This document shows, piece after piece, positions 1-64,000 of a stretch of DNA of 64,000 nt; position 1 is the stretch's first letter, and every line of letters begins with the position of its first letter. The stretch spans positions 386,501-450,500 of the forward strand of contig NZ_LT629705.1 in assembly GCF_900103875.1 (NCBI RefSeq), given 5' to 3'. The DNA comes from Pseudomonas arsenicoxydans (lineage in GTDB: Bacteria > Pseudomonadota > Gammaproteobacteria > Pseudomonadales > Pseudomonadaceae). Both the position numbers and the translations under genes were made by a program. Below the pieces are notes generated by a model. It did not search any database. It was not told the DNA's origin and saw only the letters and a program-made list of their open reading frames with translations.

Positions 1-74
1 GCCGCTTTTTTACTTATCGGCCCTGATCAGGCTAAATAGCCGCGCCTGATCTCCCACCCAACGGATTGTCTTCC

Positions 75-473
75 ATGTCCCGACAACGGCTTGCAATTGC
101 CTGGATCGCCTGCTTCGCAGTGCTGTTCAACATGCTCGCCATGCCGATGACAGGAGCCATGGCGCAGTCGGCGAAATCACCCGCCGAGCAATTGTTGTGG
201 GGCAGTTTCTGTACGTCCAGCGGCACCAAGATGGTGGCGATTTCCCTTGGCGACATCGAACAGAAAGCGCCGCAAAACGACGATCATTCCAACATGCAGC
301 ATTGCTGGTGTTGTTCAGGTTCTGCGCCGTTAGTGGCGTTGCCGGGGCACGTGCCACAGCTGTATTACACGCGTTTCGAGGCCAATCGAAGCCTGCCCGC
401 CGCCTCGCTCGACACACCGACCCCGCGCCAGCAATGGCCGAGCCTCAACCCCCGCGCTTCCCCTCTAGGGTGA
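75..473 (+). CDS. DUF2946-type small exported protein (copper cluster)
   Basis: The product has 132 residues. I chose the ATG at 75 rather than the TTG at 66 because the hydrophobic signal-like segment (AIAWIACFAVLFNMLAM) then follows directly on a basic N-terminus. A Cys-rich stretch, HCWCCSG, lies near residue 75 and resembles the conserved Cys pair of DUF2946 proteins. The gene is the first of a run of plus-strand genes for copper handling and sits 48 bp before a PCu(A)C chaperone gene. The function of the family is unknown; a periplasmic or membrane-anchored copper-binding role is inferred from the neighbours and the Cys/His pattern. Bases 1-74 hold no complete gene. Confidence 0.7.
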   Translation: MSRQRLAIAWIACFAVLFNMLAMPMTGAMAQSAKSPAEQLLWGSFCTSSGTKMVAISLGDIEQKAPQNDDHSNMQHCWCCSGSAPLVALPGHVPQLYYTRFEANRSLPAASLDTPTPRQQWPSLNPRASPLG

Positions 474-521
474 TTTCGTCTCGCAATTGACCTGCGTTTT
501 GAATCGTTCTGGAGAACTGCC

Positions 522-1001
522 ATGTTGAACAAACTCATCGTTCTGACCGCGTTGCTGCTGCCTGCCTGCTTTGCCAATGCCCATGAATACACAGCGGGGG
601 AATTGCAGATCGCGCACCCGTGGTCGCAAGAATTGCCACCCAATGCCCCGACCGTAGCGGCGTACTTCGTGATCGACAACAAAGGCAAAACGGCTGACCG
701 CCTGCTGAGCGTCGATTCGCCGATTGCAGGCGAAGCCCAGCTGCATGAGCACGTCATGCAAAACGACCTGATGAAAATGCAGCAGGTGCCAAGCGTCGAC
801 ATTCCTGCCGGTGGCACCGTCATGTTTGCGCCGATGGCCTATCACGTGATGCTGGTGAACCTCAAAGATCGCAGCCTGCTGAGCGATGGCAAGCGGTTCC
901 CGCTGACGATGCATTTCGAAAAAGCCGGGGACGTGACGGTCGACGTCGCGGTGCAGAAAAAGCCGCCAGAAGAGATGCAGATGCACGCTCACGCCCAGTA
1001 A
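522..1001 (+). CDS. Periplasmic copper chaperone PCu(A)C
   Basis: The product has 159 residues with a clear signal peptide (MLNKLIVLTALLLPACFANA). The mature part carries the PCu(A)C (DUF461) metal site: His/Met residues in HEHVMQNDLMKM around residues 75-86, followed by HVML about 25 residues later, matching the family pattern HxnMx10Mx21HxM. The C-terminus adds a Met/His tail (EEMQMHAHAQ). Known members bind Cu(I) in the periplasm and deliver it to cytochrome oxidase or to uptake systems. A ribosome binding site (TCTGGAG) precedes the ATG at 522. It lies between two DUF2946-type genes and upstream of the OprC-like receptor, so it probably works in copper acquisition. Confidence 0.9.
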   Translation: MLNKLIVLTALLLPACFANAHEYTAGELQIAHPWSQELPPNAPTVAAYFVIDNKGKTADRLLSVDSPIAGEAQLHEHVMQNDLMKMQQVPSVDIPAGGTVMFAPMAYHVMLVNLKDRSLLSDGKRFPLTMHFEKAGDVTVDVAVQKKPPEEMQMHAHAQ

Positions 1002-1021
1002 TCGACTGAGCAGAAAACGCC

Positions 1022-1477
1022 ATGCGCCCGTCTAGCGCCAGGCGATCCACACACCGTCGTCAGTCTCCGGGATTGACGCGCGGCAGCTGGATCAGCCTGT
1101 TCGCCATGTTGATGATCTTTATCGGCCCGCTGATTTCCCAGTCGATGCCGATGGATCAACGCGCGTCCTCGATGACCATGAGCATGTCGATGGACATGAG
1201 CATGAGCATGGACATGTCGGCGATGGAACACGCCGACCATGGCGCGCAACCCGCCGCCGAGCACTGCCCTCCCACCGCCACGCATCACGCGCTCTGGGAA
1301 AAATGTGGCTATTGCAGCCTGCTGTTCAATTGCCCGGCGCTGACCGGTGGCCAGTCCTTCGTTGCATTCGATACGCCATCAGCCTCCACCTTCACCACAC
1401 CTTCCCCTCGCCTGGGCCACGCCCGGCAAACCTTCTTCCCCGGCGCTCGCACCCGCGCCCCGCCGATCGTCGCGTAA
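1022..1477 (+). CDS. DUF2946-type protein with Met-rich copper-binding segment
   Basis: The product has 151 residues. An N-terminal basic stretch is followed by one hydrophobic segment (ISLFAMLMIFIGPLI, about residues 22-40), then a low-complexity Met/Ser/Asp run of about 25 residues (MTMSMSMDMSMSMDMS) and a His-rich part (EHADHGAQ). A conserved pair CGYCSLLFNC lies near residue 97. Met-rich runs of this type bind Cu(I) in other periplasmic proteins; DUF2946 itself has no assigned function. It follows the PCu(A)C gene by 20 bp and precedes the copper receptor by 72 bp, which suggests co-transcription. The Met run comes from an ATG-rich simple repeat in the DNA and may vary in length between strains. 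Confidence 0.75.
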   Translation: MRPSSARRSTHRRQSPGLTRGSWISLFAMLMIFIGPLISQSMPMDQRASSMTMSMSMDMSMSMDMSAMEHADHGAQPAAEHCPPTATHHALWEKCGYCSLLFNCPALTGGQSFVAFDTPSASTFTTPSPRLGHARQTFFPGARTRAPPIVA

Positions 1478-1549
1478 ACACCCACCACTGATTGCACACG
1501 GTTTCGAAGACAGCTTCAGGCTGCCGGCCGTGTCGTTTACGACTGTTCG

Positions 1550-3679
1550 ATGGAAATTGTCATGTCCAGGTTTTCTGCTGACACACGCTTGAGCCCTGCC
1601 CAAGCTTCTTTTGCCCCGAACGAATCGAGTATTCGTTTCAGGCACGCCACCGCCTTCCTTTGCGGTGCCCTGCTGACGCCGATGGTGCAGGCCGATGAAC
1701 ACGCGAGCCACAGTGAAGAACTGAGCCCGACGGTGATCACCGCCATTGCGCCGAGTTCGCCACTGACCATCGTCACCAACCCCAAGGACCCGCGCCAACC
1801 GGTGCCGGCCAGCGACGGTGGCGACTACCTGAAAACCATCCCCGGCTTTGCCCTGGTGCGCAACGGCGGCACCAACGGCGATCCGGTGCTGCGCGGCATG
1901 TTCGGCTCACGACTGAACATCCTCACCAATGGCGGCCAGTTGCTCGGGGCCTGCCCTGGCCGGATGGACGCGCCGACCTCCTACATCTCCCCGGAAACCT
2001 ACGACAAACTCACCGTCATCAAGGGCCCGCAAACCGTGCTCTGGGGACCTGGCGCATCAGCCGGGACCATCCTCTTCGACCGGGAACCGGAAAGCTTCGG
2101 TGAACTCGGCACCCGGGTGAACGCCAGCGTATTGGCTGGTTCCAACGGCCGCTTTGACAAACTGGTGGACGCCGCTGCCGGCGGGCCGCTCGGTTACGTG
2201 CGCGTGATCGGCAACACCGCGCACGCCGACGACTACAGGGACGGCAACAACGACACCGTGCCGTCACGCTATGAGAAGTGGAACGGTGATGTCGCGCTCG
2301 GCTGGACGCCCGACGCCGACACCCTGCTGGAACTGACCGCCGGCAAGGGTGACGGCGAAGCGCGTTACGCCGGGCGCGGTATGGACGGCTCGCAATTCAA
2401 GCGCGAGAGCCTCGGATTGCGCTTCGAGAAGTCGAACATCGGTGACGTGCTGGACAAGGTCGAAGCGCAGATCTACTACAACTACGCCGACCATGTGATG
2501 GACAACTACACCCTGCGCACGCCGTCCGGCACCGGGATGATGAGCGGCCCGATGGCGTCCAACGTCGACCGCCGCACCCTCGGCGCGCGGATCAAGGCCA
2601 CCTGGCGCTGGGCCGATGTGCAGTTGATCAGCGGCCTCGACGCGCAGACCAGCGAGCATCGTCAACGCAGCGCCATGGGCATCGACGTCTACAAGGACCT
2701 GCCCTACACCGAGGATGCCGATTTCCATAACTACGGCGTATTCAGCGAACTGACTTGGTATGCCGCCGAGCGTGATCGACTGATCGGCGGCGCGCGCCTG
2801 GACCGCGCCTCAGCCAAGGATTATCGGCAGACCACGGGCTCGGGGATGATGACCCGCCCCAACCCGACTGCCGACGAAACCCGCGCCGACACGCTGCCAA
2901 GCGGTTTCGTGCGTTATGAACACGACCTGGCCGACAGCCCCACCACGCTGTACGCAGGCCTCGGTCACACCCAACGTTTCCCGGATTACTGGGAGCTGTT
3001 TTCACCCAAATCCGGCCCAGCAGGATCGGTGAATGCCTTCGATTCGATCAAGCCGGAAAAGACCACCCAGCTCGACTTCGGCCTGCAATACAAGACTGCA
3101 GACCTCGAAGCCTGGGCCTCGGGCTACGTCGGGCAAGTACGCGATTACATCCTGTTCAACTACACCCCGACGCCAATGGGCACCACCTCGCAAGCCGAAA
3201 GCATCAACGCTCGAATCATGGGCGGTGAACTCGGCGCGGCTTACCAACTGACCTCCAACTGGAAGACTGACGCAACGCTGGCCTACGCCTGGGGCAAGAA
3301 CAGCAGCGACGGCAACCCGTTGCCGCAAATGCCGCCGCTGGATGCACGTTTCGGCCTGACCTACAGCGAAGACAACTGGAGCGCCGGGGCCTTGTGGCGC
3401 GTGGTCGCGGCACAAAACCGCATCGACCAGAACAAGGGCAACGTGGTGGGCAAGGACTTCGACAAAACCCCGGGATTCGGCGTGTTCTCGCTCAACGGTG
3501 CGTACCGGATCGACAAGAACTGGAGGGTCAGCACGGGCGTCGACAACCTCTTCGGCAAGGCCTACGCCGAGCACTTGAACCTGGCCGGCAATGCCGGTTT
3601 TGGCTACCCGGCCAATGACCCGCAGGCCATCAAGGAACCGGGGCGAACGCTCTGGACCAAGGTGGACATGAGCTTCTAA
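1550..3679 (+). CDS. oprC: TonB-dependent copper receptor, OprC/NosA type
   Basis: The product has 709 residues, the usual size for outer-membrane TonB-dependent receptors. A signal region ends near QADEHASHSEE, a plug domain follows (about residues 60-190) and then a 22-strand-type barrel ending in WTKVDMSF with the terminal Phe of outer-membrane proteins. The plug contains CPGRMDAPT with C135 and M139, the CxxxM copper site described for P. aeruginosa OprC, and a Met-rich loop (GTGMMSGPMASN) near residue 330 where OprC has its other ligands. ATGs at 1550 and 1562 are both possible. The neighbours are copper-binding proteins. Copper uptake is therefore well supported; regulation is not visible. 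Confidence 0.92.
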   Translation: MEIVMSRFSADTRLSPAQASFAPNESSIRFRHATAFLCGALLTPMVQADEHASHSEELSPTVITAIAPSSPLTIVTNPKDPRQPVPASDGGDYLKTIPGFALVRNGGTNGDPVLRGMFGSRLNILTNGGQLLGACPGRMDAPTSYISPETYDKLTVIKGPQTVLWGPGASAGTILFDREPESFGELGTRVNASVLAGSNGRFDKLVDAAAGGPLGYVRVIGNTAHADDYRDGNNDTVPSRYEKWNGDVALGWTPDADTLLELTAGKGDGEARYAGRGMDGSQFKRESLGLRFEKSNIGDVLDKVEAQIYYNYADHVMDNYTLRTPSGTGMMSGPMASNVDRRTLGARIKATWRWADVQLISGLDAQTSEHRQRSAMGIDVYKDLPYTEDADFHNYGVFSELTWYAAERDRLIGGARLDRASAKDYRQTTGSGMMTRPNPTADETRADTLPSGFVRYEHDLADSPTTLYAGLGHTQRFPDYWELFSPKSGPAGSVNAFDSIKPEKTTQLDFGLQYKTADLEAWASGYVGQVRDYILFNYTPTPMGTTSQAESINARIMGGELGAAYQLTSNWKTDATLAYAWGKNSSDGNPLPQMPPLDARFGLTYSEDNWSAGALWRVVAAQNRIDQNKGNVVGKDFDKTPGFGVFSLNGAYRIDKNWRVSTGVDNLFGKAYAEHLNLAGNAGFGYPANDPQAIKEPGRTLWTKVDMSF

Positions 3680-3738
3680 CAACAAAAGTCAAAAGATCGC
3701 CGCCGACGCCACCGCCCCCATTCGAACACGTACACCCT

Positions 3739-3776
3739 GTAGGAGCTGTCGAGTGAAACGAGGCTGCGATCTTTTA
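3739..3776. repeat. REP-like element, family A, single arm
   Basis: The 38-bp unit beginning GTAGGAGCTGTCGAGTG and ending in GCTGCGATCTTTT also occurs as inverted pairs at 15924, 25951, 45559, 55183 and 57451. Only one arm is present here, between the receptor and the PepSY gene. Confidence 0.85.
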
Positions 3777-3810
3777 CCAAACGACTGATTCGCCAAGCGG
3801 AGCACAACCG

Positions 3811-5190
3811 ATGAAACAGCCCAAAGTGAATTTCTACAACCTGGCCTGGCGCTGGCATTTCTATGCCGGTCTGTTCGTCGCGCCATTCATGGTGATGCTG
3901 GCCCTGACCGGTGTCATTTACCTGTTCAAGCCGCAACTCGATCCACTGATGTACAGCAGCTTGATGAACGTTCCTGCCGGGCATCACAGCGTCTCGGCCG
4001 ACGAGTTGCTCAAGCGGGTCAAAGAGGCCTATCCACAGGCCACGATCAAACAGTACCTGCCGCCGGTCAACGCCGAGCGCAGCGCGCAATTTGTCGTGCT
4101 CAATGACGGCAGCGAACTCAATGTGTTCGTCGATCCGTACCACGGCGACATCCTCGGCGAACAAGATGCGAAGAAAAACCTGCAAGCCGTTGCACGGGCG
4201 ATTCACGGCGAATTGATGATCGGTACGGTCGGTGATCGACTGGTCGAACTGGCCGCTGGCTGGGCCGTGGTGCTGGTGGTTTCCGGGGTGTTCCTGTGGT
4301 GGCCGCGCGGGCAAGCCGCCGGCATTTTGTGGCCACGATTGAGCCGTCGCGGTCGCATGCTGTGGCGCGATCTGCATGCCGTCACCGGGTTCTGGGGCGC
4401 CGCGTTTTTGCTGGTAATGCTGCTCAGCGGCATGACCTGGACCGGGTTCTGGGGCAAGCAATACGCTGGCGTGTGGAACGTGTTCCCGGACGCGATGTGG
4501 AATGACATGCCCAAGTCCGATGTCGAGGCCCGCAGCCTGAATACCGCCACGCGCCAGACCGTGCCCTGGGCCATGGAAAACACGCCGATGCCGATGTCCG
4601 GCGACCACGCCGAACACATGGCCCACGGCGCTGCGCCAGCCGGTCCTGCGGCACCGACCATCAGCCTGCAAGACGTGCAGGACATCGCCGTGCAACGCAA
4701 GGTCGAGCCCGGCTACAGCATCACATTGCCGACCACGGCAACCGGCGTGTTCACCATTGCGGTGTTCGCCGACGACCCACGCAACGACGCCACGCTGCAT
4801 GTCGATCAGTACACCGGCAATGTCCTCGCCGATGTGCGCTGGGAACATTACGGCAGCGTCGCCCGCGCCACGGAAACCGGAGTGATGTTGCACGAAGGCA
4901 AGATGTTCGGTGTGTTCAACCAGATCATCGTGCTGCTGATCTGCCTGATGATTTTGCTCAGTGCGGTCAGCGGTGTGGTGATCTGGTGGAAGCGTCGGCC
5001 ACAGGGGAAATTCGGAGTGCCTCCGCTGCGCCACGACCTGCCAAAATGGAAAACCGCCATGGTGATCATGTTTGCATTGGCGGTGATATTTCCGCTGGTG
5101 GGTGCCTCTTTGGTGGTGGTCTGGGTATTGGATCGCGTGCTGTTGTCGCGCTTCACCCGGCAAACTGAATCGGCCTCATCTTCATCGTGA
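3811..5190 (+). CDS. PepSY-associated transmembrane protein
   Basis: The product has 459 residues. It has an N-terminal membrane anchor (FVAPFMVMLALTGVIYLF), a first PepSY-like periplasmic domain, two central membrane segments (about residues 145-165 and 190-215), a second PepSY-like domain and a C-terminal pair of helices (IIVLLICLMILLSAVSGVVIWW and the segment after it). Proteins of this architecture are often encoded beside TonB receptors and some act as membrane reductases for imported metals. A His/Met-rich loop (MPMSGDHAEHMAHG, near residue 265) could bind copper. A GGAG ribosome binding site precedes the ATG. Its position between the copper receptor and an ABC importer suggests a role in copper reduction or transfer; this is inference. 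Confidence 0.85.
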   Translation: MKQPKVNFYNLAWRWHFYAGLFVAPFMVMLALTGVIYLFKPQLDPLMYSSLMNVPAGHHSVSADELLKRVKEAYPQATIKQYLPPVNAERSAQFVVLNDGSELNVFVDPYHGDILGEQDAKKNLQAVARAIHGELMIGTVGDRLVELAAGWAVVLVVSGVFLWWPRGQAAGILWPRLSRRGRMLWRDLHAVTGFWGAAFLLVMLLSGMTWTGFWGKQYAGVWNVFPDAMWNDMPKSDVEARSLNTATRQTVPWAMENTPMPMSGDHAEHMAHGAAPAGPAAPTISLQDVQDIAVQRKVEPGYSITLPTTATGVFTIAVFADDPRNDATLHVDQYTGNVLADVRWEHYGSVARATETGVMLHEGKMFGVFNQIIVLLICLMILLSAVSGVVIWWKRRPQGKFGVPPLRHDLPKWKTAMVIMFALAVIFPLVGASLVVVWVLDRVLLSRFTRQTESASSSS

Positions 5191-5251
5191 AACCAGCGAG
5201 ATGCGCGGATTAGAGAGGCCTGTAGACTTTCCGCGCTTATCTCACGGTCAT

Positions 5252-5358
5252 GATCGTTCCCACGCTCTGCGTGGGAATGCAGCCCGGGACGCTCTGCGTC
5301 CCAAAGCGGACGCCGAGCGTCCATTGAGGCATTCCCACGCGGGAGCGTGGGAACGATC
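5252..5358. repeat. Intergenic palindromic repeat, family C
   Basis: A 107-bp element runs from GATCGTTCCCACGCTCTGCG to its inverted end GTGGGAACGATC, with inner inverted pairs (GGGACGCTCTGCGTCCC and GGACGCCGAGCGTCC). It would fold into a cloverleaf-like structure. The same family recurs at 17751-17859 between ureB and ureC. Confidence 0.85.
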
Positions 5359-5402
5359 CCCAAACCGGCATCAGCCATCACCCAATATCCCAGAGCAAAC
5401 GC

Positions 5403-6191
5403 ATGACCTCGCTGAACCTCACGAACCTCGCCTGGACACCTCTGGGTCATGGTCACTGTCATCACCAGTTCCAGCTGCGTGATGCCTCGTTGCACGTGGC
5501 CGCCGGGGAGTTCGTCGGGTTGATCGGCCCCAACGGCAGCGGCAAGACCAGCCTGCTTCGTTGCGCTTATCGCTTCAGCAAACCCGAGAGCGGCGCGGTC
5601 CTGCTCGATCATCAGAACGTCTGGAAGCAATCCTCACGCTGGTGTGCACAACGCATCGCCGTGGTCTTGCAGGAGTTCCCCGACGCCTTCGGCCTGAGCG
5701 TCTTCGACGTGGTCGCCATGGGCCGCACGCCGCACAAAGGTCTGTTCGATGGTGACACCCTCGAAGACCGCCATCTGGTGACCCAGGCGCTGGAATCCGT
5801 CGGCCTCCAAGGCTTCGATGATCACGCCTTTTCCACCCTCTCCGGCGGTGAAAAGCAACGGGTGATCCTCGCTCGCGCCCTGGCCCAGCAACCGCAACTA
5901 CTGATCCTCGACGAGCCCACCAATCACCTCGATCCGCGCTTTCAGATCGAACTGTTGCAACGGGTCAAACGCTTGAAGATCGGCACCCTGGCCAGCATCC
6001 ACGACCTCAATCTTGCCGCCGCTTTCTGTGATCGACTCTACGTCATCAATCACGGTCGCATCGTCGTCAGCGGCACGCCCAGGGAAGTGCTGACCGCCCC
6101 GCTGTTGCGCGACGTCTTCGGCGTACAAGCGCTGATCGATGAACACCCCTTGCACGGCTACCCACGAATCACCTGGATAACCCAACCATGA
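5403..6191 (+). CDS. ABC transporter ATP-binding protein (FecE/BtuD type)
   Basis: The product has 262 residues. The Walker A motif GPNGSGKTS lies near residue 43, the Q-loop is VVLQEFPDAF, the signature LSGGEKQR lies near residue 140, Walker B is LLILDEP and the switch His is in SIHDLNLAAAF. The length and the order of motifs match the ATPase subunits of the iron-siderophore/cobalamin importer family. The N-terminus is odd: HGHCHHQF (about residues 17-24) places four His and a Cys in the A-loop hairpin that precedes Walker A. Its stop codon overlaps the start of the binding-protein gene by 4 bp. The substrate is unproven; the copper genes upstream suggest a metal chelate or cobalamin. Confidence 0.85.
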   Translation: MTSLNLTNLAWTPLGHGHCHHQFQLRDASLHVAAGEFVGLIGPNGSGKTSLLRCAYRFSKPESGAVLLDHQNVWKQSSRWCAQRIAVVLQEFPDAFGLSVFDVVAMGRTPHKGLFDGDTLEDRHLVTQALESVGLQGFDDHAFSTLSGGEKQRVILARALAQQPQLLILDEPTNHLDPRFQIELLQRVKRLKIGTLASIHDLNLAAAFCDRLYVINHGRIVVSGTPREVLTAPLLRDVFGVQALIDEHPLHGYPRITWITQP

Positions 6192-7135
6192 GTTTGCGTT
6201 CCCTGCTTTGCCTCGCCCTGTTGCTGGGCAGTGCCCAGGCATTTGCCGAGGCCACGAAATACCCGCTGACGATCCACAGCTGCAACCGCGAAGTGACCTT
6301 CAAACACGCGCCGAAACACGCGCTCAGCCACGACATCAACATGACCCAGATGATGCTCGCCCTCGGCCTCAAACCGAGCATGGCCGGCTACAGCGGCGTG
6401 ACGGGCTGGAAATCGGTGACGCCCGAGATGCAGACCATCCTCGACGGTTTGCCGGAGCTCGCGGCGAAGTACCCGTCGGTGGAAACCCTGCTCGATGCCA
6501 ACGTCGATTTCTTCTTCGCCGGATGGGATTACGGCATGCGCGTGGGCGGCGACCTCACGCCACAGACCTTGCAGCCGCTGGGCATCAACGTCTATGAGTT
6601 GACCGAGTCCTGTGCCTTCGTGATGAAGCGCCCGGCCGCCACGCTGGAAGACACCTACAACGACCTGCGCAACCTCGGCAAGATCTTCGACGTGCAGGAC
6701 CGCGCCAACGCCTTGATCGCGCAAATGCAGGCGCAAGTCGACGAGGTACGCAAGGACCTGCCAGCGGACAAGCCCCGCGTCTTTCTTTACGACAGCGGCG
6801 AAGATCGCGCCATGACCTCCGGCCGCCTCGGCATGCCGCAAGCCCTGATCGATGCGGCGGGAGGTCGCAATATTCTGGATGACGTCGAGTCGAGCTGGAC
6901 CCGGGTCAATTGGGAGAACGTGGTCGAGCGCAACCCGCAGGTGATCGTGATCGTCGACTACGGCGAAGTCACCGCTGAACAGAAGGAGCAATTCCTGCTG
7001 AACAACAAGGCGCTGCAATCGGTGGACGCCATCAAGAACCAGCGCTTCATCGTGATTCCCTATGTGCAGGCCACGCCGGGCATCGACAACGTGCTGGCGG
7101 TTGAAACCCTGGCCAAGGGATTCCACGGCGAATGA
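6188..7135 (+). CDS. ABC transporter substrate-binding protein (FecB/BtuF type)
   Basis: The product has 315 residues with a signal peptide (MSLRSLLCLALLLGSAQAFA). The mature protein has the two-lobed class III binding-protein pattern: an early LSHDINMTQMMLALGL motif, a long linking helix in the middle (about residues 160-185) and a second lobe with VIVIVDYGE. Two Cys (HSC near residue 32 and ESC near residue 142) could form a disulfide or bind metal. The gene overlaps the ATPase gene by 4 bp and the permease by 4 bp, so the three are one operon. Members of this class bind siderophores, haem or cobalamin. Which ligand applies here cannot be read from sequence; a copper-chelate role is only suggested by context. 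Confidence 0.85.
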   Translation: MSLRSLLCLALLLGSAQAFAEATKYPLTIHSCNREVTFKHAPKHALSHDINMTQMMLALGLKPSMAGYSGVTGWKSVTPEMQTILDGLPELAAKYPSVETLLDANVDFFFAGWDYGMRVGGDLTPQTLQPLGINVYELTESCAFVMKRPAATLEDTYNDLRNLGKIFDVQDRANALIAQMQAQVDEVRKDLPADKPRVFLYDSGEDRAMTSGRLGMPQALIDAAGGRNILDDVESSWTRVNWENVVERNPQVIVIVDYGEVTAEQKEQFLLNNKALQSVDAIKNQRFIVIPYVQATPGIDNVLAVETLAKGFHGE

Positions 7136-8142
7136 TCAATCGTCGCTACGCCTTGTTGTTGATAGTCCTCGGCGCGCTGTTACTGGTGTCGTGCGTGGTC
7201 TCGCTGGGCTTCGGTCCGGCGCGGGTGCCGGTGGATGTGGTGTGGCGGATCCTGCTGCAAAAAGTGCTCGGCGTCGGTGAGGTGAACTGGACCGCCGGGC
7301 AAGAGCACATCGTGTGGCTGATCCGCGTACCGCGCATGTTGCTCGGTGCGCTGGTGGGCGCCGGGCTGGCGCTGATCGGCGCGGTGCTGCAGGCGGTGAC
7401 GCGTAATCCCCTGGCCGATCCGCACCTGCTCGGGGTCACTTCCGGTGCGACCCTCGGCGCGGTGATCGTGGTGCTGCATGTCGGTGAAATCGTTGGCCTG
7501 CTGACCTTGCCGATTGCGGCGTTTATCGGCGCGTTGGCGAGCATGCTGATCGTGCTGATAATCGCCAACCGCAACGGTCGGCTGGACAGTGATCGGCTGC
7601 TGCTGTGCGGCGTGGCGGTGTCCTTCGTGATGATGGCGATCGCCAACCTGCTGCTGTTTCTCGGCGATCACAGGGCGAGTTCGGCGGTGATGTTCTGGAT
7701 GCTTGGTGGACTTGGATTGGCGCGCTGGGAACTGCTCGCCGTGCCCGCCGTCAGCGTATTGCTCGGGCTTGTGTTGTTGCTCGGCATGGCCCGGCCGTTG
7801 AATGCGTTGATGGCCGGTGAACAGACCGCCGTCACCCTCGGGCTGAATGCTCGCACCGTGCGGCTGCGGGTGTTTTTGATTGCTTCATTGATGACCGGCG
7901 TGCTGGTGTCGATCAGCGGGTCCATCGGCTTTGTCGGGCTGATGGTGCCGCACATTGCGCGGCGGTTGGTCGGGGCGGAGCATCGGCGCTTGCTGCCGGT
8001 GTGCGTGTTGATCGGCAGCATTTTCCTCGTCTGGGTCGACGTCGCCGCCCGCACCCTGATCGCCCCCGAAGACCTGCCCATCGGCGTCGCCACTGCAGCC
8101 ATCGGTGGGCTGTTTTTCATTGGCCTGATGCGGCGGCGCTGA
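7132..8142 (+). CDS. ABC transporter permease, FecCD family
   Basis: The product has 336 residues and about ten hydrophobic helices, the standard form of inner-membrane permeases of the FecCD/BtuC family. The conserved segments RVPRMLLGALVGAGLALIG and GFVGLMVPHIARRLVG (the cytoplasmic coupling loop) are present. It is the last gene of the ATPase-binding protein-permease operon and the only permease gene, so a homodimer is expected, as in BtuCD. The ATG at 7132 overlaps the preceding stop. The next 416 bp contain a REP arm and the leader of the following gene. Confidence 0.9.
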   Translation: MINRRYALLLIVLGALLLVSCVVSLGFGPARVPVDVVWRILLQKVLGVGEVNWTAGQEHIVWLIRVPRMLLGALVGAGLALIGAVLQAVTRNPLADPHLLGVTSGATLGAVIVVLHVGEIVGLLTLPIAAFIGALASMLIVLIIANRNGRLDSDRLLLCGVAVSFVMMAIANLLLFLGDHRASSAVMFWMLGGLGLARWELLAVPAVSVLLGLVLLLGMARPLNALMAGEQTAVTLGLNARTVRLRVFLIASLMTGVLVSISGSIGFVGLMVPHIARRLVGAEHRRLLPVCVLIGSIFLVWVDVAARTLIAPEDLPIGVATAAIGGLFFIGLMRRR

Positions 8143-8558
8143 TCCCGTCAGCACATTCAGAATTACTTTGCCTGATGTACCGCTATCGCGAGCAGGCTCA
8201 CTCCTACAGGGGGGTGGTGATTCTGGGGTTGTTTATGTGTGTTTATTTGAATGCAAAAAGACCGGACGTTTCCCACGACTTTTTCAGGTTGTTCGTCGGA
8301 CGTGGGCTGTCTAGTCTGGGGCTGTCACTGCACATCAGTGATCGGGTGTGAGAACCCGGCAGCCCCTGTTAATCCAACATCAGTACCACCATAATTGCCG
8401 TCGGCTTATCCGCTGCCTGCAATGCTCAATGGCGGCTGTGTGCGGGCGGACTTCGGTCCGGCCGGGTTCGGGGTTACCGGTTTCTCACTCCGCACATAGC
8501 TGCCACCCTTCTATCGTGTGAGAACGATAGGTGGTGGCCCCAATTGAGATAACCCCAA
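8143..8558. other. Gene-free stretch between permease and DUF6124-like gene
   Basis: A single REP family B arm (8181-8210, GCTATCGCGAGCAGGCTCAC) is followed by an A/T-richer part that could hold a promoter near 8220-8300, and then by the structured leader at 8343-8540. The short reading frames across it lack ribosome binding sites and codon bias. Confidence 0.6.
8343..8540 (+). promoter_or_regulatory. Candidate structured RNA leader upstream of the DUF6124-like gene
   Basis: Bases 8345-8359 (GG-GTGAGAA-CCGG core) can pair with 8477-8491 with two mismatches, closing a domain of about 145 nt. Inside it is a hairpin with a UUCG tetraloop (CGGAC TTCG GTCCG, 8447-8460). A second strong hairpin follows at 8502-8537, formed by GCCACC/GGTGGC and CTATCGT/ACGATAG around a GTGAGA loop. 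A further copy of GTGAGAA (8518-8524) lies in that loop and the start of its 3-prime arm, and could instead pair with TTCTCAC at 8482-8488. The pairings were read by eye; the ATG lies at 8559, and the ribosome binding site in between is weak. Confidence 0.5.
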
Positions 8559-8930
8559 ATGTGCAAAAAAATAGTTCCAGATCCACCCATCGACACCACC
8601 ACGCCCGAACCCGAAACATCACACGACGACAACCTGCTCCGAGACCGCGAAACCATCAACCGCGCCCTCGACTATTACCTCGATCCCGCGACCCGCTACG
8701 CGGAAAAACCCCGCCGCCCCAGCACCATGTTCATGATCGCCCCCGACAACGACACCGAAAGCCTGCTGGTCCATGCCTATGAGTCCCTGGCCTCCGCCAG
8801 CGTGATGGCCAGCGATTTCGCCAGCGACCTGATCGGCCCGCAACGCCATAAGGCGCTGGCGATCCAGCAGATCATCATGCTCGCCGAGCTGGCCGTGAAC
8901 CGTGCAGTGGACAACGTCGTCCCCACCTGA
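8559..8930 (+). CDS. DUF6124-like small protein of unknown function
   Basis: The product has 123 residues. A Pro/Thr/Glu/Asp-rich N-terminus (KIVPDPPIDTTTPEPET) is followed by an acidic-basic stretch with INRALDYYLDP and a helical C-terminus with LLVHAYESLASASVMASDF, ending AELAVNRAVDNVVPT. This is the pattern I associate with the pseudomonad families DUF6124/DUF3077, which occur in many copies per genome and have no known function. It has no signal peptide or membrane segment, so it should be cytoplasmic. The gene stands alone, with its own long leader (8343-8540), and is followed by a REP-rich gap of 400 bp. Confidence 0.7.
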   Translation: MCKKIVPDPPIDTTTPEPETSHDDNLLRDRETINRALDYYLDPATRYAEKPRRPSTMFMIAPDNDTESLLVHAYESLASASVMASDFASDLIGPQRHKALAIQQIIMLAELAVNRAVDNVVPT

Positions 8931-8946
8931 ATACACCGCAAAAAAA

Positions 8947-9037
8947 TGTGGGAGTGAGCCTGCTCGCGATGGCGGCAGCACACTCGACATCTCTGCGCCT
9001 GATACTCCGCGATCGCGAGCAGGCTCACTCCCACAGG
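8947..9037. repeat. REP family B inverted pair
   Basis: TGTGGGAGTGAGCCTGCTCG at the left end and its inverse GATCGCGAGCAGGCTCACTC at the right end are separated by about 40 bp. A further lone arm of the same family lies at 9081-9104. Confidence 0.85.
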
Positions 9038-9254
9038 GGTTTATCGTCGTCCACGGATCCCGCACCCGACACAATTCAAATGTGGGAGCGAGCTTGCTCG
9101 CGAAGACGGTGGCACAAGGGTTGATGCTGACTGATATTCCTGCGCCCTGTTCTGGCGCAGGCCACCGCACCAATGCCTCATGCACGTCCCTTCCTGGTGC
9201 ACCGCATGCGCGCGCAGCCGCTCTAATACGACGTTTCCTTGCCTGCACCCGACT

Positions 9255-9271
9255 AGGCACAGCCCTTGCAA
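9255..9271 (+). promoter_or_regulatory. Sigma54-type promoter of urtA (candidate)
   Basis: The sequence AGGCACAGCCCTTGCAA has GG at 9256-9257 and GC at 9268-9269, exactly 10 bp apart, matching the -24/-12 rule (TGGCAC-N5-TTGCW). Transcription would start near 9281, about 55 bp before the urtA ATG. GCAC/GGTGC half sites at about 9166-9205 might belong to an NtrC enhancer but are not spaced as the consensus requires. Confidence 0.6.
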
Positions 9272-9336
9272 AACACCCTTCAGTAGTCCGCATCTGCCAA
9301 CCAAGAAAAAATTCTAACGTTCATGGAGATCGCACA

Positions 9337-10602
9337 ATGAAGCGTCGTAGCTTGATCAAGGCATTCACACTCTCGGCAAGCATTGCCGCGATGGGCTTGA
9401 CCTGGACTGTCCAGGCAGCCGAGACCATCAAGGTCGGTATTTTGCATTCGTTGTCCGGGACCATGGCGATCTCCGAAACCTCGCTCAAAGACATGGCGTT
9501 GATGACCATCGACGAGATCAACGCCAAGGGCGGCGTGAACGGCAAGATGCTCGAACCGGTGGTCGTGGACCCTGCATCGAACTGGCCGTTGTTCGCGGAA
9601 AAGGGTCGTCAGTTGCTGACTCAGGACAAGGTCGCCGTGGTCTTCGGCTGCTGGACGTCCGTGTCGCGTAAATCGGTGTTGCCAGTGTTCGAAGAGCTCA
9701 ACGGCCTGCTGTTCTACCCGGTGCAATACGAAGGCGAAGAGATGTCGCCTAACGTGTTCTACACCGGCGCCGCGCCGAACCAGCAGGCAATCCCGGCCGT
9801 GGAATACCTGATGAGCGAAGAAGGCGGCAGCGCCAAGCGTTACTTCCTGTTGGGCACCGACTACGTCTACCCGCGCACCACCAACAAGATTTTGCGCTCG
9901 TTCCTGCACTCCAAAGGTGTAGCGGACAAGGACATCGAAGAGGTCTACACCCCGTTCGGTCACAGCGACTATCAAACCATCGTGGCCAACATCAAAAAAT
10001 TCTCGGCGGGTGGCAAGACAGCGGTCATCTCCACGGTCAACGGCGACTCCAACGTGCCGTTCTATAAAGAACTGGCTAACCAGGGTTTGAAAGCCACCGA
10101 CGTTCCGGTCGTGGCCTTCTCGGTCGGCGAAGAAGAACTGCGCGGCATCGACACCAAGCCCCTGGTCGGCAACCTGGCGGCGTGGAACTACTTTGAGTCG
10201 GTCGATAACCCGGCGAACAAGAAATTCGTCGCCGACTGGAAAGCCTACGCCAAGAAACACAACCTGCCGGGCGCCGATAAGGCGGTGACCAACGACCCGA
10301 TGGAAGCCACCTACGTGGGCATCCACATGTGGGCGCAAGCGGCTGAGAAAGCCAAGTCCACCGATGTCGACAAAGTCCGCGAAGCTTTGGCTGGCCAGAC
10401 GTTTGCCGCGCCGTCCGGTTACACGCTGACCATGGACAAGACCAACCACCACCTGCACAAGCCGGTAATGATCGGAGAGATCCAGGCCGACGGTCAGTTC
10501 AACGTGGTCTGGCAGACCGAAGGTCCGATCCGCGCCCAGCCGTGGAGCCCGTTCATCTCGGGCAACGACAAGAAGCCGGATTATGCGGTGAAGAGCAACT
10601 AA
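9337..10602 (+). CDS. urtA: Urea ABC transporter substrate-binding protein UrtA
   Basis: The product has 421 residues. The start at 9337 was chosen because it gives a signal peptide with a twin-arginine-like beginning (MKRRSLIKAFTLSASIAAMG, cleavage after VQA); the frame opens further upstream but runs through REP elements. The mature protein starts ETIKVGILHSLSGTMAISE, the type I periplasmic-binding fold of the amide/urea binding family, and includes VFGCWTSVSRKSVLPVFE and NGLLFYPVQYEGEE, typical of UrtA. It delivers urea to UrtBC. It heads the urtABCDE operon next to urease; the sigma54-like promoter fits nitrogen control. Confidence 0.95.
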   Translation: MKRRSLIKAFTLSASIAAMGLTWTVQAAETIKVGILHSLSGTMAISETSLKDMALMTIDEINAKGGVNGKMLEPVVVDPASNWPLFAEKGRQLLTQDKVAVVFGCWTSVSRKSVLPVFEELNGLLFYPVQYEGEEMSPNVFYTGAAPNQQAIPAVEYLMSEEGGSAKRYFLLGTDYVYPRTTNKILRSFLHSKGVADKDIEEVYTPFGHSDYQTIVANIKKFSAGGKTAVISTVNGDSNVPFYKELANQGLKATDVPVVAFSVGEEELRGIDTKPLVGNLAAWNYFESVDNPANKKFVADWKAYAKKHNLPGADKAVTNDPMEATYVGIHMWAQAAEKAKSTDVDKVREALAGQTFAAPSGYTLTMDKTNHHLHKPVMIGEIQADGQFNVVWQTEGPIRAQPWSPFISGNDKKPDYAVKSN

Positions 10603-10609
10603 GCCACTG

Positions 10610-10634
10610 GGACCCGAGCATGGAGCTCGGGTCC
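10610..10634 (+). other. Intercistronic hairpin after urtA
   Basis: GGACCCGAGC (10610-10619) pairs with GCTCGGGTCC (10625-10634) around a 5-base loop, starting 8 bp after the urtA stop. No U tract follows, so an mRNA-stabilising or 3-prime-end hairpin is more likely than a full terminator. This fits higher expression of a binding protein than of its permeases. Confidence 0.6.
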
Positions 10635-10646
10635 GACACAACTCCC

Positions 10647-10735
10647 TGTGGGAGCTGGCTTGCCTGCGATGGCATCACCTCGGTGCATCAGCTTCACCGA
10701 GTTGCTTGCATCGCAGGCAAGCCAGCTCCCACACA
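10647..10735. repeat. REP family B variant inverted pair between urtA and urtB
   Basis: TGTGGGAGCTGGCTTGCCTG on the left is mirrored by GCAGGCAAGCCAGCTCCCAC on the right. The pair lies wholly between urtA and the chosen urtB start. Confidence 0.85.
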
Positions 10736-10756
10736 GTCCGAGCAAGGCGACTCTTT

Positions 10757-12259
10757 ATGCCCACTGCCCTTTATCGCTTCATTTTGGCCCTTGCGCTGTT
10801 AGTGCCGATGGCCACCCACGCCAGCGACGCCGAAGACTTCGTCGCCGCCAATCCCGTGCAGCAAGCCAAACTGCTGGAAGCCTGGGCCGCGCAGCCCGAG
10901 CCGGCCCGCATCGAATTGATCAATTCCCTGCAACAAGGTGAATTGACCGTCGATGGCCAAGCCAAAACCTTGCGCCTGAACAATCGCCTGCGGGGTCTGA
11001 TCGACACCGCGCTGGCCAGTCACCAGTTGCTCGCCGCCGACGCCAAAATCCGTCTGGCCGCTGCGCAGCAATTGCAGAAAAGCGCCAAACCGGCGCAACT
11101 GACATTCCTCGACCGGCAATTGGCCGGCGAAAAAGATCCAACCGTCCACGCCGCCCTGAGTCTGGTCCTGGCCAACTTGCAACTGGTGGATACCGATCCG
11201 GCCGTGCGCCTCGCCGCCGTGCGCCTGCTCGGCGAAACCGGTGACCCGCTGGCGCGCACCCGCCTCGATAGCTTGCTCGAACCGGGTGTCGAAGCCGACG
11301 CCACTGTGCGCACGGCGGCCGAAACCAGCCTCGCGCAAGTCAAACGCAAACTGCTGATCGGCGAGCTGCTCGGACAAGCGTTCAGCGGCATGTCGTTGGG
11401 TTCGATTTTGCTGCTCGCTGCATTGGGCCTGGCGATCACCTTCGGCCTGCTCGGCGTGATCAATATGGCCCACGGCGAGATGCTGATGCTCGGCGCGTAC
11501 TCGACGTATGTGGTGCAGTTGATGTTTCAGCGCTTCGCTCCGCAAGCCATCGAGTTCTATCCGCTGATCGCCTTGCCGGTGGCGTTTTTCGTCACCGCCG
11601 CCATCGGCATGGCGCTGGAACGCACGGTGATTCGTCACCTCTACGGCCGTCCGCTCGAAACCCTGCTGGCGACCTGGGGCATCAGCCTGATGCTGATTCA
11701 GCTTGTCCGATTGGTGTTCGGCGCGCAGAACGTCGAGGTCGCGAATCCGGCCTGGCTGTCCGGCGGGATTCAAGTGCTGCCCAACCTTGTGTTGCCTTAC
11801 AACCGCATCGTGATCATCGCCTTCGCCCTGTTTGTGGTGGTGTTGACCTGGCTGCTGCTGAACAAGACGCGACTGGGCCTGAACGTGCGCGCCGTCACCC
11901 AGAACCGCAACATGGCCGCGTGCTGCGGTGTGCCGACCGGGCGCGTCGACATGCTCGCCTTTGGCCTCGGCTCGGGCATTGCCGGCCTTGGTGGTGTGGC
12001 GCTGAGCCAGATCGGCAACGTCGGCCCGGACCTCGGCCAGAGCTACATCATCGACTCGTTCCTGGTGGTGGTGCTCGGCGGCGTCGGGCAGTTGGCCGGC
12101 AGCGTCCTCGCGGCCTTCGGCCTGGGCATCGCCAATAAAATTCTTGAGCCGCAGATTGGTGCGGTGCTGGGCAAGATCCTGATCCTCGCGCTGATCATTC
12201 TGTTTATCCAGAAGCGTCCGCAAGGCCTCTTCGCATTGAAAGGACGGGTGATCGACTGA
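10757..12259 (+). CDS. urtB: Urea ABC transporter permease UrtB
   Basis: The product has 500 residues. The start at 10757 gives a signal peptide (MPTALYRFILALALLVPMATHAS); the longer frame from 10706 would translate a REP element. An N-terminal periplasmic region of about 190 residues is rich in Ala/Leu helices with HEAT-like spacing (DTDPAVRLAAVRLLGETGD), followed by a LivH-type permease part with about eight membrane helices (ILLLAALGLAITFGLLGVIN and onwards). The extra N-terminal domain is normal for UrtB and absent from LivH. It overlaps urtC by one base. It forms the urea channel with UrtC. Confidence 0.95.
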   Translation: MPTALYRFILALALLVPMATHASDAEDFVAANPVQQAKLLEAWAAQPEPARIELINSLQQGELTVDGQAKTLRLNNRLRGLIDTALASHQLLAADAKIRLAAAQQLQKSAKPAQLTFLDRQLAGEKDPTVHAALSLVLANLQLVDTDPAVRLAAVRLLGETGDPLARTRLDSLLEPGVEADATVRTAAETSLAQVKRKLLIGELLGQAFSGMSLGSILLLAALGLAITFGLLGVINMAHGEMLMLGAYSTYVVQLMFQRFAPQAIEFYPLIALPVAFFVTAAIGMALERTVIRHLYGRPLETLLATWGISLMLIQLVRLVFGAQNVEVANPAWLSGGIQVLPNLVLPYNRIVIIAFALFVVVLTWLLLNKTRLGLNVRAVTQNRNMAACCGVPTGRVDMLAFGLGSGIAGLGGVALSQIGNVGPDLGQSYIIDSFLVVVLGGVGQLAGSVLAAFGLGIANKILEPQIGAVLGKILILALIILFIQKRPQGLFALKGRVID

Positions 12260-13338
12260 TGAACCAGCCCCTGTTGCTCACGGCCACACAAAAGGCCGGC
12301 CCGAAAGTCACTATCGCTGTCGGCACGGTGATTCTTGTCTTGCTGTTGGCGTTGCCGCTGATGTCGTTGTTATCGCCCATCAGCGTGTTTCACGTCTCGG
12401 CCTACACGTTGACGCTGGTGGGCAAAATCCTTTGCTACGCCATCGTCGCCCTGGCGCTGGATCTGGTCTGGGGTTACGCCGGCCTGTTGTCGCTCGGTCA
12501 CGGCCTGTTCTTCGCCCTCGGCGGCTACGCGATGGGCATGTACCTGATGCGCCAAGCCTCGGGCGATGACTTGCCGGCGTTCATGACGTTCCTGTCGTGG
12601 ACCGAATTGCCGTGGTACTGGACCGGCACCAGCAGCTTTCTCTGGTCCATGTGCCTGGTGGTGTTGGCGCCGGGCTTGCTGGCATTGGTGTTCGGTTTCT
12701 TCGCGTTCCGCTCGCGGATCAAGGGCGTGTATTTCTCGATCATGACCCAGGCCCTGACCTTCGCTGGAATGCTCTTGTTTTTTCGCAACGAAACCGGCTT
12801 CGGCGGCAACAACGGCTTCACCAATTTCCGCACCATCCTCGGTTTCGGCATCACTGAACCGGGCACCCGCGCCGTATTGTTTTTCGCCACGGTGGCGTTG
12901 CTAGTGGCGAGCCTGTTCATCGGCTGGCGACTGGCACAGAGCAAGTTTGGCCGGGTGTTGACGGCGCTGCGCGATGCCGAAAACCGCCTGATGTTCTGCG
13001 GCTACGACCCACGCGGGTTCAAGCTGTTTGTCTGGGTGTTGAGCGCGGTGTTGTGCGGCTTGGCCGGCGCGCTGTATGTGCCGCAAGTCGGGATCATCAA
13101 CCCGAGTGAAATGTCGCCGACCAACTCGATTGAAGCCGCGGTCTGGGTCGCACTGGGCGGCCGCGGCACGCTGATCGGTCCGCTGCTTGGCGCCGGTGTG
13201 GTCAACGGGATGAAGAGCTGGTTCACCGTGGCGTTCCCGGAGTACTGGCTGTTTTTCCTCGGGGCGCTGTTCATCATCGTGACCTTGTACCTGCCCAAAG
13301 GCGTGATCGGTCTGCTGAAAAAAAGGGGTGAACAATGA
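12259..13338 (+). CDS. urtC: Urea ABC transporter permease UrtC
   Basis: The product has 359 residues with about ten hydrophobic helices in the LivM-type order. The conserved segments ALDLVWGYAGLLSLGHGLFF (early) and LTALRDAENRLMFCGYDPRG (coupling region, near residue 240) support UrtC. It starts one base inside the urtB stop and ends 4 bp into urtD, so translation is probably coupled. With UrtB it makes the membrane channel for urea. Confidence 0.95.
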   Translation: MNQPLLLTATQKAGPKVTIAVGTVILVLLLALPLMSLLSPISVFHVSAYTLTLVGKILCYAIVALALDLVWGYAGLLSLGHGLFFALGGYAMGMYLMRQASGDDLPAFMTFLSWTELPWYWTGTSSFLWSMCLVVLAPGLLALVFGFFAFRSRIKGVYFSIMTQALTFAGMLLFFRNETGFGGNNGFTNFRTILGFGITEPGTRAVLFFATVALLVASLFIGWRLAQSKFGRVLTALRDAENRLMFCGYDPRGFKLFVWVLSAVLCGLAGALYVPQVGIINPSEMSPTNSIEAAVWVALGGRGTLIGPLLGAGVVNGMKSWFTVAFPEYWLFFLGALFIIVTLYLPKGVIGLLKKRGEQ

Positions 13339-14207
13339 GAGTGACTGCGACCGCTGAATTCATGCTCGAACCGGCGTTTTTTCCGCCGCTGGAACCCAAC
13401 CGGGACGCCGGAAGCAGCCGCGACGTCATCGGTCTCGGGCGCAGTGTCGGTCCTGGCCTGGATACGCGCCATGGAACGATCCTGACTCTGGAAGACATCA
13501 GCGTGAGCTTCGATGGCTTTCGCGCGCTGAACAATCTGAACCTGTACATCGGCGTCGGCGAGTTGCGCTGCATCATCGGCCCCAATGGCGCCGGCAAGAC
13601 CACCCTGATGGATGTGATCACCGGCAAGACGCGCCCCAGTCACGGCAAGGCCTGGTTCGGTGAAACCTTGGACCTGACGCAGATGAGCGAGGTGCAAATC
13701 GCCCAGGCCGGCATCGGTCGCAAGTTTCAGAAACCGACGGTGTTCGAAGCGTTGAGCGTTTTTGAAAACCTGGAGCTGGCGCAGAAAACCGACAAGTCTG
13801 TGTGGGCCAGCCTGCGGGCCCGTTTAAGCGGTGAGCAGAAAGATCGCATCACCGAGGTGCTGGAAACCATTCGCCTGAGCGCGTCGGTCAATCGCCCGGC
13901 AGGGTTGTTGTCCCACGGTCAGAAGCAGTTTCTGGAAATCGGCATGTTGCTCATGCAAGACCCGCAATTGTTGCTGCTCGATGAGCCGGTGGCGGGCATG
14001 ACCGACGCCGAAACCGAGTTCACCGCCGAGTTGTTCAAAAGCCTTGCCGGCAAGCATTCGCTGATGGTGGTGGAACACGACATGGGCTTCGTCGGCTCGA
14101 TTGCCGACCACGTCACCGTGTTGCACCAGGGCAGCGTGCTGGCCGAAGGGTCGCTGGAACAGGTGCAGGCCGATGAGCGTGTTATTGAGGTCTATTTAGG
14201 GAGGTGA
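13335..14207 (+). CDS. urtD: Urea ABC transporter ATPase UrtD
   Basis: The product has 290 residues. An unconserved N-terminal extension of about 50 residues precedes the ATPase domain (TLEDISVSFDGFRALNNLNL). Walker A is GPNGAGKTT, the signature region reads LLSHGQKQFLEIG (family variant of LSGGQ), Walker B is LLLLDEP and the switch His is in VVEHDMGFV. The LLSHGQKQ variant is usual in UrtD. A GTG- or ATG-initiated shorter form is possible, but the overlap of the ATG at 13335 with the urtC stop supports this start. It powers urea import. Confidence 0.93.
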   Translation: MRVTATAEFMLEPAFFPPLEPNRDAGSSRDVIGLGRSVGPGLDTRHGTILTLEDISVSFDGFRALNNLNLYIGVGELRCIIGPNGAGKTTLMDVITGKTRPSHGKAWFGETLDLTQMSEVQIAQAGIGRKFQKPTVFEALSVFENLELAQKTDKSVWASLRARLSGEQKDRITEVLETIRLSASVNRPAGLLSHGQKQFLEIGMLLMQDPQLLLLDEPVAGMTDAETEFTAELFKSLAGKHSLMVVEHDMGFVGSIADHVTVLHQGSVLAEGSLEQVQADERVIEVYLGR

Positions 14208-14213
14208 ATCGGC

Positions 14214-14307
14214 CAGCTTCAAGCCGCAAGCTTCAAGCGGCAAGTTAAAAACCGAAGCCATCCACCGTTCCGCTCTCACTTGCAGCTTGAAGCTTGCCGC
14301 TTGAAGC
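14214..14307. repeat. Inverted repeat, family D, between urtD and urtE
   Basis: AGCTTCAAGCCGCAAGCTTCAAGCGGCAAG on the left and its inverse (GCAGCTTGAAGCTTGCCGCTTGAAGC) on the right flank about 40 bp. A lone arm of this family is seen near 34567-34590. Confidence 0.8.
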
Positions 14308-14325
14308 CCTACTAACGGAGTTCCA

Positions 14326-15024
14326 ATGCTACAGGTCCAACACCTTCATCAATACTACGGCGGAAGCCACATCCTGCGCGGCCTGACGTTTGAGGTGAAA
14401 GTGGGTGAAGTCACCTGCCTGCTCGGGCGCAACGGGGTGGGCAAAACCACGCTGCTCAAATGCCTGATGGGTTTGCTGCCGGCCAAAGAAGGCGCGGTGA
14501 ACTGGGAAGGCAAACCGATCACCACGTTCAAGCCGCACCAACGTGTTCACGCCGGAATCGCCTATGTGCCCCAGGGCCGGGAAATTTTCGGGCGCCTGAC
14601 CGTGGAAGAAAACCTGCTGATGGGCCTGTCGCGTTTCCCCGGCAGCGAAGCCAAGGAAGTCCCGGCATTCATCTACGAGTTGTTCCCGGTGTTGCTGCAA
14701 ATGAAGCAACGCCGTGGCGGGGACTTGTCCGGCGGTCAACAGCAGCAACTGGCGATTGGTCGAGCCTTGGCCAGTCGTCCGCGCTTGCTGATCCTCGACG
14801 AACCCACCGAAGGCATTCAGCCGTCGGTGATCAAAGAGATCGGCGCGGTGATCAAGAAGCTCGCGGCCCGAGGCGACATGGCGATTTTGCTGGTGGAACA
14901 GTTTTACGATTTCGCCGCCGAACTGGCCGATCAGTACCTGGTGATGTCCCGGGGCGAGATCGTGCAACAGGGTCGCGGTGAAAATATGGAAGCCGAAGGT
15001 GTGCGCGGCCTGGTTACGATCTAG
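14326..15024 (+). CDS. urtE: Urea ABC transporter ATPase UrtE
   Basis: The product has 232 residues, the LivF-like size. It has QHLHQYYGGSHILRGLTFEV at the N-terminus, Walker A GRNGVGKTT, a Q-loop in YVPQGREIFG, the signature LSGGQQQQLAIG, Walker B LLILDEP followed by TEGIQPS (typical of UrtE) and a C-terminal GRGENMEAEGVRGLVTI. A GGAG ribosome binding site precedes the ATG. It is separated from urtD by an inverted repeat but is on the same strand and is the second ATPase of the urea importer. Confidence 0.95.
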   Translation: MLQVQHLHQYYGGSHILRGLTFEVKVGEVTCLLGRNGVGKTTLLKCLMGLLPAKEGAVNWEGKPITTFKPHQRVHAGIAYVPQGREIFGRLTVEENLLMGLSRFPGSEAKEVPAFIYELFPVLLQMKQRRGGDLSGGQQQQLAIGRALASRPRLLILDEPTEGIQPSVIKEIGAVIKKLAARGDMAILLVEQFYDFAAELADQYLVMSRGEIVQQGRGENMEAEGVRGLVTI

Positions 15025-15054
15025 TCTGTAGCGTCCTGACGATTATTAGAAATC

Positions 15055-15909
15055 ATGAATTTACCTTTACTGCCCCTGAACACACAGCCGGCCCTGTTTA
15101 CCCCGAGTTGGCACGCCGAGCTGGAGCTGGGTTATGCCCGCTTCGGCGAGAGCACACGCCCGGTCCAGCGCCGGCACCAAGGGCCGCTGCGGGTGCAAAA
15201 GCACCTGTACGCCGAAGGGCCCGAGGTGTGCCAGCACATCATCGTTCACCCGCCGGGCGGGATTGCCGGAGGTGATCGGCTGGACATCAGCGCCAGCGTC
15301 GGCGCTGATGCCTGGGCACAAATCACCAGTCCCGGCGCGGCCAAGTGGTATCGCGCCGCAGGCCCCGCTTATCAGCAGCTGGATTTGAATGTCGCGGCCG
15401 GTGCGACACTGGAATGGCTGCCCCAGGAGACGATCATTTTCAGCGCCGCCCAGGCCGAACTCAGCACCTCGATCAACCTTGAAGGCGACGCCCGGCTGTT
15501 CTACTGGGACGTGGTGGCGCTCGGTCGCCCGGCCAGTGGTGAGCGCTTCGACCTCGGACATTTTCAGGCGCAATTGAATATCCGCCGCGACGGCCAGTTG
15601 CTCTGGCACGAACGCCAGCGCATTGTCGGGAATGATGGTTTGCTCGACTCGCCGATTGGCCTGGACGGGCAACCGGTTTTTGCCACCCTGCTGGTGACGG
15701 GCGAAGTCGATAGCGAGTTGCTGGAGACGTGCCGCTCGCTGCCCAATGAAGTGCGCGGGGACCTGACGCAGTTGCCGGGGCTATTGGTTGCCCGGTGCCT
15801 GGCCAGTGAAGCGCTGTTGGCACGGGGTTGGCTTATTGAATTGTGGCGATTGCTGCGGCCTGCGCTGTTAGGCCGAGAAGCGGTCCCGCCAAGAATATGG
15901 AGCACCTGA
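15055..15909 (+). CDS. ureD: Urease accessory protein UreD
   Basis: The product has 284 residues, the usual size. The start region matches the family ([27 protein letters not shown]) and the conserved motifs [14 protein letters not shown] and [14 protein letters not shown] SPGAAKWYR are present. UreD binds apo-urease and forms the UreDFG complex needed for nickel insertion. The start codon lacks a strong ribosome binding site. It lies 30 bp after urtE, so the urea importer and urease are probably one transcript, and a REP pair separates it from ureA. Confidence 0.95.
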
Positions 15910-15923
15910 ACACGTATCCCCTT

Positions 15924-16010
15924 GCAGGAGCTGTCGAGTGAAACGAGGCTGCGATCTTTTGACCTATTCAAGACCAAGATCAAAAGATCGCAGCCTTCGG
16001 CAGCTCGACG
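15924..16010. repeat. REP-like element, family A, inverted pair
   Basis: Left arm GCAGGAGCTGTCGAGTGAAA and a right arm containing AAAAGATCGCAGCC, with the end altered to TTCGGCAGCTCGAC. It sits between ureD and ureA. Confidence 0.85.
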
Positions 16011-16056
16011 GGTGTAATACGCAAGATTTTCATTCTGCCAAAAATGGATTCCAACG

Positions 16057-16359
16057 ATGGACCTGACCCCACGTGAAAAAGACAAGCTGCTGATCTTCAC
16101 CGCCGGCCTCGTCGCCGAGCGGCGTTTGGCGCGCGGCGTGAAACTCAATTACCCGGAGGCCATGGCCTACATTTCTGCCGCGTTGCTCGAAGGCGCCCGC
16201 GATGGCCGGACCGTGGCCGAGCTGATGCACTTCGGCACCACCCTGCTGAACCGCGATCAAGTGATGGAAGGCATCCCGGAAATGATCCCGGAGATCCAGG
16301 TCGAAGCGACGTTCCCCGACGGCACCAAACTGGTCACCGTCCACCAACCCATCGCCTGA
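16057..16359 (+). CDS. ureA: Urease subunit gamma
   Basis: The product has exactly 100 residues, the standard length of UreA. It begins [20 protein letters not shown] and includes [15 protein letters not shown] and [11 protein letters not shown], all conserved in the gamma subunit. UreA, UreB and UreC assemble into the nickel enzyme that hydrolyses urea to ammonia and carbamate in the cytoplasm. It is followed after 9 bp by an acetyltransferase gene rather than ureB. Confidence 0.97.
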
Positions 16360-16368
16360 GGCCGAGCC

Positions 16369-16902
16369 ATGACCTACCTCATCCGTGACGCAGTGCATGC
16401 CGACCTGCCGGCGATCCGCGACATCTACAACGACGCCGTGCTCAACACCACGGCGATCTGGAATGAACAGGCCGTAGACCTGGGCAACCGTCAGGCCTGG
16501 TTCAGTGCGCGCCAGTCCCAGGGTTATCCGATTCTGGTAATCGTCGACGGCGAGAACAGCGTGCTGGGCTACGCTTCATTTGGTGACTGGCGACCGTTCG
16601 ACGGTTTCCGCCACACCGTCGAGCATTCGGTCTACGTGCGCAGCGACCAGCGGGGCAATGGCCTGGGTCCGCGCCTGATGGACGTATTGATCGAACGCGC
16701 CAAAGGCTGCGACAAGCACGTGATGGTGGCCGCCATTGAAAGCGGTAACGCCGCTTCTATTCGTCTGCATGAACGGGCCGGATTCGCGATCACCGGTCAG
16801 ATGCCCCAAGTGGGCACCAAGTTTGGCCGCTGGCTGGACCTGACCTTCATGCAACTGACCCTCAATCCTGGCGCGGAGCCGCCGACTGCCAGCAAGGAGT
16901 AA
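16369..16902 (+). CDS. GNAT N-acetyltransferase, phosphinothricin/methionine-sulfone type
   Basis: The product has 177 residues. The start (IRDAVHADLPAIRDIYNDAV) and the acetyl-CoA site (SDQRGNGLGPRLMDVLIERA, Q/RxxGxG/A-type) match the PAT family; VEHSVYVRS and IRLHERAGF are also conserved there. P. aeruginosa PA4866, encoded at the same place between ureA and ureB, was shown to acetylate methionine sulfoximine and sulfone. A similar role is likely here. It lies in the ure operon with gaps of 9 and 6 bp, yet is not needed for urease chemistry as known. Confidence 0.85.
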   Translation: MTYLIRDAVHADLPAIRDIYNDAVLNTTAIWNEQAVDLGNRQAWFSARQSQGYPILVIVDGENSVLGYASFGDWRPFDGFRHTVEHSVYVRSDQRGNGLGPRLMDVLIERAKGCDKHVMVAAIESGNAASIRLHERAGFAITGQMPQVGTKFGRWLDLTFMQLTLNPGAEPPTASKE

Positions 16903-17747
<845 letters not shown>

Positions 17748-17750
17748 GTT

Positions 17751-17859
17751 GATCGTTCCCACGGTCCCCGTGGGAATGCATCCCGTGACGCTCCGCGTCA
17801 CATAACGGCGGACGCAGAGCGTCCATGGCGGCATTCCCACGCAGAGCGTGGGTACGATC
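17751..17859. repeat. Intergenic palindromic repeat, family C, between ureB and ureC
   Basis: GATCGTTCCCACGGTCCCCG at the left end and GCGTGGGTACGATC at the right end, with inner inverted pairs as in the copy at 5252-5358. Confidence 0.85.
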
Positions 17860-17879
17860 AATTTGTGCAAGGAATTCCA

Positions 17880-19580
17880 ATGAAAATTTCCCGTCAAGCC
17901 TACGCCGACATGTTCGGCCCCACCGTCGGTGACAAGGTCCGTCTGGCCGATACCGAGCTGTGGATCGAAGTGGAAAAAGACTTCACCACCTATGGCGAAG
18001 AAGTGAAATTCGGCGGCGGTAAAGTCATCCGCGACGGTCAGGGCCAAAGCCAGTTACTGGCGGCCGAAGTCGTCGACACCCTGATCACCAACGCGCTGAT
18101 CGTCGACCACTGGGGCATCGTCAAAGCCGACGTCGGCCTCAAGGACGGCCGCATCGCCGCGATCGGCAAGGCCGGCAACCCGGACATCCAGCCGAACGTC
18201 ACGATCGCCGTCGGCGCCAGCACCGAAGTGATCGCCGGCGAAGGCATGATCCTCACCGCCGGTGGCATCGACACGCACATCCATTTCATCTGCCCGCAAC
18301 AGATCGAAGAAGCCCTGATGAGCGGCGTCACCACCATGATCGGTGGCGGCACCGGCCCTGCCACCGGCACCAACGCCACCACCTGCACCTCTGGGCCGTG
18401 GCACCTGGCGCGCATGCTTCAAGCCGCCGACGCGTTCCCGATGAACATCGGTTTCACCGGCAAGGGCAACGCGAGCCTGCCGGAACCGCTGATCGAACAG
18501 GTCAAGGCCGGCGCCATCGGCCTGAAGTTGCACGAAGACTGGGGCACCACGCCCGCGAGCATCGACAACTGCCTGACAGTGGCCGACCAATACGACGTCC
18601 AGGTCGCCATCCACACCGACACCCTCAACGAATCCGGTTTCGTCGAAACCACCCTCGCCGCCTTCAAGGGCCGCACGATTCACACCTACCACACCGAAGG
18701 TGCGGGCGGCGGTCACGCGCCGGACATCATCAAGGCCTGTGGCTTTGCCAACGTGTTGCCGAGTTCGACCAACCCGACTCGACCGTTCACCCGCAACACC
18801 ATCGACGAACACCTCGACATGCTGATGGTCTGCCACCACCTGGACCCAAGCATTGCCGAAGACGTGGCCTTCGCCGAAAGCCGCATCCGCCGCGAAACCA
18901 TCGCCGCCGAAGACATCCTCCACGACCTCGGCGCGTTCTCGATGATCAGCTCCGACAGCCAGGCCATGGGCCGGGTCGGCGAAGTGATCACCCGCACATG
19001 GCAGACCGCCGACAAGATGAAAAAACAGCGCGGCGCGCTGCCGGGAGATGGCGAAGGCAACGACAACTTCCGCGCCAAACGCTACATCGCCAAATACACC
19101 ATCAACCCGGCGATCACCCACGGCATCAGCCACGAAGTGGGCTCGGTCGAAGTGGGTAAATGGGCTGATCTGGTGCTCTGGCGGCCGGCGTTCTTCGGGG
19201 TCAAACCGACACTGATCCTCAAGGGCGGTGCCATTGCGGCCAGCCTGATGGGTGACGCCAACGCCTCGATCCCGACGCCGCAACCGGTGCACTACCGCCC
19301 GATGTTCGCCAGTTACGGCGGTTCGCTGCACGCCACCAGCCTGACCTTTATCAGTCAGGCGGCGCAGGCGGCGGGATTGCCCGAAGCGTTGGGTCTGAAA
19401 AAGAAAATCGCAGTGGTCAAAGGCTGTCGCGAGGTGCAGAAAAGCGATCTGATTCACAACGATTACCTGCCGAAGATTGACGTTGATCCGCAGACGTATC
19501 AGGTCAAGGCTGACGGTGTCTTGCTCTGGTGCGAGCCGGCGGATGTGTTGCCGATGGCCCAGCGCTACTTCCTCTTTTGA
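17880..19580 (+). CDS. ureC: Urease subunit alpha (catalytic)
   Basis: The product has 566 residues, the family length. The ATG at 17880 gives the conserved start [20 protein letters not shown]; the frame opens 5 codons earlier at a GTG, which I reject. The nickel ligands are visible: HIHFICPQQ, the carbamylated Lys in GLKLHEDWG, and His in [10 protein letters not shown] and [15 protein letters not shown]. The catalytic His is in MVCHHLD near residue 320. It hydrolyses urea in complex with UreA and UreB. It is the last gene of the block and converges with the large NEL-domain gene. Confidence 0.97.
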
Positions 19581-19596
19581 GGCTCGCCCAGGCCTG

Positions 19597-19634
19597 AAAA
19601 AAACCGGCACGAAGGGCGTCATGCTTCGTGCCGG
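19597..19634 (-). terminator. Rho-independent terminator of the NEL-domain gene
   Basis: An 11-bp perfect stem (CCGGCACGAAG at 19604-19614 with CTTCGTGCCGG at 19624-19634) is followed on the minus strand by a run of seven U (A-run at 19597-19603). It lies 19 bp beyond the minus-strand gene and may also stop ureC transcripts, though without a U tract in that direction. Confidence 0.85.
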
Positions 19635-19652
19635 GAGGACTGTCTTGTCAGG

Positions 19653-22600
19653 TCAGTCCGTTGCAGGTCCGTGCGCCAGGGCAGTGTCCATCCCTTGCAG
19701 TTTGGCCCTGTCCATCGCCTGTCGGGTCAGGGTTTTCAGCAGCGTTTTCATCTCGGTGTCGATCAGGTTCAACTCGGTGGCATAGGCCTCGTCCGTCATG
19801 ATCTGCCCCGGTGCAATGTCGCTTTCCGACTTGCCCAGTTCTGCGGCGAGGACCCTGAGTTCCTGTTTCAGATCGGCTTTTGCCTGCGGCGAAAGGTTCG
19901 TTTCGGTCGCTCTCGTTTCAAGCGCCATGTAGAACTCCGTCGTCGCGTCGATCCGGCGCCTGAAGACTTTGAACGCACGTCGGTTCGAGCCTTGCAGGTA
20001 GCGCTCCCAGAATGGCTGTTCGATGATCGAATCACGCAATAAATCGCCGGTTTCCAGTTCCACGACCCGCTGATACGCACTCTCGATCATCTCGGGCGTC
20101 ACACCGGTGTGCGTGCGAAACTGCAAATCACGGGACTGCCAAGGCAGGTCCAGCCGCTCGCCCAGATCCGTCATGTAAGCCAGGTGGACCTCGACCTCAT
20201 CGATGGTTCCCGACACTCCGCCACCGGCATCGATATGCCTGAATTGCTCACCATTCTCCAGGCGCTCGGCAACCACTCTGTGGGCGATCCGGCTCAGCTC
20301 GTCCAGCCGCGACTTGCCTCTGGCCAGTTCTACCAGATTAGCCTCTACCAGGCTCGGGTTGGCCAATGCGTAAGCCTCGTGGATCAGCACTTCCACGCCC
20401 ATCGCATTGAACAACTGCGCTCCGGCGTCAACACAGTTAGTGACCTCTTCCCTGCCCATGACGAAAAGATTGCGCCGGAGCTCGCTGTCCTTGGACATGG
20501 CCTCCAGCATTCGCCAGAGCTTTTGGGTCATGTCCACCCTGAAGGCTCTGTCAGTTTTGAAGGCGGTCGATTGGGTGAGCTTCCTGATCTGATTGAAAAA
20601 AGGCAGCGAGCCGAACTCATCCTCCACGCTGTTCCATATCGCCTGTTTGCGGACCCAATCTAATCGCGTCAGCCCTTCGTCCCACTCAAGGCTGTCGCGC
20701 ACACCACGAGGCGGATACGGGCGATCGGGGTCCAGGCCGACGGACCTGATGTAGCTTCTGAGCGTGTTCAGAGTTTGTTCCGACATCCACTGCCGGTCCC
20801 GACTCAATACCGTCCGCGCCACCATCTCCGCACCGACAGAGCCGGGCGTAACCCGAGGGATGACCATCAGTTGATTGCGTTGCAGATTCAAATAAAAATG
20901 CCGGAATCGGGGTTGAGAAAACAACCCGTCCGGCCAGGTATCAATGCCAGTCTCACCCAGCAACACCGTATGCAGCATACGCATACCGCCGATATCCGGC
21001 ACTCGACCCAGCGGGTTCCCCTGAAGATCCAGACTTTCAAGCCGGGTAAGCCATCTCAAATACGTAGCTCCCTGCGCATCCAGCACAATCCGGTTATCGC
21101 CGAGGTACAAATAGGTCAGCTTACGCATTCGCCCTATGGCACGGGGAAATTGCGTGAGCCGGTTCCCGGTAAGGTTGAGCAAACGGAGTCTGGAGAAATG
21201 ATCAAGAAAAGAGACGTGTGCGTCGGTCATCTCAGTGCCCAGCAAGTTCAGGCAGGTCACGTGTTGAAAATTGGCCTCCAGAGGTGGCATGGTTCCCAGG
21301 TGCCGCCCCAAGGGCATATTGCTGAGGTCGAGCACTGTCCCCTGTAGATTCCCGAAACCGTCCACATCCCTGGGTGCCGTTTGCTGCCAGCACTGCCGAA
21401 CGGCTTTATAAAGCCTGTTTCGGGACTGCCACTCAGCCCTCCCGGCCGAGCTATACCTGAAAGCTGTGGTGGGCGAATCCAGCCAGCGCTGGAAATTGGC
21501 ATTGAGGCGATTGAATTCCGCTTCAAGAGCCGCCGCTTGCTGCTCTGGAGGACTGTCCTGACCGCCTGCATCCAGATAGGCTTGGGCTTCGGCCTCGGTC
21601 CAACCCGGGCGCACACTTCTGACCCGTTCCTGCGGTGTCAATCGTCCGGTCAGTCGCTGAATACCTGAAAACGCCTGCATGCCACCGCGCAGCTTCATTG
21701 TCGCGGGATCGTACGCAGGCTTGCGCACAGGATTTTCTGCGAGCATCGGACGCAGCTTGTCGCGCGCCAAGGGGGCGTTTTGAACCGTGCGCTTGAGCGT
21801 CGCGCCCTGATTGATTTCAAAGCCCAGTGCGTTGCGCTCGGCATCAGGCAGTGCATGCAATACCGAGGAAAACAGATCGTCGGCGCCGTGCAGATGGTGA
21901 TCATCGGCATCGCGCGCTTCATATCCCTCGTCGGTGCTGACCAGTATTTTGCGCACCGACGCATCTGCCGGGCCAAGGCTATCGCGCAGAGGGCCAGTGA
22001 ACGAATGTTCGCGGATTTCGATGCGCACATTGCCTGGCCAGTTCGGCAAGGTTTCCAGGGTATGCAGCGCCAGCCTTTCCGCATCCGGAGCATGCAGCGA
22101 GTCAAGGAACAGCCTTTCATAGGCTCGCGCCACACGCACCTCCAGCACGGCCTCGCGCACCTGTTGTCGCAGGTGCAAGGTCATACGCTGGCGTTCGGCA
22201 AGCTCGCGCAAATCGTCCGGCTCAGCTCCAGCCAATACTTCTTCGGCGACGTTGTCGGGCAAGGGCGCAAAGGAGTCCTGAAGCACACGAACATCGGCCT
22301 TGGCTGAAAGCGGCACCTCATTGACGGGCAGTGCACCGGTGTCCGCCCACGACCGGAAGCGATTGATCGTATCGACCAGCAATGCTGGCGGCGCTTCGTT
22401 TTCGACATGCAGGCGACGCAACACATCTTCTTCGACGCCACTGGTGATACGGATGCGTTCCAGCGTTGCATCATCGAATGTGTCGAGCGTCGTCACCAGG
22501 CCTCGCATCAATTCGGTGCTGGTCCATTCGACAGGACGGTCGAGTTCGGTATGCCAGGTACCGGCATTGTTGTGTTCAAGCCTGGGTTGATAAGCCGTGG

Positions 22601-24572
22601 GGCGGTCGGGGTGCCGTAGTCGCGATTGGCCGGTGTCGGGATCCTCGTGCACCGCGTAGGACTTGCCATCGCGCAAAAGAATCGCCTGACCACCGTGCTG
22701 ATACAGGCCCCGCTCGTCCGGCGTCGAATCCGCGTCCAACCTGACTTGATGTTCGTAGGGACCGAGGTCGGCATTCCAGAGTCGGGTTTTGCCGTCGGCG
22801 AGCTCCACCGGTTTGAGCTGGTCGACAAACGCCGAAGGCTTGACCGCCGCCGCTGCGCCCGTCGGCAACACATGCCCTGCTCCCATGATTGCCAGTTGGG
22901 CCGCATTGATCAGGACACCGGTCAGCAATGCTGCCGCTTCATTCTTGTCGCCCTTGCTCCAGTCTTCAATGCCCTCCATGGTTTCGAGGACCATTTGGCC
23001 GACCATGACGCCCAGCATGGCCTCTCCCAGTCCCGGCACCAGCATCGCGCCGAAGTTGAATACGTTCCAGCCGATGCTCACGTAACTGCTCAATCGCGCC
23101 CAACGGGCGTTGGCATCTTCATCGCCTGTGGGAACGGCAATGTGCCGCGAATCCGCGATGGCCTTATCGCACCGCCATCGGCCGAGCGCAGGCCAGAGCA
23201 GACCGTTAATCAGGTTGGTGACCGGCTCCGCATCGGGGTTCTCCACCGCAGTCTCTCGCCACCATGGCCCCATGCTCAACGGTTCGCGCTGTTGCCAGGT
23301 GAATGTGCTAAAGCGCTCTTTGGCGCGAGTGAAAAACTGCCCTTTGTCTTTTTGCGGCACGAAGCGGCTGAAGAATTGTTGGTAGTCCGAGGAGCGCAGC
23401 TGACTCGTCAGCTCCTTCATGAAATCGGTGAAGGAGTCGTACTCTTTCAAGGGGTGATCAGGGTCATCGGGCACGTAGGCAATCAGCGTGCCTTCAAGCC
23501 GGTTTTGCTTGTAGATGTCGTCTCTGCGCAGCATCTCTTCGGCAACACCGCTAGGGCCGTTGGCAAAAAAGGCCTTGAGCAGCTTGAACTGGTCAAACGC
23601 CTGGCTGGGCAAAATTGCCAATTCCCGGGACCATTCCATCAATGCTTGTTGATAATTCGGGATCAGGCCGTCATAAAGTTTTTTTATTTGCGCGGGATCA
23701 GCCACCGCACTGAAAAGTACGATACCGCTTAACTTTACGCCCATCAGAGTTAATCGATGGGAGTGTAAAGGGCGACGCCCCATCAGGATGTTTGGCTGCT
23801 CATCGCGCAATTGTTTTAGTTTGCCGTAGCCATAGGCGCTGACATCGCCTTTCAAATACGCAATTAATGCCGACTCATTGAACGCGGCCTTTTCGGTGCC
23901 GATGAAGTGTCGCTCGAGGGACGCCTTCGCATCGGCCCGGGCAGGACTCAACAGGCCGGTGATGTGCCGCTGGTACTGCGCACCGAGGTCCAGCTCCCGA
24001 CAAAGGCTCGCAAAACTTTCGATGGTCAACGAATGACGTTGCAGCGCACCTTCGGCATCGGTGATGAAAATCCCCGAGCCATCGCGAAAGGCGCCTGCAC
24101 GGGTTTCAGCGTCCTCGAAGTTGTGCAGCGCGGCCTCGAGCAAGGTTGACTCCCGGAGCCGACTGGCATTGGTGTCAATGCCAAACCCCAGCAGGGCTGG
24201 CACGTAAAGCCGTACCGTCGTGGCCCGCACATCCAGTTCCAGACTCAGCTTTTCTTGCAGGGCTTGAATGAGCAAGGGTTCTGCGAACTCGTTGATGTCC
24301 TTTTTCAGATCACCCAGCGTGTCATCCAGACTGCCTTGCAATCGCCAGCGTTCGTTGCCGAGTTCCTTGAGGTACTGACGGTCGATGGCGCTTGCCTTGA
24401 CATACCACTCAGGAAAATCGGCCGTCCCTACTGCCTGCGCTACACGTTTAGACAGAGAGGGGCTTTTTATAAGCGCTGGAACGTTGGCTGCCAGGTAATT
24501 CAAATACCTATTGTCGCCTGCCGGATTATCGGCAGAAATACCCGACACAGATCCTTCTGATAATTCATTCAT
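19653..24572 (-). CDS. Large toxin-like protein with LRRs and NEL-type E3 ubiquitin ligase domain
   Basis: The product has 1639 residues. The N-terminal two thirds resemble DUF6543 (dermonecrotic-toxin-type) proteins of pseudomonads, with a hydrophobic region near residues 495-570 (FNFGAMLVPGLGEAMLGVMV, then TGVLINAAQLAIMGAG) that could insert in membranes. About five leucine-rich repeats follow (residues 1085-1240; LRLLNLTGNRLTQFPRAIGR, LESLDLQGNPLGRVPDIGGM). The C-terminal part, about residues 1290-1590, fits the NEL domain of IpaH/SspH ligases, with C1380 in EEVTNCVDAGAQ as the likely catalytic Cys. NEL domains are bacterial E3 ligases acting on eukaryotic ubiquitin, so a host-directed effector is expected. 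No secretion system or chaperone gene lies nearby. Confidence 0.85.
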   Translation of the reverse strand: MNELSEGSVSGISADNPAGDNRYLNYLAANVPALIKSPSLSKRVAQAVGTADFPEWYVKASAIDRQYLKELGNERWRLQGSLDDTLGDLKKDINEFAEPLLIQALQEKLSLELDVRATTVRLYVPALLGFGIDTNASRLRESTLLEAALHNFEDAETRAGAFRDGSGIFITDAEGALQRHSLTIESFASLCRELDLGAQYQRHITGLLSPARADAKASLERHFIGTEKAAFNESALIAYLKGDVSAYGYGKLKQLRDEQPNILMGRRPLHSHRLTLMGVKLSGIVLFSAVADPAQIKKLYDGLIPNYQQALMEWSRELAILPSQAFDQFKLLKAFFANGPSGVAEEMLRRDDIYKQNRLEGTLIAYVPDDPDHPLKEYDSFTDFMKELTSQLRSSDYQQFFSRFVPQKDKGQFFTRAKERFSTFTWQQREPLSMGPWWRETAVENPDAEPVTNLINGLLWPALGRWRCDKAIADSRHIAVPTGDEDANARWARLSSYVSIGWNVFNFGAMLVPGLGEAMLGVMVGQMVLETMEGIEDWSKGDKNEAAALLTGVLINAAQLAIMGAGHVLPTGAAAAVKPSAFVDQLKPVELADGKTRLWNADLGPYEHQVRLDADSTPDERGLYQHGGQAILLRDGKSYAVHEDPDTGQSRLRHPDRPTAYQPRLEHNNAGTWHTELDRPVEWTSTELMRGLVTTLDTFDDATLERIRITSGVEEDVLRRLHVENEAPPALLVDTINRFRSWADTGALPVNEVPLSAKADVRVLQDSFAPLPDNVAEEVLAGAEPDDLRELAERQRMTLHLRQQVREAVLEVRVARAYERLFLDSLHAPDAERLALHTLETLPNWPGNVRIEIREHSFTGPLRDSLGPADASVRKILVSTDEGYEARDADDHHLHGADDLFSSVLHALPDAERNALGFEINQGATLKRTVQNAPLARDKLRPMLAENPVRKPAYDPATMKLRGGMQAFSGIQRLTGRLTPQERVRSVRPGWTEAEAQAYLDAGGQDSPPEQQAAALEAEFNRLNANFQRWLDSPTTAFRYSSAGRAEWQSRNRLYKAVRQCWQQTAPRDVDGFGNLQGTVLDLSNMPLGRHLGTMPPLEANFQHVTCLNLLGTEMTDAHVSFLDHFSRLRLLNLTGNRLTQFPRAIGRMRKLTYLYLGDNRIVLDAQGATYLRWLTRLESLDLQGNPLGRVPDIGGMRMLHTVLLGETGIDTWPDGLFSQPRFRHFYLNLQRNQLMVIPRVTPGSVGAEMVARTVLSRDRQWMSEQTLNTLRSYIRSVGLDPDRPYPPRGVRDSLEWDEGLTRLDWVRKQAIWNSVEDEFGSLPFFNQIRKLTQSTAFKTDRAFRVDMTQKLWRMLEAMSKDSELRRNLFVMGREEVTNCVDAGAQLFNAMGVEVLIHEAYALANPSLVEANLVELARGKSRLDELSRIAHRVVAERLENGEQFRHIDAGGGVSGTIDEVEVHLAYMTDLGERLDLPWQSRDLQFRTHTGVTPEMIESAYQRVVELETGDLLRDSIIEQPFWERYLQGSNRRAFKVFRRRIDATTEFYMALETRATETNLSPQAKADLKQELRVLAAELGKSESDIAPGQIMTDEAYATELNLIDTEMKTLLKTLTRQAMDRAKLQGMDTALAHGPATD

Positions 24573-24812
24573 TACGCATGTATCCCTATGCGTTCAATAG
24601 AATGTTCAGCTTATTCAATGACGGCAAAAACAAAAGTTTAAATAACTGCTGGGAAACAGCCCCGAATCGAAAAAGAACATCCAACTTAAGCATCTGAAAA
24701 ACAACTAAATACCACCCTGGGAATGGCCAGGCATGATCCGACTTGCCAGCGGTAGTTTTTACCCGTGTGCAAAGGGGCTAAGATGCCAAGACTTTTCAGC
24801 CAGGAAACGGTC

Positions 24813-25943
24813 ATGCGCTTATCCGAATTCATCAGGCAACACGTAGACCGTATCGTCGATGAATGGGAACAGTTCGCTAGAACAATCACCCCGGCCGCCA
24901 TGAATATGGACCGCACTGCCTTGCGCGACCACGCCAAGGCCATTCTGCTGGCGGCAGCACGGGACATGACCACCGCGCAAACCGCCAGCGAACAACTGGC
25001 AAAGGCCAAGGGCGAAGGCCCGGAAAAAACCCCGAGCCTGGATGAAGCGGGGGCCAGTCATGGCGAGTTGCGTCATACCGTGGGGTTCGATCTGGTACAG
25101 ATGACCAGCGAATTCCGCCACTTGCGCGCCTGTGTGATTCGGCTGTGGGTCAGCAGCCTGGAAGTGCCGGACCTGGCTTACTTTCAGGACATGATCCGTT
25201 TCAACGAAGCGATTGATGAGGCACTGGCAGAGTCCACCGCGGCGTATGCCGAACAGGTCAATCACTCGCGGGATCTGTTCCTGGCCATTCTCGGCCATGA
25301 CTTGCGGGCGCCGTTGCAGGCCGTGAGCATGTCCACCGAGTTGCTGTTGCGCAAAGCAACGCTTGAAGGGGATGCACTGACGTGCGCAATCAATATCAAG
25401 CGTGGCGCACGGCACATGGCGGTGATGGTAAGCGACTTGCTGGAGCTGGTCCGTAGCCGGTTGGGCAAGAGCCTGCCGATTGAACCCAAGCCCATGGACC
25501 TGGCCGATGCCGCGCAGGCGGCGATTGCCGAAGCGTGCGCCGGTAACCCGGAATGCGATCCAACGATGAGGGTGGTCGGCGATACCCGTGGCACCTGGGA
25601 TGCCGGGCGACTTGATCAGCTGTTACAGAACCTGATCGGCAATGCGATACAGCATGGCTTGAACAAACGTGATGTGACCGTCACCGTCACGGGCGAACCG
25701 GACTCGGTGCGCCTGACCGTGCATAACTTTGGTGTGCCGATCCCCGACGATGCTATCCCCACCGTCTTCGATCCAATGGTGCGCAGCGCCAGCGAAGACC
25801 TTGGGCAACCGACGACTAGCCTTGGCCTGGGATTGTTTATCGTCAAGGAAGTGGTCGATGCGCACGGCGGGACTATCGACGTCAGCTCGAATCAGACCGA
25901 TGGCACGCTGTTTACCGTGGTATTGCCGCGCAACACGCAATGA
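24813..25943 (+). CDS. Sensor histidine kinase with RsbRD-like N-terminal domain
   Basis: The product has 376 residues. I chose the ATG at 24813 (MRLSEFIRQH), which has AGGA 7 bp upstream; an ATG at 24783 with AGGGG is the alternative. Residues 1-150 form an all-helical domain (VDRIVDEWEQFARTI; SHGELRHTVGFDLVQMTSEF) resembling the RsbRD/RsbT co-antagonist N-terminal sensor. The H-box is AILGHDLRAPLQAV with H162; N (LLQNLIGNAIQHG), and G boxes (TSLGLGLFIVKEVVDAHGG) follow. No membrane segment is present, so it is cytoplasmic. No response regulator is adjacent, and the target is unknown. It is divergent from the NEL-domain gene. Confidence 0.88.
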   Translation: MRLSEFIRQHVDRIVDEWEQFARTITPAAMNMDRTALRDHAKAILLAAARDMTTAQTASEQLAKAKGEGPEKTPSLDEAGASHGELRHTVGFDLVQMTSEFRHLRACVIRLWVSSLEVPDLAYFQDMIRFNEAIDEALAESTAAYAEQVNHSRDLFLAILGHDLRAPLQAVSMSTELLLRKATLEGDALTCAINIKRGARHMAVMVSDLLELVRSRLGKSLPIEPKPMDLADAAQAAIAEACAGNPECDPTMRVVGDTRGTWDAGRLDQLLQNLIGNAIQHGLNKRDVTVTVTGEPDSVRLTVHNFGVPIPDDAIPTVFDPMVRSASEDLGQPTTSLGLGLFIVKEVVDAHGGTIDVSSNQTDGTLFTVVLPRNTQ

Positions 25944-25950
25944 AGAGCCG

Positions 25951-26124
25951 TGTAGGAGCTGTGTAGGAGCTGTCGAGTGAAACGAGGCTGCGATCTTTTG
26001 ATCTCGTTTTTTTCAGTGATATTCAAAAGGCTGGATCAAGATCAAGATCAAGATCAAGATCAAGATCAAGATCAAGATCAAGATCAAAAGATCGCAGCCT
26101 CGTTTCACTCGACAGCTCCTACAC
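25951..26124. repeat. REP-like family A pair with expanded hexamer loop
   Basis: The left arm starts with a partly duplicated TGTAGGAGCTG, the right arm ends CTCGACAGCTCCTACA. The loop between them contains a tandem GATCAA array (26034-26087) not seen in the other copies. Confidence 0.85.
26034..26087. repeat. Hexanucleotide microsatellite (GATCAA)x9
   Basis: Nine perfect tandem copies of GATCAA span 54 bp inside the REP-like element, in the gap between the histidine kinase and cbpM genes. Other copies of the element carry one or two such units at most, so this is a local expansion. Confidence 0.95.
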
Positions 26125-26133
26125 GGGATGGGG

Positions 26134-26439
26134 TCACTCGACGACCAACCGCCCCAGCCGCTGCCTGAGCATGCGGTTCTCGGCCCGCAGTTGCTGGACC
26201 TCGTCAAGCAGGTTCAGCGCCAGGGCGACGCCTTCCCATTCCAGTTCCAGATCGCGCCGCAGCTTGGCGGCACGCTTGGCCAATGCCAGTTCATAATCGG
26301 TGAAACGCCAATCCTTGGGCTGCTTGCCCTGAGGTTCGAGGATGCCGTGTTCGACGATTTCGATCACGTAGACGTCCGACAGCTCGGCCGCCTCACAGAA
26401 TTCTGCCATGTCCAGTTGAACGATCAGGGGGTTGCTCAT
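26134..26439 (-). CDS. cbpM: Chaperone modulator CbpM
   Basis: The product has 101 residues. It has a MerR-like helical start (IVQLDMAEFCEAAELSDVYV) and a Glu/Gln-rich coiled C-terminus (LNLLDEVQQLRAENRMLRQR), the pattern of CbpM, which binds the J-domain of CbpA and inhibits it. It lies 23 bp downstream of cbpA on the same strand, the standard order, so the two are co-transcribed. No separate promoter is visible. Confidence 0.9.
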   Translation of the reverse strand: MSNPLIVQLDMAEFCEAAELSDVYVIEIVEHGILEPQGKQPKDWRFTDYELALAKRAAKLRRDLELEWEGVALALNLLDEVQQLRAENRMLRQRLGRLVVE

Positions 26440-26462
26440 GATGGGCTACTCCGTCTCTTGGA

Positions 26463-27407
26463 TCAGAAGTTTTCTCTTGGGTTGAAAGCGGCTTTCTTCG
26501 CCAGCTCTTCCCACAGCGCCTTGACCTCGTCGTCCAAGGTTTTTGGCATGACGGCCTTGAGCTGCACGAACAGATAACCTCGATGACCGGCCTTGTTCAG
26601 CAAGCCGTGCCCCTTGGCACGCATGCGCTGACCATTTTGGCTGCCGGCCGGGACCTTGAGGTTGATCTTGCCCGTCAGGGTCGGTACTGCCACTTCGGCG
26701 CCCAACGCCAATTCCCACGGTGCCAGCGGCAACGTGATAATCAGGTTTTCGCCCTCCACATCGAACTTCGGATGTGGCGCAAAACGAATGATCAGGAACA
26801 AGTCGCCATTAGCCCCGCCACCAATACCTGGCGCGCCCTGGCCCTTGAGGCGGATACGCTCGCCGTCGGCCACGCCGGCCGGGATCTTCACGTTCAGGCT
26901 TTTGCTGGTATTGCTGACATGTTGACCAGCGGCGTTGTACTGCGGCACCTGGAAAGTGACCTTCTTCGACTCGGTCGAGAGGGATTCTTCCAGGAAGATC
27001 GGTAGTTCCATTTCCACGTCTTGCCCTCGACGCCCGGCGCTTCGGCCCGGCTGTCCACCACCAAAACCACCGCCGCCGCGGTTACCAAAGATCGAACTGA
27101 AGAAGTCCGAGAAATCCCCCGTGTCCTGACCACCGCTAAAACCGCCACGCCCCTGCCAACCTGGCGGGCCCTGGAACGGTTGGCCATGCTGGCCGTATTT
27201 GCGCAAGTCGTCATATTCGGCACGCTTGTCGGCGCTTTTCAGCGCTTCATACGCCTCCGAGGCGTCCTTGAACTTGGCCTCGGCGTCCTTTTCCTTGCTG
27301 ACGTCCGGGTGATATTTGCGCGCGAGCTTGCGATAGGCGGCCTTGATCGCCTTATCGTCAGCCGTCGGCTCCACACCGAGAATCTTGTAATAGTCTTTGA
27401 AGTCCAT
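26463..27407 (-). CDS. cbpA: DnaJ-type co-chaperone / curved-DNA-binding protein CbpA
   Basis: The product has 314 residues. The start at 27407 ([20 protein letters not shown]) is the family start; the frame opens 5 codons earlier. The J-domain (residues 1-70) has the essential HPD in KYHPDV. A Gly/Phe-rich linker ([15 protein letters not shown] and [11 protein letters not shown]) follows and then the two C-terminal beta domains ([16 protein letters not shown] [15 protein letters not shown]). No zinc-finger Cys are present, so it is class B (CbpA) and not DnaJ. It stimulates Hsp70 ATPase and is inhibited by CbpM. It is divergent from a YegD-type Hsp70 gene 297 bp away. Confidence 0.93.
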
Positions 27408-27704
27408 CGAGGGAATCACCATCCGTTATCGAAATCGCGCTACCACTGCCAGCATGCGCTCATTACCAGCCGCCAGCTTGACCGATCTCAAGTTTGTGAC
27501 CGGGCAGCGCATCAGAAGTTTATCGGCAGCAGTCGGGGGTTCTTTCGACCGTCCGGTGGCTGCCAGGGCCAATGCAGACAAGTTTGGGGCAAAGGATAGT
27601 CTTTCAAGGCGCTAATAGCCGAGATTTAGCGGATAGTCGGCCTTCGAATATTCGCCGCACTGGCATACACTGCGCGGCCGTTTTTTAACCGGAACTCGAA
27701 AGAC

Positions 27705-28979
27705 ATGAAAAACGCATCTCCAGCCCGTGCCTGCGGTATCGACTTCGGCACGTCCAACTCCACCGTCGGCTGGCTGCGCCCCGGCATGGAAACGCTGATC
27801 GCGCTGGAGGACGACAAGATCACCCTGCCCTCGGTGGTCTTCTTCAATATGGAAGAACGCCGCCCGGTATACGGACGGCTGGCGCTGCACGAGTACCTGG
27901 AAGGCTACGAAGGCCGGTTGATGCGCTCGCTCAAGAGCCTGCTCGGCTCCAAGCTGATCAAGCACGACACCAGCGTCCTCGGCACTGCGATGCCGTTCAA
28001 GGACCTGCTGGGCCTGTTCATCGGTCAGTTGAAGAAGCGCGCCGAGACTGCCGCCGGTCGGGAGTTCGAGGAAGTGGTGCTGGGTCGCCCGGTGTTTTTC
28101 GTCGATGACGATGAAATGGCCGACCAGGAAGCCGAGAACACTCTGGTGGACGTGGCACGCGCCATCGGCTTCAAGGATGTGTCATTCCAGTACGAACCGA
28201 TTGCGGCGGCGTTCGACTATGAGTCGACCATCGAAAAAGAAGAGTTGGTGCTGATCGTCGACATCGGCGGTGGTACCTCCGACTTCTCGCTGGTGCGCCT
28301 GTCGCCAGAGCGCCGCAACCACGACAACCGCCATGACGACATCCTTGCCACCGGCGGCGTGCACATCGGCGGGACCGATTTCGACAAGCAGTTGAGCCTG
28401 CAAGGGCTGATGCCGCTGTTCGGCTACGGCAGCCGCATGAAGAGCGGCGCCTACATGCCGACCAGCCACCACATGAACCTGGCGACCTGGCACACCATCA
28501 ACTCGGTGTACTCGCAGAAGTCGACCCTGGCCCTGGGCAGCATGCGTTACGACATCGAAGACACCGGCGGCATCGACCGCCTGTTCAAGCTGATCGACCA
28601 GCGTGCCGGTCACTGGCTGGCCATGGAAGTGGAAGAAACCAAGATCCAACTGACCCACGCCGACAGCCGCCATGTGCCGCTGGACCGCATCGAGCCGGGA
28701 TTGAGCGTTGAGCTGAGCCGGGCGCTGTTCGAATCGGCCATCGACAACCTGCTGGAGCGCGTGCGCAACAGCGTGACCCAACTGCTGAACGACGCCAACG
28801 TGCGCGTCGATCAGGTCGATACGGTGTTCTTCACCGGTGGTTCGAGCGGGATTCCGGCGCTGCGCAACAGCGTGTCGGCGATGTTGCCGAACGCGCAGCA
28901 TGTGGAAGGGAACATCTTTGGCAGTATCGGCAGTGGCCTGGCGATTGAGGCGATGAAGCGTTACGGCACGATGGACTGA
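27705..28979 (+). CDS. yegD: YegD-type Hsp70 family protein
   Basis: The product has 424 residues, a short Hsp70 with the actin-like ATPase fold but without the substrate-binding C-terminal domain of DnaK. The phosphate motifs are GIDFGTSNSTVGW (residues 10-22), VLIVDIGGGTSDFSLVRL (about residue 180) and FFTGGSSGIPALRNSV (about residue 375). The overall pattern (SLLGSKL; FQYEPIAAAFDYE) matches E. coli YegD. The role of this class is poorly known. It is divergent from cbpA-cbpM, which suggests a possible J-protein partner. A -10/-35 promoter cannot be assigned with confidence. Confidence 0.9.
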   Translation: MKNASPARACGIDFGTSNSTVGWLRPGMETLIALEDDKITLPSVVFFNMEERRPVYGRLALHEYLEGYEGRLMRSLKSLLGSKLIKHDTSVLGTAMPFKDLLGLFIGQLKKRAETAAGREFEEVVLGRPVFFVDDDEMADQEAENTLVDVARAIGFKDVSFQYEPIAAAFDYESTIEKEELVLIVDIGGGTSDFSLVRLSPERRNHDNRHDDILATGGVHIGGTDFDKQLSLQGLMPLFGYGSRMKSGAYMPTSHHMNLATWHTINSVYSQKSTLALGSMRYDIEDTGGIDRLFKLIDQRAGHWLAMEVEETKIQLTHADSRHVPLDRIEPGLSVELSRALFESAIDNLLERVRNSVTQLLNDANVRVDQVDTVFFTGGSSGIPALRNSVSAMLPNAQHVEGNIFGSIGSGLAIEAMKRYGTMD

Positions 28980-28999
28980 TCCGAAACCGAGTCGCCCCC

Positions 29000-29066
29000 A
29001 TCGCGGGCAAGCCCGCTCCCACAGGTTATGCGTAAAACTTGTGGGAGCGGGCTTGCCCGCGATGGC
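29000..29066. repeat. REP family B inverted pair
   Basis: ATCGCGGGCAAGCCCGCTCC on the left and GGAGCGGGCTTGCCCGCGAT on the right flank 20 bp. It separates the convergent Hsp70 and AI-2E family genes. Confidence 0.85.
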
Positions 29067-29095
29067 GTCAGATCAGACGATACATATCCGCCTGA

Positions 29096-30109
29096 TCAAA
29101 CCATCCCGATCAGCCTCAACTCGCTCTTCAGATACGCGTAATAAATCGGCCCCGCCACCACCCCCGGCAGGCCGAACGCGGCCTCGAACACCAGCATCGC
29201 CAGCAGCAACTCCCACGACTTGGCACTGATCTGCCCGCCGACGATGCGCGCGTTGAGGAAGTATTCGAGCTTGTGGATAAAAATCAGATAACCCAATGCC
29301 GCCACGGCGACCCAGATCGACAGCGACAAGCCGACGATAGTGATCAGCGTGTTTGACATCAGGTTGCCAATGACCGGCAGCAAGCCAAGCAGGAAGGTCA
29401 GCACGATCAGGGTTTTGGTCAGCGGCAACTTGATCCCGAACAGGGGCAAGACCACCACCAAGAAAATCGCGGTAAAAAAGGTGTTGAGCAGGGAAATCTT
29501 GATCTGGGCAAACACGATATTACGAAACGCCTGGACCACCAGGTGCAGGCGATCGAACAGCGCGGCAGCCAGTGGTTTGCGCTTGGTCACGTCCGGCGCG
29601 CGTTGCAAGGCGATGATCGCGCCCAGCACCATGCCGATCAGCAACGTCACAAACATGTGCGCTGCGTCCTTGCCCACCAATTGCAACTCGCTCAGGTGCT
29701 TGCTCATCCACTCGCCGATGGCCACGCGAAATTCCGCTGCACTGGCCGGCAGATAGGCATCGATGAACGGTGGCAGTTGCCCGCGTGCACGGTCGACCAC
29801 GTGCATGAATTTATCGAGGGAAGCGCCGGGGTTTTCCGCCTCGTGCAGCAGAAAGCTGATGGCACCGGCAAAGATCAGCGCCAGCACACTGACCACTAAA
29901 GTCCCCAGCAACGCCACCGCCAGCCAGCGCGCGCGCCGACCTTCGATCAGTCGCTGCAACTGTGGGGTGAGCATGTTGACCAGTTCGAACACCAACAACC
30001 CGGCCAGCAGGCTGGGCAGCAATCGCAGCGGGATCACCAGTAGCAAGCCACCAAAGATGATGATCCAACTGATAAGCAGCAAGACGTGACGTTGAGAAAA
30101 CGTTGGCAT
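29096..30109 (-). CDS. AI-2E family transporter (PerM-like membrane protein)
   Basis: The product has 337 residues and about eight hydrophobic helices, beginning FSQRHVLLLISWIIIFGGLLL. A long soluble loop lies at about residues 75-140 and the C-terminal pair of helices contains LTFLLGLLPVIGNLMSNTLI and GLPGVVAGPIYYAYLKSELR, the most conserved parts of the family (PF01594). Proteins of this family have been linked to AI-2 export or Na+/H+ antiport; which applies here is unknown. The gene stands alone between two REP pairs. Confidence 0.88.
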   Translation of the reverse strand: MPTFSQRHVLLLISWIIIFGGLLLVIPLRLLPSLLAGLLVFELVNMLTPQLQRLIEGRRARWLAVALLGTLVVSVLALIFAGAISFLLHEAENPGASLDKFMHVVDRARGQLPPFIDAYLPASAAEFRVAIGEWMSKHLSELQLVGKDAAHMFVTLLIGMVLGAIIALQRAPDVTKRKPLAAALFDRLHLVVQAFRNIVFAQIKISLLNTFFTAIFLVVVLPLFGIKLPLTKTLIVLTFLLGLLPVIGNLMSNTLITIVGLSLSIWVAVAALGYLIFIHKLEYFLNARIVGGQISAKSWELLLAMLVFEAAFGLPGVVAGPIYYAYLKSELRLIGMV

Positions 30110-30239
30110 ACAGCCTCAAAACGAACGGCATAGAAAGGATTGGCAGTCTGCCAGCGTTCCGGTGCCAGCACTAGGGATTGTGTGGGTCGACCTTGGTCGG
30201 GAGCTCAGCGATTTTTTTACAACGCCCATTCCCCGGCCC

Positions 30240-30313
30240 CATCGCGAGCAGGCTCGCTCCCACACTGGATCTGTATTCACCGAACGAATGTGGGAGCGAG
30301 CCTGCTCGCGATG
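30240..30313. repeat. REP family B inverted pair
   Basis: ATCGCGAGCAGGCTCGCTCC and its inverse GGGAGCGAGCCTGCTCGCGAT flank about 30 bp, between the AI-2E family gene and psiF. Confidence 0.85.
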
Positions 30314-30347
30314 GGAACCTGACAATCCTGCATCTTCCAGCCAATGT

Positions 30348-30653
30348 TTATTTTTTCTTCAGGCAATCACTCATGAACGCCTTGCGCGCATCGCCTTTCA
30401 GCGCTTTGGCGGTGGCATCGGCGTTGCAGGTTTTCATCTTCTCTTGCTGAGGTGTAAGGGTTTTGGCGTCGTTGGCGGCCGGCGCCGCTTTCAGGCAGGT
30501 GCTCATGAAGGCTTTGCGTTCATCGCCCTTGAGGCTTTTGGCAGTGGCTTCGGCGTTGCAGGTGGTCATCTTGTTCTGTTGTTCAGTGGCGGCGAAGCCT
30601 TGGGCGCAGAGCAGTAAACCGATCATCAACAAAGGGACACGCAACATCTTCAT
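30348..30653 (-). CDS. psiF: PsiF family periplasmic protein
   Basis: The product has 101 residues. I chose the ATG at 30653 because it gives a signal peptide (MKMLRVPLLMIGLLLCAQGFAA) behind an AAGGAG ribosome binding site; the frame itself runs further upstream. The mature protein consists of two similar repeats of about 30 residues, each with KM(T/K)TCNA(E/D)ATAK and KAFMS(T/D)CLK, giving two Cys per repeat. This is the PsiF repeat family (phosphate starvation-inducible in E. coli). The function is unknown. A role in phosphate stress here is by homology only. Confidence 0.93.
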   Translation of the reverse strand: MKMLRVPLLMIGLLLCAQGFAATEQQNKMTTCNAEATAKSLKGDERKAFMSTCLKAAPAANDAKTLTPQQEKMKTCNADATAKALKGDARKAFMSDCLKKK

Positions 30654-30717
30654 GGAGTTTTCTCCTTGTTGCCGCACCGAGGGGTGCGGCCTCATCCAGC
30701 AGTGTAGACAACCCCTG

Positions 30718-31524
30718 TTACACCTTCCTGCTTTCAAGGTGGCTGCGTCGATACTGCTCAGGCGTGCAGCCAGCCTGACGCTGAAACATGGCGATGAACG
30801 CCGAGCCGGTGCTGTAGCCCATATCGAAGGCAATCTCCTGAATGCTGCGTTGACTGTCCAGCGCTTCGATGGCCGCCAGAAAACGTAAGCGTTGCCGCCA
30901 TTCACCAAAACTCATGCCCAGTTCCCGAACACATTGCCGTGCAAGGGTGCGCTCGCTGACATGGATCTGCGCCGCCCAGTCTGCCAAGGGCCGGTTATCG
31001 CCAGGCTCAGCCTGCAAGGCTTCCAGTATCCCGAGCAAGCCCGAGCTGCTGGCGTAGGGCAAATAACATTCGTGGATAGGCGCCTGTTGCAGCTGATCCA
31101 CCAGCACTTGGGCCAGACGTTGGTCGGCCTCGTGCTCGGGAACCTTCACGTCGCGGGCGGCGAAGTCCTTGAGGATCGCCTTGAGAATGTCGCTGATCGC
31201 CAGGGTGCAGGCCTGTGGCGGCAGATTGCGACACAACAGCGGATCCAGGCAGACGGCGCGATAGTTGATCGGCTGGTTGCTGTAGAAACTGTGCTCAGTC
31301 TGCGGCGGCACCCACACCGCGTATTGCGGCGGCGACATGAAGCGGCTGCCGCCGATTTCCATGTGCAGCACGCCGTGGGCCGAATACTCCAGCGTGCCCC
31401 ACGGATGACGGTGCGCCGAGGCAAAACGGTGCGCATCGAAATCGGCGTAGCGAAAATAGACCGGCGCCGGCAATTCGCTGAAATCCAGCAGGTCGATGTG
31501 TTTACTGTTCATGCTGTCCGTCAT
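30718..31524 (-). CDS. AraC family transcriptional regulator
   Basis: The product has 268 residues. An N-terminal cupin-type sensor domain (HRHPWGTLEYSAHGVLHMEI, about residues 38-60) is followed by a C-terminal double helix-turn-helix (HVSERTLARQCVRELGMSFG and FDMGYSTGSAFIAMFQRQAG, ending CTPEQYRRS). Such proteins respond to small ligands and often control a divergent transporter. The EamA exporter gene starts 85 bp away on the other strand and is the probable target. Starts at 31524 or 31512 cannot be told apart. Confidence 0.9.
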   Translation of the reverse strand: MTDSMNSKHIDLLDFSELPAPVYFRYADFDAHRFASAHRHPWGTLEYSAHGVLHMEIGGSRFMSPPQYAVWVPPQTEHSFYSNQPINYRAVCLDPLLCRNLPPQACTLAISDILKAILKDFAARDVKVPEHEADQRLAQVLVDQLQQAPIHECYLPYASSSGLLGILEALQAEPGDNRPLADWAAQIHVSERTLARQCVRELGMSFGEWRQRLRFLAAIEALDSQRSIQEIAFDMGYSTGSAFIAMFQRQAGCTPEQYRRSHLESRKV

Positions 31525-31608
31525 CAGGGGCAGGTTGTCTGGATCGAAGTATAGGCTTGCATCCAGACAAGGGATAATTGCCCCTCATTAACGCTCTGGT
31601 TTTTTCTG

Positions 31609-32496
31609 ATGCAATACGCTTATCCCCTGCTGGCCATTTTCATCTGGGCTGGTAATACCGTGATCACCAAAATGTCGGCCGGGGCGATCTTCCCCGCCGA
31701 GATCGGCTTCTATCGCTGGCTGCTGGCCGGATTGCTGTTCACGCCGTTCATGTTCAAGCCGGTGATTGCCCATTGGCCGTCGATCCGCCCGAATCTGGGC
31801 AAGATCTTCATCCTCGGAGTGCTCGGGATGGCGGTCTATCAGAGCCTGGCGTACTTCGCCGCGAGCCTGACGTCGGCCACCAACATGGGGATCATCCTGT
31901 CGCTGATGCCACTGATGTCGCTGGCCATGGCGATTGTCAGCCTCGGCCAGCGCCTGACGGCGGGCGCGCTGGCCGGCGCGGTGTTGTCGTTTGCCGGCGT
32001 GCTGGTGGTGGTGTCGTCCGGCAGCCTCGGCGTAATGCTTGAACACGGGATAAACCTGGGCGACGCAATGATGCTGATCGCCACTCTGGCCTACGCGATC
32101 TACAGCACGCTGCTGAAAAAATGGCAGCTGCGCCTGCCGCCGCTGGTGTTGCTGTATTTGCAGGTGCTGGTGGCGGTGGTGGTGCTGTTTCCGCTGTTTA
32201 TTGTTTCACCGAAGACCGGCCTGACACTGCAGAACATTCCGCTGGTGCTGTACGCCTGCCTGCTGGCTTCGATGATCGCGCCGTTGGCGTGGATGCAGGC
32301 CGTGGTGCGCCTGGGGCCAAGCCGGACCACGCTGTTTTTCAATCTGCTGCCGTTGATCACCGCGCTGATAGCAGCGCTGGTGCTGCATGAGCAACTGGCG
32401 CTGTATCACCTGGTAGGCGGGGTGTTGACGTTGGGTGGGGTGATACTGTCGGAGCGTTGGACCACCGTGTTAGGCCGCAGGGTCAATGTTGCCTGA
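31609..32496 (+). CDS. EamA/DMT family transporter
   Basis: The product has 295 residues and ten predicted membrane helices arranged as two repeats of five (EamA domains; first begins AYPLLAIFIWAGNTVITKMS, second near DAMMLIATLAYAIYSTLLKK). The conserved PLRSVLP-type end of the second repeat appears as LFFNLLPLITALIAALVLHE. Family members export amino acids or other metabolites through the inner membrane. The AraC gene is divergent and close by, which suggests induction by a substrate or toxic compound. The substrate is not known. Confidence 0.9.
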   Translation: MQYAYPLLAIFIWAGNTVITKMSAGAIFPAEIGFYRWLLAGLLFTPFMFKPVIAHWPSIRPNLGKIFILGVLGMAVYQSLAYFAASLTSATNMGIILSLMPLMSLAMAIVSLGQRLTAGALAGAVLSFAGVLVVVSSGSLGVMLEHGINLGDAMMLIATLAYAIYSTLLKKWQLRLPPLVLLYLQVLVAVVVLFPLFIVSPKTGLTLQNIPLVLYACLLASMIAPLAWMQAVVRLGPSRTTLFFNLLPLITALIAALVLHEQLALYHLVGGVLTLGGVILSERWTTVLGRRVNVA

Positions 32497-32504
32497 GCTG
32501 ACGC

Positions 32505-32569
32505 CATCGCGAGCAGGCTCACTCCCACAGGGAATGCGCTCAACTGTGGGAGCGAGCCTGCTCGCGATG
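32505..32569. repeat. REP family B inverted pair
   Basis: ATCGCGAGCAGGCTCACTCC and GGGAGCGAGCCTGCTCGCGAT flank about 22 bp between two convergent genes. Confidence 0.85.
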
Positions 32570-32583
32570 AACGATAACGCGGT

Positions 32584-33474
32584 CTAGACCCCTGCCGCTT
32601 TCAGCCGGGCCGCATGCTCGACAAACAACCGCACCGGATCAGCCCCTTTGCCCACCAGTCCCAGCGACTGGTTGACGATGTCGAAGTGATCCAGCGGATA
32701 CTCATCGCCAATCACCGTCCCCAGGTGCGAGCTGTAACGCCCGACCATCCCGTCGCAATGCCCGGTTTCGCGCACAAAGGTTCTGGCAAACAACCGACAA
32801 CTGCGATTTGTCCCGTCGAACAGGTTACCGCCGCGATCGGTCTTGCCCGGCTGCAACGTCCCCGACCACGAGTAATACCGCACGCCGTTGACCACCTCCG
32901 GGCCCTGCCCGCCCCAGGTTTCAGGCAGGCCCTGTGGATAACGCTGGTTGAACAGCGCCACACCCTTGCTGGTCAGTGCCTGATGCGAAGCCGGGATATC
33001 CACAGGCAGTTTCGGTCCGCGATAACCGGTTTCCAGCAGGCTCATCAACGCACCGACCCAGCGCAGCAAGACGCTGAGCACACGTCCCCTGAAGCTATCC
33101 TCCGGGTAGTGTTTTTCCAGGTAATCGGCAAGCTCGGAACCATGATTCGGCCCGGCCACCGAGGTCACCGAAGCCACGCGATCCGGGCGTTTGGCGGCCG
33201 CGTAGCGCGCGGTCAGCGAGCCTTGGCTATGACCGATCAGGTTGACCTTTTCAGCGCCGGTCTCGCGCAGGATCTCCTCAATCCGCGCCAGCAACTGCTC
33301 GCCACGCACCTCGCTGGAATTGAGTGGCGAGACCTGCACCGCAAACACCGTCGCCCCGCCCCGGCGCAATGCCGAAATGATCCCGAACCAATACGGATAG
33401 AGCACCAGGCGGACGAATCCGAGCATCCCCGGGACCAACACCAACGGGTAGCGCGTAGCGGAACCTTGCGACAT
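32584..33474 (-). CDS. Leaderless triacylglycerol lipase, family I type
   Basis: The product has 296 residues. It is an alpha/beta hydrolase with the oxyanion segment VLVPGMLGF, the nucleophile elbow GHSQG (Ser near residue 84), the catalytic Asp in HCDGMVGRYSSHLG and the His in PLDHFDIVNQ, as in family I.1 bacterial lipases. There is no signal peptide: the fold starts at residue 9. The two Cys that form the disulfide of the secreted P. aeruginosa lipase are replaced (Trp in PETWGGQGP, Tyr in VGRYSSH). This suggests a cytoplasmic or Proteus-like lipase that needs no foldase; no foldase gene is adjacent. Confidence 0.85.
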   Translation of the reverse strand: MSQGSATRYPLVLVPGMLGFVRLVLYPYWFGIISALRRGGATVFAVQVSPLNSSEVRGEQLLARIEEILRETGAEKVNLIGHSQGSLTARYAAAKRPDRVASVTSVAGPNHGSELADYLEKHYPEDSFRGRVLSVLLRWVGALMSLLETGYRGPKLPVDIPASHQALTSKGVALFNQRYPQGLPETWGGQGPEVVNGVRYYSWSGTLQPGKTDRGGNLFDGTNRSCRLFARTFVRETGHCDGMVGRYSSHLGTVIGDEYPLDHFDIVNQSLGLVGKGADPVRLFVEHAARLKAAGV

Positions 33475-33583
33475 GGGCGAACATCCTTGTGATCGGTGAG
33501 ATGAAGCAAGGCGCGATGCAAGACGTCAGCCAAGCATCGCCACCCAAGATGACAACTCGACGACCAGTCTATGACATCCCGCC

Positions 33584-33889
33584 TTACTTCAGCCCCACCA
33601 CGCCCGCCACGATCAACCCAACCGACACCAGTTTGAGCGCCGTGAGGCTTTCGCCCAGCAGCGCAAAACCCAGAAACACCGTGCCCAGTGAGCCGATGGC
33701 AGTCCAGATCGGGTAGGCGATGCTCACCGGCAACTCGCGCATGGCCAGGGTCAGGAAGTAAATCCCGCCCACCGCGGCGAACACCGTGATCAGCGACGGC
33801 CAGAGCCGGGTGAAGCCTTCGGCGTACTTCATGCCCATGGCGAAGGTGACTTCAAACCCGGCGGCGATCAGCAGAAACAGCCAGGCCAT
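33584..33889 (-). CDS. SMR family efflux protein (SugE/Gdx-like)
   Basis: The product has 101 residues and four hydrophobic helices, the small multidrug resistance form. The essential Glu lies at position 13 (AAGFEVTFAMGMKY), with GFTRLWPSLITV and PVSIAYPIWTAIGSLGT after it. The pattern is closer to SugE/Gdx (guanidinium exporters) than to EmrE, though Phe replaces the usual Trp at position 16. It starts directly next to the stop of azoR with no spacer, so the two are co-transcribed. Substrate assignment is uncertain. Confidence 0.85.
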   Translation of the reverse strand: MAWLFLLIAAGFEVTFAMGMKYAEGFTRLWPSLITVFAAVGGIYFLTLAMRELPVSIAYPIWTAIGSLGTVFLGFALLGESLTALKLVSVGLIVAGVVGLK

Positions 33890-34528
33890 CTAGAACTCCC
33901 TGGCCAGCGCCAGTAAACGCTGCTCGGCCTCCGCCGCCGAGATCTCGAAAGTGCGCGCGGCAGACTCCTCGCCCTCGGCGGCGACCACGGTGATGTCGGT
34001 GATGCCGATGAATCCCAGTGCTGTGCGCAGTAACGGGTCGGCATGGTTCATCGCCTCCAGCTCGCCACCCGGGCCGAAGCCGAACCCGCCACGGCTGGTG
34101 ACGATCAGGGCTTTTTTGCCCTGCACCAACGGCTCGTACTGGGCGACGCCGTTGTCCAGGGTGTGATTGAAGGTCAATCCGAGCCGCACAATCTGATCGA
34201 TCCAGGCCTTGAGGCCACTGGGCACGCTGAAGTTGTGCATCGGCGTAGAGATCACCAGCAGATCGTGGCCCAGCAACTCACCGACCAGTTGATCGCTGAA
34301 CGCCAGGTCGGCTTGCATCGACAACGGCCGGGCATGGGGCTCGGGGTAAAACGCGGCGGCGACAAAAGCTTCGTTCACCGCTGGAATCAATGCCCGACCG
34401 ACTTCGCGACGCGTCAACTGCGACTGTGGATTGCGTGCCTGCCAGGCCGCCAGAAACACCTCGGCCAGACGCCGGGAGTGGGAACGTTCACCGCGAGGGC
34501 TGGCGTGAACGGCAAGAATTTTACTCAT
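33890..34528 (-). CDS. azoR: FMN-dependent NADH-azoreductase
   Basis: The product has 212 residues with the flavodoxin-like fold. It starts [20 protein letters not shown] (FMN phosphate loop), and contains [20 protein letters not shown] (FMN-binding PMxNF motif) and [12 protein letters not shown], all conserved in AzoR. The enzyme reduces quinones and azo compounds with NADH by a two-electron mechanism, in the cytoplasm. It is followed without a gap by an SMR exporter and is divergent from a LysR gene 123 bp away, which may regulate both. Confidence 0.93.
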
Positions 34529-34651
34529 CTGAATCTCCTTGAGGGCTAAACTCGAACGGCTGTGTGCTTGCAGCTTGAAGCTTGGCGCTGCGCCTCTTCA
34601 AATGAGCAAAAATCAGTCTGGATGAATCCATTTCATCCATGGAGTGTCCCC

Positions 34652-35554
34652 ATGTTTGCCTCGTTGCCACTGACCGCCCTGCGCGCCTTCGAATCCGCCT
34701 CGCGCCTGCTGAGCTTCAAGGCTGCGGCCGAAGAACTCTCGGTGACGCCGACGGCGGTGTCTCACCAGATTCGCTCGCTGGAGAACTGGCTCGGCGTGCC
34801 GCTGTTCGAACGGTTGCCACGGCAAGTGCGCCTGACCGATGGCGGCGAACGGCTATTTCGCAGCTTGCATGGCGCGCTGCTGGAAGTGGCGCAAAGCGTC
34901 GACACCCTGCGTCCGCAACGCAGCGGCGCGAGCCTGACGATTTCCACCACCGCCGCCTTCGCGGCGCTGTGGCTGGTACCACGACTGGGACGGTTTTATG
35001 CACGCCATCCGACCATCAACGTTCGGCTCGATACCCATTGCGAGGTTATCGATTTACATCAGGACGCCAGCGTCGATCTGGTGGTGCGCTACAGCCTGGA
35101 TGACTATCCGAACCTGTATGGGTTGTGCCTGTTCGATGAATCCTTTGGCGTTTACGGCTCGCCCGAGCAGGTGGCCCTGGCTGCCGGCCGGGCACCGACG
35201 CTGATCAGCGTGCACTGGCACAACTCCAAGCTGTACGCCCACGGCTGGGAGGCCTGGTGCGCGCAGTCCGGTGAGACCTGGCTGGCGGGGCAACCGGCGG
35301 TCCGTGAATACGACGAAGAGCATTACGCCCTGCAGGCGGCGATCGCCGGGCAAGGGTTGGTGCTGGCCAGCAATATTCTGGTGTCGCAAAGCGTGGCCAG
35401 CGGTTTGCTGGTGCCCTATCGCGGCGAGATTCAGGTCGATGGCGCTGGCTACAGTGCGCTGTGCGTGCCCGGGCGTGAACGTCATCCGCCGGTGCGGGCA
35501 TTTTTTGCGTGGTTGCGCGAGGAAGCGTTGCTGTCAGGACTGGCACTGGCTTGA
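34652..35554 (+). CDS. LysR family transcriptional regulator (GcvA-like)
   Basis: The product has 300 residues. I chose the ATG at 34652, which has GGAG 8 bp upstream and gives the usual start MFASLPLTALRAFESASRLL; frames open earlier at 34622 and 34562. The winged helix-turn-helix (SFKAAAEELSVTPTAVSHQI, residues 20-40) is of GcvA type, followed by an effector domain. The azoR-SMR pair lies divergently upstream and is the probable target. The effector cannot be predicted. A lone family D repeat arm lies near 34567-34590. Confidence 0.9.
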   Translation: MFASLPLTALRAFESASRLLSFKAAAEELSVTPTAVSHQIRSLENWLGVPLFERLPRQVRLTDGGERLFRSLHGALLEVAQSVDTLRPQRSGASLTISTTAAFAALWLVPRLGRFYARHPTINVRLDTHCEVIDLHQDASVDLVVRYSLDDYPNLYGLCLFDESFGVYGSPEQVALAAGRAPTLISVHWHNSKLYAHGWEAWCAQSGETWLAGQPAVREYDEEHYALQAAIAGQGLVLASNILVSQSVASGLLVPYRGEIQVDGAGYSALCVPGRERHPPVRAFFAWLREEALLSGLALA

Positions 35555-35681
35555 TCGTCTCAGGCACTGCTTGCGATTGCCAAATCACATAAAACTTTTC
35601 GCTGCGCCCGTCACTCACACCTAGGTAGCGATCACCTCCCCGGAAGGTGACGCAAACCGGATTAGCCTCCAGGAGAACGAG

Positions 35682-36212
35682 ATGAGCGACATGCATTTGT
35701 CTGATGTAACCACTCTTCGCGAACGTGCCCGCAAGAACGTCGAGAACGGCGCGGTGACCGAAAGCTACAGCGCCGACCGCGAAGAAGTCCTGCGCCTGCT
35801 CAATGAATCGCTGGCCACCGAACTGGTCTGCGTGTTGCGCTACAAGCGCCACTACTTTATGGCCAGCGGCTTGAAAGCCAACGTTGCCGCCGATGAGTTC
35901 CTCGAACACGCCACACAGGAAGCCGAGCACGCCGACCGACTGGCCGAGCGCATCGTGCAACTGGGCGGCGAGCCTGAATTCAACCCTGACCTTTTGTCGA
36001 AAAACTCCCACGCGCAATACGTGGCCGGCAATTCACTCAAGGAAATGGTGTACGAGGACTTGGTGGCCGAACGCATCGCCATCGACAGCTACCGCGAGAT
36101 CATTCAGTACATTGGCGAAAAAGACCCGACGACCCGGCGCATCTTCGAAGACATCCTGGCCCAGGAAGAAGAGCATGCCGATGACATGGCCGACATACTG
36201 AAAGATCTGTAG
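35682..36212 (+). CDS. Ferritin-like / bacterioferritin-type protein
   Basis: The product has 176 residues and four main helices carrying the diiron pattern: LLNESLATELVCVLRYKRHY, HATQEAEHADRLAERI (ExxH), VYEDLVAERIAIDSYREIIQ and DILAQEEEHADDMADILKDL (ExxH). A strong AGGAG ribosome binding site precedes the ATG. It is close to the protein annotated as probable bacterioferritin PA4880 in P. aeruginosa, at the same place. It may store or oxidise iron or protect against peroxide; the haem-binding Met of classical Bfr is not evident. Its gene stands alone. Confidence 0.88.
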   Translation: MSDMHLSDVTTLRERARKNVENGAVTESYSADREEVLRLLNESLATELVCVLRYKRHYFMASGLKANVAADEFLEHATQEAEHADRLAERIVQLGGEPEFNPDLLSKNSHAQYVAGNSLKEMVYEDLVAERIAIDSYREIIQYIGEKDPTTRRIFEDILAQEEEHADDMADILKDL

Positions 36213-36228
36213 CGCCTGTTAGATCGCC

Positions 36229-36302
36229 ATCGCGGGCAAGCCCGCTCCCACAATTGAACTGTGTTTACAGAACCAATGTGGGAGCGGGCTTGCCCGCGAT
36301 GG
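36229..36302. repeat. REP family B inverted pair
   Basis: ATCGCGGGCAAGCCCGCTCC and GGGAGCGGGCTTGCCCGCGAT flank 30 bp between two convergent genes. Confidence 0.85.
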
Positions 36303-36323
36303 CGTCTTCATAGACACAGAAAA

Positions 36324-38399
36324 TTACTTGGTGGGTTTAACCGTCACAGGCGCCTTGCCTGCCTTCATCTGCTCCAGCAAAGGCGCGCACTGGTTCGGCT
36401 CGCCACCACTGGGCGCCACCAACGCCAACAACCCGGCCGCCGGTGCCGCGATCACGCCCAGCGCCACCATCCCCGCCCCACGCAATATCAGCGGCACCGC
36501 CTTCACACCGGCATCGGGCTTGATGAACTTGCCCCGCACATACAGCGGCGAGCGCAGTGAAATTAATCGCCAGCCCTTGGATTCCGGGTTGATGGTCAGA
36601 TCCAATTGCTCTGTGGCCATGTTCGCCGTGCCGTCGATATAGATGATCGCGTTCTCGGTATCAAATACGAACAACCGCGTGGTCGCCAACCCGGCCTTGA
36701 TGTCGAAGTCGGATGCCGCGCAATTGATCTTCACTTCCTTGTCGCCAAAGATCTTGCCCACCACGTAGTTGCCGACGTTGAGCCCCGCCAGCTCCATCAG
36801 TTCACGACTGATGGCGCCATCGTTGATTAGCATTTTCAGATTGCCGTTGGCGCTGCCCAGCAGCTTGGCCACCGAATTGCCACGACCGGTGATGTCGGCA
36901 TCGCCATTGAGCTCGCCGAAGCTGGTTTTCATCGGTTCAAAGGTCGGGAACAGCTGCTTGAGCTTGAACTTGCGCGCGGTGAGTTTGGCCCGGCCTTCCA
37001 AGGGTTCCGTACGACCATTGAGGCGAATCTGCGCGTCGAGGTTGCCGCCCGCCACGCCGAAACGCAGGGGTTCGAGGCTGAGGACGCCGTCGGTGAGCAC
37101 CAGGTGGGTGTAGAGATCGTTGAACGGCAGCTTTTCGCTGTGGACGATGCGCTTGCCGGTGAATTCGACGTCGGCGTCCATGTCGCGCCAGCGCTCGGTC
37201 TTGAACTCCTCGACCGGCAACACCTTGTCCGCCGGCTGCTTGCTTTCGCCACCCCGGGCTTTTTGCTTGGCGTTGGAATCGGCGCCGATCAGCGGGGCAA
37301 GGTCGGCGAACAGCAGTTGATTGGACAGTAACGAGCCACTGAGCTTGGGTCGCGGCTGACTGGCGACATAGGCCAGGCTGCCATGAATGTCGCTCTCGCC
37401 GATCTTGCCGCTGAACTCTTCATAGCGGAACACCGCGCCGCCCGCATCATGCAGCTTGGCAATCAAATGCCCGTCGGTCGCGTACGGCGGCGTATCCGGC
37501 AGGGTTACGCCGGTCAGCGGGTAGAGCGTGCCCAGGCTGGCACCGGCCAGTTTCAGACGCAGGTCCAGGGCACCGAGGTTCAGCGGATCAGTCAGCGTGC
37601 CGGCCAGTTCGACGCTGGTGTCGGCAATTTTTACCTGGGCCTGAAGCGGGAACGGCTTGGCGGCGTCTTGCAACGCCAGCAATCCGCCGATCTTGCCTTC
37701 GCCCGCGAGTTTTTGGTCGTGGTACTGGCCTTTGACCTTGAGAGCAAACGCGTAGTCCTGCGGCGCAGCACCTTTTTCCAGCGCGGCTTTTGCGGCTTTG
37801 TCGCCGACGATATCGCTGAACGGAATGGGTTTGCCCAGCGGATCAATGATCAAGTCGAGCTGAGTCTTGAGGTTTTGGTCGTCGAGGGTGACGTGGCCTT
37901 TGTCGAAACCGATGGCACCGATGTCCACTACCCAGCTTGAAGGTTCGGCGTTCGGGTCTTTGGGGTCGAATTTGAACGTCCAGTTGGAACGTCCGTCAGC
38001 CAGACGCTGGAGGTCCGCGCTGGGTTCGGTCAAGTCAATGCGCGGGATCACCACCCGCTGCGCCAGCAGAGCCAAGGGTGAAATGCGCAGTTCGACGCGT
38101 TTGAGCGTGACCATCTGCGGCTTCTTCGACCAGTCGGGATTGCCCAGGCTCAGGTCTTCGGCCACCACATGCGGCCATGGCACCCAGGCCCGCCAACCGC
38201 CCTCGTCGAGCTCGCGTCGCCAGACCACCGCCAGGTTGCCGTTGATGGCGAACGGACGATGCAGCTCTTCGGAGACTTTGGCATTAAGGGGCGGTTTGAT
38301 CCGGTTCCAATCGAAGAACACGATGATCAGAACCAGTACCGCCAGCAACACAACCAGGCTGGCGAAGGTCCAGGCAACTATTTTACGAGTGCGCGTCAT
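36324..38399 (-). CDS. asmA: AsmA family protein
   Basis: The product has 691 residues. I chose the ATG at 38399 (MTRTRKIVAWTFASLVVLLA) because it places an inner-membrane anchor at the very N-terminus; the frame continues 26 codons upstream without a signal-like sequence. The body is a long beta-rich periplasmic domain (TLKRVELRISPLALLAQRVV; LDLRLKLAGASLGTLYPLTG) and a conserved C-terminal AsmA domain (LKMLINDGAISRELMELAGL, and CAASDFDIKAGLATTRLFVF). Family members are thought to bridge the periplasm and move phospholipids. It is monocistronic. Confidence 0.9.
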   Translation of the reverse strand: MTRTRKIVAWTFASLVVLLAVLVLIIVFFDWNRIKPPLNAKVSEELHRPFAINGNLAVVWRRELDEGGWRAWVPWPHVVAEDLSLGNPDWSKKPQMVTLKRVELRISPLALLAQRVVIPRIDLTEPSADLQRLADGRSNWTFKFDPKDPNAEPSSWVVDIGAIGFDKGHVTLDDQNLKTQLDLIIDPLGKPIPFSDIVGDKAAKAALEKGAAPQDYAFALKVKGQYHDQKLAGEGKIGGLLALQDAAKPFPLQAQVKIADTSVELAGTLTDPLNLGALDLRLKLAGASLGTLYPLTGVTLPDTPPYATDGHLIAKLHDAGGAVFRYEEFSGKIGESDIHGSLAYVASQPRPKLSGSLLSNQLLFADLAPLIGADSNAKQKARGGESKQPADKVLPVEEFKTERWRDMDADVEFTGKRIVHSEKLPFNDLYTHLVLTDGVLSLEPLRFGVAGGNLDAQIRLNGRTEPLEGRAKLTARKFKLKQLFPTFEPMKTSFGELNGDADITGRGNSVAKLLGSANGNLKMLINDGAISRELMELAGLNVGNYVVGKIFGDKEVKINCAASDFDIKAGLATTRLFVFDTENAIIYIDGTANMATEQLDLTINPESKGWRLISLRSPLYVRGKFIKPDAGVKAVPLILRGAGMVALGVIAAPAAGLLALVAPSGGEPNQCAPLLEQMKAGKAPVTVKPTK

Positions 38400-38784
38400 T
38401 GCACAGGGCTCCTGATACGACTGAGCGCCCTGACTGCGACGCGTATGTGAAACGTTAGGCCGGAACCGGCCTGCCATGGAATCTACGACTGAAAAACGGC
38501 CCGCAGGTTTAACAGAAAAGTCGATTAATCCTCAAATAATCGGTCGGGGAGAGACTGCGCCCGAATCCAGCGTTACCGCCCCGCACTTTCGTGCGGCACG
38601 AGTGAGTCGAAAATACCCACGCCAGTGCAAAAACGGTCGCCGGAAACGCCCGTTCTAGAGCGCCTCAGTGGAACAATCAATTCCGTTGATTATTACCATT
38701 GCGTTTATGAACTTTTATATCGACTTATCGAGAGTAGCATTGCCCTCGTACCCACTTTATCGCCCTCCCAAGGAGCAACCCATC
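38400..38784. other. Gene-free stretch between asmA and the repeat protein gene
   Basis: Short palindromes are seen: GGCCGG-AA-CCGGCC (38458-38471), CCGCAC-TTTC-GTGCGG (38581-38596), and AATCAA-TTCCG-TTGATT (38675-38691), the last in an A/T-rich part that probably holds the promoter of the repeat protein gene. No convincing reading frame was found. Confidence 0.5.
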
Positions 38785-39297
38785 ATGAAACGCCAATTAC
38801 TGCTTAGCCTTTCCCTTTCACTGCTAGCCAGCACCGCTTTTGCACTGCCAGCCGCTGACCAAGCTACCCCGCAAGTCAAAACCAGCCACTCGGTGTTTAG
38901 CCAAACCGTCGCTGCCGATGGTTCCGACCGTACTCCACAAGGCCAAACCCTTGCCGAAGGCGGTAACGATCGCCTGAAAGAAAAAGGCCTGATCACTCAA
39001 GACGGTTCCGATCGCACTCCACAGGGCCAAACCCTGGCTGCTGACGGCTCCGACCGCACTCCACAAGGTCAAACCCTGGCTGCTGACGGTTCCGATCGCA
39101 CTCCACAAGGTCAAACCTTGGCTGCTGACGGTTCCGATCGCACTCCACAAGGTCAAACCCTGGCTGCTGACGGTTCCGATCGCACTCCACAAGGTCAAAC
39201 CCTGGCTGCTGACGGTTCCGATCGCACTCCACAAGGTCAAACCTTGGCTGAAGGTGGTGGTGACCGTGTAATCGAACGCAACAGCGCCTTGAGCTAA
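38785..39297 (+). CDS. Secreted tandem-repeat protein (14-residue units)
   Basis: The product has 170 residues. The ATG at 38785 has an AAGGAG ribosome binding site and gives a clear signal peptide (MKRQLLLSLSLSLLASTAFA). The mature part is built of eight 14-residue modules from base 38917 to 39252: one DGSDRTPQGQTLAE, one divergent unit (GGNDRLKEKGLITQ) and six nearly identical DGSDRTPQGQTLAA units. It ends in GGGDRVIERNSALS, again a diverged unit. No Cys or domain is seen, and the units are hydrophilic. I do not recognise a function; similar short exported proteins with GGxDR motifs are common in pseudomonads. A terminator follows at 39315. Confidence 0.8.
   Translation: MKRQLLLSLSLSLLASTAFALPAADQATPQVKTSHSVFSQTVAADGSDRTPQGQTLAEGGNDRLKEKGLITQDGSDRTPQGQTLAADGSDRTPQGQTLAADGSDRTPQGQTLAADGSDRTPQGQTLAADGSDRTPQGQTLAADGSDRTPQGQTLAEGGGDRVIERNSALS
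38917..39252 (+). repeat. Tandem 42-bp repeat array, eight units
   Basis: Eight in-frame 42-bp units are present. The last six (39001-39252) differ only at a few third positions; unit 2 (38959-39000) is strongly diverged. The near-identity at the DNA level suggests recent expansion by slippage or unequal recombination. Confidence 0.95.
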
Positions 39298-39314
39298 GCC
39301 CATGGCGGCCCTGA

Positions 39315-39345
39315 AAAAAAGCCCAATCAGCGGATTGGGCTTTTG
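39315..39345 (+). terminator. Rho-independent terminator of the repeat protein gene
   Basis: AAGCCCAATC (39319-39328) pairs with GATTGGGCTT (39333-39342), with A residues before it and a short T run after it, 20 bp beyond the stop. Confidence 0.85.
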
Positions 39346-39470
39346 ACTTTTATAGAAGCAGCAATTCCCCGCTTGATCCTCTTATAGCTGCCTCCCCGAT
39401 AGTCGTTCGACGACACCGAAGCCGATTTGCTAGAGTGCGTCGCTGTCCCTGTCCAGAAAACACCTTTGCG

Positions 39471-40103
39471 ATGCTGCCCCGCGCCGAACAGAAACAACAA
39501 ACCCGCAACGCCTTGATGGACGCTGCCCGTCACCTGATGGAATGCGGCCGCGGATTCGGCAGCCTGAGCCTGCGCGAAGTGGCGAAAACCGCCGGGATCG
39601 TGCCCACCGGTTTCTACCGGCATTTCGCCGATATGGACGAACTGGGCCTGGTGCTGGTGAGCGAAGTCGGCCAGACCTTCCGTGAAACCATTCGCCTGGT
39701 GCGCCATAACGAATTCGTCATGGGCGGCATTATTGACGCTTCAGTACGAATATTCCTCGACGTGGTCTCGGCCAATCGCTCGCAGTTCCTGTTTCTGGCC
39801 CGCGAACAATACGGCGGCTCACAGCCGGTGCGTCAGGCCATTGGACGTTTGCGCGAAGACATCAGCTCCGACCTGGCCGCAGACCTGTCCTTGATGCCAA
39901 AACTGCAGCACCTGGACATCGCCGGCCTCAGCGTCATGGCGGATCTGATTGTTAAAAGTGTTTTTGCAACCCTTCCGGACATCATCGATCCGCCGGCCGA
40001 GGCATTACCAGAACACCTGACGCCACAGGCAAAAATTACCCAGCAGTTGCGCTTCATCTTCATCGGCCTCAAGCATTGGCAAGGTCTCGGCAGCACCGAG
40101 TAA
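39471..40103 (+). CDS. desT: TetR family regulator DesT (fatty acid desaturation control)
   Basis: The product has 210 residues. The ATG at 39471 gives MLPRAEQKQQTRNALMDAAR, close to the start of P. aeruginosa DesT as I remember it. The helix-turn-helix is SLSLREVAKTAGIVPTGFYR (residues 33-52) and the acyl-CoA-binding domain includes FLDVVSANRSQFLFLAREQY. DesT senses the saturated/unsaturated acyl-CoA ratio and represses the desaturase operon desCB. It is followed by ureE as in PAO1, which supports the name, but desC and desB are not next to it here. Confidence 0.75.
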   Translation: MLPRAEQKQQTRNALMDAARHLMECGRGFGSLSLREVAKTAGIVPTGFYRHFADMDELGLVLVSEVGQTFRETIRLVRHNEFVMGGIIDASVRIFLDVVSANRSQFLFLAREQYGGSQPVRQAIGRLREDISSDLAADLSLMPKLQHLDIAGLSVMADLIVKSVFATLPDIIDPPAEALPEHLTPQAKITQQLRFIFIGLKHWQGLGSTE

Positions 40104-40108
40104 ACCTT

Positions 40109-40130
40109 TGGGAGCAGGCTCGCCCCCACA
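40109..40130. repeat. Truncated REP family B arm
   Basis: GGGAGCAGGCTCGCCCCCAC, a degenerate single arm between desT and ureE. Confidence 0.6.
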
Positions 40131-40304
40131 AAAATCCTCAAGGCATCAATTTGGTGCCAACCAAAAACCCTCGCACCATTCTGGCTCAAAATTCTGCAAC
40201 ATCCTGAAACACCCACTAAGCTCCGACGGGTATTTCCTACGTATCGCCCGATTGGCAAGCCCCTTGCTCTAGCCTGAGCATTGTCCATTGCTGGAAGCCT
40301 TCCG

Positions 40305-40805
40305 ATGCTGGTGATTCATCGCAGAATCGACCCTCAACCCGTCTGGGCCGCCGAGTTGCACCTGAACTTCGAAGCCCGGAGCAAAAGCCGTTTGCGCTGT
40401 TTCAGTGCCGAGGGCGAAGACGTCGGGTTGTTTTTGGAGCGCGGTCAGCCACCGCTGTATGACGGTGAATGCCTGCAAGCCGAAGACGGTCGTATCGTGC
40501 GCGTCTGCGCACGCCCCGAACAACTGCTGCACGTCACCTGCGCCAATGCCTTCGAACTGACTCGCGCCGCCTATCACCTGGGCAATCGCCACGTGGCTTT
40601 GCAAGTCGGCGATGGCTGGTTGCGGCTGCTCGACGACTACGTGCTCAAAGCCATGCTCGAACAACTCGAGGCCAAGGTCGAGAACATCGAAGCCCCGTTC
40701 CAGCCGGAACACGGCGCCTATGGCGGCGGCCATCACCATTCCCGCCACGGCGACGAAGACTTCAACTACCCGCCGAAACTGCATCAGTTCGGCGTACGTT
40801 CATGA
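40305..40805 (+). CDS. ureE: Urease accessory protein UreE (nickel chaperone)
   Basis: The product has 166 residues. The start at 40305 (MLVIHRRIDPQPVWAAELHL) is the family start; the frame opens 8 codons earlier. The N-terminal domain and the metal-binding domain (HLGNRHVALQVGDGWLRLLD, with the conserved His) are followed by a His-rich tail (HGAYGGGHHHSRHGDE) that binds nickel. UreE hands nickel to UreG. Its stop overlaps ureF by 4 bp. A truncated REP arm lies at 40110-40130. Confidence 0.95.
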   Translation: MLVIHRRIDPQPVWAAELHLNFEARSKSRLRCFSAEGEDVGLFLERGQPPLYDGECLQAEDGRIVRVCARPEQLLHVTCANAFELTRAAYHLGNRHVALQVGDGWLRLLDDYVLKAMLEQLEAKVENIEAPFQPEHGAYGGGHHHSRHGDEDFNYPPKLHQFGVRS

Positions 40806-41476
40806 ACCCAGCCTGGGCGCTGCTGCGTCTGGCCAGCCCGCAGCTGCCGATTGGCGGCTACAGCTATTCCCAAGGCCTGGAAATGGCTGTGGATAACGGC
40901 CGGGTGAATGATGCGGCCAGCGCTCGTCGCTGGATCAGCGATCAGTTGCTGCTCAATCTTGCCCGTTTCGAAGCGCCGCTGCTGCTTGCCCATTGCACCG
41001 CTGCCGCCGAAGAAAACTGGGCCGAATTGCTGCAACGCTGCGAAGAACATCGCGCCAGCCGGGAAACCCGTGAGCTGCATCAGGAAAGCCGGCAAATGGG
41101 CTATTCCCTGCAGCAGCTGCTCAACGGTTTGCCCGAACTCGATGGCCAGGCCCGCGCCTTTCTCGAACAACGTCCCGAGCCTCACCTGGCCCTCGGCTGG
41201 GCGCTGGCCGCTCGCGCCTGGCAGATCAAACCGCAAGACGCGCTCGCCGCGTGGCTCTGGAGCTGGCTGGAAAACCAACTGGCAGTGCTGATGAAAACCC
41301 TGCCACTGGGCCAGCAAGCCGCGCAACGCCTGACCAGTGAGTTGCTGCCATTGCTGCAACAAGCCCAGCAAGACGCTACCCGAATCAACCCCGAACATTA
41401 CGGCAGCGCCGCTTTCGGCCTGTCCCTGGCGTGCATGGCCCATGAGCGTCAATACAGCCGTCTGTTCAGGTCCTAG
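40802..41476 (+). CDS. ureF: Urease accessory protein UreF
   Basis: The product has 224 residues. The ATG at 40802 overlaps the ureE stop and gives the conserved start [20 protein letters not shown]; a long upstream extension of the frame is the shadow of ureE. It is helical, with [20 protein letters not shown] and [20 protein letters not shown] as in the family. UreF bridges UreD and UreG in the nickel-insertion complex and is thought to act as its GTPase gatekeeper. Confidence 0.95.
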
Positions 41477-41499
41477 GGCCTTTTAATTTGGAGAACCAC

Positions 41500-42114
41500 A
41501 TGAACACACAACCCCTGCGTGTCGGTATCGGCGGCCCGGTCGGATCCGGCAAAACAGCTCTGACTCTGGCCCTGTGCCTGGCCCTGCGCGAGCGCTACAA
41601 CCTGGCTGTCGTCACCAACGACATCTATACCCGCGAAGACGCCGATTTTCTGGTGCGCAACGAAGCCCTGGCGCCAGAACGCATCATCGGCGTGGAAACC
41701 GGCGGCTGCCCGCACACCGCGATCCGCGAAGACGCCTCGATCAACCTTGAAGCCGTGGATCAACTGAATCGACGCTTCCCCGGGCTGGACCTGATTCTGG
41801 TCGAGTCAGGTGGCGACAACCTTTCGGCGACCTTCAGCCCGGAACTGTCCGACCTGACCATCTACGTGATCGACGTTTCGGCCGGCGACAAGTTGCCGCG
41901 CAAGGGCGGTCCTGGCATCTGCAAATCCGATTTGCTGGTCATCAACAAAGTCGACCTCGCGCCGTTGGTGGGTGCGTCGCTGGAGATGATGGACAGCGAC
42001 ACGAAACGCATGCGCAACGGCAAGCCGTTTGTCTTCAGCAACCAGAAGACCGGCCTTGGCCTGGAAGAAATCATCGCGTTCATCGAACGCCAGGGTTTGC
42101 TGACCGCAGCCTGA
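41500..42114 (+). CDS. ureG: Urease accessory GTPase UreG
   Basis: The product has 204 residues. The start at 41500 follows TTGGAGAACCAC; the frame opens 4 codons earlier. It has the P-loop [15 protein letters not shown], the switch region [15 protein letters not shown], the CPH metal motif in [34 protein letters not shown] and the guanine-specificity motif INKVDLAP. It hydrolyses GTP to drive nickel insertion into UreABC. It lies between ureF and ureJ on one transcript. Confidence 0.97.
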
Positions 42115-42143
42115 TCGAAACTTATCAACAAGGAAGCTTATTC

Positions 42144-42716
42144 ATGACACTCAAACGTATCCTGGGCGCCATCGCCCTGCTGCTGACCCCAGCCATCGCC
42201 TTCGCCCACCCTGGTCATGGTGATAACGGTTTGATCGCGGGCATCAGCCACCCGATTGGCGGCCTCGATCATTTGCTGGCAATGGTTGCCGTCGGTCTGT
42301 GGGCGGCGCAGCAAAAAGGCGCGGCGCGCTGGGCGCTGCCGTGCACATTCGTTGGCACCATGCTGATGGGTGGCTTGCTCGGGTTTGAAGGGCTGAACCT
42401 GCCGGCGCTGGAAGGCGGGATTGCCGCGTCGGTGCTGGCGCTGGGCCTGGCGGTCGCGCTGGCGGTGCGTCCGCCGTTGAGTGTGGCGGTGGCTGCGACG
42501 GCGTTGTTTGCGCTGTTCCACGGCGTGGCCCATGGCCTGGAACTGCCGGAGATGTCTAGCCCTTGGACCTATGCCGCAGGGTTTGTGGCAGCGACGGCGG
42601 CGTTGCATGCCGCGGGTTACGCGGTGGTGCGAGTGCTGCCGCAAGCGGCGGCGCCATTGGTTCGATTGGCGGGCGCGGCGTCGGCGGCGACTGGGGTTTG
42701 GTTGTTGGCTGGCTGA
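42144..42716 (+). CDS. ureJ: HupE/UreJ family nickel transporter-like protein
   Basis: The product has 190 residues with a signal-like first helix (ILGAIALLLTPAIAFA) followed by HPGHGDNGLIAGISHPIGGL, the HupE/UreJ hallmark with metal-binding His, and about five further helices including LFALFHGVAHGLELPEM. HupE proteins mediate nickel diffusion into the cell. Located 29 bp after ureG, it most likely serves urease maturation. The last helices are very Ala/Gly-rich. Confidence 0.93.
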   Translation: MTLKRILGAIALLLTPAIAFAHPGHGDNGLIAGISHPIGGLDHLLAMVAVGLWAAQQKGAARWALPCTFVGTMLMGGLLGFEGLNLPALEGGIAASVLALGLAVALAVRPPLSVAVAATALFALFHGVAHGLELPEMSSPWTYAAGFVAATAALHAAGYAVVRVLPQAAAPLVRLAGAASAATGVWLLAG

Positions 42717-42740
42717 TTAATTTATCGTCTGTGACGGCCT

Positions 42741-42814
42741 CATCGCGAGCAGGCTCGCTCCCACATTTGACCGGTGTAAACAGGACCAATGTTGGAGCGG
42801 GCTTGCCCGCGATG
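42741..42814. repeat. REP family B pair with unlike arms
   Basis: The left arm has the CGAGCAGGCTCG core, the right arm has the GCGGGCTTGCCCGC core (and GTTGGAGCG instead of GTGGGAGCG). The two cores represent two sub-types that are elsewhere paired with their own kind. Confidence 0.8.
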
Positions 42815-42890
42815 GCGGCCTGACAGACACCGCATCTCTCAGGCCTGCTAACATGTCGCGCAATTAACCCTGCCGTGACGACGCCAGCCA

Positions 42891-44018
42891 ATGCCGCCTG
42901 TTTCCCGCTCCGCCTCCGCGCCTGAATTGACCGCTCTGTTTGCCTCGGTACAACAGCATTTCCAGGAAGTGATCGTGCCGCTCTGGCAAGGCCCCGGCTG
43001 GAATGCGGACATGGCGCTGCCCTATGAGGCGCTGGACGCCGGGCATCAACCGCTGCCTCCCCAACGCTATCGGGCCATGGCCTGCGCACGTCAGCTGTAC
43101 CTTTTCTCCAGCCTGATCGGCGAGGTGCCGGCTGCCGAAGCGCGTGCAGCAGCGCTGTTCCGCTCCTTGCAACAGCATTTCCATGACGCCGAACACGGTG
43201 GCTGGTTCTACAGCATCGATCCCCAAGGTGCGCCGCTGGATCTGCGCAAAGACCTGTACACCCACGCTTTCATCCTGTTCGCCTGCGCCCACTACTGGGC
43301 CAAGGTGCGCGAGCCATTGGTGGAATCGGTGCTCAACGCGGCACTGGAAGTCATCGGCCAGCGCTTCGCGACAGGCGACGGCCTGTACGAAGCCAGTCTC
43401 GACCGGGACTGGTCGTCGCTTGCGTCCGGCCCTCTGCAAAATCCACTGATGCACTTGGCTGAAGCCTTCCTCGCGACCCTGTCGGTGCGTGAAGACATTG
43501 CCGTGCAGCGTGCGCTCATCGAGTTATGCACAGCCATGCACAAGCGCTTCATCGACCCACAACAAAGTGTGTTGATGGAGAAACCGCTGGGCGCTGTGGA
43601 TAACTGGTTTGAACCGGGGCATCAGTTCGAATGGTATTTCCTGCTGGAATCTTCGCCATTGCTGCGCGGCACCAGACTGCACACGGCGCTGGACCGTGCG
43701 TTTGCGCTCACAGAACAACTGGGCGTTGATCCACAGACGGGCGCGGTAGCCGCCATGCTTGATCTGGACGGCTGCGCGAAGGATGCCACTCAACGCATCT
43801 GGGCCCAGGCTGAATACCTGCGCGCGCTCACCTTGCGTCCGAACAGCGAAGCCTCGGTGCAGCGCCAGTTAAAGGCGTTGCAGCAGCGCTTTTTGCAGGC
43901 AGGCGGTTGGCATGAGTGTAGGGATGAGAACGGCGAGGTGAGTCGCAAGGACATGCCGTCGACCACGCCTTATCACTTGGCGACCTGCTATCAAGGGTTG
44001 GTCGACTATCTTCGCTGA
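42891..44018 (+). CDS. AGE family epimerase/isomerase
   Basis: The product has 375 residues and is all-helical, forming the (alpha/alpha)6 barrel of the N-acylglucosamine 2-epimerase family. Typical elements include EHGGWFYSIDPQGAPLDLRK, KDLYTHAFILFACAHYW and NWFEPGHQFEWYFLLE, whose His (GHQFEW) is the conserved catalytic His, and a C-terminal GGWHECRDENG. Members interconvert aldoses and ketoses such as mannose and fructose, or epimerise N-acylglucosamine. The gene is alone and gives no clue to its sugar. Confidence 0.88.
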   Translation: MPPVSRSASAPELTALFASVQQHFQEVIVPLWQGPGWNADMALPYEALDAGHQPLPPQRYRAMACARQLYLFSSLIGEVPAAEARAAALFRSLQQHFHDAEHGGWFYSIDPQGAPLDLRKDLYTHAFILFACAHYWAKVREPLVESVLNAALEVIGQRFATGDGLYEASLDRDWSSLASGPLQNPLMHLAEAFLATLSVREDIAVQRALIELCTAMHKRFIDPQQSVLMEKPLGAVDNWFEPGHQFEWYFLLESSPLLRGTRLHTALDRAFALTEQLGVDPQTGAVAAMLDLDGCAKDATQRIWAQAEYLRALTLRPNSEASVQRQLKALQQRFLQAGGWHECRDENGEVSRKDMPSTTPYHLATCYQGLVDYLR

Positions 44019-44030
44019 CTGACAGATTGC

Positions 44031-44099
44031 CTTCGCGGGCAAGCCACGCTCCCACAGGTTCAGCACAATCCCTGTGGGAGCGGGCTTGCCCGCGATGGC
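44031..44099. repeat. REP family B inverted pair
   Basis: TTCGCGGGCAAGCCACGCTC and GGAGCGGGCTTGCCCGCGAT; one extra A in the left arm breaks the symmetry. Confidence 0.8.
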
Positions 44100-44111
44100 C
44101 GTTACGCGGTC

Positions 44112-44879
44112 TCAAGCCTTGGCATTACGCTCAATCGAAAAACCAGCCCAAGTCTGGCTCACCGGCATCAATTCCAGGCTATTGATGTTGATGTGCGCCG
44201 GCGCATTGAGCACCCAGAAAATGGTCTCGGCGATGTCCTGCGGCTGGATCGGCTCGGCACCGGCGTAGGTCGCGTTGTAACGCTCCTGGTCACCGGCAAA
44301 ACGCACCAGCGAAAACTCGCTTTCGCACAGGCCCGGCTCGATGTTGCTGACCCGCACGCCAGTGCCCTGCAGGTCGCAGCGCAGGTTCAAAGAGAACTGT
44401 TTGACGAACGCCTTGCTCGCGCCATACACGTGGCTGCCCGGGTACGGGTAGTTGCCGGCGATAGAACCAAGGTTGACGATACCGGCACCGCGACCATGGG
44501 CGATCAGGCGTGGCAGCAGCAGGCGAGTGCTGTACATCAGGCCTTTGATGTTGGTGTCGACCATGGTGTCCCAATCGTCGAGGTCGCACTTGGGCGCCGG
44601 ATCAACACCCAGCGCCAGGCCGGCGTTGTTGATCAGCCCGCGCAGCTTGGCAAAGGATGGCGGCAGGTTGGCAATCGCCTCCTCCATCGCCTTGCGATCA
44701 CGCACGTCGAGCACCAGGCCATGCACTTCGGTCTGCTTCGACAACTCGGCGCACAGGGCATTGAGGCGCTCTTCACGACGACCTGTCAGCACCAGCTTCC
44801 AACCCGCCTCGGCAAAACGACGGGCACAGGCTTCACCAAAACCGGAGGTCGCGCCGGTAATAAACAGGGTGTTGGACAT
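44112..44879 (-). CDS. SDR family oxidoreductase (YdfG-like)
   Basis: The product has 255 residues. I chose the ATG at 44879 (MSNTLFITGATSGFGEACAR), which gives the cofactor loop TGATSGFG at the N-terminus and has an AAGGAG ribosome binding site. NADP binding is suggested by TGRREERL; NNAG lies near residue 85, the catalytic Ser is in LGSIAGNYPYPG and the YxxxK is in YGASKAF. The similarity to YdfG suggests 3-hydroxy acid/serine or malonic semialdehyde activity. It is monocistronic and borders a long gene-free stretch. Confidence 0.9.
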   Translation of the reverse strand: MSNTLFITGATSGFGEACARRFAEAGWKLVLTGRREERLNALCAELSKQTEVHGLVLDVRDRKAMEEAIANLPPSFAKLRGLINNAGLALGVDPAPKCDLDDWDTMVDTNIKGLMYSTRLLLPRLIAHGRGAGIVNLGSIAGNYPYPGSHVYGASKAFVKQFSLNLRCDLQGTGVRVSNIEPGLCESEFSLVRFAGDQERYNATYAGAEPIQPQDIAETIFWVLNAPAHININSLELMPVSQTWAGFSIERNAKA

Positions 44880-45041
44880 CGTGTTCTCCTTGCTTCGGCT
44901 GATCGGCAGCCATTGGAATAGAAAATCAGCTGGCAGCATGCCCGCCCCGGCTTCTACGGGCAACCTTCGTATTGTTGTATAAAAAACAACCAATCATGGC
45001 TACGCCGTGTCCGCCGTGGCTTGTAGCCATGTACGCGCACC

Positions 45042-45528
45042 TTATCCACAGGCCGGTCCACAGTTTCCGGGGGCAAGTCGAAAAGCTGTAGGCCGCTATC
45101 CACAAGGCTTTGCGGGCAATTTGGAAATTTTTTTGCTTGACCCTGAACGGTCTGCTGTGTAGCCCCATGGCAATTTGCACGATCGGCGTTAAAACCGACG
45201 ATGGCGCCAAGCCAGTAACTACGGCCCTCAGCCGAGTCTTTCCAGAGTTTAACCACAGACTTATCCACAGGCTCGCGACTCTCTTTTCAAGCCTTTTAAG
45301 CCGCCAACAAAAAGGTTGACAAAGCCGAGTCAGACTCCAGTAAAAACGCCTGATCAAAAAACAACCATATCGCTACAAGCCACGGAATCAAAGGCTTTCA
45401 GACAGCTACTCCCACGTTATTCACAGCCAGCTCCACAGCAAACGGGGACAAGTCAAAACCGTGACAAAACAACTATTTGCAGCGGCTTTATGTCGCGCTT
45501 TGAGAGCTTGTGAATATTGTTTTCCACA
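45042..45528. promoter_or_regulatory. Cluster of DnaA-box-like sequences
   Basis: Two exact boxes TTATCCACA lie at 45042-45050 and 45261-45269, both extended as TTATCCACAGGC, and TTATTCACA at 45417-45425. One-mismatch copies are CTATCCACA (45096), TTAACCACA (45249) and TTTTCCACA (45520). Partial CCACAG copies follow the full boxes at distances of 13 bp (45055 and 45430). All face the same way. Whether DnaA binds here is unknown; dnaA, dnaN, rpmH and gidA are absent, so it is not the normal chromosomal origin. Confidence 0.5.
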
Positions 45529-45558
45529 ATTTCCCTTTACCCCTTTTCCAATTCCCGT

Positions 45559-45656
45559 GTAGGCGCTGTCGAGTGAAACGAGGCTGCGATCTTTTGATCT
45601 TTTTTTAAACGCAAAATCAAAAGATCGCAGCCTCGTTTCACTCGACAGCTCCTACA
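45559..45656. repeat. REP-like element, family A, inverted pair
   Basis: GTAGGCGCTGTCGAGTGAAA on the left and its inverse on the right, ending CTCGACAGCTCCTACA, around a short AT-rich loop. Confidence 0.9.
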
Positions 45657-45664
45657 AACGGGCA

Positions 45665-45703
45665 TAAAAAAACGCCCTGAGTTCGTCAGGGCGTTTTTGC
45701 GGC
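45665..45703 (-). terminator. Rho-independent terminator after livF
   Basis: AACGCCCTGA (45671-45680) pairs with TCAGGGCGTT (45686-45695), flanked by an A run and a T run, so it could act in both directions. It ends the liv operon just downstream of livF. Confidence 0.9.
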
Positions 45704-45710
45704 TTTACGG

Positions 45711-46423
<713 letters not shown>

Positions 46424-46427
<4 letters not shown>

Positions 46428-47299
46428 AACACCACTTCCTCTTCATCAGCGCCCAGGTAGGCCGCAATCACTTTCGGATCGTTACGAATCGCATCAGGCC
46501 CGCCCTCGGCGATGACGATGCCGTGGTCCAGCACCACGATGTGGTCGGAAATGCTCATTACCATGCCCATGTCGTGTTCGATCAGCACCACGGTCAGATC
46601 GTGTTCGTCGCGCAGCAGACGGATCATCGCGCTCAGCGCTTCGGTTTCCTGAGGGTTGAGACCGGCGGCCGGTTCGTCCAGGCAGATGATCTGCGGCCGG
46701 GTGCACATGGCCCGGGCGATTTCCAGGCGGCGTTGTTGACCGTAGGACAGTTCACCGGCCAGACGGTTGGCGCAATCCACCAGGTCGACCACTTCCAGCC
46801 AGTAGAAGGCATGGTCCAGCGCATCGCTTTCGGCCTTGCGATAGCCCTTGGTGTTGAGGATGCCGGCCAGCATGTTGCGGTTGACCCACATGTGTTGGGC
46901 CACCAGCAGGTTTTCCAGCACCGACATTTCCTTGAACAGGCGAATGTTCTGGAAGGTACGCGCCAGACCGGCGCGGTTGACCAGGTGGGTGCCGCCGAAC
47001 ATTTTGTAGAACAGGCGGGTGGCGAAGGATTTCGGCGAAACGAAATCGATCGGCTTGAACGACTCGCCCAGCAACTGGATGACGTTGGTCTGTTCTCCAC
47101 GCACATTGAGTTCGATCTTGCCGCCGGAGGCCTTGTAGAACCCCGTCAGGCAGTTGAACACCGTGGTCTTGCCGGCCCCGTTGGGGCCGATCAGGGCAAA
47201 GATCGAGTTGCGGTGGACTTTCAGGCTGACATCACTCAACGCCTTGATGCCGCCGAAGTGCATCATCAGCTTCTCGACCGAGAGTACGACTTCGCTCAT
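46424..47299 (-). CDS. livG: LIV-type amino acid ABC transporter ATPase (LivG-like)
   Basis: The product has 291 residues. Walker A is GPNGAGKTTVFN, the long insert between Walker A and signature (about residues 55-130) is normal for LivG, the signature appears as LSYGQQRRLEIARAM, Walker B is IICLDEPAAGLNPQE and the switch is VLIEHDMGMVMSISD. The C-terminal tail (DPKVIAAYLGADEEEV) is the family tail. It overlaps its neighbours by 4 bp on both sides, which implies translational coupling. Confidence 0.93.
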
Positions 47300-48579
47300 G
47301 GCGCTACTCCTTTACGCGGGGTCACACCGGTACGGCTGATCCGAATCAGGCCGCGCGGTCGCCAGATCATCATCAACACCATCAGGACACCGAACAGCAA
47401 CACGCGATATTCCGCGAAGCCACGCAGCAGTTCCGGGGCGACGGTCAGCACGAATGCCGCAATCACCACGCCAATGGTCGAACCCATGCCGCCGAGTACC
47501 ACGATGGCGAGGATCAGGGCGGATTCGAAGAAGGTGAACGAGGTCGGGTTGACGAAGCCTTGATAGGTGGCGAAGAACACACCAGCCAGACCCGCGGTCG
47601 ATGCACCAATGGTGAACGCCGAGAGCTTGACCAGTACGTGGTTCAGTCCCATGGAGCGGCAGGCGATTTCATCTTCGCGCAAGGCTTCCCAGGCGCGGCC
47701 GACCGGCATGCGGGTCAAGCGATGCTTGATGTACAGCACGGCCAGCACGACCAGGAACAACACCGTATAGATGAAGTAATACTTCACGTCAGGGTTGTAG
47801 GCGATACCGAAGAACTCATGAAACGGTATGCCACCATCCTTCGCCCGTTTGCCGAACTCAAGGCCGAAGAATGTCGGCAGCGGTGCCGGCATGCCGTTCG
47901 GACCGCCGGTCAGGGACAGCCAGTTGTTGAGGATCAGCCGGATGATTTCACCGAAGCCCAGGGTCACGATCGCCAGGTAGTCACCGTGCAGTCGCAGCAC
48001 CGGGAAGCCGAGGATGCAGCCAGCCAGCCCCGCCGTGATCGCCGCCAGTGGCAGCACCGTCCAGAATCCCAGGCCCAGGTATTGATAACCGAGCGCCAGA
48101 CCGTAGGCACCGATGGCATAGAACGCCACGTAACCGAGGTCGAGCAGACCGGCCAGGCCGACCACGATGTTCAGCCCCAGGCCGAGCAATACGTAGATCA
48201 ACCCGAGGATAACCACGCCCAGCAGGTAGGAGTTGGAGAAAAACGGGAACACCACGGCGATCACAATCACCAGTGGCACGATCCAGCGCAAACGGGATTT
48301 GTAATCAGGTGGCAGTACATGAACCCCGGAGCCGGTGGTTTCAAAGCCTTCAAGGATTCTCAGGCCCTTGGGCGTTTGCAGGAACAGGCTCAGGGCAAAG
48401 CGGCCCGCCATGACGATGGCGACAATCCACGCCACACGCTTGGGTTCCAGGTTGAAGCCGTAGCCATCGAGGACCACGCCGACAATCGGACCGAACACAA
48501 TGAGCGCTACAAGGCCGGCAAGAATCGCGTCAACCAGGCTTCTTTTGATATCAATGGTTTTTTTAGTGGTTGAAGACAT
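47296..48579 (-). CDS. livM: LIV-type amino acid ABC transporter permease (LivM-like)
   Basis: The product has 427 residues, longer than E. coli UrtC-like permeases because of an N-terminal helix pair (AILAGLVALIVFGPIVGVVL and onward). The family segments GLNIVVGLAGLLDLGYVAFY and GRAWEALREDEIACRSMGLN (coupling loop) are present, with about ten membrane helices. It is separated from livH by 3 bp. With LivH it forms the channel in the inner membrane. Confidence 0.93.
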   Translation of the reverse strand: MSSTTKKTIDIKRSLVDAILAGLVALIVFGPIVGVVLDGYGFNLEPKRVAWIVAIVMAGRFALSLFLQTPKGLRILEGFETTGSGVHVLPPDYKSRLRWIVPLVIVIAVVFPFFSNSYLLGVVILGLIYVLLGLGLNIVVGLAGLLDLGYVAFYAIGAYGLALGYQYLGLGFWTVLPLAAITAGLAGCILGFPVLRLHGDYLAIVTLGFGEIIRLILNNWLSLTGGPNGMPAPLPTFFGLEFGKRAKDGGIPFHEFFGIAYNPDVKYYFIYTVLFLVVLAVLYIKHRLTRMPVGRAWEALREDEIACRSMGLNHVLVKLSAFTIGASTAGLAGVFFATYQGFVNPTSFTFFESALILAIVVLGGMGSTIGVVIAAFVLTVAPELLRGFAEYRVLLFGVLMVLMMIWRPRGLIRISRTGVTPRKGVAP

Positions 48580-48582
48580 CGC

Positions 48583-49497
48583 TTACACCTTCGACACAAG
48601 AGGACGGCCGAGCAGGCCTTGAGGCCGAAAGACCAGAACGAGAACGAGCAGCGAGAAGCTGAACACGTCTTTGTAGTCCGAGTTCACCAGGCCCGAGAAC
48701 AGCGACTCGGAAATCCCGAGGATGATCCCGCCGAGCATCGCGCCAGGCAGCGAGCCGATTCCGCCGAGTACCGCAGCCGTAAACGCCTTGATCCCGATGA
48801 CGAAGCCTGCGTAGAAGTCGAACGTGCCGTAGTTCATGGTGATCAGTACGCCGGCCAGGGCCGCCATCGCTGCACCGATGATGAACACGTAGGAAATCAC
48901 GCGATCGGTGTTGATCCCCAGGATCGAGGCCATCTTGCGGTCTTGTTGGGTCGCGCGGCACATGCGGCCGAGCTTGGTGTACTTGATGACATAGGTCAGC
49001 AGGCCCATACCGACGAACGCGGCGACCAGAATGAAGATCTTGGTGTAGGTGAGCTGGACGAAGCCGGTCCCGACTTCAACTCGCCATGCACCGGTCAACA
49101 GTGTTGGCACGCCTTGTTGGCGGGCGCCCTGGGCGATCTGTGCATAGTTTTGCAGGATCAGGGATATACCGATGGCGCTGATCAGCGGTGCCAGTCGTGT
49201 GGAGTTACGTAGCGGTTTATAGGCGACACGCTCGATGACCCAGCCATACACCGCCGTGACGACGATGGTGAAGACCAGTGTGCCGAGCATCAGCAGAGGG
49301 AAGGATTCAATACCGAAGTATGCCAGCAGAGCCAGACTGATCGCCGCGAGGTACGCAGAAATCATGTAAACCTCGCCATGGGCGAAGTTGATCATGCCGA
49401 TGATGCCATAGACCATTGTGTAGCCGATGGCGATCAGGCCATAGACCGACCCGAGGGTCAGGCCGTTGACCAGTTGCTGCAGGAAAATACCATCCAT
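48583..49497 (-). CDS. livH: LIV-type amino acid ABC transporter permease (LivH-like)
   Basis: The product has 304 residues and about eight membrane helices. It begins MDGIFLQQLVNGLTLGSVYG and has IGYTMVYGIIGMINFAHGEV and RATQQDRKMASILGINTDRV (coupling loop), all strongly conserved in LivH. The order in the transcript is livK, livH, livM, livG, livF. A 167-bp gap with a strong hairpin separates it from livK. Confidence 0.94.
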   Translation of the reverse strand: MDGIFLQQLVNGLTLGSVYGLIAIGYTMVYGIIGMINFAHGEVYMISAYLAAISLALLAYFGIESFPLLMLGTLVFTIVVTAVYGWVIERVAYKPLRNSTRLAPLISAIGISLILQNYAQIAQGARQQGVPTLLTGAWRVEVGTGFVQLTYTKIFILVAAFVGMGLLTYVIKYTKLGRMCRATQQDRKMASILGINTDRVISYVFIIGAAMAALAGVLITMNYGTFDFYAGFVIGIKAFTAAVLGGIGSLPGAMLGGIILGISESLFSGLVNSDYKDVFSFSLLVLVLVFRPQGLLGRPLVSKV

Positions 49498-49626
49498 AAC
49501 GCAATCTCACGCATTTGAGAGACTGCACAGAAGCGGGTTGCAACGGACCGGGGTTCAGCCGCCGAAGCAACACGATTGTGTGCAGCTCTACGAGAAAAGA
49601 CAGGTACTGCACGGACATGTTCTTTG

Positions 49627-49657
49627 ATTGCCCGGCGCACCAGGCGCCGGGCAATCA
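49627..49657 (-). other. Intercistronic hairpin between livK and livH
   Basis: GATTGCCCGGCGC (49627-49639) pairs perfectly with GCGCCGGGCAATC (49645-49657) around 5 bases, shortly after the livK stop. No U tract follows in the minus-strand RNA, so it probably stabilises the livK message or partly stops transcription, giving more binding protein than permease. Confidence 0.75.
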
Positions 49658-49664
49658 GCTCATA

Positions 49665-50798
49665 TCACTTCTGTTTTTCCAGCTGGTGGTATTTGCCGTC
49701 CTTGTCCCACTGGTAAACCACGTAGTCGGAGACTTTCAGGTCGCCCTTGCTGTCCCAGGTCTTCTCGCCCATCACGGTTTTGACCGGGTGTGCTTTCAGC
49801 CATTTGGCAGCGTCTTCACCCTTGTTGGATTTGGCACCATTGAAAGCTGCAGCGAGGGTCTGGACCGAAGCGTAGGCATACAGGGTGTAGCCTTCAGGCT
49901 CGGTGCCTTTTTTGCGGAACTCGTCCACCACTGTCTTGCTGTCTGGCAGCAGGCGAGGGTCGGCGCCGAAGGTCATCAGTACGCCGTCGACGTATTGCGG
50001 GCCGCCAGCAGTGGTCACCAGTTCATCGGTCACGATGCCGTCGTCGGACATGAATTTCACGTCCTTGAGGCCTTCGGTACGCAGCTGTTTAACCAGTGGA
50101 CCGGCTTCTGGGTGCAAGCCGCCGAAGTAGACCACGTCGGCACCGGCCGCACGGATCTTGGTGACCACGGCGCTGAAGTCTTTCTCGCCACGGGTCAGGC
50201 CTTCATACAGCACCGGCGTCACGCCGCGCTTGACCAGTTGAGCCTTGGTGGCGTCTGCCAGGCCTTGGCCGTAGGTGTCCTTGTCGTGCAGTACGGCAAC
50301 TTTCTTGCCCTTGAGCACGTCGACGATGTAGTCGCCGGCGACGATGCCTTGCTGGTCGTCACGCCCGCACATACGGAACATGGCGCTCAGGCCGCGTTCG
50401 GTCACTTGTGGGTTGGTAGAGCCTGGGGTGATTGCGATGATGCCCGCTTCGTCGTAGATCTCGGAGGCCGGGATGGTCGACGAGGAGCAGAAGTGACCGA
50501 CCACGCCGGCGACTTTCTGGTTGGTCAGGTCCTTGGCGACCGTCACAGCCTGTTTCGGTTCGCAGGCGTCATCGCCCTTCACCAGTACGATTTTTTCCCC
50601 GTTGACGCCGCCCGCCGCGTTCACTGCGTCGGCTGCAGCCTGTGCACCCTTCATGTACTGCTCGCCAAATGCCGCGTTGGCACCTGTCATCGGACCCGCC
50701 ACACCGATTTTCACATCAGCCTGTGCAAACGCAGAAACACCCAAAGCAGTTGCCACTGCGAGGGCCAGAAAGCCTTTCTTGTAAAACGTCTGGGACAT
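49665..50798 (-). CDS. livK: LIV-type amino acid ABC transporter binding protein (LivK-like)
   Basis: The product has 377 residues. The ATG at 50798 (MSQTFYKKGFLALAVATALG) gives a signal peptide ending in AFAQA; the frame opens 5 codons earlier. The mature start DVKIGVAGPMTGANAAFGEQ and the Cys pair (GDDACEPKQAV, GHFCSSSTIPASEIY) are typical of LivK/BraC binding proteins, here closer to LivK than to BraC. It delivers a hydrophobic or neutral amino acid to LivHMGF. A possible sigma54 promoter lies about 200 bp upstream. Its neighbour amaA suggests a possible link with lysine-derived amino acids. Confidence 0.92.
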   Translation of the reverse strand: MSQTFYKKGFLALAVATALGVSAFAQADVKIGVAGPMTGANAAFGEQYMKGAQAAADAVNAAGGVNGEKIVLVKGDDACEPKQAVTVAKDLTNQKVAGVVGHFCSSSTIPASEIYDEAGIIAITPGSTNPQVTERGLSAMFRMCGRDDQQGIVAGDYIVDVLKGKKVAVLHDKDTYGQGLADATKAQLVKRGVTPVLYEGLTRGEKDFSAVVTKIRAAGADVVYFGGLHPEAGPLVKQLRTEGLKDVKFMSDDGIVTDELVTTAGGPQYVDGVLMTFGADPRLLPDSKTVVDEFRKKGTEPEGYTLYAYASVQTLAAAFNGAKSNKGEDAAKWLKAHPVKTVMGEKTWDSKGDLKVSDYVVYQWDKDGKYHQLEKQK

Positions 50799-51163
50799 GA
50801 GGTGGTGCTCCAAGGTTTTTTTTTAGTTGGCACTGCGACTTCACTGAATGCTCAGAGCAAGGGCCGTGCCATCGGTTTTTTATTCTGAGAAAAGTCGCTG
50901 CTTTATTGTTTTTTCGACTGTTTCGATCCCATTTTCATTGGGCGTGCAACCGTCTAAACCGCGGAAGGTGAAACCTTTTATTTTTAACGGCGCAACCCGC
51001 GCGCGCCATCATTGCAACCGCGGCGCCAAACGACGTGCAACCAGCCTGTAACAACGTGCGTCACCGAAGTGCACACTGCTGGTGCGGTACTGCTACAACC
51101 CGCACCTTTTACAGGCTAGTCGCTGCGCGAAAAAGCGCCGCTTCAAGCAACAAATTTCAACAA
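50799..51163. other. Gene-free stretch upstream of livK
   Basis: 365 bp with a T-rich part next to livK, a candidate sigma54 promoter (51012-51028, minus strand) and no repeat element. The end of amaA transcription must also lie here; only a weak hairpin (GCGC-GAAAAA-GCGC, near 51127) is seen. Confidence 0.5.
51012..51028 (-). promoter_or_regulatory. Sigma54-type promoter of livK (candidate)
   Basis: On the minus strand the sequence reads TGGCGCCGCGGTTGCAA, with GG and GC exactly 10 bp apart, close to TGGCAC-N5-TTGCW. Transcription would start near 51002, leaving a leader of about 200 nt before livK. No enhancer site was identified. Confidence 0.4.
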
Positions 51164-52447
51164 TCAAATAACGATCCGCAAGCACTGGCCTGCGTGATAC
51201 AGCGAAAACCCGGCCTCGTACAAACAGCTGCGCAACCCCACCCCCGCCAACGGCTGCATGGGAGCGAAGGGAATCGGTAGCGCCTGCGGATTTCCGTTAC
51301 ACAGATAGTCGGCAAATGCCTTGCCGACCACCGTCCCCGTCGTCACACCCCGGCCGTTATAGCCAGTGACTGCCACTAAACCGGGCGCCGGCTCGAACAA
51401 ACGCATCAAGTGGTCAGGGGTAAACGCAATGCAACCGGTCCACGTGCACTCCCACTCCACAGGTTTGAGGTACGGAAAGTAGTGCTGCTGAACCCGGTCG
51501 GCCCAGGCCTTGAGAAACCAGGTCGGTTTCTGATTGCCATTGCCCAGGCTACCCAGCAGCAATCGCCCGTCCTTATCGCGACGGATACTGCTGAGGACCT
51601 GCCGAGTGTCCCAGGAACCCTGGCCGCCGGGCAAAATCTGCTGTGCCGCCTCTTCGGTCAGCGGGACAGAGGCCACTTGGTAGTAATAACCGGGGAAGAA
51701 ATTACGTCGAAGTTCGGTCCAGTCGCCCTCGGTGTAGGCGTTGGAAGCGATGACCACTTGCTCGGCGAGCACCGAACCCTGAGCGGTTTGCACCGACCAG
51801 CGCTGGCCCTGACGTTCGAGCCGGGTGACCGCAGAATGATCGAACAGCTGACCGCCGAGACTGATGGCCGCTTTGGCCAGTCCAGTCGTATAGGCCATCG
51901 GGTTAATCGTGCCCGCACGCCGATCAAGCAGCGCCGCAGCAATCTTTTTGGTCCCCGTCGCTTGCTCACAGGCTTGCCCGGTCAGCAATTCGACCGGGGC
52001 GCCACGACGTTTCCATTGTTGTTCACGACTGCGCAGATCGGCTTCGCCACGGGCGTTATGCGCCATGTGCAGCGTGCCTTCACGGCGTAACTGGCAATCG
52101 ATGTTGTATTTGTCGACCAGGCTGAACACCAGGGAGGGCGCCGCCCCCAGCATGCGGTTGAGCTGACTGCCGACCGCTTCGCCGAAGCCGGCTTCGATCT
52201 CGTCCGGTGGAATCCACATGCCGGCGTTGACCAGCCCGACATTGCGCCCCGAACCGCCATGACCGGCGCGATGGGCTTCCAGCACACACACTGTCTTGCC
52301 TTGTTCCAGCAGATGCACCGCCGCCGACAGACCGGTGAAACCGGCGCCGATGACGCAGACATCGACTTTAACTTCGCCTTTGAGCGCCGCATTGTCAGGC
52401 CTTTGCGGCGTCAGTTTTTCCCACAGACACTCTTCGCGTAACGGCAT
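51164..52447 (-). CDS. amaA: L-pipecolate oxidase-type FAD-dependent oxidoreductase AmaA
   Basis: The product has 427 residues. The ATG at 52447 (MPLREECLWEKLTPQRPDNA) is chosen; the frame runs 12 codons further up without a ribosome binding site. The FAD-binding motif VCVIGAGFTGLSAAVHLLEQ lies near residues 32-51 and the conserved GHGGSGRNVGLVNAGMW follows. A C-terminal GYNGRGVTTGTVVGKAFADY is typical of DAO-type oxidases. In P. putida the neighbour pair amaA (PP_5257) and amaB oxidises L-pipecolate to aminoadipate in D-lysine breakdown. The same pair and regulator occur here. Confidence 0.85.
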   Translation of the reverse strand: MPLREECLWEKLTPQRPDNAALKGEVKVDVCVIGAGFTGLSAAVHLLEQGKTVCVLEAHRAGHGGSGRNVGLVNAGMWIPPDEIEAGFGEAVGSQLNRMLGAAPSLVFSLVDKYNIDCQLRREGTLHMAHNARGEADLRSREQQWKRRGAPVELLTGQACEQATGTKKIAAALLDRRAGTINPMAYTTGLAKAAISLGGQLFDHSAVTRLERQGQRWSVQTAQGSVLAEQVVIASNAYTEGDWTELRRNFFPGYYYQVASVPLTEEAAQQILPGGQGSWDTRQVLSSIRRDKDGRLLLGSLGNGNQKPTWFLKAWADRVQQHYFPYLKPVEWECTWTGCIAFTPDHLMRLFEPAPGLVAVTGYNGRGVTTGTVVGKAFADYLCNGNPQALPIPFAPMQPLAGVGLRSCLYEAGFSLYHAGQCLRIVI

Positions 52448-52488
52448 TGCCAGACTCCAACAGAAACCTAACCAACACACCATTCAAG

Positions 52489-52578
52489 TGTGGGAGCGAG
52501 CCTGCTCGCGATAGCGTCGGCACATTCAGCATCCATGTGACTGACAAACCGCTATCGCGAGCAAGCTCGCTCCCACAG
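52489..52578. repeat. REP family B inverted pair between amaB and amaA
   Basis: GTGGGAGCGAGCCTGCTCGCGATAG and its inverse GCTATCGCGAGCAAGCTCGCTCCCAC flank about 35 bp. It lies within the ama pair, so the two genes may not be evenly expressed. Confidence 0.85.
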
Positions 52579-52600
52579 GGATCACTGCTTCATTCGAGGT

Positions 52601-54091
52601 TTAGTCGAAGGTAATGCCCTGAGCCAACGGCAACTCCAGCGAGTAGTTCACGGTGTTGGTCTGGCGGCGCATGTAGCCGCGCCATGCATCGGAGCCCGAC
52701 TCACGACCACCGCCGGTTTCTTTCTCGCCACCAAATGCGCCACCGATTTCCGCGCCGCTCGGGCCGATGTTGACGTTGGCGATGCCGCAGTCGCTGCCGA
52801 CCGCCGACATGAACTGCTCGGCTTCACGCACGTCAGTGGTGAAGATGCACGAGGACAGGCCTTGCGGCACGGCGTTGTTCAGGCGCAGGGCTTCGTCGAA
52901 ATCCTTGTAGCCGATCACGTACAGAATCGGTGCGAACGTTTCGTGGCAGACCACGTCGCTCTGTTCCGGCATTTCAACGATGGCCGGCGCGACGTAGTAA
53001 GCGTTCGGGAATTTATCTTCCAGTTGGCGTTTGCCGCCGAACACCCGGCCGCCTTCGCTCAAGGCCTGTTCCAGCGCGTCCTGCATGTTTTCGAAACTGT
53101 TTTTGTCGATCAGTGGGCCGATCAGATTGCCTTCCAGCGGATGGCCGATGCGTACTTTGGAGTACGCGGCTTTCAGGCGGGTGACGATTTCTTCCTTCAC
53201 CGATTCGTGAGCGATCAGGCGACGCAGCGTGGTGCAGCGTTGACCGGCGGTGCCGACGGCGCTGAACAGAATGGCACGAACGGCCATGTCCAGATCCGCG
53301 CTTGGGCCGAGGATCATTGCGTTGTTGCCACCCAGCTCGAGGATGCTGCGGGCGAAACGTGCGGCGATTTTCGGCGCCACTTCACGGCCCATGCGGGTGC
53401 TGCCGGTGGCGCTGATCAACGCGACACGCGGATCATCGACCAAGGCTTCGCCGGCATCGCGACCACCAATGACCACTTGGCTCAAGTGTGGCGGAGCGTC
53501 GCTGAAATTCTTCAGTACGCGGTCGAACAATGCCTGGCAGGCCAGCGCGGTCAGCGGAGTTTTCTCGGACGGTTTCCAGATCACCGGGTTGCCGCACACC
53601 AGCGCCAGCGTGGTGTTCCAGGCCCAGACGGCGACCGGGAAGTTGAAGGCGCTGATCACACCGACGACGCCCAGCGGGTGCCAGGTTTCGCGCATGTGGT
53701 GGCCAGGACGCTCGGAGGCGATGGTCAAACCGTACAACTGACGGGACAGACCGACTGCGAAGTCGCAGATGTCGATCATTTCCTGAACTTCGCCCAGGCC
53801 TTCCTGAGTGATCTTGCCGGCTTCCCAGGACACTAGCTCGCCGAGGTCGGCCTTGTATTCACGCAGGATATCGCCCAGTTGACGCACCAGTTCGCCACGG
53901 CGCGGGGCCGGGACCTTGCGCCACAATTCGAACGCATGATCTGCACGACTGATGTGCTGCTCCACTTCGGCAGCGCCTTCCCAGTTCACGGCGGCGATCT
54001 GGCTGCCATCGATCGGCGAATGCACCGGCACTTTGCCGTTCTGGTACAGGGCCGGGTTCACACCAAGACGATCAAGCAATGCGGCAACCAT
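52601..54091 (-). CDS. amaB: Aminoadipate semialdehyde / piperideine-6-carboxylate dehydrogenase AmaB
   Basis: The product has 496 residues, an ALDH7-type dehydrogenase. The catalytic Cys is in SAVGTAGQRCTTLRRL (near residue 287), the general-base Glu in ARSILELGGNNAMI, and the cofactor region includes ISATGSTRMGREVAP. The ALDH7-typical FNFPVAVWAWNTTLALVCGN is present. It oxidises piperideine-6-carboxylate, the product of AmaA, to L-2-aminoadipate. It is upstream of amaA on the same strand and divergent from a LysR gene. Confidence 0.9.
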   Translation of the reverse strand: MVAALLDRLGVNPALYQNGKVPVHSPIDGSQIAAVNWEGAAEVEQHISRADHAFELWRKVPAPRRGELVRQLGDILREYKADLGELVSWEAGKITQEGLGEVQEMIDICDFAVGLSRQLYGLTIASERPGHHMRETWHPLGVVGVISAFNFPVAVWAWNTTLALVCGNPVIWKPSEKTPLTALACQALFDRVLKNFSDAPPHLSQVVIGGRDAGEALVDDPRVALISATGSTRMGREVAPKIAARFARSILELGGNNAMILGPSADLDMAVRAILFSAVGTAGQRCTTLRRLIAHESVKEEIVTRLKAAYSKVRIGHPLEGNLIGPLIDKNSFENMQDALEQALSEGGRVFGGKRQLEDKFPNAYYVAPAIVEMPEQSDVVCHETFAPILYVIGYKDFDEALRLNNAVPQGLSSCIFTTDVREAEQFMSAVGSDCGIANVNIGPSGAEIGGAFGGEKETGGGRESGSDAWRGYMRRQTNTVNYSLELPLAQGITFD

Positions 54092-54267
54092 GGGTCACTC
54101 CTCAAGCAAAAAACAGAAAACGTGCAGCCGTAATTTCACGACTGATCAGACTTGTAGTTTTAGCTCGCCCGAGGTTACCCAACAAACGACCTTTAAGAGA
54201 GATATCATTCCGTTTATTCATGCTTTGAATTTGCTGGTAGTAAAAGAAACAAGAAAAAGGACCGTCC

Positions 54268-55176
54268 ATGCTGAATAAACGCTACCTGCCGTCGATCACT
54301 GCCCTCCAGTGTTTCGAGGCCGTCACCCGGCATTTGAGCTTCACCCGGGCCGCCGAAGAGCTGAACCTGACCCAAAGCGCTGTCAGCAAGCAGGTGGCGC
54401 AACTTGAAGAGCTGCTGCAGCACCTGCTGTTCCGCCGGGTCCGTCGACGCCTGCAAATGACGCCCGCCGGTGATTTGTACCTGGTGGAAGTGCGAAAAAT
54501 CCTCACCCAGGTCGAGATGTCGACCCACTACCTGCGTTCCTACGGCGGCGAAACCGAAGTCTTGCGCGTCTCGACGCCGCCGACCTTCGGCGCGCGCTGG
54601 CTGGTGCCGCGCTTGAAAGGCTGGCGCCTGCGCCATCCCTCGATCCATCTGGACCTGTGCAGCGAACAGGAAGCCGACGACTTGCTGCAAGGTCGCAGCG
54701 ACCTCGCGTTCTACTTCGGCCAGGGCTCACGCCCCGGCACCGAATGCCTGAAGCTCTTCGGCGAAGAACTGGTGCCGGTCTGCGCACCGGGCAGCATGCC
54801 GGACACTCCGTTCACCGATCCCACGCAGCTCACCGACCTGGTCCTGCTGCAAAACGCCTCTCGACCCCAGGCCTGGCACGACTGGTTCGACAGTCAGGGC
54901 TACCACACCGAACACAGCTACCACGGCCCGCGCTTCGAAACCTTTTACATGTGCATCCGCGCCGCGCAAGTCGGCTGCGGCGTGGCTCTGTTGCCGAGGT
55001 TTCTGGTGGAAGAGGAATTGGCCGACGGCAAACTGGTCATACCTTGGCAGCACGCAATGCCCAGCACGGACGCCTATTACCTGGCGTATCCGGAGCATTC
55101 GGCGGAAGTGCCCAAGGTTCGGGACTTTGTGAAGTGGATGCTGGAGCAGATAGACAGTCCTACAGCCAATGATTGA
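54268..55176 (+). CDS. LysR family regulator divergent from amaB
   Basis: The product has 302 residues. The winged HTH (SFTRAAEELNLTQSAVSKQV, residues 24-43) is of GcvA/AmpR type, and the effector domain contains LRVSTPPTFGARWLVPRLKG. It is divergent from amaB with a 176-bp gap, the usual place for an operator. From memory the PAO1 gene at this place (PA4914) is called amaR and P. putida has PP_5259 at the same place; I infer that it controls amaBA. The inducer is probably a lysine-derived compound. Confidence 0.9.
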   Translation: MLNKRYLPSITALQCFEAVTRHLSFTRAAEELNLTQSAVSKQVAQLEELLQHLLFRRVRRRLQMTPAGDLYLVEVRKILTQVEMSTHYLRSYGGETEVLRVSTPPTFGARWLVPRLKGWRLRHPSIHLDLCSEQEADDLLQGRSDLAFYFGQGSRPGTECLKLFGEELVPVCAPGSMPDTPFTDPTQLTDLVLLQNASRPQAWHDWFDSQGYHTEHSYHGPRFETFYMCIRAAQVGCGVALLPRFLVEEELADGKLVIPWQHAMPSTDAYYLAYPEHSAEVPKVRDFVKWMLEQIDSPTAND

Positions 55177-55182
55177 GCCGCT

Positions 55183-55282
55183 GTAGGAGCTGTCAGTGAA
55201 ACGAGGCTGCGATCTTTTGACTTTGATTATTCAAAACAAGATCAAAAGATCGCAGCCTCGTTTCACTCGACAGCTCCTACAG
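55183..55282. repeat. REP-like element, family A, inverted pair
   Basis: GTAGGAGCTGTCAGTGAAAC on the left (one G lost compared with the consensus) and the full inverse arm ending CTCGACAGCTCCTACAG on the right. Confidence 0.9.
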
Positions 55283-55359
55283 GATCAACGCAGAAATCGC
55301 TGGCATTACCCATCGCCGATATGCGCCACTACCCCTATTCCATGTGGAGAACCCCCGTT

Positions 55360-56595
55360 ATGAGCGAGAGCGTGTTTGGCGATCGCATCGTGCAGAACCT
55401 GCTCGACACCGACTTCTACAAACTGACGATGATGCAGGCCGTGCTGCACAACTACCCGAACGTAGACGTCGAATGGGAGTTCCGTTGCCGTAACAGTGAG
55501 GATTTGCGTCCCTACCTGGCAGAGATCCGGTTCCAGATCGAACGTCTGGCCGAGTTGAGCCTGAGCGCCGATCAATTGAGTTTCATGGAGCGAATCAGCT
55601 TCATGAAACCGGATTTTTTGCGCTTTCTCGGGCTGTTTCGCTTCAACCTGCGCTACGTCCACACCGGCATTGAAAACGGCGAGCTGTTCATCCGTCTACG
55701 CGGGCCGTGGTTGCATGTGATCCTGTTCGAAGTGCCGCTGCTGGCGATAGTCAGCGAAGTGCGCAACCGCTATCGCTACCCGCAAGTGACGATGGAACAG
55801 GTGCGCGAGCAGCTTTATCGCAAGTTCGACTGGCTGACTGCCAACGCCAGCAGTGACGAATTATCCGAACTTCAGGTCGCCGATTTCGGCACACGTCGGC
55901 GCTTTTCGTTCCGTGTGCAGGAAGAAGTGGTGAACGTGCTCAAGCACGACTTCCCCGGGCGTTTCGTTGGCACCAGCAACGTGCACCTGGCACGAGAGCT
56001 GGACATGAAGCCGCTGGGCACGATGGCCCACGAGTGGATCATGGCCCACCAGCAACTCGGGCCACGGCTGATCGACAGCCAGATCGCCGCCCTCGATTGC
56101 TGGGTGCGCGAGTACCGCGGCCTGTTGGGGATTGCCCTGACCGACTGCATCACCATGGATGCCTTCCTCAACGACTTCGACCTGTTCTTTGCCAAGCTCT
56201 TCGACGGCCTGCGCCATGACTCTGGGGATCCGGTGATCTGGGCAGAAAAGGCGATCGCCCACTATCAAAAGCTCGGCATAGACCCGATGAGCAAGACCCT
56301 GACGTTCTCCGACAGTCTGACGCTGCAAAAGTCGCTGGAAATATTTCGCGCGCTGCGTGGTCGGATCAATGTCAGCTTTGGTATCGGGACTAACCTGACG
56401 TGTGACATTCCGGGTGTTGAACCGATGAGCATCGTGCTTAAAATGGCCGCCTGCAACGATCAGCCCGTGGCCAAGATTTCCGATGAACCGGGCAAGACTC
56501 ACTGCAAGGACCCGAATTTCGTCGCCTACTTGCGACATGTTTTCCAAGTACCTGCCGCCCCTTCCAGCGCATCCAGCCCATCTAGCAAGGAGTGA
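55360..56595 (+). CDS. pncB: Nicotinate phosphoribosyltransferase
   Basis: The product has 411 residues. The ATG at 55360 ([20 protein letters not shown]) is the family start; the frame opens 13 codons earlier. It has [20 protein letters not shown], the phosphorylated His in [15 protein letters not shown], and [20 protein letters not shown] with the phosphoribose-binding residues. It makes nicotinate mononucleotide from nicotinate, ATP and PRPP in NAD salvage. nadE follows with only 4 bp between them. Confidence 0.96.
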
Positions 56596-56599
56596 ATTC

Positions 56600-57427
56600 A
56601 TGCAAGCCGTACAGCGTGAGATTGCTGAGCAGCTCAAGGTTCAACCGCCGTTCGCCAACCATGCCGCCCTCGAGGCGGAAGTCGCCCGGCGGATCAGCTT
56701 CATTCAGGATTGCCTGGTCAGTTCCGGGCTCAAGACACTGGTGCTGGGCATCAGCGGCGGTGTCGATTCGCTGACCGCCGGCCTGCTGGCCCAGCGCGCC
56801 ATGCGCGAATTACGCGAGAAAACCGGTGACAAGAGCTACAAATTCATCGCCGTACGCTTGCCGTACGAGACTCAGTTCGATGAACACGACGCTCAGGCTT
56901 CGGTGGACTTCATCGCCCCGGACGAACGTCACACGGTGAACATTGGCCCGGCGGTCAAATCCCTGGCCAACGAAGTCGCGGCATTTGAAGGCAAACACGC
57001 CGTCTCCGTGGACTTCGTGCTGGGCAACACCAAGGCGCGGATGCGTATGGTCGCTCAGTACACCATCGCCGGTGCGGCCCATGGACTGGTCATTGGCACC
57101 GACCACGCAGCAGAAGCCGTGATGGGGTTCTTCACCAAATTCGGTGACGGCGCCTGCGACCTCGCGCCGCTCAGTGGACTGGTGAAAAACCAGGTCCGTG
57201 CCATCGCCCGCCAATTCGGCGCCCCGGAGTCGCTGGTGGAAAAAGTCCCGACGGCCGATCTTGAAGATTTGTCGCCAGGCAAGCCGGATGAAGCGTCCCA
57301 TGGCGTGACCTACGCCGAGATCGATGCGTTCTTGCACGGACAGCCAGTGCGTGAGGAAGCGTTCAAGATCATTTGTGACACGTACAAGAAGACTCATCAC
57401 AAACGAGTGATGCCGTTCGCACCGTAA
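56600..57427 (+). CDS. nadE: NH3-dependent NAD+ synthetase
   Basis: The product has 275 residues. I chose the ATG at 56600 behind AAGGAGTGAATTC, just after the pncB stop; the frame opens 39 codons earlier inside pncB. The ATP pyrophosphatase motif [13 protein letters not shown] lies near residue 50, followed by [20 protein letters not shown] and [20 protein letters not shown], with the catalytic residues of the ammonia-dependent form. No glutaminase domain is present. It completes NAD synthesis from deamido-NAD, forming an operon with pncB. Confidence 0.96.
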
Positions 57428-57450
57428 ACGCCAAGCTCGTGTAGGACCGG

Positions 57451-57556
57451 TGTAGGAGCTGTCGAGTGAAACGAGGCTGCGATCTTTTGATCTTGATCTT
57501 TAAAAAAAAACAAGATCAAAAGATCGCAGCCTCGTTTCACTCGACAGCTCCTACAG
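57451..57556. repeat. REP-like element, family A, inverted pair
   Basis: TGTAGGAGCTGTCGAGTGAA and its full inverse around an AT-rich loop containing one GATCTT-GATCTT and a run of nine A. Confidence 0.9.
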
Positions 57557-57571
57557 GGATGAGCCAGCCAT

Positions 57572-57603
57572 AAAAAAAGCGTCCCGAGGGGACGCTTTTT
57601 TTA
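57572..57603 (-). terminator. Rho-independent terminator of azurin gene
   Basis: AAAAAAAGCGTCCC pairs with GGGACGCTTTTTTT around GAG; the T/A runs make it bidirectional, serving azu (minus) and possibly nadE (plus). Confidence 0.9.
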
Positions 57604-57617
57604 TGAGCTTGATTCGA

Positions 57618-58064
57618 TTACTTCAGGGTGACAGTGCCTTTCATCATCGAGATGTGGCCTGGGAACGAGCAGAAGAAACCGTAGCTTTCCCCTGCGGCCA
57701 GTTTCGATACGTCAAAGGTCACCGAATCCGTCTCGCCGGCACCAATGACTTTGGTGTGGGCGATGATGCGCGCATCACCTTCTTTCAAGTAGTTCTTGTC
57801 GATACCGGCTGACAATCCGTCGGTAGCAATCGGTTGCATATCAGCTGTTTTACTCAGCACCCAGTTATGGCCCATGACGTTTTTCGGCAGGCTGCCGGAG
57901 TGCTTCAGGTCCACGGTGAACGTCTTGCAACTCTTGTCGATGCTGATTTCCTTGGTGTCATAGGACATCTGATCAGTCGAGTCGACAGTGACCTTGCATT
58001 CAGCAGCCATCAATTGACTGCTGGCCAGTGTCAGCAGGGATACCGCAACAAGTTTGGCAAACAT
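57618..58064 (-). CDS. azu: Azurin
   Basis: The product has 148 residues. The ATG at 58064 gives a signal peptide ([21 protein letters not shown]) with a mature start [20 protein letters not shown]; a longer frame upstream lacks one. The blue-copper ligands are all visible: His in [11 protein letters not shown], and Cys, His and Met in [14 protein letters not shown]. The disulfide Cys pair (ECKV and KSCKTF) is kept. It carries electrons in the periplasm, for example to nitrite reductase or cytochrome c peroxidase. It converges with nadE. Confidence 0.97.
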
Positions 58065-58258
58065 GGTGAATCTCCAAGGCAGGGTTAACAGAAGTGCGAA
58101 TGGACAGAAGACTGCCTGAAAACTTCGCAAGTTCCTATGACCTGAATCAAAAATTGTATACAACTTTCGGGCTATGACACCTATCGAAACAATCTACCAG
58201 CCAGACGTCTAGGTCGGCCCTATCATCAGGTCGTCATCACTCACCCGGAGCGCCTGTC

Positions 58259-58348
58259 ATGTCCATCAACAGCTTTTTGTGCAGTTTGCTCGCCGCCTAT
58301 GCCTGTGGCGCCAGCGGCACCTTTGAAACACCTGAACGCGAAGTTTAG
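58259..58348 (+). CDS. Possible 29-residue small ORF
   Basis: An ATG at 58259 with GGAG 8 bp upstream opens a 29-codon frame ending TAG (MSINSFLCSLLAAYACGASG then TFETPEREV). It has one short hydrophobic stretch. It lies in the azurin-LOG gap with no known homologue that I can name. It could be a real small protein, a leader or chance. Confidence 0.3.
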   Translation: MSINSFLCSLLAAYACGASGTFETPEREV

Positions 58349-58407
58349 CCCTTGGAACGCTGCTTGCCTGCCTTTACTCTGTGACCATCCTGACCATGGA
58401 GTAAGGC

Positions 58408-58995
58408 ATGTCTTTAGCGTCCGTTTGTGTATTTTGCGGTGCCAGCACCGGCACCAACCCGGCTTATCGTGAAGCGGCTGTCGCCCTCGGGCAGGCATTG
58501 GCCGCGCGCAAGCTGACCTTGGTCTATGGCGGCGGCGCCGTCGGGCTGATGGGGATCGTCGCCGATGCTGCGCTGGCAGCCGGCGGTGAAGTCATCGGCA
58601 TCATTCCGCAAAGTCTCAAGGACAAGGAAATCGGCCACAGCGGCCTGACCCGCCTTGAAGTGGTCGACGGCATGCATGCGCGCAAGGCGCGGATGGCCGA
58701 GCTCAGCGACGCGTTCATCGCCCTGCCCGGCGGCCTCGGCACCCTGGAAGAACTGTTCGAAGTCTGGACCTGGGGCCAACTCGGTTACCACGGCAAACCG
58801 CTCGGCCTGCTGGAAGTGAACGGTTTCTACAGCAAATTGACCGGTTTTCTTGATCATATCGTCGGCGAAGGCTTCGTTCGCGAAGCACACCGTGACATGC
58901 TGCAAGTGAGCGAATCGCCGCAAACCCTGCTCGACGCACTGGATGCCTGGCAACCCTCGGTACCGCCAAAATGGGCCGAGCAAAAACCCAGCTAA
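58408..58995 (+). CDS. LOG family protein (TIGR00730-type)
   Basis: The product has 195 residues with a Rossmann-like fold. It begins [20 protein letters not shown] and has [20 protein letters not shown] and the family signature [16 protein letters not shown] with the catalytic Glu and Arg (MHARKARM). Proteins of this group hydrolyse nucleoside 5-prime monophosphates; plant-associated members release active cytokinins from their ribotides. In most pseudomonads the true substrate is undetermined. Azurin is encoded on the other strand upstream. Confidence 0.92.
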
Positions 58996-59063
58996 CGGCT
59001 CGGTGCCGATACAGGGCAGAATATGCGCCGCTCAACCTCACCTTCGACCCCAGAGGATCGCCC

Positions 59064-59252
59064 ATGGCTAAACCTAATTATTCCTTCGCCAAACGTCAGA
59101 GAGACTTGGCCAAGGAGCAGAAGAAAGAGGAAAAGCTTCAGCGCAAGAAAGCTACAGCTGAAGAAGAAGCAGCAGCACTGAACCCGGATGCCGAAGGCGA
59201 AGTGGCTACAGACGAAACTGAAGCACCGAAAGATCAGGCGCCCGACGCCTGA
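59064..59252 (+). CDS. Small charged protein of unknown function
   Basis: The product has 62 residues. The ATG at 59064 follows AGAGGAT; the frame opens 31 codons earlier inside the LOG gene end and is not taken. It begins MAKPNYSFAKRQRDLAKEQK, has a Lys/Glu-rich helical stretch (KKEEKLQRKKATAEEE) and an acidic Asp/Glu/Ala tail. Such proteins are common after LOG genes in pseudomonads. It looks unstructured or coiled-coil and binds nothing recognisable. Confidence 0.8.
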   Translation: MAKPNYSFAKRQRDLAKEQKKEEKLQRKKATAEEEAAALNPDAEGEVATDETEAPKDQAPDA

Positions 59253-59299
59253 GACCCTCAGGGCCCGATGATCTGATCAGGCCCACCGGATCTGTGTCC

Positions 59300-59326
59300 A
59301 GGGTCAGCAGTCACTTTGCTGACCCT
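59300..59326 (+). other. Hairpin downstream of the small charged protein gene
   Basis: AGGGTCAGC (59300-59308) pairs with GCTGACCCT (59318-59326) around 9 bases, but no T run follows. It may be a weak terminator. Confidence 0.4.
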
Positions 59327-59376
59327 CACAGTCCCTTCTGAAATACCCCATCCCGAACTGACTTGCACAAACCTCT

Positions 59377-59467
59377 GTGGGAGCGAGCCTGCTCGCGATA
59401 GCGGTGGCACATTCAGCATTTGTTTTTCTGATACACCGCTATCGCGAGCAGGCTCACCCCTACAGGG
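59377..59467. repeat. REP family B inverted pair
   Basis: TGTGGGAGCGAGCCTGCTCG and the inverse CGAGCAGGCTCACCCCTACA flank about 40 bp, at the 3-prime end of the transglutaminase operon. Confidence 0.85.
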
Positions 59468-59475
59468 GATCTGCG

Positions 59476-60366
59476 TTAATCCAGTGGCATCACGGTGACG
59501 CGGACTTCTGGGTCATGATTCCCGCCGCCCAGAATCACCCCACGCAATGGCGAAACATCGGAAAAATCCCGTCCCCAGGCCAGGGTGATGTGCTCCAGTG
59601 CCGGCTGCACGTTGTTGGTCGGATCGAAATCAACCCAGCCCAGCACCGGGCAAAACACCGAAACCCAGGCATGCGATGCGTCAGCGCCAATCAGTCGTGG
59701 CTGGCCCGGCGGTGGCTGGGTCAGCAGGTAGCCGCTGATGTAACGCGCCGCCAACCCACGGGAGCGCACACACGCGAGCATCAGGTGAGCGAAGTCCTGG
59801 CACACCCCGCGTCGGCGCTCCAACACTTCCACCAGCGGTGTCGCCACTTGAGTGGCTTCGGCGTCGAAGGTGAATTCGCTGAAGATTTTTTCCATCAATG
59901 CCTGGACGCCTAACAACAGCGGTCGCCCCGAAGGGAAACAACTTTCCGAGAATTCGACAAAGTTGCGTTTCAAATGCACGTAAGGCGATTCGAACCGGTA
60001 ACGACACGCTTCCAGCAACTCAGGCGAAAGTGGCTGGCTGCTATAGCTCAGTGCGTTACGGGTTTCTTCCCACGCCGGGGATAGATTGAAATCCAGCTTT
60101 GGCCGGGCCAACACCTCGACCGTGAGACTCGCGTTGACCAGCAACTCATCGTGCGGCCTCTCGAATGCCAACCGGGTCAGCGGATTGCCGAACACGTCCA
60201 GCTCATCGCGGCGCGAGGTCGGCTCGGGGCTGATCTGCAATTGCCGCTCGGTGCAGCGTTGCCAGGCACAGGCCCGCGGCCACAGGTGAGCCAGTTGCTG
60301 GGCCAGGGATACCGGGCTGTCGTAGTGATAATGGGTGTCGTGGAAAATCTGGTAATGGGCGCTCAT
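59476..60366 (-). CDS. Transglutaminase family protein
   Basis: The product has 296 residues. An N-terminal domain (YQIFHDTHYHYDSPVSLAQQ, 'bacterial transglutaminase-like N-terminal') is followed by a core domain with the catalytic Cys in RRGVCQDFAHLMLACVRSRG, His in GADASHAWVSVFCPVLG and Asp in WVDFDPTNN. It is therefore a probable active Cys protease/ligase. It starts one base inside the stop of the ATP-grasp/alpha-E gene, and shares an operon with a second, larger transglutaminase. The substrates are unknown. Confidence 0.92.
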   Translation of the reverse strand: MSAHYQIFHDTHYHYDSPVSLAQQLAHLWPRACAWQRCTERQLQISPEPTSRRDELDVFGNPLTRLAFERPHDELLVNASLTVEVLARPKLDFNLSPAWEETRNALSYSSQPLSPELLEACRYRFESPYVHLKRNFVEFSESCFPSGRPLLLGVQALMEKIFSEFTFDAEATQVATPLVEVLERRRGVCQDFAHLMLACVRSRGLAARYISGYLLTQPPPGQPRLIGADASHAWVSVFCPVLGWVDFDPTNNVQPALEHITLAWGRDFSDVSPLRGVILGGGNHDPEVRVTVMPLD

Positions 60367-62852
60367 CAGACGGACACCGTGCGCTGGCTGACATCATCGA
60401 CGTGGGCGAAATGGCGCAACGCCAGGCGATCCGACACTTGCCCGCTGGCATCGGCGATCTGTTGCAGCAAATCCGCAAGCCCCTCAATGGCGGCGCGAAC
60501 GCTGGCTTCACCGAACAACGAATTCTCCAGGCAGCCCAGGTCGAACTGCGCCAACCGTTCGACCAGTTGCGGCAGCCCGGCTTCGCGCGGCGCGCCAAAG
60601 TCATCGTTCAAACGCTTGAGCGTGCGGGTCACCAGTTTCAATTGGAACAACACCGCGTGAGGGTTTTGCTCATCGAGCAGCAACAGGTCGAGCACCGGAA
60701 TCAACTGCGCCACGGCCAGATAGCGCGAGCGGTAAGTGATGCTGCTGTTGCCCAGCTCCAGCAGCCATTCCAGCCCGGCCTGATCAAACGCGCCGGCACC
60801 GCGCAGAAACGCCGCCAGGCTGCCACTGAGAAACTGCAGTCGCTCGATGCGCCGGCCAATCATCAAAAAGCGCCAACCTTCGTCTCGCGTCATGTCATCC
60901 AGGGCGAAACCGGACAATGCCGCGAGGGACATCACCAGGCGGTTGAGGAAATCCAGCAACTCGCCGAAATCCGGCTCTTCGGTTTCCAGCTCCATGGCCT
61001 CACGCTGCAACTCCACCAACGCCTGCCAGTTTTCCCGCGAGAGCTTGCCCCGCACCTGCGATGCCGCCCACTGCAAACGTTGCAGGTTGGAACGCAGGCT
61101 GAACGGCCAATCGTCGCCGAGCAACGCGGCCAACAACCGCTCAGGCAACGCGCCTTCGTCCGGCAACAAATTCAGGCGCTCGCCGAGATCGACCGCCGCC
61201 TCCAGCGCCTGCGGGTCGTCCCCATCGACATAGCGCGCAAGCATGATCCGCAGCAGTCGGGCGCTGTCATCGCAACGTTCGCAATAGCGGCCGAACCAGA
61301 ACAGGTTTTCCACCACCCGCGACGGCAGATAGGGATCACGCCGCACCAGATCATGCACGCCGATCGTGCGCTGGGTTTTCCATTGTTCGCCGCTCGGCGG
61401 ACGATCCCCCAGCACCCATGTGTCCTTGCTCGCGCCACCGCGTTGCATCGACACCACTTCGGCGTCTGCCTCTGCGGCAACCCGCGTCAAACCACCCGGT
61501 AATACCCTATAGCCGTCGCGGCTGGCCACCGCATACATGCGCATGCCGATGGCGCGTGGTTGCAGCTGACCGTCCTCGGCCTGCCAGATAGGCGCCTGAG
61601 ACAACTGTGCCAATTCTTGCGCAACATAGGCATAAGGCCGCGCTTGCATGCGCTCTGCCAATGCCTGGCGCTGTTTTTCACTCAAATCCCGGCCAAACAC
61701 CGGAGCGAAGCTTTGCGATGGAAAGGCCGGCTTGATCAAAAGCTCGGGCAGTTTTTCCAGGGCTTGAGCCAGCACTGGCGCTTCCCCACACCACCAGGTC
61801 GCGATGGACGGCAGGATCAATTCTTCGCCGAACAGGAACTGATTGATCCGCGGCAAAAAGCCCAGCAACCCCGGCGACTCCAGCACGCCGCTGCCGAGGG
61901 CATTGGCCACCAGCACGCGGCCCTGTCGCACGGCTTCAAGCAGGCCCGGTACGCCAAGCGCCGAGTCGGTGCGCAGCTCCAGCGGATCGCAGAAATCATC
62001 GTCGAGGCGACGCATGATCGCGTGAACCCGACGCAAGCCACTGAGGGTTTTCAGGTAGACCGTTGCATCGCGCACCGTGAGGTCGCCCCCCTCAACCAGG
62101 GGATAACCGAGCTGACGCGCCAAATAGAGATGTTCGAAATAGCTTTCGTTGAAACGCCCCGGCGTCAGCAGCACGATCAGCGGCGCCTCATCATCGCTTG
62201 GCGCCTGGCGGGCAAGGGTTTCCTGAAGCGTGCGGAAGAACCCGGCCAGATGCTGCACCTTCAAATCGCGATACAACTCGGGAAACGCCCGGGACACGAT
62301 GGTGCGGTTCTCCAGCGCGTAACCGGCACCGGATGGCGCTTGAGTGCGATCTGCCGTGACCCACCAGCGGCCATCAGGCGTGCGCGCCAGATCCACGGCG
62401 TACAGATGCAGGAAGGTGCCGTCGGGCGGCGCAATGCCTTGGCAAGGCCAGAGGAAGTTGTTGTGGCCGAATACCAGTTCCGCCGGCAGCAAACCTTCGG
62501 CGATTAACCGTTGCGGACCATAGAGGTCCGCCAGCACAGCATTGAGCAAGCGTGCCCGCTGGGCGATCCCGGCCGATAACCGTGCCCATTCATCAGCGGC
62601 AATCACATGCGGCAGCAGGTCAAGTTCCCACGGTCGGTCAGCGCCCTTGGGGTCGGCGTAGACGTTGTAGGTCACGCCGTTTTCCTGGATCTGCCGGGTC
62701 AACAGCGCCTGACGCTGCACCAATTGCATTGGCGTGCTGCGTTGCAATTGGTCGAACAGACGGCGCCAGTGCGGGCGTACGGCGCCGCTGTCGTCGAGCA
62801 GTTCGTGATAAGTGCCCGCCGTCAGCGGGTAGCGGTCAAGCAGGTCAGGCAT
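60366..62852 (-). CDS. Circularly permuted ATP-grasp / alpha-E domain fusion protein
   Basis: The product has 828 residues. The ATG at 62852 (MPDLLDRYPLTAGTYHELLD) is used; the frame opens 7 codons earlier. Residues 1-490 form a circularly permuted ATP-grasp domain (ENRTIVSRAFPELYRDLKVQ, TPGRFNESYFEHLYLARQLG, RVHAIMRRLDDDFCDPLELR) that should ligate a carboxylate to an amine with ATP. Residues 505-828 are an alpha-E domain (LPSRVVENLFWFGRYCERCD) of unknown action. In many bacteria the two are separate genes. Both partner with transglutaminases in predicted peptide-modifying systems (Iyer and Aravind, from memory). Confidence 0.9.
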   Translation of the reverse strand: MPDLLDRYPLTAGTYHELLDDSGAVRPHWRRLFDQLQRSTPMQLVQRQALLTRQIQENGVTYNVYADPKGADRPWELDLLPHVIAADEWARLSAGIAQRARLLNAVLADLYGPQRLIAEGLLPAELVFGHNNFLWPCQGIAPPDGTFLHLYAVDLARTPDGRWWVTADRTQAPSGAGYALENRTIVSRAFPELYRDLKVQHLAGFFRTLQETLARQAPSDDEAPLIVLLTPGRFNESYFEHLYLARQLGYPLVEGGDLTVRDATVYLKTLSGLRRVHAIMRRLDDDFCDPLELRTDSALGVPGLLEAVRQGRVLVANALGSGVLESPGLLGFLPRINQFLFGEELILPSIATWWCGEAPVLAQALEKLPELLIKPAFPSQSFAPVFGRDLSEKQRQALAERMQARPYAYVAQELAQLSQAPIWQAEDGQLQPRAIGMRMYAVASRDGYRVLPGGLTRVAAEADAEVVSMQRGGASKDTWVLGDRPPSGEQWKTQRTIGVHDLVRRDPYLPSRVVENLFWFGRYCERCDDSARLLRIMLARYVDGDDPQALEAAVDLGERLNLLPDEGALPERLLAALLGDDWPFSLRSNLQRLQWAASQVRGKLSRENWQALVELQREAMELETEEPDFGELLDFLNRLVMSLAALSGFALDDMTRDEGWRFLMIGRRIERLQFLSGSLAAFLRGAGAFDQAGLEWLLELGNSSITYRSRYLAVAQLIPVLDLLLLDEQNPHAVLFQLKLVTRTLKRLNDDFGAPREAGLPQLVERLAQFDLGCLENSLFGEASVRAAIEGLADLLQQIADASGQVSDRLALRHFAHVDDVSQRTVSV

Positions 62853-62940
62853 GGAAAGCTCGGCAGACAGCAAAGAACGGTCAGACTAACGCAGGCTCAT
62901 GACACCCGGATAGACGAAAAATCCGGGCGTCGCGTACGGT

Positions 62941-64000
62941 TTAGAAACGTCGTAAATCGAGCGTCATCGGCAACTCGTCGTTTATTTCCAGGATCGGTAC
63001 AGGCAGTTTCCCGGGCGTGTGCCCGATACGGAAAAACCGCGCCATCCGCCGGCTTTCGGCCTCATTGGCGTTCACCGGCAGGCTGTCGTAGTTGCGCCCG
63101 CCCGGATGGGCGACGTGGTACTGACAGCCACCCAGCGAACGCTGCATCCAGGTGTCGAGCAGGTCGAACACCAACGGTGCGTGAACCGGGATGGTCGGAT
63201 GCAGGCAGTTGGCCGGTTGCCACGCGCGGAAACGCACGCCGGCGACAAATTCACCAACCCGCCCGGTAGGCTGCAAAGGCACCGGGACGCCATTGCAGGT
63301 CAGCATGTAACGCTGCGGCGCCAGTCCGGTGAGCTTGACCTGCAAGCGCTCCAAAGACGAATCGACGTAGCGCACCGTACCGCCGACCGCGCCCTCCTCG
63401 CCCAGCACATGCCAAGGCTCCAACGCCTGGCGCACTTCAAGCTCAATGCCACTGACCGCGTAATCGCCGACTTTGGGAAAGCGAAATTCCAGATGCGCCG
63501 CAAACCACTCAGCACGCACGGGATAACCGGCAGCATTGAGATCGACAATCACATCAGCGAAATCCTGCTCGATAAAGTGTGGCAACAGGAACCGGTCATG
63601 CAGTTCAGTGCCCCAGCGCGCCAGCTTCGGCGGCGCATAAGGCTCACGCCAGAACCGCGCAACCAGCGCCCGCAGCAACAACTGCTGAGCCAGGCTCATG
63701 CGCGCATGCGGCGGCATTTCAAATGCGCGCAATTCGAGCAGTCCAAGCCGCCCCGTCGCGCCATCCGGCGAATAGAGCTTGTCGATGCAGAACTCGGCGC
63801 GGTGCGTGTTGCCGGTCACGTCGATCAGCAAGTTGCGCAGCAACCGGTCGACCAGCCACGGCGCACACGCCTCGCCCGGTTCGGGCATCTGGGCGAAGGC
63901 GATTTCCAACTCGTACAACGCATCGTTGCGCGCTTCATCGACGCGCGGCGCCTGGGACGTCGGGCCGATGAACAATCCGGAAAACAGGTAGGACAGCGAC
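62941..64000 (-). CDS. Large transglutaminase-family protein, DUF2126 C-terminal part (partial)
   Basis: Only the C-terminal 352 residues or so are in the window; the open frame runs to base 64000 without a start ([20 protein letters not shown] at the edge). The visible part carries the DUF2126 pattern: [54 protein letters not shown] and the end [20 protein letters not shown], which are distinctive. The N-terminal transglutaminase core would lie outside. It precedes the ATP-grasp/alpha-E gene (89 bp gap) on the same strand, as usual in this operon type. Confidence 0.9.

Follow-up and report, generated by a model that had tools for sequence, protein, structure and literature searches.

The leader of a small-protein gene on the chromosome of Pseudomonas arsenicoxydans is, judged by its sequence, a C4-type (immI-like) control unit built around a named RNA. 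We analysed a stretch of 64,000 nucleotides (the window), in which this leader stands directly before a DUF6124 gene. We consider it likely, with a probability of roughly 0.78, that the unit silences its own downstream gene and that its C4 antisense RNA is probably processed by RNase P. The RNA family itself is known; the new part is a many-copy, self-specific C4 array on Pseudomonas chromosomes. The sequence evidence for this lies in the parts of the unit, the covariation of the RNA, the self-specificity of its recognition segments, the position of the b2 target, the recurrence of the unit and its absence from the same site in relatives. The parts at the window locus are as follows.

8311-8362, plus strand: RF03163, 'a1, b1 targets of C4 antisense RNA' (Rfam, 51.4 bits against a cut-off of 46.7)
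8343-8358, plus strand: a1 hairpin, with GTGAGAA (8348-8354) in or beside the loop (RF03163 alignment and fold)
8361-8366, plus strand: b1, AGCCCC (computed duplex with GGGGTT of b')
8425-8510, plus strand: C4 antisense RNA, RF01695 (Rfam, 75.5 bits against a cut-off of 45, full length, model positions 1-87 of 87)
8430-8446 with 8489-8505, plus strand: C4 helix P1 (RF01695 alignment)
8447-8451 with 8456-8460, plus strand: C4 helix P2 (RF01695 alignment)
8461-8465 with 8477-8481, plus strand: C4 helix P3 (RF01695 alignment)
8470-8476, plus strand: b', GGGGTTA, in the P3 loop; complement of b2
8482-8488, plus strand: a', TTCTCAC, the unpaired stretch that joins P3 to P1 when the C4 is folded
8511-8530, plus strand: a2 hairpin, with GTGAGAA (8518-8524) in or beside the loop (predicted fold)
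8550-8556, plus strand: b2, TAACCCC, at −9 to −3 of the start codon
8559-8930, plus strand: DUF6124 gene, 123 amino acids, ATG at 8559 (PF19619, 85.3 bits, residues 57-119)

In this arrangement the a' and b' segments of the C4 are complementary both to a1/b1 upstream and to a2/b2 downstream. The initial annotation had located the two copies of GTGAGAA and the intervening TTCTCAC correctly; they make up the a1/a'/a2 triad. The UUCG hairpin that it saw at 8447-8460 is C4 helix P2, the hairpin it drew downstream is present in the predicted leader fold, and its assignment of the gene as DUF6124-like agrees with the Pfam match. It also placed the target near the start codon, which is where b2 lies; the pairing of b' with b2 itself, which stops two bases 5' of the ATG, was absent from its account.

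The initial annotation knew of no named riboswitch for this gene family. With 8425-8510 identified as C4 and 8311-8362 as its a1/b1 element, the leader already has names, and it is not a ligand switch. No known riboswitch family was found at the Rfam cut-off in the window, nor at an E-value of 1 in 8200-8700; the only families at cut-off in the window were the C4 pair and the 5' ureB sRNA. The last of these (RF02514) is a full-length match of 125.9 bits on the minus strand at 18026-18312. A ligand-binding riboswitch would have the structured 5' leader and the two alternative pairings seen here, but an antisense family matches here over its full length, and the variable parts include the pairing segments, with no invariant pocket seen; we regard such a riboswitch as extremely improbable. 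A consensus scan of 7800-9300 detected no promoter upstream of a1; its sole promoter-like site, at 8544-8572, lies downstream of the leader, with 0.4 such sites expected by chance.

The unit is one of many. The genome of P. arsenicoxydans (6.50 Mb, one contig) contains 34 C4 matches over the cut-off and 37 above 40 bits, mostly before DUF6124 genes, which fits the proposed recurrence before a multi-copy family of small proteins. The a1/b1 element (RF03163) has 11 matches over the cut-off and 35 at E below 2e-4. There are 29 DUF6124 matches and six DUF3077 matches; two of the latter are the halves of a single split gene, and another overlaps a DUF6124 match.

The initial annotation had named covariation as the check on its stems, and we found it across the 34 paralogous C4 sequences of this genome that were aligned, with the units at 331268, 4981887 and 6346589 and a 20.7-bit match left out. 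In this alignment 95.4% of the cells of the three-helix structure are paired, and 15 of 27 base pairs show changes on both sides, compared with a mean of 9.1 after shuffling. The covariation score is 0.417, against 0.241 for shuffled alignments and at most 0.146 when the structure is slid along the sequence. P1 is followed by an acceptor-like CCACC in 30 of the 34 sequences and by CCTCC in the other four; the CCACC appears to resemble an acceptor end.

The geometry around the C4 is likewise repeated. An a1 hairpin stem of at least 4 bp is present in 34 of the 35 units in which a1 was found (mean 5.4 bp, compared with 3.2 in shuffled flanks), and an a2 stem of that length in 26 of 36 (mean 4.4, again compared with 3.2). 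In 31 of the 32 units that have a b2 match the match overlaps positions −20 to −1 of the start, and in 20 units it includes a Shine-Dalgarno-like core; four of the 36 units have none. The a' segment occupies the equivalent position of the C4 in other units too. Within the C4, few parts vary as much as the recognition segments a' and b': mean pairwise identity is 0.32 for the b' loop, 0.47 for a', 0.48 for the 5' tail and 0.50 for P2, compared with 0.78 for P1 and 0.84 for P3.

Variable as they are, the recognition segments fit the targets of their own units. The fit was scored as the length of the longest perfect complement that a' and b' form with the target of their own unit, and likewise with the targets of all other units. 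Of 38 C4 matches in the genome, the 20.7-bit one was dropped and the truncated one at 4981887 omitted, giving a set of 36 units. For the downstream a2/b2 the match averages 14.2 nt to the own target and 8.3 nt to others, a difference reached in none of 10,000 permutations. The own target is strictly the best in 31 of the 36 units and best or tied in 33, and the three exceptions (4346484+, 331268− and 4765589−) match another unit's target better than their own. The upstream a1/b1 follows the same pattern less sharply: 13.5 against 9.7 nt, a difference that no permutation out of 10,000 attained, with only 26 of the 36 units matching no foreign a1/b1 better than their own. The 5' half of the C4, used as a control, showed no preference for the own target, with 7,038, 6,281 and 7,512 of 10,000 permutations reaching the observed value. 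The 36 units carry 27 distinct a' segments and 36 distinct a'/b' combinations.

A second genome (G010) has 35 C4s, 30 of which were tested as loci. The own match averages 14.9 nt compared with 8.6 nt to others (0 of 10,000 permutations) and is strictly the best in 21 units and best or tied in 27. These 30 units hold 29 a'/b' combinations, none of them common to the P. arsenicoxydans genome. Two neighbouring units, at G010:C1:741014 and 741736 (L336 and L344), share the same a' and b' and are the only exact repeat among the 30. Among loci from named species, 74 of 80 gave 76 C4 matches; without the weak L068, 75 remained, with 44 distinct antisense segments among them. For these the own match was 14.75 nt against 9.67 nt, a difference reached in 0 of 5,000 permutations. 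Because related loci share specificities in this mixed-species set, the own target was strictly the best for only 12 of the 44 segments, and counting ties for 29. Among the closest relatives of the window unit (L046-L052), a' and a2 are constant and b' and b2 change together. Given their differing a'/b' combinations, the approximately 35 units of the chromosome appear to be nearly independent locks.

The comparative evidence, that is covariation and recognition segments that fit their own targets, is in our reading of the sequences decisive; thermodynamic folding adds a second conformation. The long-range stem that the initial annotation proposed between 8348-8366 and 8470-8488 has 17 pairs in three runs (7+4+6) and a duplex energy of −29.0 kcal/mol, and its two mutually exclusive pairings hold, with the two GTGAGAA copies as a1 and a2 and TTCTCAC as a'. 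The folding energy of the leader is −90.8, against a shuffle mean of −74.9 (z −3.45), and is better than in 200 of 200 dinucleotide shuffles. On its own the longest exact inverted-repeat arm, 9 nt, is weak evidence, since 29 of 500 simple shuffles produced one at least as long. For the window leader the predicted energy minimum corresponds to the long-range fold and not to that of C4. Across the 36 units, the predicted minimum keeps P1 in 17 and has fewer than 12 of its 17 pairs in 19. Bistability is plausible because the long-range fold is the window minimum and P1 is not kept in 19 of the 36 minima.

These folds would also be expected of a cis-acting conformational switch alone, similar to IsrK, in which exchange between the long-range and C4 folds would alter how accessible the start codon is, without need of a free antisense RNA. 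This reading is closest to that of the initial annotation, and it is compatible with the antisense explanation. The preference of a1/b1 for its own C4 agrees with it, and the phage Gifsy-1 offers a precedent: the leader of isrK-orf45-anrP switches between inactive and active structures, as compensatory mutants support, and the short IsrK is a trans activator (PMC4825925). The window leader resembles IsrK (RF01394) in having two folds that would control translation of a small open reading frame and an a1/b1-like 5' region, and an isrK match covers a1/b1, but at 17.1 bits and E 0.24 it falls below the cut-off of 50 bits. A terminator after the isrK segment gives the short trans RNA; in contrast, a consensus scan found no terminator-like site on the plus strand between 8343 and 8425, that is between a1/b1 and the C4, and the cargo differs. 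A switch acting in cis alone has no need of an RNA-family fold with strong covariation or of an acceptor-like 3' end, and we consider it unlikely. Of the earlier proposal of a conformational switch, the predicted minimum and the plausible bistability stand; the antisense RNA is better supported as the working part.

The C4 precedes more than one kind of gene. In the 36 units the gene after the C4 belongs to DUF6124 in 24 cases, to DUF3077 in two, to the antirepressor-type Bro-N family in three and to others in seven, one of which is a C4 without a recognisable gene. The one Bro-N protein compared with PHROGs matches 'anti-repressor Ant' (45.2 bits). Two Bro-N genes behind C4s, at G000:C1:1930665 and 6346589 (L031 and L044), start with a DUF6124-type N-terminus and are apparent chimeras, which indicates that cargo has been exchanged.

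Conversely, a preceding C4 is missing from five of the 29 DUF6124 matches. DUF6124 or DUF3077 genes at G000:C1:82575, 198012, 5450879 and 754195 (L022, L023, L040 and L026) have an a1/b1 match but no C4. Targeting of these four orphans in trans by resident C4s was considered and rejected: their best resident matches are 11, 12, 11 and 14 nt, within the background set by the best non-self matches of intact targets (mean 11.9 nt, range 10-15), and give no support for it. The unit at 330691 has beside it, at G000:C1:331268-331352, a C4 that looks intact but has no gene that we could recognise. Other broken units are the truncated C4 at 4981887 and the split DUF3077 gene at 754195. Such broken units, among them the gene-less C4 and the genes without C4, are what decaying prophage remnants without present function would leave, and C4 is a phage RNA whose type here is also found on viral contigs. 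Yet compensatory change keeps a' and b' matched to their own targets in nearly all units, as selection would, and a functionless set of remnants is very improbable.

Beyond this genome, the antisense unit is common in Pseudomonas. Of 80 DUF6124 loci in other Pseudomonas records two lie at contig edges; among the remaining 78, 73 have a strong C4, one a weak C4 (L068, 37.1 bits) and four none, and the leader is in this sense conserved upstream of other family members, as the initial annotation would have it. C4 was found in 137 and DUF6124 in 118 of 149 sampled genomes of the genus, where the per-genome counts, taken from the best 27 C4 and best 38 DUF6124 candidates, are lower bounds. In a class-wide sample C4 occurs in 7 of 185 genomes, with at least 22 copies in the P. 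arsenicoxydans genome and one to three in each of the other six.

Going by their protein sequences, we take the neighbours of the window unit to be an FecCD-type permease gene and an UrtA-type gene. We compared this site by searching the UrtA protein against 79 genomes of the genus and taking the best 30 of the 79, our own included. In 14 of these 30 loci the end of fecCD is within reach: two have the unit (our own and G049) and 12 have no C4 there. The fecCD-urtA spacing is about 200 nt in L141 and L142, compared with about 1.2 kb in the window. The unit is present with both neighbours in the named strains L047 and L049. Since 12 of the 14 comparable relatives lack the unit at this site, either it was acquired here or, as a less simple account, it has been lost repeatedly. 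Between fecCD and urtA, L049, L147 and L149 hold a small gene in which, read by eye from the DNA, SFPD-type motifs recur. REP-like palindromes at 8187-8210 and 8948-9100 bracket the window unit, and similar repeats fill the same intergenic region of several relatives without the unit. REP cores occur at 1.4 per kb in the flanks of 20 units, compared with 0.5 per kb in the window; only 15 of the 40 flanks have one.

The same type of C4 is also found on viral contigs, before a small open reading frame of about 52 amino acids, DUF3077-type genes and others including DUF6124. The 52-residue proteins (MTALIPSKIRALAHRRM...) lie directly behind the C4 on contigs such as L224, L170 and L183, and the one that we compared with PHROGs had no match. 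Two or more C4s per stretch are seen on L166, L174 and L179. A search with a single DUF6124 protein found it in one of 50,697 phage records, none of 72,556 plasmid records and one viral contig. The phage record is L156 (EU982300.1), the only one with a DUF6124 relative, which lies at the record edge beside prtR with a C4 of 90.6 bits in front. An alignment search recovered 85 viral-contig stretches, many near contig ends and some interior, which speaks against a strictly chromosomal DUF6124 family; we therefore make no claim that DUF6124 is absent from phages. Of these stretches 80 were kept as loci and 79 of them have a C4-model match; 84 of 87 matches were used, 72 of them distinct by target.

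The resident C4s might accordingly form an antisense bank against incoming phages, hitting phage C4-type messages in trans, an idea raised for Acinetobacter in PMC5320573. Some of them do equal the phage's own C4 on 12 of 63 phage-type targets in the P. arsenicoxydans genome and on 18 of 63 in G010. However, over the 63 targets the best match averages 12.38, compared with 12.30 when re-paired, in the former and 12.68 compared with 12.57 in the latter, and for nine DUF6124-type targets from viral contigs the P. arsenicoxydans genome gives 11.44 against 11.50. The exception, one of four comparisons, is G010 against these nine targets (13.33 compared with 12.53, about 2 s.d. above the null). With no excess over re-paired combinations for the phage-type targets, and with units that match their own targets, such a bank is improbable.

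An AlphaFold2 model of the window DUF6124 protein has a confident C-terminal helical hairpin (helices at residues 66-90 and 94-118), with a mean pLDDT of 76.8 and pTM of 0.48 over the whole chain. The sequence had no match in PDB, PHROGs or PADLOC and in NCBIfam only a sub-threshold one (13.7 against 181 bits), and a fold search with the model against PDB and BFVD yielded nothing at E 0.001 or lower. Comparison of DUF6124 with DUF3077 by hhalign (probability 31%, E 5e-4) is no more than suggestive of homology between the two families.

For the antisense unit we propose the following mechanism. A single transcript, from a promoter assumed to lie upstream of a1, would carry a1/b1, the C4, the a2/b2 target and the DUF6124 gene. 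The C4 would fold into its three-helix RNA and probably be cut out, with RNase P making the 5' end. The a' segment would dock on the loop of the a2 hairpin and the b' loop would pair with b2 beside the start codon, blocking translation, so that the protein would be silent in a cell already making that C4. It would be made mainly where that C4 is missing or titrated away, as on entry of the unit into a cell that lacks it. Upstream, a1/b1 would compete with a2/b2 for the same antisense segments, and since it could unfold the C4 in the uncut transcript, the leader would be bistable. We expect both modes, antisense action and a1/b1 as competitor of a2/b2. Processing by RNase P to an RNA of about 77 nt that acts in trans is a hallmark of the C4 family.

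In the phages P1 and P7 the action of C4 is described, and the RNA is cut out by RNase P there and apparently also in Acinetobacter (PMC5320573). The window unit shares with the P1/P7 immI operon (c4-icd-ant) the RNA family, the fold, a1/b1 upstream, a2/b2 downstream, b2 at the translation start and a small gene directly downstream (PMC5320573, PMC8198154). Unlike the phage operon it is chromosomal and outside a prophage at its locus, it has DUF6124 and not icd-ant as cargo, and it is one of about 35 copies with different specificities in a Pseudomonas chromosome. An immI operon is defined by a C4 that controls an antirepressor gene; at the window the gene is of another family, and Bro-N genes follow the C4 in 3 of the 36 units. 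The Group 1 C4-like sRNAs of Acinetobacter baumannii (21 in AB5075) are likewise many C4-type copies with variable a', but each Pseudomonas unit has its own a1/b1, a2/b2 and adjoining small gene, whereas targets were not identified in the portions of the Acinetobacter report available to us (PMC5320573). The predicted antisense block of a small protein and the many copies also recall type I toxin-antitoxin systems, with the difference that the C4 lies on the plus strand, the same as its target gene, and not on the opposite one.

C4 in Pseudomonadales was predicted by Weinberg et al. 2010, according to PMC5320573. A many-copy DUF6124-C4 family is not described in the accessible text of the mostly open-access literature searched, including PMC2864571, PMC12197685, PMC8546580 and PMC12189769, and a text search found no C4 terms in PMC11472050 or PMC12802169. 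DUF3077 is named in that literature and DUF6124 is not.

Tentatively, and at somewhat less than even odds, the approximately 35 orthogonal antisense-locked cassettes may behave as heteroimmune selfish elements, a newcomer being expressed only where it escapes recognition by every resident C4. The distinct combinations (36 in 36 units here and 29 in 30 in G010, none shared), the variability of a' and b', the absence from the same site in most relatives and the exchange of cargo, including DUF6124-type leaders fused to Bro-N, are in favour of this; on the other side, drift followed by compensating changes could produce such differences too. If it is true, new a'/b' specificities would be favoured, copies would pile up without cross-silencing, and an RNA code for self and non-self would exist outside phages. 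The DUF6124 family gains a likely mode of control. The finding also suggests that the targets of the Acinetobacter C4-like RNAs are worth seeking in cis. A phage immunity RNA has been multiplied into dozens of self-specific chromosomal copies within one genus, and the 36 natural pairs of one cell, which share a scaffold and are nearly orthogonal, make it testable how antisense and target specificity change together without crosstalk.
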